The notes beneath the pieces were generated by a model. It did no database searches. It saw nothing but the letters and a program-made list of their open reading frames with translations, and had not been told where the DNA came from. A program made the translations under genes and the position numbers. This document shows, piece by piece, positions 1 to 64,000 of a stretch of 64,000 nt of DNA. Position 1 is the stretch's first letter, and each line of letters starts with the position of its first letter. The DNA is from Mesaphorura yosii (taxonomy: Eukaryota; Arthropoda; Collembola; Poduromorpha; Tullbergiidae): the NCBI GenBank assembly GCA_009869945.1, contig WIXG01000056.1, positions 62,001 to 126,000 of the forward strand. Reading direction: 5' to 3'.

Positions 1-92
1 AACCACAGTCATCTATGATTAGTTGTAAATAATCGGCAACAGCAAGATCAGGCCAAGGCCAGGCGATCGGGGACAGCGGTGGCGGATGGTTT

Positions 93-384
93 TCAAACGA
101 GCCTCCTTTGCGACAGAAAATGGAGTCCCTTCTGAAAAATCAGGCAATCCGCAACTGAATGATCCACGCTTGCCACTGGCTATAATTAAACACGGGCAGC
201 AACTTACTTGGTACTGGAAACTGATGACCTCTGGGTCCTTCTCACCACGGTGTTTACGAAACTCCGCCCGGATTCTGTCTTCATAAAATGGTTTATTCGT
301 ATACTTGAGACTGTTTGAATACCGCAGAAGTTGCTTGTACAATCGAAGAATCTTCTTGATGTCGGGAACTGAAGGACTCATCAT
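93..384 (-). CDS. MIEF1-microprotein-like LYR protein (complete, 2 exons)
   Basis: Exon 1 is 384-208 and exon 2 is 131-93, minus strand, joined in phase 0 (donor CAA|GTAAGT, acceptor TTTTTCAG). They give a 71-residue protein. It opens with a helix carrying the L-Y-[RK] motif (LRLYKQLLR), then a [20 protein letters not shown] block, and ends [12 protein letters not shown]. This order matches the 70-residue vertebrate MIEF1 microprotein (LYRM family), which associates with mitochondrial ribosome assembly. LYR proteins usually work in the mitochondrial matrix with acyl carrier protein. The start is the first ATG of an ATG-ATG pair; a longer reading upstream has only a TTG. In vertebrates this product is encoded in the 5' part of the MIEF1 mRNA. 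Here the sequence downstream of the stop leaves the window after 92 bases, so I cannot see whether a second reading frame follows. Other short LYRM proteins fit less well. Confidence 0.8.
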
Positions 385-3300
385 GCGTACATTTATCCTG
401 TGCAAAAATTAAGACAGAACGACCGGATTTAATTGTAAGTTGTCAAAGATATTGTCAGAGGATTTTGTTGCACAGCTTGAAACTTCCACGACCAAATTCA
501 AATCTCGTTCAACGTGAGATTCGGACATCTATCGAATTGGATGCCAGGCGGTAGGCATTGAACAAAGAGCAGTGGATAAAGTTGGTCTAGCTGGGCTGCC
601 TCTAGTTGTAGTGAACGATAACTGGCAAGCTCGTCTTGGTACCTCATTTTTTGCAGTGTTCTGTAACTGCTCACTGCCTACAGGGGTTAACGTTACTGTA
701 CTCTGTCCTGTCTGCAGCTGCGTCTGGCTGAATGCAATCGCAATGGAATAAAGTCTTAAAGCCTTTACCCTTTCATGCTTTATTTTGGTTCTGGTTTATT
801 GTCCCCAGCACAGCGTACACATCTCCATGCAGTCACTGCAGCCACAGCCACTGCCCCTGCAGAGCAGCTTGTAATTGTGTATCCCATCCCATTCCGTACC
901 TCATTCTGCGTTTGGCGAGCATGAAGTGCAAGTCAGATTCGCTGGTTCAGTTTGCCAGACTCATCCTTTTGTTTACTTCTGATTCTGATCTCTTGCAGGA
1001 GCAAGATCAGCAGTCAGATCTGAACTTTTAACGGACTGACCGAGTAAACACTTAGACGGCTCAGGAATATCCAATCCCCGGTTATCGGACTCGTGCCGCA
1101 TTAGGATTGAAGGTAAGATTACATTTTTGTCATCGTCAGATTTAGGCACGCATCTGCAAGCATAGTTAGCACATCGTCTGGATTACTCCAGCAAAAACTT
1201 TAATCACATTTCACATACCATACCGATGAATCTGAAACAAAATTCAATGCATTTAGACACATTCGTTTAAATATTTTATCGGCGCTCGTACAAGTTGACA
1301 ATTAGTGCAAAATTTTTGAAATCGCATCAAGTAAAAACTGGACATTATGAACGGCTGGATCGATGGCTTCCATGATGGTCATGCCACGAGCACGAACTGT
1401 AACCAGGCCAGAGCACTTGTCTTCTGACATTTTCAGCTGGCTCACTTTATCGTAGGCTTGCGGATGTGAGCTCTCGAATTGTTTCAGAGATTATGTAACA
1501 GCAAAGAGACAAAGTCGAAAGTCCCATGTTAACTGTTAAATTGTAAGCCATATTTAGCCATCGACAGTCATCGTTTATCTGACTATGTGGCTACGAAGTG
1601 CTGATTTGATTTGAGGTTGCAAAACGCTTACAGTGTTGGTGACCACACTAACTGATAATTATTCTTTCTGCGCTCATTAAGCAGGTAATGGTATGGCCAA
1701 ATCTCCAACTCAAAGCTATAACACGTCAAGCACGTGAAGCAAGATTTCAAAATAATACAAACTCGACTCGGGCTCATTTACAATACAAGCATAATCCGCG
1801 ATTGGGAATTTCGACAGAGACAGTCCCACAGCATTGGTTTTTGGAACGACTTACGTCTGGCTGGTAACAAATGACAGCTTTGACAGAAAATTCTGCCCAT
1901 TAGAAGGCAATGATAAATGAGGGCGAGGCCGATAATCGCAAAATCACACAACATAAATATAAAGAGCAAGTGCAATTTAGGTCGTCAAACTTTCAAGACA
2001 CTTTTGTCCCGGCCCGGCCTGATTCGTGGACGGAACGCGTAGCGTAATGCAAAATCTCCACTCAGAACACCTTGCAAGAAATTCGCGAGTCGGGACATTA
2101 AGTTTGTGTTATGCGTGCATGCAACGTATAACGTGCTGCTGCAGGAAATGAGAGTATTGACCGAAATCTTTTGTATTCCGGTACCTGCTGCTAAGCAAAG
2201 CCGAGCCACACCACGCCACGCGATAGGCTTAAACTCTAGCGTTTGCTTTCTTTGAGCTAGACTTTCTCACGCACCTACTCTGAGCCGTTTTAGCCAAGGC
2301 GAAGGCAGGCCAAAGCCAAAATACTTCGATAACGACGAAAAATCGCTCCAACGCACGGCGTAATTAAAATTCGTATCGTAATTGCGTCCTGAGCCATTCT
2401 AAACATAAGCATTTCGAATTCAACTTCGCAAACTCTTCCTGTTTCGCATTTCATCACGGCATCAGCAGCAGCTGCGTAAAAGTGAGTTTACTTTGTAATT
2501 GAATGCACTGATGATTTCAAATTACTCGTGTTTGTTTTGGCATGCGGAGTGCATGTGGCATGTGGGCCTGCCTGCCGAGATTTAATTTGCAATGAGTCAA
2601 AGGCCGAAGCAGGCAGCTGCAGCAGCAGTGGAACGGCTCTCATAAATATGGATGTGTGTTTCCCGTCACAACGCAGCGCAGGACAAACGAAGTTAGTAAA
2701 GTAAAGCAACTCAGACGAAAGCGAAATGCCAACGAAATGTGTTACGTTACGGTGTGATTGCGTGTTTTCATATTCATATCCAGCCACCATGTTTTTAGCA
2801 TTCGCATTCACATTCGCGCATCATGTTTTATGCAAAAATCCATGCACGTAGCTTGTCAGCGAAAGGGCGTTGCACTGAGCTGCGCTGCAAAAACATAACC
2901 TGAGAAAAGTAGAAGCAGTTAGCAGCGTAGTGAACTGTCTCATCCTGTCATTCACGATTCACGTTCATAAACACGAGTTCTTATTCCGGCATCCCGGAAA
3001 TGGGTCACAGTCAGTCATAGTAAACGGCAAACGGGTTTATTCACATTCACACGCGGCCTTTCCCACAGTGGCAGTACACATTTAATAAGGAGAGTTGAAA
3101 GTTGAAGTAAGATATTCGAGTAAATAATTCGAATGAAGATGAGCTTGTGAGTGGAGGATGGATTTACGTGCAGGATGTGATCTTAAATGGCAGATGCATT
3201 TACTTACAAGTTACCAAGACCATAAATAAAGCCCAATTGCTTTGCAGTGCAGTGCGAAGAGCTGCTGTTTTATGAGTTTATCATTTCATCACTAACACCA

Positions 3301-6300
3301 TAAAGCATCTCTTTTCTTCTGAAAAGGGCCGAGTCGAGAATGCAGCCTCCAAACAAATAAATCACTGCATGTCGCATTGCTATATTTGTCGCTGCCACTG
3401 CACTGCACTCGTGGCTCAGGGTTTAACTTTAACGACAACGACAACGGCTCTAAATTAGAAATTAGTCACTTGTCCAGATGTCAAATTAGAATATTTAACG
3501 GTAAACCAAACCCAATAAAGAGAAAGGAAAGAATGTGCATCAATTGAATTTCTTCGTGTAGGCGCAAAAACACAAAACTTGAAGCACGACACGACCTATG
3601 TCATACGCGTCATTTATCACACTTGACAATGGATGCCTTGAATGCATTTTCGAATAAATCAATCACAATCGCTCGAACTGATAGCAAGTCTGCTTGATCG
3701 AGAGCGGGGCGGCAGGATGTGATATGACGAATGAATGGAGAATTAGATGTGATTACGTTCATCGTTCATTGCAAAATGACTCATTAGAGCGAATGAGAAT
3801 TATGCGAAGGGTGCGGTGCAGTGGTGGAAGTTGACAATGCGCAATTCGAGTCAAGTGCATTATTTGGTATTTGGTTTTAGCGACCCAGCCATAAGTCAGG
3901 TGACGAATCTTGTCTCTGTCCTACGTTTAGGTGGTAATTACGTGGAAATAAAGGTCAGGATTCGAATGACTTCAAAAATGCATTAGCATGAGCATTATTG
4001 CATTAGCATAAGATGTCATTTGCAATATTCCTTTTATGTCATGTCTCGTGCCTGTCGCCCTTTGGTTTTGAACTTGTAATTGTTGCAATTGCGATTGTCC
4101 AGTGGGTAACTCCAAAGTCAAAGTGCGAATTATGGCGATGGACTTGAGAATTGCTTATGCGAGTTCACATTAGCAGATGGAAATTTGCAATTCGCAAGAA
4201 TAAGAATGAATCCAAACCAGCTGCTTGTCCAAGTATGAAGTGAATGCAAAGGAAAAATGATGACGACAAATTCAAATCAGTGTTTGTTTAATTCATTGCT
4301 GTGCTTCGTGACTGGATGCTGGTACGCTTGGCTGATTTGCGAATCTACCTTGCCTTGGCTTGAATGTATCCCATTCCTAATTTATTCACCTGACTTGACT
4401 GTTGACTCCCACACTCGCTCACTGCACTGCATACGTCAGGATCAGGATTCGGGTTTGCGACTGCGATGGCTTTGGCTACGTAAGCCTCTTATCTCGGAAA
4501 TGATACGATGATGAATCACCCATCGCATCATTGGCGGCCGGGTACTTGTACTGCTCACCTGATTAACATTATTACCATAAACAAAGCAGAGCGATGCATC
4601 ATCAGAAACTTTGTTCATTCAGTTTCAGTTCATTTATTGAAAAGTACCGTACCCAGTATTCGTTAAGATCTCTGCACTGCACAGCACCATTTTACGGCTA
4701 GTTGAGACAAATCATAGACAAACTAAATTATCGCAAGATTTTCCACGTTGTCAACATCTCGCGCGAGTTTAAGTGCAAAAGCCGCGATCGTGAATTGAAA
4801 TTGTGATTTAAAGTCACTGTTTCGTTTGCTATACAGGCTTCAGCGGAGCCGGCAATTTCGTGGATTGTGCAAAAATTGTTCGTGTTCCTGTTGACAAAAG
4901 GACAGAGTTTGAACTTCTTCGACGAATAAGGTAAGTTTCTTTTCGCTGTTCGTTCGTCTTTGTTTTCTTTACGTCGGCTTGAGGTCTCGGATGACGAACT
5001 TCGAAAATAACTCGACTCACTTTCGACGCACGCAAGTAGGAAGAATAGGACGATGTACTCAGGCCTCAGATGGCTGCCATTGAATTGGAGATAACAAGCA
5101 AAATTAGCACAAGCATGCACAAGTACTTCTGAATCATTTCTGTTCATTAAAACTGAATTGCATTTGAATTGCGAATTTCAAAGGAGTAATTACGTTGTAC
5201 AAGTCGTAACCTTCTTCCACGCCGCCGCTGTGCTGTTGTGATTGCGAGATTCGACAAAAGATTCGATTGTTTTAATTTGAGACGGGCAAAAGACAACGCA
5301 ACGTAGAATTCATGAACTCAAGCAGAGATCACTGATAAGAAGCTTGAAACACGTCATCATCAGCATCTTAGCGTGAGTATCAACATTAACATCAGTTAAT
5401 TGGACCCAATGCCAAACCAGATTGCGTAAATACACGCTGTAAAGTGCGTCTTGAGGAAGGAAACAAAAGAGAATTTTGAACGTCCGTCCAGATTCGATTC
5501 TATTTTTGGACTTCTTCGTTTTGCTGGCGCGTGCATGGAAACTTGCGATGATGATTCACACATTACACTCAGATTCAGGAATACGGAAGGGAAAGTTACA
5601 GAATCAGCGAGCCGGGCGGCTTGACGCTTGAATCTGGGCCAAATTGCAAATTCCGACTTAACTGAACGACAGGGCACGTTGTAAAGTTGTAATGATACTT
5701 TACGACAACGATTATGAGGTTGTGGCTAAGAAGAGATTAAAGTTCATTGTGCCTGGGCCAAAAAATAGGCCAGGCCATCGCTATCACGCTGTGGTTTAAA
5801 TGCTTGACCTGCAACGCAGTGTCGTTCTGTAATTAATCAATCGTGACATAATTTGGTCCGAGCCCAACCGAGAATTGGCCATTGGCATTCACTGCCATTA
5901 GTCATTATTTTTTATTCATTGCCCGTGCAGTTCGCTAGTGTAACTCGTAACAGGTGACAGCATGACTCGTTTGACCCATTTCGAATTCAGTTAGAGTCAT
6001 TTTCATAATTATCACCCTGCATTTGCAATTTTAAGCAAGTTCGCGTGCTTTTATTTTGTGTCTCGATAATTATAATTTGATGCTCGTCCGGACGTGGATG
6101 TGCTCTTGTTTCTGGTTTGATGCTTTGACTTGACAGCTTGACCGACATGTCATACATTGCTTTAAGCCTTATGAATTGTGATGAAGGATATCCGGATGCT
6201 TTAGGTTCAGTTTAACGAATGTATTAAATTCGAAGTGAATGAATCATTCTTTCATTCATGCACGTTCTTTTAATGCGTGCGGGCTTTCCAACCAATTGCG

Positions 6301-9300
6301 AATTGCCGTATAGGATTTGGCGAATTTGACTTTAATTTTGGCAAATGCGAGGTACACAATTTTTACGATTACGATGCAATTTTGCAATTTCATTTCTGGT
6401 ACGGTTGACGAGTCCGAACCGGAGCCAATTTTGCTGTTGCTGATTTTTATCACAAATTTTGCACAATTCGAATTCATTCATTCTCGTGCATGGGACAGCA
6501 CAACAGACTGGTGAACAATTTTCAACTCGCAATTGGACTTAGCAACACAAGTTGAAGGAGAACCAGTGAACCAGGATCGAGATGCTTGAAACCCGATACT
6601 TGAAAGGAGGATTTCTTCTCGCGTTTTAAGCTGCTGACTCGTGAATGTCGAAAAGGTTGACATGTTAATTACACGCTGCTCAGCTCAACGTACTATAAAG
6701 TCAGTCGTGCTAATAAACATGTTTACTGCCCGCCCCATGCAGCTAAGGCGTGAAAACTTTCCAAGTTGTAAAAGAAAAGAATAATTTGCTTAACTGTACT
6801 ACAGTTGTGGACTCGAGTCCAATTTGGCATTGGAGGTTTGACAAATTATGGCAAGCTAACCGTGCCGGCACAGACACCGATAATCTGTTTTGTACCGTAA
6901 TTACTATTACATGGTTCTAGATTTTCAGCGAAAAGTCATCCCTTGTGACTCCAAAACGTAATGTCAATGCCGCCGTACGCTTGCTCCACACCAAAAGCGC
7001 ATGATAATTAGCCAAGCCAAGCCAGCATAGTTCACAGGTGTCATCCTGTCTCCCAAAGCCAAAACGTCCTAAAGATATTACACCATATTGTAATTCATTC
7101 AATGCAAGTTTCACTAGAATCGCAAACTTTAAACTACTTTAGAAAATGCCGCTCGTTCATCTCGCGATTCGCATCTGGCAGTCGTACAAATTTGCGTTTC
7201 GCAAATCACAAAAGGCAGGCCGAGTAATCCGTTCAGAGAATTGCAAGCTTGCTGCACAAAGGGCAGGCAGAGATCACACCTGTACATGCAACCTACGCGA
7301 ACTTTTTTGCCCGTGTATGGAATTTTAAGACGTTAAGTTTTTGGGTTCTCGCCTACGACGACCGACCGACAGACAAGAATGAAAAGGAACTTGGATTTGG
7401 CTCGGCGAATGACTCTGACAACATCTGCATATGCAGCTTGCGCTGCTATGCGTATAAGTGAGTCAGGATATTTCGCATGCTGAAGCTGCAGAAAAGAAGA
7501 TGGAAGATTAATGCCTGTAATTAATGCTTATTGGAAGCGTGATCTTTTTGCCTGAACTCTGTCAAAGTCACTTCGAGTCGAGCATTAATTTGGCATTTCG
7601 CATTTGGTGGAATGAAACTTAAACTTCATAAACAGTTGCTAAACTGAACACCGCCCTTTATTGGGAAAGAAGAGGTCATCTCGAGTTTCAATCATTCTAG
7701 CATACACATTGCGATTCTCTGATTGGCGATAATGAATTTTAAATCTTAAATTGGGATCGTCTCACAGGATGCAATCTAATTAAGTTTAAGGACGTCCTGA
7801 TTAGTTTGTGCTCATTTTTGGATCGATGCTCTTGAAACGAGCTTCAAATTGAAATCAAATGGAGAGATGTGACCATAAATTATATTTCGCTTGGAAATTT
7901 CAAGTTTGATGATGCAAATGGACAAATTGCATGTTTTCTGCAACTACTTGGAGTACACGCATGCTTGGGCAAGTTTCTGATCTACTTTTCTAATCTTTAT
8001 CAGATTCAGATAATTATTTTTGCAATAACGCGACCAGAGCTTGTAAACACGTACACGTTTCTTGTATTGAAGTGCCTGCTTGCAATTCATGTTTATGTTG
8101 CTGATTTGATAGCCGTCACATCACCATCGAATCGACGTGACCGTGTAGTCAATGGGATAGCGGACAGGTTTCATTTTTGCATTTTCTTAGGCAGAACGAC
8201 GAGGCAAGACTTCTTAAATCTCTCCGACATGCTCTTAAGCCTAAGCCGTTTTTGCATTTTGCATGCCAAGTGCAAAGTGGACCTACAACTTGAATATTTA
8301 CGATAATTATATGCTCAGTGTGATTCGCTAATGAAGCCGACAGACAAGACAAGTCGAGTCAGCGACAAAGAGCCGAGAATCCCTGCAAATTTTTGTGCTC
8401 GTTTTCTCCCTTGACTTTACATTTTGCGTGTTAGCAACGCATGCATTAGCGAACACAAAAACAGCTGCAGCTGATTCAAGCACGCTGATTTAGTACGTAG
8501 TTTTTCGTTTAATGTGCGTGCAGAATCGAAAACAGCTTGATTGAATAATGAAAGGATAAAGATAAAGAAAAGTCAGTTTTTTGTGGGCAACTTGAAGGTT
8601 GCTCACTTTGAGTTGCTGGCTTGTCTGGGCTGCGATTCGCAATTCGCACGCGGTGCGTTATGTTACGTTTATTTAAGATTTACTCATTTTTTCGTGCAGC
8701 GTGCATAAATTAATTGGAGGCAAATTGTGTAAGTTGACTGAAAGTGAGACACTGACAACGATTACAATCTGGTAATTTGCAATTTATTCGACTCTTTCTC
8801 TCTGCACTGCACTGCGTTTTATTGCTGTCCCAGAAGATGCTATCTCGTGTTTGGAATTGCAAAAAAGGATATGTGAAAGAGTTACAATTTACATACGATT
8901 ACGATTACTCCTTTGATAATGTGCACTGTACTCGCTCAAATAAGCTGAAAGCTTTTATTGCAGCGCAGCTTGTAAAACCAGGACAGGCATAACTGCATGA
9001 GCATTAGCAATAACATTAACATAAGCGTTGTCGTGCCGTAAATCTCTTTTGTTTCTTTCTGACCTGCACTGCACTACACTACTCTCGCCTTCCATTATGG
9101 AATTATTCTGCTGATAAGCACTTAAATATTTGGGTGTTGGTTTAATGTTGTCGTTGTCTAGTCTGGTACAAAAAAAGATTCAGCCATGATTAGCATCATG
9201 CATGAATGGAGAATTAGAATTGGCCATCGACAAACATGGCACAAGCACAAGCGCAGCACAGTGTTGACCCCAATTCACATTCGCGTATGGTTGGGTCCAA

Positions 9301-12300
9301 GTCTAACTTGGAGTGGTTGCAGATTATTCGGACAATTTCTCGCCGAACACGCCGAGAGATTTGATTACACTAATGACATGCTGCGTTTCACACCTTTTAA
9401 TAATCCGGGCCATGCCCGTATACATTCGTTATATACACACGTACTCGTGAAAGAACGCATCTTCTCTCACAGTCACGGCACGGCCACACGCGCGTGCGCT
9501 CGTGAAATCGCAACCTGACCTCATTTTACGTTGCGTTGCGGTTTTCATCCGTGTCTTATGTTTGTATTTTGTCTCGGCATAAATGCCAGCAGCCTCGTAC
9601 TGTACAATACAAAGGACAATGTTCACATTTCAGTTTCCAATATTTTGATTGTTTCAGGAGTCAAAAACCCAATTTATTTTTTATACACACACGAGTACTC
9701 ACAGCACAGACTGTATTTACTCGTCTGTGTTTGGTCATTAAGATTCATTTTATGTCATGAAAGAAATCTACTCCTTGAAATATGTCTGATAACGTGCATT
9801 TTGCATTGCACTGTCGCATAGCACTGGCAATTGGCAACGCATCATCCCTCCAGCAAGGGAGTGCCTGCCAAATTCAAACCAAATTACAGTTGCCAACTTT
9901 GTCTCTCAAATAATAAACCGTTGAAACATTTACAACCATCGCGTTGGCACGTCGCACATCACACTTGAGACCTGCGAACTGTGAAATACGAACTATGAAG
10001 AGAGATGACTTTACAACTCAACAACAAAAATCACGACAAAGCAGCAGAACCAAAATTAGCAAAAAATTGTCGTAAATGTCAACAGACAATTGCAGCCCGC
10101 CTTCCTGTTGCACGTATATGTTAACGCTACGTTTGCCAAAACAGCCGTGGACGCGTTACCGGAAAACCGCATTAGATTCGGTTTATGCATCGTGGAACAA
10201 TGCAAATCGCAAAGGCAAAACATTGTGTGGCTAAAACAAAGGAGTTACAGTTTAGCTTGGCTAAAGGTCATGATCACATGCTCGTGTAATATTTTGGGCA
10301 AGCGGGCGAACCCTTTAAACTTTAAATACAAATATGGAAAAGGCGATTCGCGATTGAAAATCCCATATTTGTCATCTGTGCCATGTCAAGAATTGGGTTG
10401 AAATGTCGAAACGTCATGATTCATTTGTTTCAATTTTTTCTAACTCGCTATTGCATCAAATCTTCCAATCATCAAACGGTTGCGAGCACTCACGCACTTC
10501 TTATGAAATTAGTTCACTTGCTTGCGTAATTTGCCGCGTTTACTAATGGATGACTAATTTGTCAAGTTAAGATTGTGAATTATGAATTCGACTTTTGAAC
10601 CGCCCATCTTGATCAAAATCAAGATCGATTTCCTTGAAATTTTCAATGTCATCCGGCCTTCATCTGAATTTTGATTGTTATCGCTTACGCTGAACAAAAG
10701 CACCCAAACCTGGACTGGTGATTTAACGTTGAACGTCCAATGCACAGCAATGTCAATGTCAAGGCAGATTCGCAAGACGTTGAAAGTTGCCTGACGAGGT
10801 GATTTGTCGTCTGTCACAGTCGTCGAAAGAACATGCGCCAAGTTTCTCTCCAGCGCGACAAGACACGCCGCTGAATCTGGAAGTCTGGAGCCGCCAGCCA
10901 GTCCGAGCAATTAATTAATTCATGGAGATTACTGCCATTGCGAAGCTGAGATTCCAGCTTAGTTTGCACACTTCTTACAGCCAGGCTTAGCAAATTGATT
11001 GATTTCTGATGGATTGATAGGATCTGACACTTAATTATTGTGTCACGCAGCCCAGGAGCACGTTACATAATAAAAGATTATGTTCAAGCTAAGACAAGCC
11101 TTAAGCAGGAAAAAATTCATCTTTAATGCGAGGAATTAATAATCAAAGCGTGCATTATTTTTAAACACGACAAGCAGGCCGTAAAAAATTCGCGTGCAAT
11201 CATCACCTGCCGGCCAACTTGCAAATTCGGAATTTCTGGAGAACAGGCCCAGGCCCAGGCAAGGGAAAACACGACACGAGCACAGATTAATTATAATCCT
11301 ATAATTTGATTGATTTCAAGCGACACAATCTGCCCAAATGCAAAGCAGGTGTTGTTCACTCCTGTCATCAAGTACAGGCTCGGGCTCAGGCTCAAGTTAC
11401 TTGACAAATTGTGGCAGTTGGCAAAATAAATGACAAAATGACAGCCAAATTTATAATTCCGTCCAGCCGTCCAATTATTTATGCAAAAACAATGAACCTG
11501 GACCTGAATTTTGAGTTTGTAATTCTCCGTTTCAAGAAATGATGATTTGTTTTGCATTCGTTAAAGTTTGCTATTTTGGCTCGTTAACTCATTGATCATT
11601 AGGCTTGACAAAGCCCAGGCTGCTGATGAGAGGTGTGATTCATGATTCTTGAGCGCAGACCAAATTTGGAATATATTTTATTCCGCTAAATTGCGAGTAC
11701 TGCAAAGACTGGATTCGTGCGAATGACAAAGCGATGCGATGCCATAAGCCGCAGCCAGAATCCAAATCATGTATCGAAAGAGCAAGAAATTAACATTGTT
11801 TTAAATTTCTTGTCGTTGATCATTGTTGTACTTGAAACTTTTTTCTTTGTCAAGGTTAGACAACGGCTACAGCACGACGATGACGTATGATTGTGATAAT
11901 CTTCGATGCTTGCTGCTGCACGCTGGTTTGATGTCATCTTGTCAGTGTATACATTACAATCATCATGTAATATCCACAAGTCATTTAAGGAATCAAATCT
12001 AAATACAAAGGCACGAGTCGTCGACGAGCTGAGACGGAAAATATTTCATAACAGCAATTAAAATGTGCTTTAAAAGTGCTTCGCATGACTTCAGGCGTCG
12101 TCGGTTAATGGTCCATTACTAAATTTAAATGCCAAACTGTGTACACACGACGTAACGTGTGGCGTGGACTTGCACGTCTTCACGTGGAGTGGTGGAGGCT
12201 CTTTGTGTGCGAGATCGGCGCTCGTTTGCTGTTGCTGCTGCTGCATCGCTTCCTGGTCTTTATGAGGCGAACTAGCGAAATGTACGCACGTTTTTGCTGG

Positions 12301-15300
12301 CACTGTCTAAATATTGAATAGGTGTTTAAAATTGAACTTGAATTTTAACACGTCGCGCCGTGCATCCATTTTTCAGCGATTACGTAGGCTCTGGAGTTAT
12401 TTCTAATTATACTCCACGGCCACTGCCGGCGATTGTTTGCTTTCGGCATCTTAATTGACGAAATTTGGCTGCAGCTTTCAACTTGGACGTGGACGGAGGA
12501 TACTCTAAAGATTTACCAGTATTTGCATAATTTGTTACAATTGCAATGTCGCGAAAGGCACAATGTACTTGTTTGCATTTCCCATGCCCAGGCGGCAGGC
12601 AACTGCACTTGTGTCATGAATTATTTTAATATTATCGAATGGGAAGCTCAGCCTCATTTGCCACTTGCCATACCATTGCAATGCCTGCCTACGGAGAGAA
12701 CCACGCCGCGCATGTGGCAAGTGTGACTTAATAACGTGTCATTACGTACTTAACTTTTGGACTGGACCCAGATTTGTTCCGTACGTTATTTTCTTCCCGG
12801 ATATTTATAGCCCGGTCGCTGGTCGTTCACGAGACGGGGGTTAAGTTTAGACGAGTGAATCATCAATGAAATTAAGGCGATAGAAAAATGTAACGGTAAC
12901 GCATTTACAATCTGAGAGTGCGGCGGTGACAATGCATTGTTAAATACGTACATACACGAACAAGTCCTGAGGTTTGTTGCCTAAACTTGTTGGGCGCTAC
13001 CCTGGTTTATTTTTAGCGTCAATTGCAGTCAATAATTTATTCATATCAGCAGAACGCAGCAGCACCAACACATTTTTCGAACGTAAAGGGAATACGAATA
13101 CGTGATTGAATGCATATAAATATTTTGTGAAAGTGTTTATGTTGAGCAATAAGTAATACAATACAAATACTATTCTTGCACAAGACTGCAGAATAGAGAA
13201 CATACTAACAGACGGGATCAATTACAATTTACAGTACGGTAATACGGTGTTTACATTTGACTCCTTCGGGTGCAGAGTGCAGTGCAACCAGCATATAGCT
13301 GCTGTAGCCCGAATTGTTTATAATTTATAATTAGAAGCATAAATTCGTGTACCGTGCCGTATTTAAAGCCAAAGTCAGCCTTGGAAGTTCAGGAAGGGAA
13401 ATAACCTCAACAATTCACGCGACGCGTGGAAACAAAATTCGAAATGCAGCGTAAAATCTCTTCATTTTGACGGTATGTTTCTGATTGTATTAATATTCAA
13501 TCTTTGAATGAGAATGAGAATATTGGTGGCAATGGCCCATTTTTTGCTGCATTGCTCAAAATTGGTGTTGATTTTATGTTGTTTTTCATACTCGCATGTA
13601 TGCATTACACTTACACGCCTTCAAATGTGAGAGTCACTGAACACTGAACGCTGTCCAAGAAGGAAGACGAGACGAGTTTTCAATAATTTAGGCAATTTTG
13701 AAGGCCAAACTCGTAAAACTCATAAACTGTTACCATTTATGCATTGCAGCGCAATGCAGTCAAGTCAGTGAATATTAAGCTTCATCTGCATAAACGCCCT
13801 TTCCATCTTATGGACCTTTTCTGCTGTGGTTTTATCATCAAACAAAGGCAACCACGCCAAAGATAGGCAGACATCAGAGGCAAAGGCTAGTCAGGAGTCG
13901 TAAAGCAGAATCTCAGATTTTGCATATTGCATTTACCGTTTCCATTCGTCGTTGTTGACAGAGCAGTAAAGAGGGTAATAAATTGGTTTATGATGCTATT
14001 TCTATTTCTGAAAGCATTTCGTCTTTCAGTCGACGGCCGGGTCCACCCTTTAGCCATAAATTAAACACTTTACAACGCAAGAGTCTCAGCCATACTCGCA
14101 ATTTGCAGATTTTCGACTTTCCCGTTGCCGTTGAAGATTGGCATTAATAAATGGACTTTAATTTGAGTGCACTCGACTTTTATTGGTGCCATTTAGATAT
14201 TGAGTTCGATCTACCGTTGCGGCAGGGTTGTGAAGTCGAATCGAGTTTAATTGAAATCGGAATCTTACACAAAGAAAAGAATCACAGGTTTAAGTGTGGT
14301 CTGGCAAGTCCATTTTTGTAGGTGGGTGAGCTGAATTGCTATAAAGAAGATGTTATCTTTTGTGCCATGCCGCAAAGACGAATGCGAAGATCTCTGAACC
14401 TTCTATGCTTAATACCCTTTTCATCCCTTCTTCATGATTTTCCATTCACTTCCTAGATTTTTTATGCGCAGTGCAGTGCCAAGTGTCAATTTCTACATAT
14501 GCAAAACTTAATTCGTTTGAACATACGAATCTAGCTCGTTGTAGCTGCAGATGTTTTCAATTTAGAGACCCGGACCACCAAAGAAAAATGTAATAAATCG
14601 TCTGCGTGCAAACGGGTCGAGTTTAAATGTTTTGGACTACGCCATCGCCTGATATTTCATAAGACACGATTTATGCTTTCCATTTTCCATTATCGCTTCA
14701 CAGCAAGAAATGATTACATTCCAAAATATCCCATTTGCGAATATGATTTGCAGATTTCGTGCACACGACTCTTAAAAGCTTGTGACTTGGCAAATTGTGC
14801 CTGAGCATATTTGGCGTTCACGACTCCAATCTTACTTCAGTTATGATTTGGTTATTAGGATTAATGATATAATTAAATTATAAAACTACGGACATCGAAT
14901 TAGAAGATGAGATGAGTTTGGATGATGACATTTTTGATTGTTTCAATGTCAATGCCTTTTTCATCCGCAAGAACACCAACTCGAGCGCAACTTCCTTGAA
15001 ATTCGTAAACTACACACGACACGACACACCAATTGTATCGGATTTCGCATTTCGGGATTTCCTGGAGCACAGCGCCTGAGCTTCTTTGTCAAAATTTGTC
15101 CTGCTCCATCGTTCAACTCAATGCCAGGCCATACGTGTGTAAGCAAACGAGTTTTACGTCCAAGTGAAGGCAAATGCCAAGTGTCAATGTGTAACTGATC
15201 TGAGGTGTCGTTTTTCCTGACCATCACAATTAATAATTGCCATCAGTCAATTTGACACGGCTCGACAATCAAGTACGCTGGAAATTGCTTTTTACCCTTT

Positions 15301-18300
15301 TTTGACTCGACGGTTGGAAGGAAGCAATTTGTAAACCACAAACACGTAGACGCGTCCCGTACGAGTGTTTATAAACACGCAGGTGCATTGTTTCTTTCTT
15401 TGTTACGACGCAACGCGGAGAATCTAAATTAAATTGTGAATCGCATTGCTAAAATGCTGATGCGGTCTTTGTCTCTTTGTTGCGTAGCAGATTGTAGATG
15501 TACTTCTATAATTGAGTTAAACGAGTGGAAGATTCATCTTCGGCGACATGTCCATTTTTCTTCATTTGAGCCATGCCCGCTGTGTCCTGCATGTCGTACA
15601 CATTTTTTGCAAGCATCCTCAAGGTACTTGTGTAGGCAAATTCTCATTGTTATCCTCCCTCAGCCTGGCTTGGCCTGGCCTGAGCTCATGAGCTTTTACT
15701 TTGTTATTAACTGCAGAATAATTTGTTTTTGATCCTCTTCAAATATTTGACTTGAATAGTGATCTCTTGAGTTGAAGTGCAGCGCAGTGCAGGTGGAAGA
15801 CTTGGGCGTTGGGTGAAACGTGGACAAACGTCTCTTTGTTGACTTGAGATCCCGATTTGTTTTGACGTTCGGCTGAGAGTTCAATGTAATTTAGTTTGAA
15901 TCACCGGGCAGCAGTTCAGACCAATGCGCAGTCACGGAGTGGGTTGATGGATTGATTACGCTGCTTACATGTGCATTAGGCATTCGCATTAGCATTGTTG
16001 TCTGGCTGTCTGACTTGAAGAGAAGGTAATTGCCAAGAAAGTAATGTAAATGTAAATGTACATTGACTTCGGTACAACAAACTGGTAAATAGTAAATTAG
16101 TTTCGCTCCAGGAGACCGCTGCTGATTTAGAAAATGAAAACATAGAGAAAATGTCACTAGTCTTTCTTTGCGGCGTGGTTTTCGTAAATTCTTGCTGAGC
16201 GCTGTCGGTGCCAAAAACTGTCTGCGTTGTCTTGCCTAAATGACTTGAAGAGTTTATTAATAAATTCGTCTATTCGTCAATACGTGACAAAATAACATTG
16301 TCATACAAAACATTGCCAATTTTGCCTGTCTAAACGTGTGAGCCCGTCATCTCTTTATCGTACTATATTTGTTAACGGACTTTTTGGCAAATGAAGCACT
16401 TCTGCATTCTTTACACACATCCGCGCCGCATGGAAAAATTGAAAAATTCGTAAGGCAGTATTTTGGCATTTCGTATTTCCGAGAAGAACGCTTGCGAAAG
16501 TTCATTTAACATCAAAGGAGGCTTGCCGTGTCGGTCAATCACAAAGGGAACTTTAAAGCGCAGGCAGGTAGCAAATTCAAATTGCTCGCTTACGCAGGCA
16601 TTCTGAAACACTTGGAATTCCAATTATAATTTTATTGTTGAGAATGTCATCGCGTTGATTGGATTTGCGTCTGGCGTCTACGTCTGAAGTCGATCTTAAA
16701 ATCAACTGCCACTGTCGCTGCCACTTGAGCCCTTGAGCTTGAACCGTGCTCAGACGCAAATCCTTTTATTGCTGCTGTGATTGTGCTGCTCAATGGGCTC
16801 AGGCGCAGATCCTAGTGAGAAGGCCATTTCAACGTACGATTATTGTTATACGGTCTATTGTTAAGTCCATCAAACTTAATTCTTAGCCCCAGCCTCTTAT
16901 TACATCAAACTTTATAAGGCAAAGTAAGGAAACTGCGTGCTATCGACGTGCAGGCTGCCTTAAATCGCAATCGCAATTGACAATCGCCAAACAATTGGGA
17001 AAATCTTAGGTCTTTCCTTACGCTTACGGTAAACGTGGCCATGGCCATGATCTTGCTCTTGAATTTTTCCTACGCTGTACTGCGCTAAATACCCACAGTA
17101 GCAGCGTTAGCAAAAGCAAAAGCATCAAGTGTTTATTTACACTGCCTGTCTTGTCTTACACATTGCAACATTCACACATGCGAAATCTTCCCATTCCCAG
17201 CTTTTAGAACTTTTTTTTTATTTTATCGCAGCACGTTTTTCTGTTCAATTGAACACAATTAACTTGGCATTGAAACCGAATTAAAAAAATCCGCAACCTC
17301 AACCAAGTCATAGTTGCAGACACAGCCACGCGTGCATCGCATCCGTCTTACTTGCGGTGCATTCCAGAAGCCAGACAAAGCAAAAGCACTCAAGCATGCA
17401 AAAAAGTCTCCAGTCACCCGATCAAACAACCAAACACGATAAGTGAATAATAATTACTGGTTAAGAGTGCGGGACTCTCAATTACACTGTATGCACGGTG
17501 CTTTACAATTAGAATTAATTTCTTAATAAGGATTTATTACCAACTTGATTTAAAGCCTTTTCACAAGTCAGGCAGGCAGCGGGAAGAGTGGACGTTTTTA
17601 TTACACGTACTCACATTGCATTATCATATCGAGGATTACATCTTAAGGATGATGATTTATGCTTTTATTCGTATTCATGTAATGTTAACAGCCAAGCACA
17701 AAACACAAAGATTACAAATGTAAACAAAAAGTTGCCAAACCTAAAGCTCAAGCCAAGTCCGCATGCTGTATGCTTTTAGCGCACAGCCGCGAATTGACCA
17801 CATGAATTCAACACCCAATTCCAAGGCCACAACAGCCAAAGATTCAATGGACGACAAAAACGTCGCCGTTGTGTTTTGAATTATTGAAAACGGCTGCACA
17901 TTCCATAAACGATTCAAAAATGGCAAATTTCGCCAGCGAAAAAACTGCGAAAAAGCCTTCTCCGTCAGTCAGGTGCCACATTTACAAATTGTACGCTAAT
18001 AAACTTCAGCGTAAGCCAATTAAATCAGTTTAGTCTATGCAAATGGTGAATAATACGCAAAAACGATTCTGTCACAAAAAACTGCTTGCGAGAGCAATCG
18101 TGTTGATTTCCTGAAAACGACGGTGACGACGTGATTCATGATTCATGTGGTTCCATTAACAAAATTAGCGGCTCGAGACAAAAATGGGTGTGGGCGGGCA
18201 CTTGGACCATGCCATGCTAAATTTAAGTCGTTGGGAGACACACCTGGTGACACAGCAGTATTACCTTTCGAGCATTATTTTCATAACGTTTCTTTCAGAT

Positions 18301-19439
18301 TTGTGATCTGCAAACTCGGACTGCGACTGAGCCACTGAACGTTTTCTGCTCTGGCCTGCGCCTGGCTTAACCACAACGATGTAGTGACTAAATTGGCAAT
18401 GAATGGTCAATGAACCTTGTCTTGGTTCTCGTCTTAGGCTTGATGATCATTTTTATTTGCAAAACCAAAGCCATCTCAAGATGGCTTACGAGCACTAACA
18501 CGGCCAGAGCAGGCAGTAATAACATGTAATTAAGTTACCCAACCGCCAACTTACGCCAACACAGCCAAAGAGAGCAGATTTTTGTTGTCGCGTTGGGAAA
18601 ATTCGCTTGCACGCTAGAACCACATTATTGCTGTTGTATTTTTTGCAGTTAGCTTGTACGGGTCGGCCGATGAGTCGGAAACGCAAACGAAACGGTCCAA
18701 TTCAGGTCCAAGTGTCGTTTACCTCCAGCCAGCGCTTGACTGACATGCAATGCAAAAATCTGCGACGATTTTGCATCTTTCTCAGGCTGCTGATGATTGT
18801 GACTGTGAGTCATAACCTCATGCAATCAAATAGCAGAGCAAGTGAGCAAGACAGTTATGCATGAAAACTAACGGGTCTTTGGGCACTGCCAGACCAGACA
18901 AGACCATGTGAGGATGAATAATAAGATTGAGATGGAAGTTTAGAATCCGAACGCCGAGTACGAACGTATTGTTGATTGTTGTGCTTTTGCATTGTATTAA
19001 CCAACTTTCATTTTTCTTATGCGTTACAGGTCGTAAGTCGTAAAGAAGAATCATTACACGTGTACCCTGATTCGTGATTCAGCTTCAGCCGGACAAATAC
19101 AAGTCTTACGTTGTTGTCTGTTGCTTCGGAAAAGTGTAAAGCACGAGCACGAGTTCATTGTCGCATTGTCAGCCAAACCGTGAACAGTCGTGAACTATTT
19201 GGCTCCGCGTTCGAAAGAAGCCGTTACCAGAGCAAACTCTTGAGCTTAACTTGGAATTTTGGAGGAAGTTGGAATACATTCTTGCCGTTGTATTGCTGCA
19301 TTCTTCGTTCGTTTGGGCGGATCCCGACAAAGCAAATTCGTCGAAGGAGTCTCCTCTGCTGCGCTGCGGCCGGCATCAGTCAGCCGCGTTTAATCAGTAA
19401 ACCAGCGAACTCGCCATCGCCATCAATCAATCAGTCAAA
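385..19439. other. Long non-coding region (about 19 kb)
   Basis: I recognise no conserved protein, spliced gene, tRNA or rRNA here on either strand. Open frames such as 7869-8306 are isolated, have no family resemblance and lack coherent splice partners. The stretch is rich in recurring short words, including the 11-mer CACTGCACTGC and its complement (near 3244, 3396, 4420, 8803 and 14469). It may hold promoter and distal regulatory DNA for the genes at either end, or introns of an unseen gene. The last few hundred bases (about 19100-19439) are presumably promoter and 5' leader of the DNAJB6 gene. Confidence 0.6.
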
Positions 19440-22400
19440 ATGGTGGACTACTACAAAGTTCTTGAAGTCTCCAAGAATGCAACCACTGCAGACATCAAAA
19501 AAGCGTAAGTGCCAATTTTCCTATTCTGATTTATTGATTACTGCGCGAGTGATGGAAAAACCTTAGTCGTTTAGTGCTAGAATAATTGCAAAACAGCCAG
19601 CTGCTCAATCAGGCTGCCAGGCCAAGACCAGGATTTAGTACAGCCCAGGACGGTGCTGTGTCCTGTTTTGTACTACATTGATTTAAATTGCACTGCGATA
19701 CTTTCCGTATTTGGAAACTTGTCCAATTAAGCTACGTTTGCACTCATTTACCTTTCTTCTTCGACTACTTCGACCTCTTTTGTTTCGGGATTCCTTCTCA
19801 CTGCATCTCGCATTCGCATTCTTTATATTAAATTGACGTGATAGGTTTATACCGGTTGTTGGCGCATTATTTATTGCATCGTAATAGCCATAATTATTCT
19901 GCCAGATAAGTTAACGTTAGAGGGATATTTTACCCCTTGGAAATATTCAGGGATTGTCATTCATTCATTCAAGAAACACAGTTCCCTGTATTCGTTTACA
20001 ATTTTTCGCTTCCGGCTTCGGGTCATCATGGGCATGTTTATTTAAATGCTAATTCTAACGTGCCCGTCCGCAATTTGCATTTTAGAATTTTTAGTTGAAT
20101 GCTGAGCATGCGGCTCTCGAGGGAAACTCGGCTAATTGGCAATTTGGCGCACGACATGACGAGAATTTTTACCCATGCATGATTTCTCATCTTAATTATG
20201 CAACATGTGTCACGTTATCTGAAAAAATTTAATAAGATTTCCGTGCATGCGACTTCTTTCGCACAGCCGAAGGCTAATTGTCTTTCATAGTTGGTTCTTA
20301 CATAATTTGTAGAACGACGAACACAAAATAAGCCGTGATTAATTTCAGTACGCACGCACACAATAACAAGGTTCGAAGGACAGCAAAAATTTGCGAGTCA
20401 GCTGCTTGCAGAATAACCTTCCATAATTTCTTTTCTATCCACCGAAGTGCGGTCTAGTTGCACAGACAAAGGATTAGATAACAAGCTGCCAGCCAAAATG
20501 TTTACAAGGATCTTACTCGCATTCGGATTTTGCAAATCGGCAAAGCAAAGGTCCCTCTCTGGTTTGAAGCCAAATTTTGAAAGATTTGTCATTGTACCGA
20601 AATTACATCATCATTTTCACCTCGTTCGTCGCTGTCGCTGCAAAAATTCATCTTGTGCTGCTGTGCAACGCGTGCGCAAATTCTAATTTTGTCGACGTGT
20701 TTTATGAATACACCATTTATGTCCTTACATACAGATTCCATTTCACAGTAAATTGTAGAAGTCGTAAAATCTTTTATTAGGATATTGAACCACGATTTAA
20801 GAGCTGGTGGCTGTCATTCTGCGTATTGCTAAATTAGTTTCGTAGAATACGAGTAATGTCGTGCTAAGCGATAAAACAAGGGTAGAAAATTGTACTCGTA
20901 CAAGCCGAAAATTAATTTCATTTCATTCAATCTTGAAGGCGAAAGACTCACGCCGCACCAGCCGGCCGAGCCTCATCCTTTCATTCCATTTCTGAAATTA
21001 ATTGCAGTAGTTAATTTATGCATGCAATGCAAAAAAGGGAGGCGAGGGTGAACGGATTGATGAACAGATGAATAACGAGATAAAGTCGTAGTCACGCACC
21101 TACAGCAAATGTTATGACAGGGAGGAATGAATCTTCATGCCCAGATTTAGAATGAAGGCAGACAGAGACGCAGGTATTCTAAAAATGAGCCGAAGGTGCA
21201 GTAATTAGTGCCAAAGCTCAGCTCGGCTTTCGTATTCTCTTAAGTCAAAGTCTGACTGTCAAAACCGTCAAAATTCATACTTGCGAATTTTGAACAGCAG
21301 CAATTTGGCATTTGGCTATCGTGCATCAGCATCGTGCTTTCTGGCAAGGGTAATGAATTATCATTATATCACGCATTTGATACAGCACGAAGCAGACTGT
21401 GTCTATGTTTGGATCTCGAGCCTATTTTTAGAATCGTGGCCAAATTACGTACACGCTGTGCCGTGCCCAAAGTCTAACTCTTATGTTTGCCGTATTCATG
21501 AATGACTGAGAGACTCGGTCTGAGGCTGAGCTCATAACGTCTGCGTCCATGCACAATGAATCCATTTATTTATTGACCCTTGATTACTTTTTATGCACGG
21601 ACAATTTAAAGGTTACAAAAAATGAGTTTGGTGTGGTCTCCATTAAAACATCATTTTACCATGCTCAAATTTGTGCAGCTGAGTCCTGTATTAAAAAGGA
21701 TTCACATGGACGTCCGTGCTCGGTGCACGACAAGGAGTTTTGTTATTGCATATTGACAGGCTGACGCCCTTTAATTATCTTGCCTTTACAAAATGGTCGA
21801 GTCAAAGTCAATTCCGAATCGCACCGCCTGAATGATTTATTAGGCTTATCTAACATGTGTGCATGCAACTTAAATTCCCAACAGTTTCATTGACCCTGTG
21901 CGAGTTGGAGTTCTAAATTGAAAATCCCAGACACATTCGGCGTGGGCCGCAGGCGCTTTAAGCTTCCGACTTTTTTGCCTTTGCCTTGTACTTCCTTCCT
22001 CTTTGAAATGAAGCCTTGACTCATTTTCGAGCTAACGAGCCTTGCTTCTTACGCAAGACTTTGCCCTGAGTCGAGAAGTCCGTTAAATCGCGCTGCGGTT
22101 GTCGGTTTGAATTACACACAAAGGAAAGCACGTCGTGTAAATTAGCCCCAACGAGCATTTGGATCTCGATTTGAAGGTGAAATGTCACATTTTGCGGAAA
22201 ATTAAAAAATTTGTGCTTGAAAATTTGTCTTGACGGTTGAACTTGGAGCTATTTGTAGAGCTTGTTTACGGAGCCTCGTTTTTCTATTTGTTTGCGGCTT
22301 TTATGTGTTGGGAAACAAATGCTCTGAATTCATGTGTCTGATGTAATTTTTATCAAATTACGTAAGCAAGCGACTCATTCACACAGTTGCGGTGCCAGAA

Positions 22401-25400
22401 TTAAAAATGAGTAAAAGATGTTTTGATTTCGGGATCGGCACTGGAAGAATACGTAAAAATAGATACAGGCTTTCATAACATCAAAATCAAGGTTATGAGC
22501 CAACTCACTTCAGTTGTGGCATGGCGTATGCCGTAAGGTTTTATGGTGTGGCATGTTGAATTTTGAATGTTTAATGAAAGCTTACGATTTGCGAGCATTA
22601 AGGTTAAGCATAAGCGTCAAGAATGACCAAGACAGGCATTCGAATTCTTCGTGGCATTAATTGAATTTGCCTTTGAATAGCACGGCAGGTGACAAGTAGA
22701 TCATGACCCCAGTCTACTTTTGGAGACGATTGCACGCGCTCACATTTTAATGACGGCAAGCGACGAGCCTTGCTCTGTCTTGTCTTTATGGCCACCACAG
22801 CGCAGTGGCAATGTTGATATACAACGCATAAAGTGTCTACCAAGCCATGCCATGCCAAGTTAAGCCAAGGGCAAAGACTAGAATCGAAGGAACCCATTCA
22901 CTCTTTGCTTACTGTCAACAATAACATTTATTGTCTTCGCTTTTCAAACGCGTAATGGCTAATGGATTTTTGGCTATTTTTGTCAGCGGACTGCGAAGCT
23001 GCGATGTGTATTAACGCATTCTAAGAGACACTGACACCATTGCAAATTGCGCGTGTCGATACTCGGCACTTGGAAGATTCGCAATAATGATAATATGAAT
23101 AAATGTTGCCTGGCTGATGGCTTGTGAATGCGTTAATTTAATTATCGGCCTGCAAATGGAAAAGAAAGCGATTAAAGTCTGATTAAATCGTGCTAGGCAC
23201 AATGTTAATGCTCTCGCTTTGTGTGTTTTGCAGATATCGCCGTCTTGCCCTGAAGTGGCATCCCGACAAGAACCCAGATAACCAGGACGATGCTACGAAA
23301 AAGTTTAAAGAGATTTCAGAAGCGTACGAGGTTCTAAACGATGGTAAGCCCAAGTCCACAAGTATTTGCATTTTCAATACACACATATTTTATGTAAATA
23401 CGAAACCTTTTACAAGATTTCACCAGCACAACTTTCTCTCGCTAGAATTTAGTAGCGCATTGTACTTGTAGTGGTTAGTCAATAGTCAATGCAATAATGT
23501 TTCCAATGTTAATTGTGTACTGTTTAGCAGCGGGAATTCACGTCGTGCTTCACATTTCACACATTGTTGAGGCTTTTCAGGAATTGTGTATACTGACAGC
23601 CATAATTTGCTTAACGCATTGTATTTGCCGTTCGCGGGAGTAGAAATTGGTCGAAATCAATAAACCTTCATAACTCGCGATGTATTTCATGAACATTTCA
23701 ATTGAAAATGTATCGGCAGCTGTTAGTTAATTATTTGAGTGTGCAGGTGGTTAATCATTGTCCGGATTCATTACTTTTAGAAGCAAAAAGAAGACATTAC
23801 GATCGTCGTTCGGGCAGAAGCAACAGAACCCATACTTTCAAAAATTTCTATGAGTCGCCCTTCAGCAGATATTTCGGTAAAAAACTTTGAGGAAACTCGG
23901 AATTTTGCAGTGTTTTTGCAAAAATAACCCTTTGCATGAGTCTCAACTAAACATTTAGCTCAATTGAACGCTCCGCTCAATAATTTACTAATTAATAGTT
24001 TGACATTGTCCTTGCAATTAGCAATTTGTAAATTCACTGACCATGAATTTTGAGAAATTGCTCATTGCCCTTCCCTGTACATCTTTGCTGACCTTTGCAT
24101 TAATTTTATTAACCGTTTATTAATTAATCGTGTAGATTCCACCGACCGTTAAATTCGACTCGGCGTTTATGGCGGCGGCCCTTGAATTAACAATGATTAT
24201 TGATGGCTAATCTAATTTGTGCAGTGTAGCGTGTGTGCGTGTAAACGTCAAGCGTATAATTTGGTGATGGTGTGGGTTTTACTGATGCTTCTGTCTTTGA
24301 AGGTCTGTAATTAAGTTTGAGGTGTGTAAAGGTTATTTGTGTGAACTTAACTTGGATGGCAGACCCAAACTAACTAACGATGGATGATTGCAGTGTGATT
24401 GTGATTAACTAAACCAAACTTTGATGTTTAAACTAAACATTAGCGTTTGCATACCTTTTTAGTCTAAGGTTAAGCAAATATTTTTGCAATGATTGAGCGT
24501 AACTTCAGCGTTTATCTCTCATTTCTGGTCCACAGAATCAGCTAACACTAATTTTACCGTTCTTAAGAACTAATAAGGTTTACTTTAAGTTTTTAAGTCC
24601 AACAAGCTTATTATTCTAATTTGGCCAGTTACGCAACGCAATTTCAACAGAAAACTCGAAATAGCGGCATAATTTTGTGTCAACACAAACATTGAGAAAG
24701 ATTGCAATAATGCACATGCAAGAATGAATATTCATAAATAGGATTAACGTGCATGGTAAGCAGCCATAAATAATAAGATTAGGAGAATGGAGACGAAGAC
24801 GAAGAGGAGACAGGCTTCAGAGCAGTCGGACGGAAGGCATTCATTCAATTATTCAGTTGTCCTCCAATACATTCTCCAAGCTCGAATATCCGGGAAGAGT
24901 AACGAACAATGAAATTAAAGAATTTCGACAATTTGAGTTCAGTGACAACTGACAAGTTCACAATTCACGATTCACAAGAACGTAAACGCAAACATAACGT
25001 AAAGACAACTTGTGGAGGAAAATTGAATTTTTGATTGTCACATTTTACCGTTGCGTTGTTGGTTGTGGGCTCGCGCAGATAAGCAGCATTGAATTTCTTT
25101 TGTACAGCATATTATTAATTTTCTTTTCGAGAATAAGGTCAAAGCTGTTAACTAGGACTAGATATCCGTTTGCTGTTTGTTGAAGAAAAGTGCGTAGGTG
25201 TAAGGTGAGGTTAGTTCAACTCTCTGTCGTGTTTTACGACTGGCGAGTTGGAGTTGGACTTGCTAAATGCATAACAGTAAATATGCGCACGTAGAATTAA
25301 CATAACAATAACATTTCCATTGCTTGTCTAAATTAGAAATTGTGGTGCTCGAGTTGTTGTGGGACGCTTCAACGGGTTGAAATAACACATAGTTTATGTA

Positions 25401-26145
25401 TTGCTGGGTTTCTGGTGCTTTGTATTAATAAATTCACTCACAACCTAGCAATAACAATGAATAAGCTCATATTAATAATTGATTTATGACCTGCATTTCG
25501 TTGCTTGCTATTCTAGACAAAAGGCGTCGCACCTTCGACCAGACTCGGTCACCAGGATTCAATGACTCATTTCACAACTCAAGAAGAAATGATTTTGACT
25601 ACGATTTTGGATCCTTCAAGTTCCGCACACCGGAAGAAGTATTCAGGGAATTTTTCCGAGGTAAGATTTGTAATTTTTACGTAAAAAATGAAAACGACGC
25701 CTGGGAGTTTCTGAATTTTCTGACGTCCGCCTGATTTCTTTTCGGCACAGGAGATCCGTTTGCTGACCTCTTTGGTGCGAATCTGTTTAGCAATGGTCAC
25801 TCAAATCTTCGTCACCACCGCGGTACGAATGGCCACTCCCACAATATCTTTGCACCGTTCGGTGTCAGCCTAGACTTAAATAATTTTGATGATGACTTGG
25901 ATTCTTGGGGCTCTGGGAACATTAAGAAGACGTCGACGTCAACGCGATTTGTCAACGGCAAGAAAATTACTACAAAAAAGTAAGAATCCACTTCGCATTT
26001 TTATGCACATCAGCGTACACCATTCTGATGGTTTCTTTTGCTTAATATTTTGTGCAGAGTGATTGAACACGGGAAGGAGACGACCACAATCTTTGAAAAT
26101 GATATTCTCAAGTCCAAGACTGTGCGAGAGATTAGTTATCGTTAA
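19440..26145 (+). CDS. DNAJB6: DnaJ homolog subfamily B member 6-like co-chaperone (Mrj)
   Basis: Exons: 19440-19504, 23234-23343, 23781-23876 (3a) and/or 25517-25660 (3b), 25751-25979, 26058-26145. All junctions keep frame. The isoform with 3b only is 211 residues; both exons give 243; 3a only gives 195. The J domain (residues 1-58) carries the HPD triad at 31-33, the site that stimulates Hsp70 ATPase, in the same position as in human DNAJB6. A Gly/Phe-rich segment ([12 protein letters not shown]) follows. Near the C terminus is the class-specific region reading [16 protein letters not shown], which corresponds to the DNAJB6 S/T-rich and NGRKITTK block. The tail is short (VIEHGKE ... REISYR). 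Class B J proteins of this type bind unfolded and polyQ clients in cytosol and nucleus. The first intron is 3.7 kb, unusually long for this window, and may be regulatory. Confidence 0.93.
19505..23233 (+). other. DNAJB6 intron 1
   Basis: A 3.7-kb phase-2 intron (donor GC|GTAAGT, acceptor TTTTGCAG). I see no nested gene. Open frames inside it (for example 22604-22897 minus) resemble nothing I know. Confidence 0.75.
23781..23876 (+). other. DNAJB6 alternative exon 3a
   Basis: A 96-nt exon bounded by CATTACTTTTAG and ATTTCG|GTAAAA. It starts and ends in the same phase (1-1) as exon 3b at 25517-25660. It reads [12 protein letters not shown] ... [11 protein letters not shown]. Exon 3b reads [13 protein letters not shown] ... 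[10 protein letters not shown]. Both begin with a KRR...D block and end in an aromatic-Gly block that joins the next exon as ...GDPFADLF. Either exon alone, or both in series, keeps the frame. The pairing suggests mutually exclusive use or a duplicated exon. Confidence 0.65.
23877..25516 (+). other. DNAJB6 intron between exons 3a and 3b
   Basis: A 1.6-kb intronic stretch, AT-rich, with no coding signal or recognisable repeat. Confidence 0.6.
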
Positions 26146-28475
26146 CTTGACCTTCCGTAATGTAATCATAACCATGTTAAAATGTAGATAAGAGAATTTA
26201 CCAATTAGTCACACTTAATTATTCGAATTCAGTTATGCACGTCAACATGCACGCTATACCTTTCAAGAATTTATTGAAGAATCGACCTGCTACAACAAAA
26301 CAAGAGTGCTAACAAATCTCAATACGAAAATACGAACTCAGGATGAGCCGTCAACACTTGCTACATTATTCTCAAGATTTGCCTAAATTCTAATCAGAGA
26401 TTCTTTAAAAATTTTAACGTAAGGCTACAATTAAAGTTAACCTTGAATGCTATGAAATGCGATGATCAGTGCTTACTTTTGCCTCAAGTCATTAATTAAA
26501 CGTAAAGTTGCTAATTCTAAGCATGGGAAAATAACTCTGTATCGTGTCGATTCGTAAGCTTAATTAATTTACTGATGGCAGAGGAAGCCCCTGCACCAGG
26601 AATCCGGCAGCTCAAGCATTGCATTGCTTTGCCGTGCTTTGATAAGATAAGGTTTGAATTTTGAAAGCGACAATCTCTTGTTCTCTTCTGTAACTAATAT
26701 GAAAAGTGATTTATTACTACGTAGCACGTGTAAGGCGATTGATACCTTGAAAACTTGAGCATTTATTTCTCTGTTAATGGCGAATTCGTTGCCTCGCCGC
26801 GTCACACAAACACAACACAACGATAGTTAAAGCTGTAGTTGAACTCGTAAGCGTAGCATAGAGATTTTGTACTATAATTGTATGTATTGTATTTAAGATT
26901 TTGTATTGTTAAATAGGATAACACGTACTACTACTACAAGTATACTATTAAAAAATTAAATAAATGAGCTAAGAGCGGAGCAGAGCACTTTGGAACTAAC
27001 AACTAATTTGCTTACGGAGTCGACGGTCCATTTCGCTAACTCACAAACTTACTCTTGGGAAAGCGAGTTGATTCGATGGCCTAGCAGTTTGGTGCTAAAT
27101 CAGCGGGGCCTTTGATACTAAATGCATGAGAAAAAGAATCGGATTACTTTTTGAACGAAAGTCTTCCTGATTCGGCACGTTACTTTTTCTTTCCTGGCAG
27201 CATTTGCATTTTCGCACTTTGCTGGTTCAAAGTGAATAAAATGTAGCGAAATTGACCCTTTTCAAAATTGACTAACGATTCTCCTTCGTATTCGCTTTCG
27301 TACCCTCTGCATATTAACCACAAAGTGTGTGTGATTCAACTAGACTTTAAGGACGAATATTTAAAAGATTAAATTCGCAAATTATTAAAGCGTGGTCGGA
27401 CTTTCTGAAATGATTCATTCACAGTCGCAAATCATCTTGAAATCATAACTCAATTTTTTTCATTCCGTTTCCCAAAAATGGTGCAAGTTTGCTCTCACAG
27501 ACAAACTTCAGACACGCGTGCAAATCATCGAACTTGAGGAAACGTGTCAAGGCGAGGCAAAGGCGAAGCGTGCCATGTGGGGGTGAGTCAACTCGAAATC
27601 GTGAAGACGTGAGTCGTGATTGAAATGCAAAAGTGAATGTTGCAGACCAAAATTCTCTCATTCAATTTGCATTGATGATAAATGGGCAAACTGTTTCCAG
27701 ACATTTGTTCCTAGAGAAATTGTTCGGTCTGTCCGGGAGTGATGTATTGACTTTCAGGTGGTGCATGCACTCATCTCATACTGGTGAGAAACCACACTCC
27801 ATTCATTATTATCATGCGTCGTTCAGTCGTTCATGCCACGCCGTTTTATGTTCCACGTCAAATGCAATTTATACAGGCATATTGTAGAGTTATTCTTTCG
27901 CGATCTTCGGCGTTTCCTGTCTGCTTACTGGTTAACCACGGCTCCTTCATGGCAATCAATCCCCCAATCCAATCTGTAGTCCGCCGATCCATTCGGAAAA
28001 GCACAATAGTCCTTGTAGGTGACATTTTCGTGCAAAGATTCAGTCACATTGCCCCTGGCCTTTACTTGCAACGATTTATTTTCAATGGACACATAATTAA
28101 AATACTTAAATTAACTATAATAAAACTATCTTAAACAACAATAATTTTCATAGTCGATTACAAACATTTAAACAAATAGCGGCTCATCAGCATCGACTTA
28201 GTTGCGATTCGGGTTTGAATTCAAAGGAATGGATGTGGAATTCACGACAGTCTCAGAAGTAAATAAGATAAAACTAAAATACGCTAGGCGCTAAAATTCA
28301 CCATCAACTTGCAGTAGATCATGGTTTCATTAACTGAACTAAATAATAAGTACTTAACTTGATAGTCCTTCTGTTGGCTGATAAATGTTGGCTCATTCTT
28401 CGGCAAGTCGAAGAAAGATTAATCTAAGCTGTCTTTTATCGTGCGGGAACGCAATTCTTGACGAATGGCTCTTCA
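26146..28475. other. DNAJB6 3' region and intergenic space
   Basis: The first roughly 820 bases are likely DNAJB6 3' UTR, ending near the AATAAA at 26959. The rest lies tail-to-tail with the 3' end of PFKFB (minus). A TTTATT at 28075-28080 could be the PFKFB poly(A) signal. The frames at 27443-27661 and 27784-28134 show no family resemblance. Confidence 0.5.
26959..26964 (+). terminator. Possible DNAJB6 poly(A) signal
   Basis: AATAAA about 815 nt after the stop codon, inside an A-rich patch. No canonical hexamer nearer the stop was noticed. Confidence 0.35.
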
Positions 28476-30381
<1,906 letters not shown>

Positions 30382-31137
30382 AATGCAAAATGGCTGTTAA
30401 ACACAAATGAGCAGAGTAGATTTAATGCAAAACGGCTGAACTGCACGTTTTTCCTGTGCGAACTTGAGAATTTCTGGTAGACGTGTTTCGGCAAGAAACG
30501 GAATATATTTTTGCTGTTGTCGAAGTGCTCAAAGTGTTTACATAATTTATGCCACGCAAACATTAGCGCTACAGTGGACGTTGGAGTAAAAGTAACGAAA
30601 GCAAATGTTGGTAGCGGGATGAAGTACAAAAGTCACAGGAGCTGGAAGGTTAAGTAGATAATATTCATTAAAAGCCTCTCTTTTCGCTACGGTTGGCAGT
30701 CAGTTGAAGATGATTAATTGCAATGAAAGCCTACTGGAGTACCCGCATGCAATTTGTGTGATGCGTGATGTCAATGCTAATGTGACTCGTGCATGCCCGT
30801 ATTGCAATTGGAACTTGCAGGAGTTACAGTTGGACGTCAATCAAACGAGACACGATACAAATTGCAAAAGCAAAACATACCGATTCGAATGGAGGTCTTC
30901 CTTTGAAAGGCAACGGAACGCCGTCTCAGCATTTTGCTGGCAAAATACTACCAAACGAGACACTTTTCACTAATTTCAGTCAATAGTCAATAATTTCAGA
31001 GATTAACCACGCGAATCAACTTCACTGCCAGCACCAGACTGAAGAAATGGAAGTGGATGTGACACATTTGTTAGCAGAATCGAACTGGCAGACACTAAAA
31101 TAAAGAATTGAATGCTTCACTAAACAAATCACTCCGG

Positions 31138-31168
31138 CCGAGGCCGAGGCTGAAGCTGAGGCCGAGAT
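31138..31168. repeat. Short imperfect hexamer repeat
   Basis: About five tandem copies of a 6-bp unit alternating GGCCGA, GGCTGA and AGCTGA. It is a local microsatellite with no evident role. Confidence 0.6.
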
Positions 31169-31298
31169 TACGAATTTTCACACGTCGCACAAGGCTAGCC
31201 GATTGTATTGTACACAAAATCCTAGCCTAAATAGATGAATGAACACAATGCAATATGCGATGTCATCAGAATGCCCTTGTCTGCTTGGTTTAGCAATG

Positions 31299-31939
31299 CA
31301 CAGTGGGCTAGGGATGGGTGAAAAAGCGCATAAATTCTAATTCACCTCGAAACATTTGAAATTAGTGTCGTTCGACTAAAATTCACGTTTTTGAGCTGAG
31401 GGTATGATATTACAACTTGAGTCGATGAAGAAGGTAATATTCGCCGAGCACAAAGTTGAATGGTTAAAACTAGGTAGCCCAACTTTCCGTAGGCATCGAA
31501 TTTTGTGTCCATTCGTAAAATGGGGTTGAAGTGAAGTTATTCTTGCCATCGTAGCGCCTTTTATCTAATGCACGACTCACCGTATCCAAAAACACGCACA
31601 CTTACTTCATATACTTCGGCCTTAATATCTCCTGCAGAGTTTGGCGGGGGGACGCGGTGGGATGGATTATGGTAGTCCACTACCTATACTCTGAAATGAC
31701 ACTCTTGAGTTTTCTTAGTTGTGCTAAGTTAAGCTAATACAGTGAACTTTGTGAAGTCTCATAAGGGTCCATGTAAGATTAAAATTTCAACTGACCGTAA
31801 CACTCCCACGTGTGAACATAAAAATGTAAAAATTTCACCATGGACGGCCAGGGGAATGTAGAAATAATTAACATTAGTACAACACCAAAATTCGATTGAC
31901 CCTTTTATGCGCTTTTTCACCCATCCCTAGCCCACTGTG
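31299..31939. mobile_element. Non-autonomous TIR transposon (MITE), Transib-like ends
   Basis: A 641-bp element with 36-bp terminal inverted repeats that match perfectly (31299-31334 and 31904-31939). Each repeat starts CACAGTGGGCTAGGGATGGG at its outer end and continues through GAAAAAGCGC. The element is flanked by direct 5-bp copies of CAATG (31294-31298 and 31940-31944), read as the target-site duplication. No transposase frame is present inside. A CAC-starting repeat with a 5-bp duplication is the hallmark of Transib elements, the DNA transposon group related to RAG1. The outer seven bases equal the RSS heptamer consensus. An 8-bp hAT-type duplication was tested and does not match. Perfect repeats suggest recent insertion. 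Superfamily assignment is inference. Confidence 0.8.
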
Positions 31940-34900
31940 CAATGGTGGTAGTTTGGATTGTTTTAGTTTTAGTAACCGAAAGCCGAAGACTAAATAAAGC
32001 TTTTCTGTTACGTAATCGCATAAAGCTAAAACTGACATCTGACACTCGACACGTATTTTACGAGCAACGACGCTAATTATTAAAGAACACGGCGCAGAGG
32101 CGGACGCTTTCGCCTCTCAGAACAGCTACAATGAATTTTAAGAATATGCACCAAAGACCTACCGGAGTAAACGTGGACAGGTCCCATGTTCAAAGCACCA
32201 GTGATTGACTCAACTACGGCCTTAAATGGTTAAATTCAACAAGCAATAAGCGCAATAATACAGAATTGACTACGACTAACTTCTGCTTCAGCCCGAAGCA
32301 GACCAGAGAAAGGAAACTTGAACTTTATACCATGAAAGATGAAATGTAAATGAAGTAAATGCACTTGGACCCGAAGTCTGGCGTGTGACGTCCTAATAAT
32401 AAATGCATTTGGCACCGCCGCTGCTGCTGCTGCTCTGCGTATTTGCCTGCACTGATACGACACTCTTAGTATTTCTTTTCCTTATTTAATGTAGCGTATC
32501 GTGGTCGTGACTTGCTTTCCAAATGGGATTTCCGAGTTATGTCAGAGATAATCTGTCTCTGGCCTTCATATTCCGTGCGGAACAACGGAACATGGAACAT
32601 CCACTCCATTGCATTAAGTAAAGAATGAACTGAGCGGCGACGAATGCAGGCCGAAACCAAATTAAAGTCAAGTGACATGCGATGACATTGTTCAAATATT
32701 GACAGAGAATTATGAACCAAACTAAACCAAATCAACACCGGCTGACGTTTCTGTTTCTGTGCTTTACTGACTCAGCTGTGGCTGTGGTTATGAAATTCTC
32801 ACTTCTTGTTCTCAGTTTAACTTCGAGTTGGCTTATCTCAATCTATCGACTTCGTCCAGCCCCTTCTGGACAGTTTGTCACTGTTACTCGCCTAGTGTAA
32901 TCTCAACAGTAAAAGTAAAATCGTGTAGTCTTCAACCGCAGAGAGTCAGACACTAAAGTCACCACACCAATTAATCACTGCAAAGTAGGACTAAAATTCT
33001 TTACATCTTTACACTAATAGACTTGTGTAAGTATAAAAACTATTAGCACGCAGCACATTTCAAATATTAAATACGCGGATTCTGGAACCCGTGCCCATGT
33101 CCGTTCCGAAAAACCTGACGTGAGTGCGCTGCTGCTTTACATGTGGCCGTGGCCGTCTGTCTGGAATCGGTTGCGATATCGATTTTCTCACATGTTCCTG
33201 TTCCGATTTCCCACTGAACCCGAGCCACTGACGATCGTTTTCACGTTACTTCTACTCGACTCGGCCGCTTCTTACGTCAGACACCGTCAGAACCGAAATC
33301 TTAACTGCAATCGACGCGACGACGACGGCCGGACCGTTCTCGCCAAATTTTGAGATTTCATTTCCGTATTTACAGTTCAGGCGAGCACTCATTTAATGCG
33401 TGGCCCACATCATTATGCCCGTGCTTGCTCCTCTGAGCGTTGAGGCGTTAGTGTTGCTGTTGTTGTTATAAATAGAAAGTACATTAATATTATTATAGCT
33501 AACCCGCAACGGCACGTGCAACCCGTCTGCCCAGCACTCCCATTCTTCCTCCAACCGGGGCCCGATGTTGTTGCTGCTGCTGGAGCTGCAGGTGGAGATG
33601 CTCAGGCTCGGCTCTTTTGCTGTTACCCGTTTTCAGAAATTTGCGTGTGCCGTGACACACGAACGAGTACAAGACGAACTACTCAGAGGTTCAGTGAGGA
33701 AACATCACAAATGTCACAATGACAAATCATGAATGAATGAAAAATCACGAGTGGTGCGTGGACCACTTCGCAAATTAACTGTTTATCTGTTTCGTAGTTC
33801 GGCTTTTACGACGTGACGATAATTTCTGAACACGTTGACCGACGAGCCACCGTCGATGTTAAAGGTCACGAATCACAGACGCGAGTGTCTGCCCGTCTTC
33901 AGTACGCGAGTACGCGAATAATTCGCGTTCACAATCTAGTCCGGTTTCACTGCGAGCACGAAACGAGTACGAAGAAGCCGAAGCTCTGCTGGCCGAATGT
34001 TATTTCACCTACACATTCATTGACTACTTATAGATAAGAACCACAGCCACAGGAGAACCGAAGGAGTAGACTCAAAACTCCTCTCGACACTCCTCCGTCT
34101 GCCAGTCAGTCGGTTCGCCTAGCTGCCTCTTTTGATGCCTGGTTTCTCTACACAAGCTGACTGAGCGAGTCTGAATTTTCGCAAGATTTTGCGTATTTTC
34201 GCTTACTTCGTCTCGACTGCGTTGCGTACGTACACAAGAATCGTCGGGTTTATGGATCAGACCACCTTGGCCGCGTCCAACCAGCTTGATGCTTGAGCAG
34301 AGGTCCAGTCAATGTAAATATGCTCGACTGCGACTGTTGATGTCTCTGCTCTGCGCTTTGTTTACACTTTGCACAATAAAAATAAGACCAGATGGATTTT
34401 CGACGAATCAAGGCTGTAACTTTCTGGCTCTTTGATTGCGCTGTGGCTGTGATTTTACGACGTCTCGACGCTAAATTATAAGAATTAAGATCAAGAGAAT
34501 GAGCCTTCACGAATCACTTTGAGTGGCCGGACTGCTTGCACGACGGCATGACGGCACGAGGCGTCTTCATGAGTTAATCGTGCTCATTCTGGCGTAAACA
34601 CCGTGCACTTGAGACGGCGACCCAGAAACTATGCAATGCAACGGTCGTGTCTGTCCCTGTGATTTTAGCGTGAAGGCAATTTAATGTCAAAGTGACAAAT
34701 CACAGATTCTGGATTTTGTGGAATTGGATTCTGGAATGATCAAATCTTGATGCTCTTTCTTGTTTAATGTGTGATTCTGCAAGCGCATGCGCACGAGGGC
34801 AGTATTTGTTTAAAATCAGAATCACAGAGTTGAAATGCATTTGCGGATGATGAATGTGACCGGCGCTTATGACGTAAGAGCGGTAGCAATACTATTACGA

Positions 34901-36522
34901 GTATAATTACATTTATTACGAGTTTCGTAATTGTATTTACACACTTGCTCTCAAGTTGAGTGCTGCACGTGGTTCAATTTCGACTTCGGCCATGAACGAA
35001 TACTATATATCTGTCATTTCTGCCATTATATTATTAGGCATTAGGCAGTTTGAGATCCTCTTCTCAAGCAGTTTCCGAAACATTTAATTTGTACGTATTA
35101 ATGGGCATACCGGCCCATTAATGAATGAACGTCATGAGCGACGTAGGTCGAATTCCCCGAAATAATTTGCCGTGCTTCTAATTCGGCTATTCAAGCACGC
35201 AAAAAATGTCGGCGTGATTCGACTCAGTAGTAAGTTAGTCTGCTTTGTTACTTAACAATTACCGCATTCACGACACAATGGACAAGGCCACAAGGCACAA
35301 CTGGCATTTTGATGTCGCTTGACAGACTTGAGTCGAGACACGCATATTGTTACGTATTCACAGCCTGTCTGAATCAAAGCTTGAATAGAATATTCTCAGT
35401 CGAGTGCCGCACGCACGCAACTGACGCAACATAAATCCAGGTGCGCGTGCGACTTCCAAGGTCAAAATTCCAATTCGCAATTCAGGGAACAATCTCATCG
35501 TAAACTGACCTGGTTTGGATTTGTCTGGTAATTTTCACGAATTGCTCACTTCATATTTCATAAATACTAACACGAAGCAGGTGTGCTTACGAATTACATT
35601 AAATTGATAAAGCGAATTTTGCGTCTTACACTTCCTAATTCTGAAACATTCCACTTTCCACCTATTACGAATGGAATTGAATTGCCTGTAGTACTACTCT
35701 TTTGTGCACGTAAAAGTCCAACAGAATCACAATGGAATAGAATGGCCTCTGGAATTTACGCGTACTGGATTTGCGTCATTGTCTCATTTTCAAAATGATT
35801 TTGGATGCCAGAAATTTTACGGACATTACAGAACTTGCAGTCTACAAGACGAGTCAAATGCTAATTTGACAAAATTAAAATCTTCAAGGCGATAACAACT
35901 TACCATTTGAATTGACTCTGTCGAAGAGATGAACATGCCTCGACGCATAAGATGAGGAGAAGATTTCTCGCCTTGTCTCCGGCGCCACCACCGCCTTCAA
36001 GAACCCATTTTCTCCCAAATTAGTCATGATTCTATCGATTCTATCACTGATGCAGCAAATTTGTGCGAAAACTTAATCAGCTTCCCTTTCGAGGATTCCT
36101 GCCTCGAACCCGGTCTGTTTGCACTGCTTACCACGGCGAAATTGAGTCTCTGATTCAGCACAATTAGCGAATACGTATTCGCGTGTACGTCTGCTCCTGC
36201 TTACGTTGCGTCGGTGACTGTTAACCACAACCAGTTGTGCATATACGATTTTAATAGTCCTAGTCGACTTGACGAATCAAGCGTGTGAAGCATGTCTCCT
36301 GTCTCAGCTTCCTCACAGAATGCAGGCTTGAAATGCAGCGTCACTACACAGAAATTGTTGAGTCAGTCACATAGCTCAACTTCAACACATAATTTTCTTC
36401 TTCCGATCACGCCACCAGCGAAATCAACAACCGGCACATCAAACGCTTTCAATTTCTCTCGTGTCTCCTGCCATGTGTAGAGATTAAAAAAGATGGCGAG
36501 GTGGTTAATACTGGAACATGCA

Positions 36523-36528
36523 TTTATT
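36523..36528 (-). terminator. DDX42 poly(A) signal
   Basis: AATAAA on the minus strand, about 124 nt after the DDX42 stop codon. Confidence 0.6.
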
Positions 36529-36651
36529 CTTAGCATTAATGATAGTAAACGTAATAAATTACTGAAATTGCAAGCAATTCTTCAATTCAAATATCCGTGC
36601 AATAACATTATTAACATCTTTCAAATTGTGGCCGGTGTCCGATTCCATTCA

Positions 36652-39589
36652 TTAATCCCATCTTGATTTCTTTTTACGAATTGCACCTGGCTGCTCGCTG
36701 GGCTCTTCGTTGTTTGGAGGCGGTGGCGGAGGCATGTCTCCGGGAATAACCTCGCTTGACAATCGAAACTGAAATCGGACATCAAATATTGATCTTGGAT
36801 TATCTAGACCGATGAACGAATTAATAGGCGTAAAGGGCTTGAGAGAATTGCAGCACCTGAGATTGATATTGAGCCTTGAACGCTTCTTTAAGCGCACTCA
36901 AACGTCCTGCAGCTGGTCCCGAACCAACGTTTGGCAATACACTGCCAGAAATGAGCCCAGGCTTGTACAGGCCAGGTTGGAAGGCAGATGATGAAGAACT
37001 TGAACTGTCGCCCTTGAATCCAAGACCTTTGCATCTTCCCGTCAGGTTTGACACTGGCTTCCCTTTTCCCTCCTTGAATCTGGCTTTCTTAAACCAGGCG
37101 CTCTAAGGTGCAGAAAAAGTACAAGCATTAGAATGATTGGAGCGATGCATCAACCACGAACTCTTGCCTTCATTGCTAAATCCATCAATGCTTGAGGCAC
37201 ATTTTGTCCAGCTGCCTCCAAGTTTCGCACAATGTGTCCAACGAATTCTTTGTCTTTCTCAGTCACTAGTGTGTATGCAGTTCCCTTTTCTCCTGCTCGA
37301 CCGGTTCTTCCGATTCTGTCATTTAGAAGCATGAGTAAAATGTATAGTAGAGGTATTTCGCAAAATCAATTATCCTAGACTACCTGTGCGTATGAGTGTC
37401 AATGTCTCTGGCGACATCGAAGTTGACGACCGTTCGAATGTGTGGGATGTCCAAACCTCGAGCAGCCACATCCGTTGCGACGAGGATGTCGCATTCCTTC
37501 TTTCGAAATCCTAAAATGACTTTATTGCGTTCCATTTGGTCCATATCTCCATGCAACAGAAGAGCGTCAATTTCTTTCAGCTTCAGGTTGTTGTGCAACT
37601 CGTCAGCGTTCGCCTGTATCAACTCATGTAAATTCAACACCAACACCCCACCCGCACATGATTTATTTAGTGAAAGGAGTCTGCTAACCTTTTTCGTGAC
37701 AAATATTAGTACCGATCCTATGGACGTAAACTGTACGAGACTATTCAACAACCAATTCCATTTGTGACCACCGGGAGGAAACACTTCCACGATTTGAGTT
37801 ACGTCTTCATTCGCTTCTCCAATATCTCCCTAACACAACAGAAAAAAAATCCGTTAAGAATCAAACCATACACGAAAATCATTGTGTAAACTCACTTGCA
37901 CAACTCGAATCGGATCAGACAGTGCGAATCTTGCCAACTTTTCCACCTTCTTCCTGAAAGTTGCACTGAAAAGCAATGTTTGCCGGTCGGGTCGAACGTG
38001 CGCGCAGATGGAATTGACTTGCGCCTCAAAACCCATGTCAAACATTCGATCAGCTTCGTCCAACACCAAGTACGTTACTCTAACCAAGTTGGTCGCATTC
38101 ATCTTGATCATGTCTATCATTCTTCCCGGAGTTGCCACAACTATTTCAGCTCCCTCTTCCAATGCTTTGGACTGCTCCCACTTGGACCCTCCTCCGTAAC
38201 AGCAGCACACTGACAGATTGAATACTTTTCCAAACTTCTTGGCCTCGGAGTAGATTTGCAACGCCAATTCTCTGGTCGGGCACAAAATTAATCCGATCGG
38301 TCCTTCCCCAGGTTTTAGTTCGGGCTGGTCAGCAATGTGCAAGAGCATCGGCCAAAGAAACGCCGCTGTCTAAAAAGAAAACTACTTCGCGAATCTCAAT
38401 ATGAAGCTGAGCTTTGCTAAATTTACCTTTCCGCTACCGGTTTTAGCAATCCCTGGAATTTAATTCCAAAGTTTAGCCACTTCTGCAATAATATTTCATA
38501 GTGCCATCTAATAATTCTCTTACCTATTATGTCTCGCCCTTGCATTGCGATGGGTATTCCTTGAGCTTGAATTGGAGTTGGCTGTGTGAATTCGGATTTT
38601 CGAATCACTTTCATCAAGTTCTCTGGAAATCCCAAGTGTCCAAAACTGCTCACAGGCTTCGGACAGGAAGCTCCGCTGATCTGTGAACACGACTTATGTT
38701 AACCTTCAGGGAATCTGTCATTTAAAAAATCGATTTATCACGCAGGAAGTACCTTTATTCCAAGACGGTTTCGAAGGTCGGCGACCTGATCTTCTATTAG
38801 TGGAGAAATGTCTTCATGTTCCACGTAAAAATTCTTCTCAAACGGCTGATACTCAATTGTGGAGTGATCAATCGGTGGTAGCGGGTCAATCCACTGAAAA
38901 CACGACACGAAACATTAATTTGTGCACAAGGTTTAGCTAAGAACTGAACGTAGAATTCTTACTTTAGATTTCTTGGGTGCAATTGGATTGCCATCCTCGT
39001 CGTACTCAATGTCGTCATTTTCCGAATCTTCATCCTTTCCAAGATTGGGATTTTCTGCCACATATCTGCATGACAGAAAATGCTCGTAAATGTCAGCCAG
39101 TCAAATTTAAAGATCCATTCTTTCTTACCTGTAATACGTTTCCTCGTCGTCCTCCGCTTCAATGTCCTCTCGAACTCCTTTCGCTTGTGCTTTAGGCGGT
39201 CCTCCAACAACTTTGGGAAGGTTCGTCTGTCGTTTCACCTGCTTTTCTATTCCTTCCATGAACGCGTCCAGGGGATCCTCCTCATCGTCATCCTCAGGCT
39301 CCTTGTATGACGGACTTCCAGGTGCAGGAATGTACGCCAATTTCCCTTCTTCCTTTGCGTAGCCTTCATCTTCTTCATCGTCATCAAAATACTCATCCTG
39401 AGTGCGGTTTCTCTTCTTGGCCAATGACTGATAGTTTGGAATCTTCCCCACGGTGGAGTTGATCGACTCAATTGTCGCGAAACCCTTGCTATTCACGAGG
39501 CAGCTTGGCGGTGGTGGAATGGAAACTCCTGACCCGCTGCTACTGGCGCTCTGGAACTGAATACCTCGTCCGTATGAGCCACGTCTCAT
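36652..39589 (-). CDS. DDX42: DEAD-box RNA helicase DDX42 (SF3B-associated)
   Basis: Eleven exons (minus): 39589-39129, 39065-38963, 38893-38753, 38680-38524, 38452-38427, 38369-37896, 37829-37689, 37613-37384, 37315-37168, 37102-36857, 36768-36652. They encode 747 residues. The N-terminal part is acidic and disordered. It is followed by IDPLPPIDHSTIEYQPFEKNFY, the Q motif (FTQPTPIQAQ), Walker A AKTGSGKT (290-297), PTRELA (327-332), DEAD (400-403), SAT (431-433), VATDVAARG and HRIGRTGR (577-584). The C terminus ends RKKKSRWD, as in vertebrate DDX42, but the linker before it is much shorter than in the 938-residue human protein. DDX42 acts with U2 snRNP/SF3B during spliceosome assembly. The 26-nt fifth exon encodes most of Walker A. 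Intron 9 uses a GC donor (AAG|GCAAGA). OTUD5 lies about 305 bp upstream on the same strand. Confidence 0.96.
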
Positions 39590-39780
39590 TGTCGATCAGG
39601 CTTTAGGTTGATTGGATCCAGCTAGTTGATATGAATAAAAGGGGCAACTTCAAAATGAAATCGTCGTTTGTTCTAAAGCAGTGCAGTGCAATGCCGTAAA
39701 TTATTTTGTAAAACGCGCAAGAAAGCAAATACAATAAGCAGTTACATTTCACCTGCACGTTCACAATCAATTAAACGCAA

Positions 39781-39786
39781 TTTATT
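39781..39786 (-). terminator. OTUD5 poly(A) signal
   Basis: AATAAA on the minus strand, about 110 nt after the OTUD5 stop and just upstream of the DDX42 start region. Confidence 0.6.
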
Positions 39787-39894
39787 GAAATTTTTACGAA
39801 ACTCATTTAAGCATAACATAATTAGTAGTATGAATGTTTCTGATTAGCTATTAGTTAATAACTGGCGCCGTAAAATGGCAGAAGACGTTTCGCT

Positions 39895-41589
39895 TCACAT
39901 TTTCTTGGTATAAGCTCCTTCTTCGTTTGGTGCAGCAGGTGACAAGTTGTCACTGTCGGAGTTAGGATTTGTTCCCGGCTCTTCTGTTTCACGTTCTTGA
40001 CTTTGCGGGTGCTGGTTTCTTTGAGACTTTAAGTGGTCCAAGTACTCCTGTTGGGAAGCAGCCAGAACTTGCGCCATGATTCCTTGTGAGTCGTCCCATG
40101 CATCAACACCGAATAAATCTGGAGGCAGTTGGGTGACAAAAGTGAGGGACTCTGCAAGCTCCAGCGTTTGAGCAAGTTTAACGTCCTGTTGCTGTGACGA
40201 CCCTTGAATACTAGCGCTGGACTGTCCACCAGCAGGACCAGCATGTTCAGTCTTCATCTCTGGAAGGTTCATGGGAGATGTTCCTCTGCTGACATTCTTC
40301 ATCTTTGGTTTCGGCGAAATGGCCCTTGGCGGAGACATCATCATTGTGGAGGTCCCGGCTTTTGGTGAACGTTTTCCTTTCCCTTCATTTTCTCTGAGCC
40401 ACTGCAAATAGCTTTCGCGAGCAACTTCTTCATTGATAGCCTCGTCCGTCGCTTCCCAGTCCGTCGCCCGAAGTTTGTCTTCCAGCATAGTCTGCTCAAT
40501 GTTTACATCTTCATGCTTCTTTGTTGCCTCTTCAAGTGACTTTTTGTCCGCTAAACCCGCCTGGACGCCTGGCAGCCCCAATCCAACCCCAACTGCAGGC
40601 TTGTTAGGATCGACTACGCTATTGTAATGGGTACCGCGATGATAAGACAGTCTGAAGGGTAGGTAATCAGTCTGCGCTGCAGATTCTCCTCTGTGGAAAA
40701 TGTTCATTGGATCGGAACGGTAGCAGTAAACTTCTACGGTGCGATTGTACATTTCACTGATGGCTTGTATCTCGATGTGATTTCCATGGACGTGATTCAA
40801 GCGTTTCCTCATCACATAGTCGTTGAAATCTTCTGTAATGTACTGGGAGAAGTAATCACGATTTTGGGCAATGTAGTCCATGCACTGTTTACGGATGATT
40901 TCATGCATGTCCTGGTCACCATAAACTTGATCCGCGACTGCTCTGAACAAGCAAGCACCATCTTCGCCCATCGGTTTGATTATTAGTCCCTTCTTTGCCA
41001 TCTTCGCAGCAAATCTTGCTTCTCTTTCCCTCAGCTCATCCTCATTCATTGATTCTTGAGTACGTGAGTCGTATTCATCTTCGGAATTGCAACCCTTTTC
41101 GTCCACTGTGGAAGTCGATGCAGTTGCGGTTGCTTCACCAGGGAGTCCAGACGAGTTTGCCTCGCCGGAAGGAAGCGCCTGCGCTTGAGTCTTGCTTGAC
41201 TTATTAACAGTTTCACGTGTGTCCTGCACAAGTAAGCTTTTTCTTCGTTTCGAAGGATCATCTGACACTGCCCGTTGCAGCCGTTTTCCTTGAACACCTT
41301 TGAATTCATCAACCAGCACATTGGACAATTTATTCCTCGCAAAGCGTGCACCACCGCCATATTGCTTGTTCAAGTTAAGGCCGGCCAAGCGATGGAAGGA
41401 GGTGGAGGCAACGCTTGGTCCAGGCCCACCGTATTCGGGAGGATACATTTGCTGCGAACGCGGTGGAACGTTTGGAGGAGTGTCGCCAAATTGATGAGCT
41501 CCTTGGGGATCATTACCACCGTGGCCTGGAACTCCTCCCTTAGTCTTGGCATTGCCTGCAGTCTTCTTTTCATTCTTTAATATGGTCAT
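39895..41589 (-). CDS. OTUD5: OTU-domain deubiquitinase OTUD5 (DUBA)
   Basis: A single uninterrupted frame of 564 residues. The OTU catalytic domain spans about 185-340, with Asp210 and nucleophile Cys213 (GEDGACLFRA) and His321 (GTHYNSV). Neighbouring blocks (VADQVYGDQDMHE, VHGNHIEIQAISEMYN, VGVGLGLP) are diagnostic of OTUD5 over other OTU enzymes. The acidic NSEDEYD segment at about 168-174 matches the site that is phosphorylated to activate the human enzyme. A UIM-like helix (IMAQVLAASQQEYLDHLK) lies near the C terminus. OTUD5 trims ubiquitin chains and acts in innate signalling and chromatin regulator stability. The start is the ATG at 41589, giving the expected disordered N terminus. The CDS has no intron although its neighbours have many. 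It is divergent from PIGV across about 640 bp. Confidence 0.95.
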   Translation of the reverse strand: MTILKNEKKTAGNAKTKGGVPGHGGNDPQGAHQFGDTPPNVPPRSQQMYPPEYGGPGPSVASTSFHRLAGLNLNKQYGGGARFARNKLSNVLVDEFKGVQGKRLQRAVSDDPSKRRKSLLVQDTRETVNKSSKTQAQALPSGEANSSGLPGEATATASTSTVDEKGCNSEDEYDSRTQESMNEDELREREARFAAKMAKKGLIIKPMGEDGACLFRAVADQVYGDQDMHEIIRKQCMDYIAQNRDYFSQYITEDFNDYVMRKRLNHVHGNHIEIQAISEMYNRTVEVYCYRSDPMNIFHRGESAAQTDYLPFRLSYHRGTHYNSVVDPNKPAVGVGLGLPGVQAGLADKKSLEEATKKHEDVNIEQTMLEDKLRATDWEATDEAINEEVARESYLQWLRENEGKGKRSPKAGTSTMMMSPPRAISPKPKMKNVSRGTSPMNLPEMKTEHAGPAGGQSSASIQGSSQQQDVKLAQTLELAESLTFVTQLPPDLFGVDAWDDSQGIMAQVLAASQQEYLDHLKSQRNQHPQSQERETEEPGTNPNSDSDNLSPAAPNEEGAYTKKM

Positions 41590-42227
41590 GATGGAAGACA
41601 GTGAAGACAGTCGTAGTTGGTAGCCAATATTTTGATCATCAACTTTAGTCTCTCTGGGTTAACTTCTCCGCAGTAATCTAAACATGTTTATGAGCATATT
41701 TTAGTTAAAACTTCTCGTGGGGCTGCATAAAGTTGTCTCGATGTTAGACATTTATCAAAAGTTTTGAAAGGCACCCGATGTCTTCGAATAATCGGTAAAG
41801 ATGGTGAAGTAACCCAGCAGAGTAAAACGTAGCTGAGGCTATACCGACAGTGGAGGCCTTGCTCTAGCAATATCAATAGCAAACAATCAAAATAAAAATG
41901 AATCCCAGCCTAACATTTCTACCTCCTCCTCCCATCCTTCAAAGCTAAGCGAGGTCACTGGCAATTTAACTAGGCTCGGTAGGCTTGATTTGATTGGCTA
42001 TTAGCTTATAAGCATTTACTGCCCTTGGATTAATCAATTAATGATGTACCGCACTGCACTGCGCCACGCTTATGAGTAATATCACGAAAAATACTTACAA
42101 ATTATATTGATTATCTCGTCTTAGCGAGTCAGCCTCGTTGCTCATCAGTTAGGTTTCGTCTCCGAAGGCAAAATTCCTGTCTCGTATCTGTAAGAGTTCG
42201 TATCAGTTAACCTAAATTCGACGTAGC
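41590..42227. promoter_or_regulatory. Divergent intergenic region between OTUD5 and PIGV
   Basis: A 638-bp gap between head-to-head genes, likely a shared or paired promoter. Two TCAGTT sequences resembling arthropod initiators lie about 80 and 25 nt upstream of the PIGV start (near 42146 and 42203). The 11-mer CACTGCACTGC occurs at 42052. I see no TATA box. Confidence 0.45.
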
Positions 42228-44528
42228 ATGGATGGCGACAAGCCTTTAGTAAAAACCTTACTCACCTCGGCAGTATCCAAAATTCAACAGAAGTATTTCA
42301 ATAACTTCAATTCCAAACGAGTTCAGCATATAGAAGTCGATGGTATTAGTATTATCAGTCAACAGCGAAGCCACGGCGCAGAATTATTATTCCAGCGTAG
42401 AAATGCCAATATCAGGAACAGCTTCACCAGTAGTAGCAGTAACAGTAGTTTCCAGAATTCTACACAACATTTAACAGAAAGACCATCGTTTCAGTTTCAA
42501 CCTCGTACTTTCCCTGACTCAGGCCAGCCAAGGTTTCGTGCAGGAGGTCTCAAGCAACTGCCCGCAAATTGTCGGCAGACTCGAAGTGAAATGTTTTACG
42601 AAGAAATGGGTTATTTTAAACAGCAAAAATTAACCGACTTGACGGATCCGCGCAAGCAAGAAGAAAATATCCGAAGAGTTGCACTCACCTCACGTGCAAT
42701 CCTTCTAATTATCCAGGTAATCAATAATTTAATTATTGCAGACTTCCAACAAACGAACGGTATGCAAAGAGAAGTTTGAGTTTTTGTACTTCACCTCGCA
42801 CTGACAGATATGAAATGAAAAACACATTCAGCGTGTTTGTAATTTTGTACGCTTTGATTTCTTTAGATTCTTTCTGCGGTGCTGATTCCAAGACACGAAA
42901 ATGATGGCTTCAGAACGCCGAAAGATAATCTTGGAGAAGATGGAACTTTTCTGGACCGACTGACCAACTTTACTTTCGCAGGTATGAAATGTCGAATTGT
43001 GTAAATCTGTTCTTTACTCTTGTGATCCTGACCTCATCAATTTTTTCGATTCTGTCCAGGTTTCGTGAATTGGGATGGCGAATATTTTCTGCACATCACG
43101 TCAAATGGCTATACCCACGAAAATACGATTGCATTCTTCCCCTTGTTTCCGGCGTTGGTTGCCTGTCTCACCCGTCCCATACACGCAATACTTTTCCCCA
43201 TCCTCTCCAATCAGTCGATCGCCCAAATAATTGGCTGGAGCGTCAATACATGGTGCTTTACAGAGTCGGCAGTCGCCCTGCTCAAATTGACCAAATTCTT
43301 CGGTCACAGGCTCTACAATCTCGATGGGTTCGTCTTGTTTCTATTCTGCTACAACCCCGCATCAATATTCTTCTCAAGTTATTATTCAGAAAGTATCTTT
43401 GCGTACACAACAATTAATGTGTTGCTTTCATTGTATGAGAAGTAAGTTGAATTCATGGATCCCTGAACTCTGAAGGAAGGCAGAGCAATTTAATTTAACT
43501 TGTTGATTAATGATTACAGGAGCTTAGTAAGGGCAATACAGTTTGCCGCTCTCAGCGCTCTGTGCCGATCAAATGGGCTGCTCAACTTTGGATTTATTGC
43601 TGCGTTTGTCCTGAGGGATTTCTTGGCAATTGAGAGAAAATATTGCATGTACGGCTATCAGAAAATGTTAATATTTCGCCATTACTCCTGGATTCTGCTG
43701 CAATGTGCTCTGGGGTTAGTCCCATTTGCACTTTTTCAAGTAAGCTTTTACCTGGAATTGAATTTTATTTGGAATCTGGGGTGGAACATGAATATTCAAA
43801 CTGGCTTTTTAGGTTTACTGCTCATGGAGATTTTGTGGCTTCAACCAAACTTCCACCGAAGCTTCGAAACTGTGCGATCTCCAAGTGCTGCCTTACATGT
43901 ACATTCAAGCCAAGAACTGGAACGTGGGATTTTTAAGGTAAATCTGGGCATGGCATGGTTTGCCTGACTCTTTAAAACCACAACCACTCTGATCCTCTTA
44001 CAGATACTTTGAGCTGACACAGCTTCCAAATTTCTTGCTGGCTGCTCCCGTGCTGATCATTTTAGGATACGAGTCATACAAAAGAGCGTATTTCTATGTA
44101 AATGACTCAACATGAAGAGCAATTCGAAGGGCAATTTCAGATGTACTCTTTGTCCTTACAGGTGCAATGCGTAGTAAACATCCGGAAGTACGCATGTCTT
44201 CCGGCCTTGGCGTTAAGTATCCATGGACTGTTCCTTACACTTTTCTGTCTATGTTTCATTCACGTTCAGGTTCGTGTTGGATTGTTTTCTGTTGGTTGTC
44301 GGCCCTGACATTGTGAAATGTTTTCATTTCCAGGTGTCAACCCGAATGATCCTCTCCTCGTGTCCATATTTGTATGTGTACATCGCCAAAAGTATGCGGA
44401 CCGAACAGTGTCGGCACCGAGCACGCGAAATTAATTGGCTGCCATATACTTGTGCCATTCACACGTGGTGCTGTACGTACTTCATTGTTGGGACATTGCT
44501 GTTTTCAAGAGGCTACCCGTGGACATAA
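42228..44528 (+). CDS. PIGV: GPI mannosyltransferase 2 (PIG-V) with long N-terminal extension
   Basis: Exons: 42228-42716, 42867-42981, 43060-43441, 43520-43739, 43813-43937, 44004-44097, 44162-44269, 44334-44528. All are in frame, giving 575 residues. PIG-V is the ER-membrane enzyme that adds the second mannose to the GPI anchor precursor, using dolichol-phosphate-mannose. Diagnostic blocks are FVNWDGEYFLHIT with the luminal Asp, [51 protein letters not shown], and the C-terminal SRGYPWT. Multiple hydrophobic segments run from residue 153 to the end. Residues 1 to about 152 precede the first membrane segment (VALTSRAILLIIQ) and are Gln/Ser/Arg-rich. Known family members start almost at that membrane segment, so the extension is unusual. 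It is continuous with the rest of exon 1. An internal start (Met at about 125) cannot be excluded. Confidence 0.92.
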
Positions 44529-44950
44529 ACGCAAGTTATCCTTATCCTTCCATTACTGCCACTACTCAAACACTCTGTGATTTATACCATTGTTGACTGA
44601 TTAAAAGTAATTTTAAGCAAGTGACACAAATCCAACGAATAAAATTAATATTGAATGCTATAATCGCAACATATAATCTCAATGGTCTAAATGTTTTAAG
44701 GCGATGACATTATTGCATAATTATGTAAGCTTGCAACGCATACAGAACCTTTGACTTTGATCCTGACAGTCCAGTTCCACGCTCATGTGCCACGGACAAA
44801 GTTCACAGCAGAAACAACACGTCCCAATCCTGAACTCATGCGAGCTGAAAACAGAGACCCACACACAGAGACCCGGTTAGGACGAACTGGATTTGAAACT
44901 TCTGCCTGCATTTTGTCCGTGTGCACTAATTCCAGTACCGATTGTTAGCA
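44529..44950. other. PIGV-ECHS1 intergenic region
   Basis: PIGV 3' UTR with AATAAA at 44638, then presumed ECHS1 promoter. I see no other element. Confidence 0.5.
44638..44643 (+). terminator. PIGV poly(A) signal
   Basis: AATAAA 110 nt after the stop codon. Confidence 0.55.
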
Positions 44951-46159
44951 ATGGCTGCGGCAACAATTCTGAAGTTCAGACCTCTCCTGAAGCTGAACAG
45001 GAATATTCTTCCAACCGCAAGCAGATTTTATTCCACTGGTAAGTTAATAGCTGAAGCAGTAATGCAGTAAGTCTCTTCATCTGAACAAGCTGGAATACCA
45101 TTACATAATCCGTTTTAATTCACAAGTCGAATAATTTCAGGGAAACAACGTGAATTTGTTCTGACCGAAGTCGTTGGGGAGAAGAAGAATGTCGGCTTAA
45201 TAACATTGAATCGTCCCAAAGCTCTGAATGCACTGAATGATCCTCTGATGCGAGATGTCAGTGATGCTCTGGAGGAGTTCGAAAACAATCCCCAAATCGG
45301 AACTGTGATCATCACGGGAGCTGGTAAAGCATTTGCTGCCGGTGAGTACATGAGCACTTAAATTCATGGTGACACTGGCATGTTTCGATATAATCACTGG
45401 AATGGAATATTATACTATGCAATTAGGTGCGGACATCAAGCAAATGCAAAGTCAGGAATTTGCAGATGTTTATGGAGGTTCTTTCCTAAGTAAATGGAAC
45501 AAGATTGCTGAAGTGAAGAAACCGATAATAGCCGCAGTTAATGGATACGCTGTAAGTCACAGTAATTGCACCAATATTTGGCCTGCCCAAGAAAACTAAT
45601 TATTGTACGTGTATAAATACAGCTGGGTGGTGGCTGTGAAGTTGCGATGATGTGCGACATCATTTATGCAGCTGAAGAAGCCAAATTTGGTCAACCTGAA
45701 ATACTTCTCGGTACAATCCCAGGCGCCGGTGGAACTCAGCGATTAGTGAAAGCAGTTGGTAAATCCCGAGCCATGGAGATTTGCCTGACTGGCTCGCAAT
45801 TCACTGCCAAAGAAGCTGAGCAGATGGGATTAATCAGTAAAGTTGTGCCGCAGGCGCAATTGATGCCAGAGGTGCTTAAGGTCGCGGAGAAGATTTCGTC
45901 GTTGTCGAAGCTCTCAGTAGCAATGTGCAAAGAGGCCATCAACAACTGTAAGTTTAATAGTGGCCAAGAGCAAGCATTAATTTAAGAAGCAGCATTTAAT
46001 AAATTGCATTGCGATTCCGTTTTAGCTTTTGAAATGACGTTGAGGGAAGGACTGCATTTCGAACGTCGCATTTTCCACTCAACGTTTGCAACCAAAGATC
46101 GAGCTGAAGGAATGGCTGCCTTTGTCGAGAAGAGAGCGCCGAATTTCCAAGACAAATAG
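44951..46159 (+). CDS. ECHS1: Mitochondrial short-chain enoyl-CoA hydratase
   Basis: Exons: 44951-45038, 45141-45341, 45427-45551, 45623-45947, 46026-46159, encoding 290 residues, the same length as the human enzyme. It hydrates trans-2-enoyl-CoA to 3-hydroxyacyl-CoA in fatty-acid and valine oxidation. The N terminus (about 29 residues, Arg/Lys-containing and without acids, ending in SRFYST) looks like a matrix-targeting presequence. The crotonase fold shows [11 protein letters not shown], the oxyanion segment KAFAAGADI, and [12 protein letters not shown] with catalytic Glu144. It also shows [19 protein letters not shown] with Glu164. Both Glu residues fall at the same numbers as in mammals. 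The end [11 protein letters not shown] is typical. A poly(A) signal lies at 46322. Confidence 0.96.
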
Positions 46160-46660
46160 ATATTACGGACGAGTAGCAAAAACATGGAGCATGGCGTGAC
46201 TCCATGGCGAATGGCACGTGGATTGGAAGAATTTAGTGAAAACGCGATACAGAGTTCTATTTTTTGAAGATGAGTCATCAATATCGTCAATACGAAGAAT
46301 TTTTCTTGCTATTTGCGGCGAAATAAATTAAAAGATTACACGAACTGTCTTACTGTGTCGCGTAATGAGCCACTGATTAATTGCATGGAATATTTCAGTC
46401 ATCGTCATCATCATGCGAAATTAAGAACAAATAGCTTTCTCTAATCACGAAATAACCTCCGTACTCTGTATCAACATTTAACTCATTTCTACTAACCTTG
46501 ATCTAGCACACCTACTAAACCACGCCTTTAGTAAATGGCAGGCATTTAATTGATATGCACTCCCGCGCTTTGGATTTTCTGTCAATTTTCAACCAGTTGA
46601 TGACTTCAATCGTACTTCGTCAGTCAAATTCCTTGCAGCCTGACTTCAATCAGCCTGAAA
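46160..46660. other. ECHS1-PRXL2B intergenic region
   Basis: About 500 bp: ECHS1 3' UTR (AATAAA at 46322) followed by the presumed promoter of the first PRXL2B copy. Nothing else is recognised. Confidence 0.5.
46322..46327 (+). terminator. ECHS1 poly(A) signal
   Basis: AATAAA about 163 nt after the stop codon. Confidence 0.55.
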
Positions 46661-47348
46661 ATGCTGAATATCAGCAAAATTGCGGAAACGGTCGTCAAAT
46701 CAGCGCGCACAGAGCAAGTTAGCCTTAAGAACAACTTTACGCTGCAAATGGCCAGCTTAACTTTCTCAGTTGCCCTTTCTCGTTACAGGAAATTAAGCTG
46801 GAGAGCCTCTGGGAGGAGAAGACAACCGTGATCATTTTCTTCAGAAGATTTGGCTGTTTTTTTTGCCGTCTCTCCGCGAAGGAGATCTCTCGAATTCAGC
46901 CGATTTTGTCTGCCAACAATGTTCGCCTTGTAGGGGTTGGGTTTGACGAAGATGGAGTGGAGCAGTTCGTACAGGGTAGATATTTCACTGGCGATATTTA
47001 TCTGGATCCACTTAAAGTGACTTACAAAGGCCTTGATTTCAAGCGGCATGGAGTTCTTGGGATGGCGAAGAGAGTTTTGACGAAAACTTTCAAAAAATCG
47101 TATATGAAGGTAGAATTCTATTTCCTGAAACCAGAAACCTTTCAGATCTAAAATTTTGCCTGCAGGTACGCCAAGAAAAAATCGCTTGGAACAGCCAAGG
47201 CGATAAGTTTCAGCAAGGAGGAGTGCTTGTGGTCACGTCAAAGGCACAAGGGTCCCAAGTTCTGTTGGCTTACAAGCAGGACAACCCGGCCGATTATCTT
47301 CCGAATGAGGACATCTTGAACGTGCTGAACCTTCATAAGCATGAATGA
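46661..47348 (+). CDS. PRXL2B-like thioredoxin-fold reductase, copy 1 (Cys form)
   Basis: Exons: 46661-46717, 46789-47109, 47166-47348. The introns are phase 0 and the protein has 186 residues. It belongs to the peroxiredoxin-like 2 (FAM213/SelU) family. The resemblance is closest to PRXL2B, prostamide/prostaglandin F synthase, which reduces prostaglandin H2 or prostamide H2 with a thioredoxin-like motif. The redox motif is FGCFFC (Cys42, Cys45), followed by LVGVGFDEDGVEQF, GDIYLDPLKVTYKGLDF and a QGGVLVV strand. The C terminus retains NEDILNVLNL. Exon 2 is exactly 321 nt, as in the two copies downstream. A poly(A) signal lies at 47446. Substrate is inferred from the family only. Confidence 0.9.
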
Positions 47349-47747
47349 AGCAACAGACGGTCCAGCGTATTTTTTTGCAGTTAAGCATTGCAGTTTTCAA
47401 TTTTTAGGCTTTTGAATGGGCTAGACCTTGATGTCATTATTCAAAAATAAATTAAAACCTCCATACATGTTTGTCGAATTCGTTGTCAAAGTGGAAATTA
47501 GACTAGGAGGGTCAATCTTCAATGACTGAAAATGTTACTACAGAGTTAATTGTTCTTCGTGTCTGATGATAATTATTTCCATCCAATTACGCACCTGCTG
47601 CAGTAATGGCAGAACAAACATTGACATTGTGACCTTGAATGGAATGAAGGTAAAAAGTTGCTCTCATTTTAATCGCTAATGCCACTAGAATATGGAATGG
47701 GTCCAGAGGTTTTAGTTCTTCGTTCAATAAGTCAAAGGGAAGACGGA
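47349..47747. other. Spacer between PRXL2B copies 1 and 2
   Basis: About 400 bp: 3' UTR of copy 1 (AATAAA at 47446) and presumed promoter of copy 2. I noticed no SECIS-like fold here. Confidence 0.5.
47446..47451 (+). terminator. PRXL2B copy 1 poly(A) signal
   Basis: AATAAA about 100 nt after the stop codon. Confidence 0.55.
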
Positions 47748-48475
47748 ATGACTGAAATGGATCCGGTGCTCTGTAAAATCGCTGGAAACGTCATCCGAAA
47801 GGCATCCACAACGGAGGTAAGTAATAAATTAGTAAGCCTGTTCTAGTTCCAGCCAGCAAACTTGAGCAGATTGACCTTGCCCTCTTGCAGGATATCAAAA
47901 TGGAGGCACTTTGGGAGCATCATTCTTGCGTGATCGTCTTCTTCCGTCGTTTCGGATGCGTCTTTTGTCGGCAGTCCGCGAGAGAAATCTGCTCCATTTC
48001 TTCACTGCTGACCGCTCATGGCGTGAAACTTGTGGGCATTGGATTTGACGAGTTTGGAGTTGATGAATTTTTAAAGGAGGGCTACTTTGACGGAGAATTG
48101 TATCTGGACCCACCGAAATCAAATTACAAAGCACTTGGCTTCAGGAGATACGGAATAGCGACAATGTTCGCAAGTTTGCTGAATCGACGGATTCAGGAAA
48201 GCTATTTGAAGGTGAGACATGTCACGTTACGGCAATAAATTGTCTGTCCGTTAGATTACGACAATTTTAAATTTTTTTACATTCAGGTCACCGCGGAGGG
48301 AATGAAAGGCAACCTGCTCTCTGGAGATGCCTTCCAAAATGGCGGAGCACTTGTCGTTTCTTCGAAATCAAGCGGTTGCAAGGTTTTGCTCTCTTTCCGG
48401 CAAGAAAATCCTATCGACTACGTGCCAAACAGCGAAGTGCTTCAGGTTTTGGGAATTCGCGTGACAGAAGTCTAG
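47748..48475 (+). CDS. PRXL2B-like thioredoxin-fold reductase, copy 2 (Cys form)
   Basis: Exons: 47748-47816, 47891-48211 (321 nt), 48287-48475, phase-0 introns. Counting from the second ATG (47757), the protein has 189 residues; the upstream in-frame ATG at 47748 adds three. The motif is FGCVFC (Cys43 and Cys46 in the shorter numbering). Family blocks follow: [64 protein letters not shown] and EVLQVLGI. These are the closest in the cluster to vertebrate PRXL2B. It is expected to be a cytosolic, thiol-dependent reductase of prostaglandin or peroxide-like substrates. It lies head-to-tail between copies 1 and 3, which argues for tandem duplication. A poly(A) signal lies at 48553. Confidence 0.91.
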
Positions 48476-48552
48476 TCTAGACGGTGATTAGAATTTTTTT
48501 ATTTTTCCTCGCGTCGTACAAAAACCATTCTATGCTTCAAGTCAGTACTTTG

Positions 48553-48558
48553 AATAAA
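48553..48558 (+). terminator. PRXL2B copy 2 poly(A) signal
   Basis: AATAAA about 80 nt after the stop codon. Confidence 0.55.
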
Positions 48559-48650
48559 ATGACGCGGTCTCGAATGAACGAAGAACGGAATGAATGCGAA
48601 ATTAGATCGCAAGACTTTCACTTGGTTTTGGCTAATTAATCATGATTAAT

Positions 48651-48672
48651 AGCTTGATAGCTTGATAGCTTG
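48651..48672. repeat. 8-bp tandem repeat (AGCTTGAT)
   Basis: Just under three perfect copies of AGCTTGAT in a row. It is a small local repeat with no evident function. Confidence 0.7.
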
Positions 48673-50600
48673 TTCGCTGTTCACTTTGTTCACAGTTCAC
48701 ACCTTTGGAAATTCGGTTCTAATCTCAGGCAGATCCAGATCACAAGAATTAAGGTCAGAAGCGAAAGTTGAGCTAGGCACTATCAGTATATGCAATGAGC
48801 AATTTCTCCGTGATCTAATTTAGTCCTGCCCGTCTCGCTTGTGTGTGCCTGCTTTCTTTTCCGTACGTCCACTTTAGGAATTTGTGAATGTGAAATCGAT
48901 TAACTCATAAGCTAAAGTATAATGTAGTGTACACTCGCGGACGATAGACTGAGAATGGAACGTGTTTGTTTGCAAATTTCGAGTCTCACGCATTAAGCAT
49001 GCTTTGGTTTTACTTTTTCTCATAATGCCCGGACTTGTAAAGCTTCTTTTTAGCTTTCGCCCAAGTCAAGTTCCAAATTCTTGGCTCCTGGACAGAGTTC
49101 CCAGGTTATATTCATGCTCATATGATTACACCCTCAAACTTTTCGCATGTATGAAACTCTTGACTTGACCAGACACCTTATACAAATCTGGAACTGGAGT
49201 TTGTGTTTCCAGTGCTCGAATGCAAATTCAACAGTTCGTCAGCCCGTGTCCCTCATATTGATTAGGTGTGCCCGTCTTTGTAGTCGTCGGATTGTCCAGT
49301 GCATTGCCCGGTTTGTTCCTTTTGAATGGACAAACGTGCAATTAAAAAGCGAAGTGGGAATCATCGCTCAGTTGTTCAGCAGGAGTGTTTTCGGCTTTCG
49401 CATATAATCTCCAAAGTCCAAACTCAAGCATAAACTCGTTGTTGGCATACACTCCAGCTCGTCCAGAAGACAAAGTGACAGATAAGACACGGTTTGCAAA
49501 GAAAATGATGTCAAATCCAACCTTTTCCATGTTATTCTGCCAAAGTGGTTAAATATTTACGTGCGCAGGACTGTGCACCGTCACCGTCGGTTCAGAGTCG
49601 ATACTTTCAACTCCAATCGTCCTCGCCGTAGAATAAAGCCTCTAGGCTTTTAGCTGAGCAAACAATCTCATTTTTCCATTTTCCATGTAAATTAAGAATA
49701 GACTCAAATTGCACCGTGCATTTACATATCAAAGAAGAATTGACTTGGGTTAATTCGAGTAGTGGACATCGAAAATTCGAAAAGTAATTAAAACATTTCA
49801 TCGGCAATTTGAATTCCTCGTCCTTGAGACTCTTTGTCGATGTGAGTCCAATGGTTCAACATTGTGATGGCTTCATCTTCAACAATTTCGACATTCCAGT
49901 GCCATTTCATCGGGTTCCGGCGACTCGAGGGCGAATAGACTAGCGATGCTCCACATTTGAGCACGCTTCACTCAGTAACACCTGTCGTACAAAGTTCCTG
50001 AAAATAAAGGTATGTTCTTAACTCGGCATGAATTTTTTCATTTGCAGTCGACCATTAGACGTAACGCAACTAGTGAATCTCAAAGCCAAATCTGTCAGTG
50101 GAGATGCGTTCGTGCTTGTCGTCCTTGAAATCACAAAAACTCCAGTTGAAAGTAAAAAAAAAAGCGAGAGTTGAGAGGCAAAGCAATCTCAGTGGGTCGG
50201 TCGGCCGGCTCAGTCGGTCGGTGAGAGATCAGTTGCGCATTTTATTTTTGTTTTTGTTCACGCACGTGTACGTACGGTAGGTAAAAGATTTTATTTGTGC
50301 TTTCGGTGCTTTGAGTGCTTTTGGACCACTATCTAAATGAGGTTTGGAACTGGGACAAGGTAGGCATATCCTTATCCACCTGTTCTATTAATTGTTACGT
50401 AATTTCCACTGACACTGACTTTGACTAGAAGGGAAGGCTTGGTAGTGCATGGTTTTATTAGCAGTTTACTGGAGTTGCATACCAAAGCATGGGGCACTCA
50501 ATCCTGGGCACGCGTGCGCAATTCTGATTAATCTTATCATTGTGCTATAATTAATTGTCCTCGAACTCCAACTGTTTTCTTTTCCCGTAGTTTCACTTGA

Positions 50601-51371
50601 ATGATATTGGTCACCGCGCGTAGGCTTATTACATTACGACGTGCTCAGAACATAGCAATGGAGGCTGCAAAAATCAGTCAAAATATAGTGAAGAAGATTC
50701 CAACAATGGAGGTACGTTCATCCGCTGATCAAATTGGTCTCCTACGAAAGTGACCTGTGCAGAAAGCTCAGATAGCATTGCTTCGATGTTGTAGGCTGTC
50801 AAAATGGAAACATTTTGGGCTGACAACACAGCTGTCATCATCTTCCTCCGCCGATTTGGATGACTATTCTGTCGGCAAGCGGCTATGGAGCTAAGTACTC
50901 TGAAGCCCTTGCTATCCTCTCATGATATTCGTCTCATTGGCATCGGACTTGAAGAACTTGGCGTTGAAGACTTTGTCAAAGGAGAGTATTGGGACGGAGA
51001 ACTTTACGTTGATACCAACAAAGAATCGTTCAAAGCACTTGGATATCGTAGATTTAATATTTGCAGTATTTTGTGCAGTCTTTTCACGAAGAAGGCGAGA
51101 GATGCTATATCGAAGGTAAGGCTCGTCGATGATAATTGCGAACCTAAACACTAAACTCGAGTATTGATTATTTCAGGGAAGAGCAAACAAAGTAAAAGGC
51201 GACATGAAAGGTGACGGACTCCAAAACGGTGGTTTGCTCATTATCAAGAAAGGAGGCTCCGAAGTTTTGCTCTCTTTCAAGCAAGATAATCCAGCCGATC
51301 ACGTTGAGAATACGGAAATACTCAAGGCGCTCAACATTCGTGACCCAGTTACAGTTGCTCCAGTTGATTAG
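50601..51371 (+). CDS. PRXL2B-like selenoprotein (SelU family), copy 3 (Sec form)
   Basis: Exons: 50601-50711 (or from the ATG at 50658), 50795-51115 (321 nt), 51177-51371, phase-0 introns. The frame is interrupted once, by TGA at 50861-50863, in the context RRFG-TGA-LFCRQAA. Copies 1 and 2 have Cys at this position. Read as selenocysteine, the motif is U41-x-x-C44 and the protein has 189 residues from the inner ATG, or 208 from the outer one. All family blocks continue in frame after the TGA: IRLIGIGLEELGVEDFVKG, WDGELYVDTNKESFKALGY, GDGLQNGGLLII and VLLSFKQDNPADHV. There is no other defect. A SECIS-like hairpin lies about 260 nt after the stop. The outer ATG adds an Arg-rich, acid-free segment (MILVTARRLITLRRAQNIA) that could target mitochondria. 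A nonsense-mutated pseudogene is the alternative, but the intact splice sites, frame and SECIS argue against it. Confidence 0.88.
50861..50863 (+). other. In-frame TGA, predicted selenocysteine codon
   Basis: It replaces the first Cys of the C-x-x-C redox motif seen in both neighbouring paralogs. Known SelU-family selenoproteins carry Sec at this same site. Confidence 0.87.
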
Positions 51372-51627
51372 ATTAATTAAGGAAACACAGACTGTTTCCA
51401 CTCGACTCGTGTTCGTGCATAGAATAACGATAACCGTAACCGTAACAAATCGATTCCTTATTGCAATTTAGTACTCAAGAGCCGTGTAATTTTGTAATGT
51501 AATAAGCAAGCCAGAGAGCGAATCGTGTAAAGGCAGCCCGACTTATTATTAATTGCAATTGTGACATTTTCCTTCCCTTCTTTCCTCTATTCTATACCAC
51601 GCTGGTAGGTTGGTTGGTCTTTTCCTG

Positions 51628-51699
51628 GCTTTTAATGATTTTCTTATGGCTAAATTGTTTGTACACATGCAAACGGGCTATTCGAAATGATTACGAAGT
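51628..51699 (+). promoter_or_regulatory. SECIS element (type II form) in the 3' UTR
   Basis: By hand folding, the 5' core ATGA is at 51635-51638 and the 3' core TGAT is at 51688-51691. They give the quartet U.U, G.A, A.G, U.U. Helix II pairs 51640-51643 with 51684-51687, then a 2x2 internal loop, then 51646-51651 with 51676-51681. The unpaired AAA follows at 51652-51654, 13 nt after the core. An extra apical stem, 51657-51661 with 51670-51674 (GTTTG/CAAAC), closes an 8-nt loop, as in type II SECIS. Helix I below the core is short and imperfect. The element lies about 260 nt after the stop and upstream of a poly(A) signal. It would recruit SBP2 and EFSec to recode the UGA. Confidence 0.82.
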
Positions 51700-51860
51700 G
51701 CACCGCATATTCGGAAGGTAAGAAAAGGCTAACCAGCCGGCCAGCGCAGCAGGAAAGGTGAAATGTGTTGGAATGCTGGCTCCTGGCTGACTTTGTTGTG
51801 ACTGTGATCTAACAAAAGTCTTCTATGGTTCTTGTATTGTATTCATATTCATGAAGCAAT

Positions 51861-51866
51861 AATAAA
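51861..51866 (+). terminator. PRXL2B copy 3 poly(A) signal
   Basis: AATAAA about 490 nt after the stop and 160 nt after the SECIS, so the SECIS would be inside the mRNA. Confidence 0.5.
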
Positions 51867-52347
51867 AAAAGAGCATGAATGCGAGCCACGAGCATGTGTG
51901 AACAGTTGACTTGACTTTTATGGTGTCATTTATCAATTTCTCATGTTATCGACTATCGACTTGACTTGTTCAGTGATGTAGTGTTTGTCGGCCCAGTTCC
52001 ATGTTCCAGCCGGCGACGGCGACGACAGGCGTAAACGAGGCAAAATATTTCGCATGCATTGCACACTGGCTCATGTTTCATTTCATTTCATTTTGCAAGT
52101 GAATCTATTGCGAAACGCGAAAACGTCAAACAAGGCTGGGCTGTGCGCATGAATATTTTGCTCTTTAATTTGCACTTTGTTACTTCAGTCAACACAAAGA
52201 TAATAATACACACATAAAGTAAAGTAAGGCAGTTTGGCAGTTTCCGCGTTCAAGTTTCCTAACCAAACAATAACAATGTCTACAATGCTAAGGGTTAAAG
52301 CTCTGTTTACGTTGGCAGTCAGTGCACTTGCAAAAATCGGCACTCGG

Positions 52348-54971
52348 CTAATATTTCTCTGCATACTTTGACCAAAGCATGTACGTGATGATCGAAACAA
52401 CGATCAGGAACAAAACACAAGTGAGGGAGATGAAAACCCAGAATAATGTGGGCCAGTCATCCAATTCCTCGACGGTGGAATTCAACTCACGCAGTTGGGG
52501 CAGAGTCTCCAGCCAGAATTCGGCTTCCTGGAATGCAAAACACGATAAGAAACTACAAACACAAGCTTAGTGTGTGCTACCTTCTTCTTGAAGTTGTCCT
52601 GCATTTGCGCCACTCCCGGTTTTATGTGGTAGTACATCGTCTGATTGAGATGGTTGTAATTGTACCCGAATTTTGTCCATCTACTCCAGCTTTTGTGCTT
52701 CGTGATGGCATTTTTAGGATTCCTACATAATAGACCAAGTTCCACATACAATTTAGATTTCAACACCATTTTCTATTAACTAGAAACTGGGCTGGGCGAC
52801 TTACTCGTAAGCTGCGAAAGATACCCAAATATTGACCATGATATCAGAAAATTCTGCTAATTCTGGGCTGGGATAAAAACCTTCGAGCTCAGGCACAGAG
52901 TTTGGCTGGGAAAACAAGTAAAACTCTTCTTCGACTGGGGCGAATCGCTGGGATCGGATCAATTCTTCGTTTTTCATGTGTTGCATGGAATTTAGGAATT
53001 TTTGCGAAAGTTCAAACGGCGGATCGAAGACGTAATTGAAAAGTTTCAGAGACTCGATTTGTCTCAAATTCTTTAACAGTGTCCAGTACGGCACGTAAAC
53101 GGTGACATCTCCAAATAACTGTGGAACAAGCATGGATTCAATTACGCAAAAAAAAGTTTGCTAGAAGCGTGGAGATTGTTTTGACTAACCTGAAGCAACT
53201 GTGACCAAAATAGAACTGGAATCCCTGTCCGTTCTTCGTCAGCAGACTCAAAATCAGCGTTGTCGAATGGAACTGACCCAAAATAGTAATTCCAGACTGC
53301 GTTGAACCATTTCGCATCGTTTGCGAGCTCCGAACCGATGATTTGCTGGAGGTACCCTCTTAACTTTGATCGAAGAACTTTCCTTACAATTGTGCCTTGT
53401 CGATTGCTGTTGCTATTTCTCAACGCTTCTCTCGCTTCGGCCAGCACACTAGCGTAAAATTCCAATAGCAGTTCCAACCCTTCTGCACGGGCGCTGACGC
53501 CCATCATCAAAGGTGGCGGTTTACTTTCTTGCTCTGAATTATCAGAAATTCCCAAGGTCCGAAGCATGGCAAGCGCTGATCTTGGAAGGACGTCACCAAA
53601 CTCGTTCAGCCCTTCGTCGATCGTCGGCGTCAACAATTTCGGGAACCCCGAGAGTTTATAGAAGCTCTGCTGCACTTGAATAAGGTCGGGTGCAGGTTTC
53701 TGGCGGAGGCAATCATTCAACGTGTCTTGAAACAGGCCAGAGTCCAGCGCCGTCAGTTCTTCCTCCGACACTGGGCATTTTGCTGCCGCGGCAAACTTCA
53801 AAAAGTAGTCTTGTGGGTTCGAGTTAACGACGGAAGACGACCGCGCTGCTAAAGTCGTTGTGGACTGCATGAGAATTACGTTGTGGAATAATCCTGCCGC
53901 CAACGGTGACAATTGCAAGAAGAGCGTGTTCCCAAAGATTGTGATACGGTGTGAATTTCCACCGAACCGATGCACATTTTTATGCAGCCACTTCAAAACA
54001 TTGATTTGGTCCAGCAGCCCATAATTTCCTGGAAGATCGGTCGTGCCGCTGGTCAAGAACCCATATACTCCAAGGCGATAGTTGAAAGTCACGAGAATTA
54101 TGTCTTGTTTCATGAAAGCGTCCTCTGCAGCCAGGTTGCCGGAGCCGGAAACGAAGTCACCATCGTGAACGTACAACAAAACGGGCAGGTGCCTTTTTGT
54201 CTCCCGCGGATCATCGTCGAATTTTGAGTAGTTGACCTGACTCGAATGCGCTGGTTTCGAAGACGAAACTGTAGATGTAAAATGTGAGCAAGTTTCGGAA
54301 TCAGCCCGGGAGACTCACATATCTTTTTAAGCTTAGAACTTACAGAATAGCCGCGGCGTGAAAATGTTCAGGTAGAGACAATCCTGACTTCCCACAGCTT
54401 CATTTTTACCATCATCCCATTGCGAGCAAATTGATTGGTACTTGGTGGAATCTTTGGGGCCAGAATCTTTAACATCGTAAGCCTGTGGTTCCTGAAATTA
54501 AAATGAAAAGCTGAATTTTGGCTTTCATGCTTCGTTATTAGGTTCAAAGCCTTCAATATTCAGACCAACCTTCCAGCGAAGATTTCCAAGCGGCTTTGCT
54601 GCGTATGGAATTCCTTTGAAAGCGTAGTAGAGTCTTTTACTTTCCAATCTTGAATCGTCAGACAGTCCAGAGTCTCCATCAGTGGCGCTAGCACTGGCAG
54701 CACGAGCGCCTTCTGCGCCAATGTCGTGAATGGAATCATGGTTTGTCTCCTTCGTTTTCGTTTCAATGTACTGCTTGATCCCGACAAAAGTGCCCGAATC
54801 GTGAGTCCGCACGATCACGAATTCGCCCTCTTCAATCACATTCCCATTGGCACCGTGCACAAAGAATGATCCTGAGTTGGAAGCGAAAGCGAGTTGGAAG
54901 AACACGTAAATTACTGTGTAAACCAGGTACAGGAAGAAATTTTGAGTCCATTTTGATCTAGAAAACCACAT
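52348..54971 (-). CDS. Carboxylesterase-like type I membrane protein lacking the nucleophile (pseudoenzyme)
   Basis: Exons (minus): 54971-54570, 54491-54344, 54268-53190, 53118-52805, 52722-52581, 52527-52348, encoding 754 residues. A signal peptide (about 1-30) precedes an alpha/beta-hydrolase fold of the carboxylesterase/cholinesterase family: FKGIPYAAKPLGNLRW, QDCLYLNIFTP, VLLYVHDGDF, VTFNYRLGVYGFL and PGNYGLLDQ. A single C-terminal membrane helix (about 723-746) ends in a short tail. Where family members have GxSxG, this protein reads ITIFGNTLFLQLSP (about residue 297). The Ser-containing elbow, roughly eight residues, is missing. The usual catalytic His region is FAPVEEEFYLF, with no His. 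It therefore cannot hydrolyse esters by the normal mechanism. Catalytically dead, membrane-anchored relatives (neuroligin, gliotactin, glutactin) are adhesion proteins; a similar role is inference. Its last two exons resemble those of the esterase at 59086-61462. Confidence 0.88.
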
Positions 54972-57771
54972 CGCAGAGACGACCTGCCTGCCACACGGGC
55001 GTCTGAAGACAAATTACTAATCGACTGATCCGGAATTAAGCAAACCGTTGAAACACGTTCACAATTGCAAGCGTCGTCAAATCGAAATCGCTGAATAAAC
55101 TAGTCTGAACTCTGGTTTCTCGTTCTTCTTCTTAAACAATGAAGACGTGAGTTTTCAATTGCACAATGGAATTCTGTAGTGTGCGTTGCAATTCCCTTCA
55201 ATTATTCTTCATTCATTCATTAGCACTTTTTGCATCAGCACAATTTTGTATAATCGAGTAACAAAAGAGAAGCGGAGCACGTTTAAGATTTATGTCTTCA
55301 TCTCGACAAAATTACCCGTGCCGTCGTCGTGTCTTCTGATCTTTGATATGACGTGACAAAGACACGAAGTGCTATCGAACTGAGAATGGAGTATCTGACT
55401 CCCGACTGAAGTGATCTTACGACCGATTTCTGAATGCAGCGTATAGCCCAGCCATCCGGTGGTGGTGGTCAATAAGTCAACGCTCTTTCACATATGCGCA
55501 CGTATTACTTGACTTGTCTCGCACTTCGCACAGCACAGCACTCCACAATGACAATAACATTTAAAGCTCACCGCAGTTACGTCTACGTGTTGGTGTTATT
55601 TTACGAGATTGTAATGTTTACACGAGATTAAAAGTGCGTGTGTGAGATTCGAGTACGCGAGTCGCGAGTGCCTGAAAGCCTGAATTGAATTTGTGCCGTG
55701 TACTAAGCAAAAATGGAAATGACATGATCACTTTTCTTTTTGTGTTTGTACTCGACTCACGATGTGATGCGACTCGTTGCTTGACTTGACTTGACGTTGG
55801 CTTATCCGAGACTGTCAATCGCAGATTTATTAGATTTAGCATTTAGCATCTAGCACGACCCAAAGAACAGGCATTGAAAGAAGTCGAGTCCAGACTCTGA
55901 TTCTGTACTTTGATCTCTGCCTGTCTGCAAACTTGTAATTTGAAGCGAGATGTTACTTTTTATGCTGCACGCTGCACTGACACAACTGCATTGCAAATGT
56001 CATGTCACAAAATAAATTAAAAACGCATGCACACGCACGGCGAATTCAACTTTTATGGCACAGAAGAGGAAAACCCGTGTGCGTGCATTTCTACGTATTC
56101 ACTCAAACTGATCGAAACACGAGTTACGTAATCTGTATTTAAAGCAGCGTGGGATTTAAAAATACGAGACGCGTATGCGTAAGCGCATAACAGCAGGACA
56201 TTTAATCTCTGCTCGGCTGCGGTTGCTCGAAATGTGTTACAAAAATATTTTATATTCTGCCAAAATTCACTGCGAGCGGGCGCAGACGACGTGGAAAAGT
56301 TGATCTGACGCCAATGTCAATTGCCTCTGCTTTGCGTTTGCATTTTGCAGTGATGTTGATGGCAGATTTATTCTCAGGCGGGCGTCGCGGCGCGAAAAGA
56401 ATCTCGTTCTCACTCATTCATTTATTTTTATGAGAACACAATTTTCTTCAATTGCACGCATTTTGTCCCTGAATTCGGCCGTAATTTCGTGTTTCTGCTA
56501 AAATAATTAGTTTTTACAGTTCAAAGCATGACGCAAGGCACGGTATTTTCTCGGAAATTCTGCTTCTGTCGTGCGGTGATGAATGAATGGACTTGATAAT
56601 GAAAAGAACCTGGAAATCTCTGCAGTCGGCTGTCATTTTGCAATGCAATGAGCTCGAAAGCGTGTCGAAGGCGTCGATATCATATTTCTTTCTCAGAACA
56701 TTACTGTCACTTGCGTTTTGTGTTGACACTAATCACAATCGTGAATCTGAATGCGGAATGCTGAAGAGATGAGCAGCTCAGAGGCAGGCAGCGAAGTGCG
56801 CGTTCGTGGCGTTGCTTACTGCAGTGCACGCGTGGCTTGGCTTGACGTGGATAGTGGATGCAGGTAATTATGTTTACCCAACTCATATTCTGCGACTGCG
56901 CTCTGTCTAAACATCATTAAATTTCTCGACTCAGTGCTGGCGTAATTGAATTTTGTGTCTTCGCACATGCACAGATGCACATAATTGATTCAGGTTCGTG
57001 TTCGTGTTCAAATACGCATGCGCAGAATTGCTCAAGTCGGCCCAGCCGATTTGGGCATAAAAGCTTCAATTGGCAGGCTTTCTCGTCCGTCTGGCAGGGG
57101 TCTGGTTTCTTTTGCCCATTGTGAGATGCTTATTTAATGGACGCGTGGGTGGATTGAAACTGAAGAGAATTGTATTTTATGAATTCTTCTTGGCTCGATG
57201 AAGGAATTCTCAGCACATAAGTGGATTTATTGTGATCATGCTGTTATGACTTGCTTTATCAAGTGGGGCAAAAAATGATGCTGTACGTGTAATCATTTTA
57301 GTAAAGGAATCACAGAAAACAGAATAACAATGACTGGCAACTCACTCGAATGACATGTAATGCAATTAAACTGTTAATGCTGGAATGGGCGACTGGCAAT
57401 TGGGCACATAAACTACTGGAGGTTGAGGTCGGCTAGCCACACGCAGCCAGCCTACGTACACATTAGTAAAATACACCCAGCAAGAGGGTTGATTAATTGG
57501 ACGATACAAGAGTAGCTCAATCCTCAATTCCAGTAATCGCATCAATTAATTTACTTATGCGTGAAACAGCTCTTCATTAGCATGAACAACAACGCAGAAA
57601 ATGCAGTGTGTGCGTGGCACTTCGCAGGTGGCCAAGAAAGCCCGAATATTAATTATTAGCAGTGGTACGAAATGAGCGTAGTTACAAGATGACTAACGAC
57701 TAACGGGGGATGGTAAAAGTAAAAGAATTTCATTTTCATGCCTGGTAGAGCGTGGTAAATTTGTTACAGCA
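54972..57771. other. Intergenic region between esterase-like and sulfotransferase-like genes
   Basis: A 2.8-kb gap between divergent genes. It should include both promoters. I see no further gene, transposon ends or RNA gene. Confidence 0.55.
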
Positions 57772-58805
57772 ATGAGGCTCCGGATTCTGGTAGGAAGTCT
57801 ACTGATTTGCTTCCTGTACACTTCCGCACAGGAAAAACGAGGAGGTTGCAGAAGTAAGAATAGAAACAGATACACGAGGAACGCCAATGTCGAAGTCGGC
57901 GGTAATGGCAACGAAAATGCAAGAGCGGAAGCTGTGGCAGTGACTCCATGGCCCGGGAACGAAAAATGTGGAAAATTCCAGGTCAAATACGCTACGAAAG
58001 GAACTTATCAACCCGCGTACGTACTACATGACGACTCAATTGGCTGGAGGCTACGAATTTTATTGATACCTTGATAGGCTGCTGATCATGGAACGAGGAC
58101 AACAAGTACGGCAATTGAAGAGGGCAGTTCAGGCAAGCACCGGCGTTTTCATTGACGGAGTGAAGAGAGGAAAACGAAGAGGCGGCAAGGAACCTGCAGT
58201 TGGCACGACTATTTTGCAAGTCCATCCCCTCTCCGCAACTCGCAAGCCTTCAGGAACTGAACCCGGACCAAAAATTCTCGTGCTGAGGAATCCACTGCAA
58301 ACTATTTTGCGCAATGGAGGAGTTAAACTTCTTCGGGATAACAATTCAAGAGGTTTGTATAGATTGCATTCAGAAATCTACCAAATTAAGCTCATCAATA
58401 GATTATTTTCTTGCAGCTGCACGGACGGTTTTGGTTGCACGTGCCAGGCGTTGGATCAGAGCTGTCAAACATTGGGTGAATTCCGAAACGAAGGGGAAAT
58501 TGTTGATAATTCAGGCGGTAGAGTTTTTCAATAATCCACGCCACGTCCTCGATCAGATTCACAAGTTCTTGAACGTGCCGGTAAATGAAGAGCGAGTCCA
58601 ATGCGTCCTGGAGGACTTAAGCAAGATTGCAGCAACAGAACGATCACGCCAAAGATGGGAAAAGGTGCAGGAATTGTGGAAAAAAGCTGGTAGAAATGTG
58701 CAAGCAGTGACGCGCATTCTGAATAGTGGGGAAGAACGCATCAACAAAGCACTTGCAAAACAAGCCACAAATACACGGACCGTTAAGCTGAATTTGGGCT
58801 TTTAA
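57772..58805 (+). CDS. Divergent WSCD-like sulfotransferase
   Basis: Exons: 57772-58016, 58078-58352, 58417-58805, giving 302 residues. A hydrophobic N terminus (MRLRILVGSLLICFLYTSAQ) looks like a signal peptide, so the product should enter the secretory pathway. Sulfotransferase landmarks, in order, are VRQLKRAVQASTGVFIDG (counterpart of VRxLLExATGxxTGS), GTTILQVHPLS (counterpart of TICVKTHE), KILVLRNPLQTIL (the 3'-phosphate loop region, RNP), and WIRAVKHWVNSETKGKLLIIQAVEF. They are followed by FNNPRHVLDQIHKFLNVPVN with an ERVQCVLEDL helix. Resemblance is best to the WSCD (sialate O-sulfotransferase) family. The 5'-phosphosulfate loop, normally PGSGNTW, reads IMERGQQ (residues 85-91), so PAPS binding may be lost. 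The first donor is ambiguous (GTACGTAC), but the choice given keeps frame. Confidence 0.68.
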
Positions 58806-58842
58806 TTGTGAATTAGTTAAATCTTAAGCAGAAACTGAATCG

Positions 58843-58848
58843 AATAAA
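58843..58848 (+). terminator. Poly(A) signal of the WSCD-like gene
   Basis: AATAAA 38 nt after the stop. The convergent esterase gene ends only about 240 bp further on. Confidence 0.55.
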
Positions 58849-59085
58849 TATGGTCGACAGGGCAGTTTTTGAAACAGTAATACTGCAGGGGTCAGGAATT
58901 TCGTCTTCTGTCTTCTGCCTTCTGCCTTCTTGGAGGCCAAATCCTTTTGCTGTGTTGTAATCGACTAATTCGAAAACAGTCGTAATTACAAGGTCGCCTT
59001 TCCAGTTCGTCTAAATCAAAATTAAGAAATTTAAGCTCCAGCTGTTTGAGAATTTGAATCTGTGGAACAGTGGAAATGGAACTAC

Positions 59086-61462
59086 TCACCTCTTCCTGTA
59101 CAACACGCAGATCAGTACAATCACAGTGATCAGGAACAGAATAGAGAGTGCCAGGAGGATCCAGAAGAGTAACTGATAAGGGATAGCTTGAAGTTCGTCA
59201 ATTTCATTCTGGGCGAACTGCAGCAGCGGAATCGATCGCAACCAAAACAAGGCTTCCTGCAAATCGCAAAATAACCGCAATTCAGATACAATAACTGTCA
59301 CTTAATTATGAATTAATTGCCTGACCCCTTTTCTAAAGCCGGCTCCCATCTCGGTTCGGTTTCCGGATAGCTCGTAGTAGTTCATTGAAGTCGCCGTGAG
59401 TGGTTCCCACGCGGGATACTGCGGGCGAACTTCAGCAACATTAGGCGCCCTTCAAAGAGCAGAAAATTGAGGCTTGAATCCAAAAGCTGAGCAAAGATAC
59501 AAAGAGTTGAGTAAATGTTCAGTGAGTTCGGTTTACCGATCGTTCGCAAATGAGACGAAAAGTTTGGTCACCATTTCTGCCATTTGCATGTCCTGCTCAT
59601 TCATTTCTTCCAGACTGTTACCGGTCAACTGCTGCATTGGGTGGAAGAAGTAAAACATGTCGTCACCGTGTGACACTCCGGAATCGAACAGCGGATGCTG
59701 GACTCGGATCCCTCGGAGCTTGGGGATGACTTGACCCAGGATTTTGGGGGATCGAGGTCGCTTATAAGAAAACATGTAGTTATAGATGTTTGGAGCCGAG
59801 GTGGCAGCGAGCTTGTCTAGAAGGTTCCAGTGGCAGCTGTAAAACATGGAGTCGCCAAACAACTGCAATGCAATTCACATGAAAAATGTGAGCTGCAGTC
59901 GTCAAATTCGGAATGTCTGCGGCATGCCACTTGTGTGACTCACGTTTATCATTTCGGTGATGGCCTTTTGTGAACCTTGGTAAGTGTTCACATTGACTCC
60001 ATGAAAGTAGTACGAATTGACGGCTCTGGCTATTGTCTGGACCTCGCTCTCCATTTTACTTCCAAATATGCTCCGCACCACCTTCGGGACGAGTGTGGCA
60101 TGAAAGTACTCGTCGTCGTTAAATCGTTCCACTTCGTGCAGGTACAGAAATGCGTAGCCCATCAAGCCTTCGTCCTTCGTCACGCCGACAATCATCGGGA
60201 CTTTCGTGTACTCTCCGGTCGACATGAGGACTTCAGGATGCGCCGGCAGCACGGGAAACTCGCGCAGGCCGGCGTCGACGACGGGAGCCGTACCCAGCGG
60301 AAGGACCCAAAACTCCAATTTGTCTGTCTGGGCCTGGATCAAGTCCGAAGCGTCTTTCGTTCGCAGGCACCGGACGAGCTCAGCAGGCTCGGACTCGGAC
60401 CAGGAGCAGTTGACTGCCCGGCCGATCTCTGACGCGTATTCGTACGGACGGGCTTGAATTGCCCAGTCACAGAGTGAAGAGCCAGACTGCAGAATCGCGC
60501 CGCTGAATAAATCTGCAATTCAGAAAAAAATGAGCAATGTTCCTAAAGTTTCCTTATTGTTGTAGACAGTGTGCCTTTTGCCGAAGGTGACAGAGTGAGT
60601 GCGTGAGCCGCCGCCGCTCCTGCGGACGTCCCCATGATCGTAATTCGCTTAATGTCACCCCCAAAATATTTGATGTATAAATTCACCCACTCCAGAGCCA
60701 GAATTTGGTCGAGCAGCGCATAATTCCCTGGCATGCTCGTGTCGTTTGTGCTGAGGAAACCAAATACACCCAGGCGGTAGTTGAATGTCACGAGCACAAC
60801 GTCCTTGTGACGCAAAAAGAGACTTGGGCCAGCAGCCTCCCCGGATGAGTACATGAATCCGCCTCCGTGCACGTAAAAGATGACTGGGCGTGCAGGGCGG
60901 CTTACCGATGGAATTCCGCTCACTGAAACAAAAGTGCCAGAAAAAGCGTGAAAGCTTCCCGTTTTTCAGTTTGGCTTAGCCAAATTACTGACCATCAGGA
61001 AGGTTCCTCGTGAAAATGTTGAGGAAGAGGCAGTCCTCACTGCCATCCATTCCGGGGCTCGAGGACCTTCTTTCAGAGCGTGACCACTGTGCGCACTTGG
61101 AGCGGTACCGAGTTGCGGAGTACCCGTTTAACGTGTTGGCTGGTCTCAGCACGGGATCCTGAGTCAGGGCAGCAAGCATGAAGAAATTTTAAGCAATCCA
61201 ATTACTTCAGGTGCTTTGAGGTTCTCACCTTCCATCGTTTTTCTCCAATCGGCGGCTCCGCGTACGGAATCCCTCTGAATGAGTAGTACGTAGTTCCGAA
61301 GCTGTCGGTCTCACGTAGCCCGGTGACTGTGGCTCGGTTGTCGATGATGACCTTCTCCAGTTGGGCTTGGGTTTGGCCCTGCGCCCGAACGGAGCCCGAA
61401 AGCAAAGCAATTGCGAGGGTGATGAACACAAACCCGGAACCTTGAAGCAAGCGTCCCGTCAT
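59086..61462 (-). CDS. Membrane-anchored carboxylesterase with intact catalytic triad
   Basis: Exons (minus): 61462-61229, 61158-60993, 60922-60575, 60512-59944, 59862-59537, 59449-59326, 59256-59086, encoding 645 residues. The start is the ATG at 61462, giving a clean signal peptide (FVFITLAIALLSGSVRA); upstream only a TTG is available. Carboxylesterase landmarks are FRGIPYAEPPIGEKRW, EDCLFLNIFT and YVHGGGF (oxyanion hole). The nucleophile is in GTSAG (Ser233), the acid in KDEG (Glu364), and His504 is in SHGDDM. The triad is complete, so ester hydrolysis is expected, facing outside the cell or into the secretory lumen. A membrane helix (about 617-642) ends LYRKR. Intron 3 needs a weak GC donor (AAAG|GCACAC) to keep phase. 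The terminal AGAG|GTGAGT is itself a good donor, so an isoform with a different tail is possible. It is paralogous to the gene at 52348-54971. Confidence 0.9.
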
Positions 61463-63269
61463 CTTGACGTACGACTTTCGGAAATTGAAGTCGATCGTCG
61501 ACTGTACACGGTTGACGGCTGACAATGGCCTGGCCGGCCAGTGGAGAAAAACCAGAAACCAGAGACGGGATTATTTATAGAATCAAATCTTGCGTAACGA
61601 ATTCACGAGCATGTACTCATTAATTATACAATACAAAGAAATAAAATCCAATTTATAACTGTGGCAGTTTAGCGTAAATATTTACAGAATGCGTTCATGG
61701 AGAATAAAATGAGTAATTATTCAGACGACTATTGTAATGGAATGTTTACAATTTTGGCACTTGCACCTGCTAACCAAACTGTTCTTTCTTATATTCTGTT
61801 CTTAACTTCTGTCCCGGTGGTGGCAAGGCCTGAGCAAAGCCAAAACGCAGAGCCGGATGTAGGACAAGATCAAAAGTCAGGAGGAAACTGCCAAAAGGGA
61901 ATTGCCAAGCAGGCCACATTTTTATGACATTTTATGACGCTCCGCGAACAAATGTGTGTGCTTGAGCCTTCGTGTTAGGATGTCTTCATGATCGAGATTC
62001 AAGAAAAGAGAACCATTATGAAAAATCATCGAAATCGATTTGTCTCAGTATAGTGTTACTGACCGAATTTCGGAATGGTTATTTTACTCCGAGTCGAAAA
62101 CGAGTGATCGGACCCCCGCTGGAAAGTCTATGAGCCTAACCGTCTTAATGGACAGGAGAATAAACCCTCGAGGGTTAGATTTATGATTATTGAATAAGTC
62201 AGGCTCGGTGTCTTCTCAAAAGAAACTCGAGTCCACTTCTAGAGAATCGTTCCCTTTCGCTGTATTTGACCTTCTCCAGAACTTAATCTGAATAAATGTT
62301 GATATTTCCTTCAATAATCATTCGAGAGTACATTTTCTGATAACCAATCGAGCAATATTATACGTAAAGACTTGAATTAAAAGTTAATTTTGATTTTAAT
62401 TTAAATTACAATTGCCAACGATTCTCCGGCTGCAATGGTGAACGAAATATCCTTAAACAAGGGCCTGGCTTCATTGTATCCGAAACACACGTTTCTGAAT
62501 TCGATATGGCCCACAATTTGCGGGTTCGGGGCCAGTTTTGGCACTTTCTTGCGTGGTTATCCTGCAATTCCGCAGTGTGAGCTTCGGGCTCCGGTTGCTA
62601 ACTCAGAATCTCGACGAGAGCCTCCATATTGACCAGACTCTGGCTGATGGACCTGTGGGCAAATAATGTGTGAATCTCGGGGCTGGCTTCGCCCTGCACT
62701 GTCGGATACAAGGCTTAACAATGAGTGCCATCACAATTTTCAGATGTGTCATTAGAAACGTTTATATTATTAATTGAATTTCTGAGATCCGAAACGCATA
62801 CAAGCGTGCTACTGTGTTACACAAATGCTATAAGCGGTTAACGATCTTCCTGTAAAGCGTTTAGAGGTAATTAGAGTTCAACATCGTGGCCGACGCAGAC
62901 GCTGGAAACGGATACCAAACCAATCCAGTATTCCGGGAACTGAAGCTTGAACAAAGTACAAAGTCAATTAAATGTGGCGATGCAGGCACTGCAAACCACA
63001 ACCTGCCTGCTGTGAGTGGTTGTTTAATTTGGGAACTGAAAAACGACTTGATCACAGAGACGGAGCAGGGAATTGGGTCTTGAATGCAGTACCGTTGTGC
63101 GGATCTTCAGTATGAAGTAAGCTAAACAGATCAGAAGAGAAAGCTTGAGCCGTGTGAGCCCAATGCAGACTGTGCAGCAGTGGCAGAGTGCAGTGAACAG
63201 AATGCGTGAAGTAGTCTGCGTTGATCTTACGCAATTTTTCTTGTTCCTTTAGGTTTAGGATAATTGATT
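61463..63269. other. Intergenic region with an ABC transporter relic
   Basis: It starts with the esterase promoter. Apart from the decayed fragment at 62405-62690 I see no gene. The frame at 62886-63083 begins with GTG, not ATG, and has no relatives I recognise. Confidence 0.5.
62405..62690 (-). pseudogene. Fragment of a mitochondrial-type ABC half-transporter (ABCB6/HMT1-like)
   Basis: Read on the minus strand, one frame gives HRSISQSLVNMEALVEIL, then a TAG, then QPEPEAHTAELQ. After a frame change it gives PNPQIVGHIEFRNVCFGY, then ARPLFKDISFTIAAGESLA, and stops before any Walker A. This is the junction between the last transmembrane helix (IDMENMF-type) and the start of the nucleotide-binding domain (IEFxNVxFxY, DISFT, AGxxxAxV) of ABCB6/ABCB7-type half-transporters. 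With a stop codon, a frameshift and both ends missing, it cannot encode a working protein. A remnant of a duplicated or retroposed copy is likely. Confidence 0.75.
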
Positions 63270-63913
63270 TATTATTAGTTTAGTGAAGTGCAAGAGAAGA
63301 TACAACGAGTCGGCCTCCCAGACGAAGAGATAAAGAGCACTCGGCGAGAGCACGGTAAGTGATAAGGTCGAAGATCAAAAGCACAACTACAACTCGTAGA
63401 TAAGATGTAAACAAAATCAAAACCGTATGCAACAAAACAGTAGTATTCCGTTTAGTTCAGTCTAGTATTTAGTAAAGCCAGTCAGTAAAGTTTGGACGTT
63501 TGTTTAACGCCTTCATGGCCTTTATCGTGTCTTTTGCTTTGCATTTCCGTTTCCTGATGCGAATTTACCCTGGACCTTCTGACTCCGTGATAATTTACCA
63601 TCTGTTTTACTATAATTTCAGGGAGAAGAGTCGCAAGCGTGCTCCCCCGCTCAGTGGATATCATCGCAGTTGACTGAGAGCATGGCTGCACAAAGAAACA
63701 AGGTAAATCCATCGAAACAGACGCAGGACTCATCTGGCTCGGCCTCGGCAGCGGGTAACCAATCCAAGGAATTTATGCCAGGGCCACCAAACGTGCACGC
63801 GTCAAGACAAATGCCAGCGCCGGTTCAAGCTCCTCGAGCAGGATCGAGTCAAAGACAAAGACAGCAGTGGGGCAGAAGAAAGAGAGCATCTAGCGCCTGT
63901 AGCATCAAGATAA
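63270..63913 (+). CDS. 5' end of an unrecognised gene (partial, leaves the window)
   Basis: A leader exon ends at 63354 (CACG|GTAAGT). A second exon runs from 63622 (acceptor TATAATTTCAG) to about 63913 (donor A|GTAAGC). The first ATG is at 63682, so coding starts there. The visible N terminus is about 77 residues, begins MAAQRNK, and is Ser/Gln/Pro-rich. It turns basic at the end (RQRQQWGRRKRASS). It looks disordered and shows no domain. I do not recognise it. The splice signals and long open frame support a gene, but the product cannot be named. Confidence 0.45.
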
Positions 63914-64000
63914 GTAAGCTCAAGAAAAGATTTTCATGCTCGATATTGATTAATTAATCTAATCGAATTTAAATTTTAGCAGCGCCGTTAAATCTTCTGA

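Follow-up and report, generated by a model that had tools for sequence, protein, structure and literature searches.

A probable SelU3-type selenoprotein gene in tandem with two cysteine-containing paralogs

The advantage that selenocysteine (Sec) confers over cysteine in one and the same redox enzyme is a long-standing question. Sec-containing SelU3 proteins are described for several invertebrates, including a SelU3 gene cluster in a sponge, and the Cys-containing SelU3 observed in the available part of this survey all stem from deuterostomes (PMC3473315). In the accessible portion of a second study, all vertebrate Sec-containing SelU proteins are assigned to SelU1 (PMC3316567), and the corresponding portion of a third ascribes 20 selenoproteins to the centipede Strigamia maritima, all of them predicted and accompanied by a SECIS (PMC4244043). 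Here we describe a locus on a 64-kb stretch of DNA (the window), where three tandem genes of the same three-exon phase-0 structure (p1, p2 and p3 on contig C56) combine two Cys forms with a third member that is, as judged from its sequence, very probably a selenoprotein (Table 1). The genome comprises 93 Mb, and its introns and homologs mark it as that of an animal.

Table 1. Features of the locus, in positions of the window, and further genes of the genome with TGA at a Sec site.
Feature	Position	Strand	Description
p1, Cys paralog (FGCFFC)	46661..47348	+	exons 46661-46717, 46789-47109, 47166-47348; own stop TGA
p2, Cys paralog (FGCVFC)	47748..48475	+	exons 47748-47816, 47891-48211, 48287-48475; stop TAG
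p3, proposed selenoprotein SelU3/PRXL2B	50658..51371	+	exons 50658-50711, 50795-51115, 51177-51371; stop TAG
In-frame TGA, proposed Sec codon of p3	50861..50863	+	codon 41 of 189, with the ATG at 50658 as codon 1
TGT, second Cys of the p3 UxxC motif	50870..50872	+	read from the sequence
SECIS-like element	51629..51697	+	AUGAU and UGAU; 10 of 12 positions paired in helix II; AA at a distance of 12 nt from the quartet; ministem at the apex
Possible poly(A) signal, the first AATAAA/ATTAAA past p3	51861..51866	+	490 nt past the stop
SPS2			Sec context ELKG-U-GCKVP; Rfam SECIS_1 34.2 bits
GPx on C426			Sec context NVASK-U-GKT; Rfam SECIS_1 21.8 bits
GPx on C141			Sec context NLASN-U-GRT; own-model SECIS 30.7 bits
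SelS-type gene on C322			ends SGGRQGG-U-G-stop; Rfam SECIS_1 35 bits
SelW-type gene on C211			Sec context GA-U-GYGPRF; Rfam SECIS_1 22.8 bits

The distinct character of p3 is reflected in its motif FG-TGA-LFC, where the TGA occupies the first Cys of the CxxC that is kept in p1 and p2, with this UxxC/CxxC motif located at the head of the domain. If the TGA is entered as Cys, p3 matches the Pfam family PF13911 (AhpC-TSA_2, cut-off 27) with 71.6 bits over residues 50-162, and p2 and p1 score 66.7 and 59.6 bits. Both introns of p3 start with GT, end with AG, are in phase 0 and reside at the positions of the p1 and p2 introns. The gene contains neither a second internal stop nor a frameshift, which confirms the original prediction in its claim that the TGA is the only lesion, situated at the redox Cys with frame, splice sites and conserved blocks intact on both sides. 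Of the range proposed for the gene at that stage (50601-51371), the end is retained and the start is revised, as the segment begins at an upstream in-frame ATG and similarity to the paralogs sets in at the ATG at 50658. This upstream ATG, 57 bases ahead of the assigned start (50601-50657), would if used add an Arg-rich and acid-free N-terminus of 19 residues, possibly a targeting signal. Elsewhere in the genome, five further matches to PF13911 were found, with no p3-like CxxC in the stretches that were read.

The single base that separates a Cys codon from TGA would be in line with a recently broken paralog that is on its way to becoming a pseudogene. We consider this very unlikely in light of the 189 codons of p3 without further lesion and of the constraint that is not lost past the TGA. 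The fraction of amino acids identical to p2 amounts to 18 of 40 before and 66 of 143 after the TGA, with corresponding values for p1 of 18 of 40 and 57 of 142, and for the comparison of p2 with p1 of 21 of 41 and 69 of 144 on either side of the site. The similarity of dN in the comparisons involving p3 (0.43-0.53) to that between p2 and p1 (0.44-0.48) thus indicates that constraint is not relaxed past the TGA, with dS being saturated (infinite) in four of the six pairwise before/after comparisons of the three genes.

The 3' region of p3 harbors a SECIS-like element between the TAG stop and the first potential poly(A) hexamer, whose larger distance from the stop, compared to no more than about 100 nt for the first AATAAA/ATTAAA in p1 and in p2, leaves space for such an element. 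The two mismatches in the 12-nt strand of its helix II are adjacent to each other. The region 51372-51890 folds with a z-score of -5.8, and none of 100 shuffles was equally good. A home-made SECIS descriptor, run on both strands of the window, returned six candidates, among which the p3 element has the best helix II energy and the third-best total score; the thresholds of the descriptor are met by three of four known SECIS of the genome (SPS2, SelS and SelW) and missed by the fourth (C426 GPx). In 4000 dinucleotide shuffles of the p3 3'UTR, 28 contained any candidate, 11 reached the total score of p3 and four its helix II energy. With a relaxed descriptor, the p3 3' region yields this element only, the 400 nt on the 3' side of p1 (47348-47748) contain no SECIS candidate, and a single candidate near p2 is located at 49323, beyond the poly(A) signal of this gene at 48553. 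We also observed that the p3 element sits on a much longer and very stable stem with a side hairpin (51605-51735, 131 nt, -42.5 kcal/mol), in contrast to a textbook SECIS, where helix I is short.

From the same four SECIS, with p3 left out, we built a covariance model. Searched against 14 sources comprising 127,470 bases, it recovered the unseen SECIS of the C141 GPx at 30.7 bits. In this search, the p3 element is the best match in the window (17.1 bits, E 0.97), followed by a site on the minus strand at 29886-29956 (15.8 bits, E 1.9), and it is weak compared to the 30.7-47.1 bits of the five other SECIS. Rescaled by our own arithmetic to one strand of the 519-nt 3'UTR, its E-value corresponds to about 0.002, and with filters turned off in a search of 3001 bases it again ranks first (E 0.023), with the runner-up at 7.5 bits. 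Rfam SECIS_1 gave no match at the element even with the search space set to 529 bases, and this weakness is a feature that would fit a decaying gene. Raw MAFFT alignments of SECIS (A1-A3) were unusable, and RNAalifold found no pairs in A3.

The machinery for Sec insertion is largely reflected in the genome. Of four matches in a search for tRNA-Sec, a single one, located on C32, exceeds the cut-off of 47 (74.6 bits), in a procedure where all 14 prokaryotic controls gave some match and five of them passed the cut-off; ARAGORN classifies this top match as tRNA-Sec with anticodon TCA and the second-ranking one as tRNA-Ser. SepSecS is represented by five exon matches above the cut-off on C190, with matches also in three of 14 controls. 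The eEFSec domain PF21208 was detected on C108 (45.5 bits, cut-off 27) and in none of the 14 controls, which carries little weight since these are prokaryotes. For SPS2, none of the three exon matches on C589 (103, 30.4 and 25.2 bits) reaches the cut-off of 125 set for the complete protein, which is to be expected for a gene that is cut by introns. SBP2 was not identified among the seven matches to the L7Ae domain (PF01248), which we take to be other proteins of the L7Ae family. The components named in the original prediction are thus present in the case of tRNA-Sec, SepSecS, the eEFSec domain and SPS2, with SBP2 as the exception, and the genome is not one devoid of Sec machinery, a finding that would have spoken against a selenoprotein.

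Besides p3, five genes contain a TGA at a classic Sec site, with codons verified and each accompanied by a SECIS match (Table 1); the names SelS-type and SelW-type reflect our reading of the sequence letters. The Rfam gathering score of 35 is reached by one of the four SECIS_1 matches (SPS2, C426 GPx, SelS and SelW). A genome-wide search with the Rfam model, in which four of 14 controls matched and none above the cut-off, returned two places only and missed the SPS2 element, which scores 34.2 bits when searched singly, thus illustrating that this search is incomplete. Downstream of the C141 GPx, two SECIS-like elements are arranged in series (L035:3825-3882, 30.7 bits, and 3977-4035, 15.9 bits), the second of which may be a product of chance. 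A further GPx-type gene on C1052 (L034) carries Cys at the active site and its frame, inspected by eye, ends with KDEL, which suggests an ER-resident protein.

The sequence UGA CUA is a leaky stop context. The codon following the TGA of p3 is CTA, and the stop could thus be read through without selenium, either by insertion of another amino acid or with the coexistence of short and long forms. We find this highly improbable, since the stop is placed exactly on the redox Cys in a family with known Sec forms and in a genome with Sec machinery, and since a short form of 40 residues would be devoid of most of the PF13911 domain.

Further support for p3 as a selenoprotein comes from its homologs. 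A search using p3 with Cys at the TGA retrieved 54 proteins, compared to three matches with p2 as query, and those with informative names are mostly called prostamide/PGF synthase. At the column of the TGA, the 54 proteins show 13 Trp, seven Cys, one Ser and one gap, and 32 align only after the site. The Ser (P0043) is an artefact of a spliced-around exon and one Cys (P0050) an artefact of the alignment, which leaves a true Cys in six homologs, as in p1 and p2. Fifteen proteins, such as those of Homarus americanus (P0026) and Ylistrum balloti (P0025), start one or two residues past the site. The closest homolog of p3, P0002, starts eight residues past the site and is thus silent on the Sec column. 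Since Trp appears at a CxxC position with all surroundings conserved, it would most simply reflect a TGA that was translated under a code reading it as Trp, and the Trp residues and truncated starts together point to an old shared TGA. With regard to a conserved TGA in orthologs, the proteins show Trp or a start just past the site in 28 of the 54 homologs and Cys in six. The same pattern argues against p3 being a pseudogene, and a sequencing or assembly error in one base of a Cys gene, conceivable as codon 41 was read from one assembly, is the least credible explanation since both the homolog pattern at the exact column and the SECIS-like element would then be coincidences. A search for homolog DNA in viral and genomic contig collections found no relative. 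COX1 was not found, and enoyl-CoA hydratase (ECHS1), used as a marker of the taxon, gives no more than a hint of a springtail: among the best 120 matches, Orchesella cincta (68%) scores highest of the named entries of normal length, two longer named entries score above it (Callosobruchus maculatus 60%, Tupaia chinensis 54%), unnamed contigs attain 83% and other animals up to 67%. The entries that show Trp in this column (P0003-P0005, P0008-P0013, P0019 and P0052-P0054) are public metagenome-type proteins, and they resemble selenoproteins in whose translation TGA was taken for Trp. Annotation loses such genes, as illustrated by the many homologs stored with Trp at the Sec codon or truncated just after it, and Trp at this column offers a means to mine for missed selenoproteins.

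The relationship between the Sec and Cys forms was investigated in a tree of 40 rows, which includes the three window genes and 37 hand-picked of 57 homologs, with 20 omitted, among them two of the 13 Trp rows. It was calculated by a quick method with SH-aLRT support only, and 17 of its 37 inner branches are open. In this tree, p1 and p2 group with the Cys proteins P0056 and P0057 (support 86; 95 for p1, p2 and P0057), and p3 pairs with P0002 (85) inside a group of seven rows (92), which contains one Trp row (P0003), two Cys rows (P0031 and P0041) and three without the site (P0002, P0014 and P0022). Both groups are part of a set of 16 rows (97). The end branch of p3 (0.067) is the shortest of the three window genes (p1 1.03, p2 0.70), a further property that is difficult to reconcile with a pseudogene. 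Considering only rows that show the site, the tree requires at least six changes between Sec and Cys, such switches thus being frequent in the family. The split between p1/p2 and p3 would predate the one that separates p1/p2 from proteins of other sources (support 86), which argues for an old pair. The view of the cluster as a Cys/Sec exchange within one genome is thus not upheld for a recent event, with p1/p2 and p3 residing on different branches together with proteins of other sources; instead, the two forms are likely, if not proven, to be old paralogs kept side by side.

Collectively, the machinery genes, the five other genes with TGA at a Sec site, the SECIS-like element and the Trp residues or truncated starts of homologs support the proposal of p3 as a likely selenoprotein, and we are confident that it is a working gene, probably of the SelU3 subfamily, in which the UGA of codon 41 specifies Sec, presumably under the direction of the element at 51629-51697. 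We infer that tRNA-Sec would be delivered by eEFSec to the UGA of the p3 mRNA, with the element in the 3'UTR directing insertion. The product would adopt a thioredoxin-like fold with U-L-F-C as its redox motif, where Sec would act as attacking and the downstream Cys as resolving residue. It is possible, though we regard it as rather unlikely, that the tandem embodies a long-lived division of labour at one locus between a Sec enzyme that evolves slowly and Cys paralogs that evolve fast, which would perhaps serve selenium-rich and selenium-poor states. If this were the case, it would provide a natural test of the benefit of Sec over Cys in the same fold. Since Sec and Cys versions adjoin with the same gene structure, this benefit can be tested within one genome.

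The precedent for Sec in the SelU family that the original prediction relied on is well founded, at the expense of its novelty: the available part of the earlier survey already describes Sec in this very subfamily for invertebrates (PMC3473315), and p3 is thus less new than initially rated. Among the open-licence papers retrieved by literature searches, no title or abstract describes a mixed Sec/Cys SelU3 tandem. The SelU1 proteins of fish, birds and others (PMC3316567) belong, as far as the accessible text of that study goes, to a paralogous subfamily of Prx-like-2 proteins, distinct from the probable subfamily of p3, that also includes Sec forms. Sec machinery is also present in Strigamia maritima (PMC4244043), an arthropod outside the insects, and the available portion of that work mentions neither SelU3 nor a cluster of this kind. 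Like the invertebrate SelU3 proteins, p3 probably belongs to the prostamide/PGF synthase-like subfamily and is very probably of the Sec form, and in contrast to the Cys-containing SelU3, which in the accessible part of the survey were all deuterostome (PMC3473315), two Cys forms are here found in tandem with one Sec form in an apparent protostome. The addition made by this locus is thus a modest one, consisting in a tandem where a probable Sec form and two Cys forms of the SelU3 type would have stood side by side for long in a single genome.
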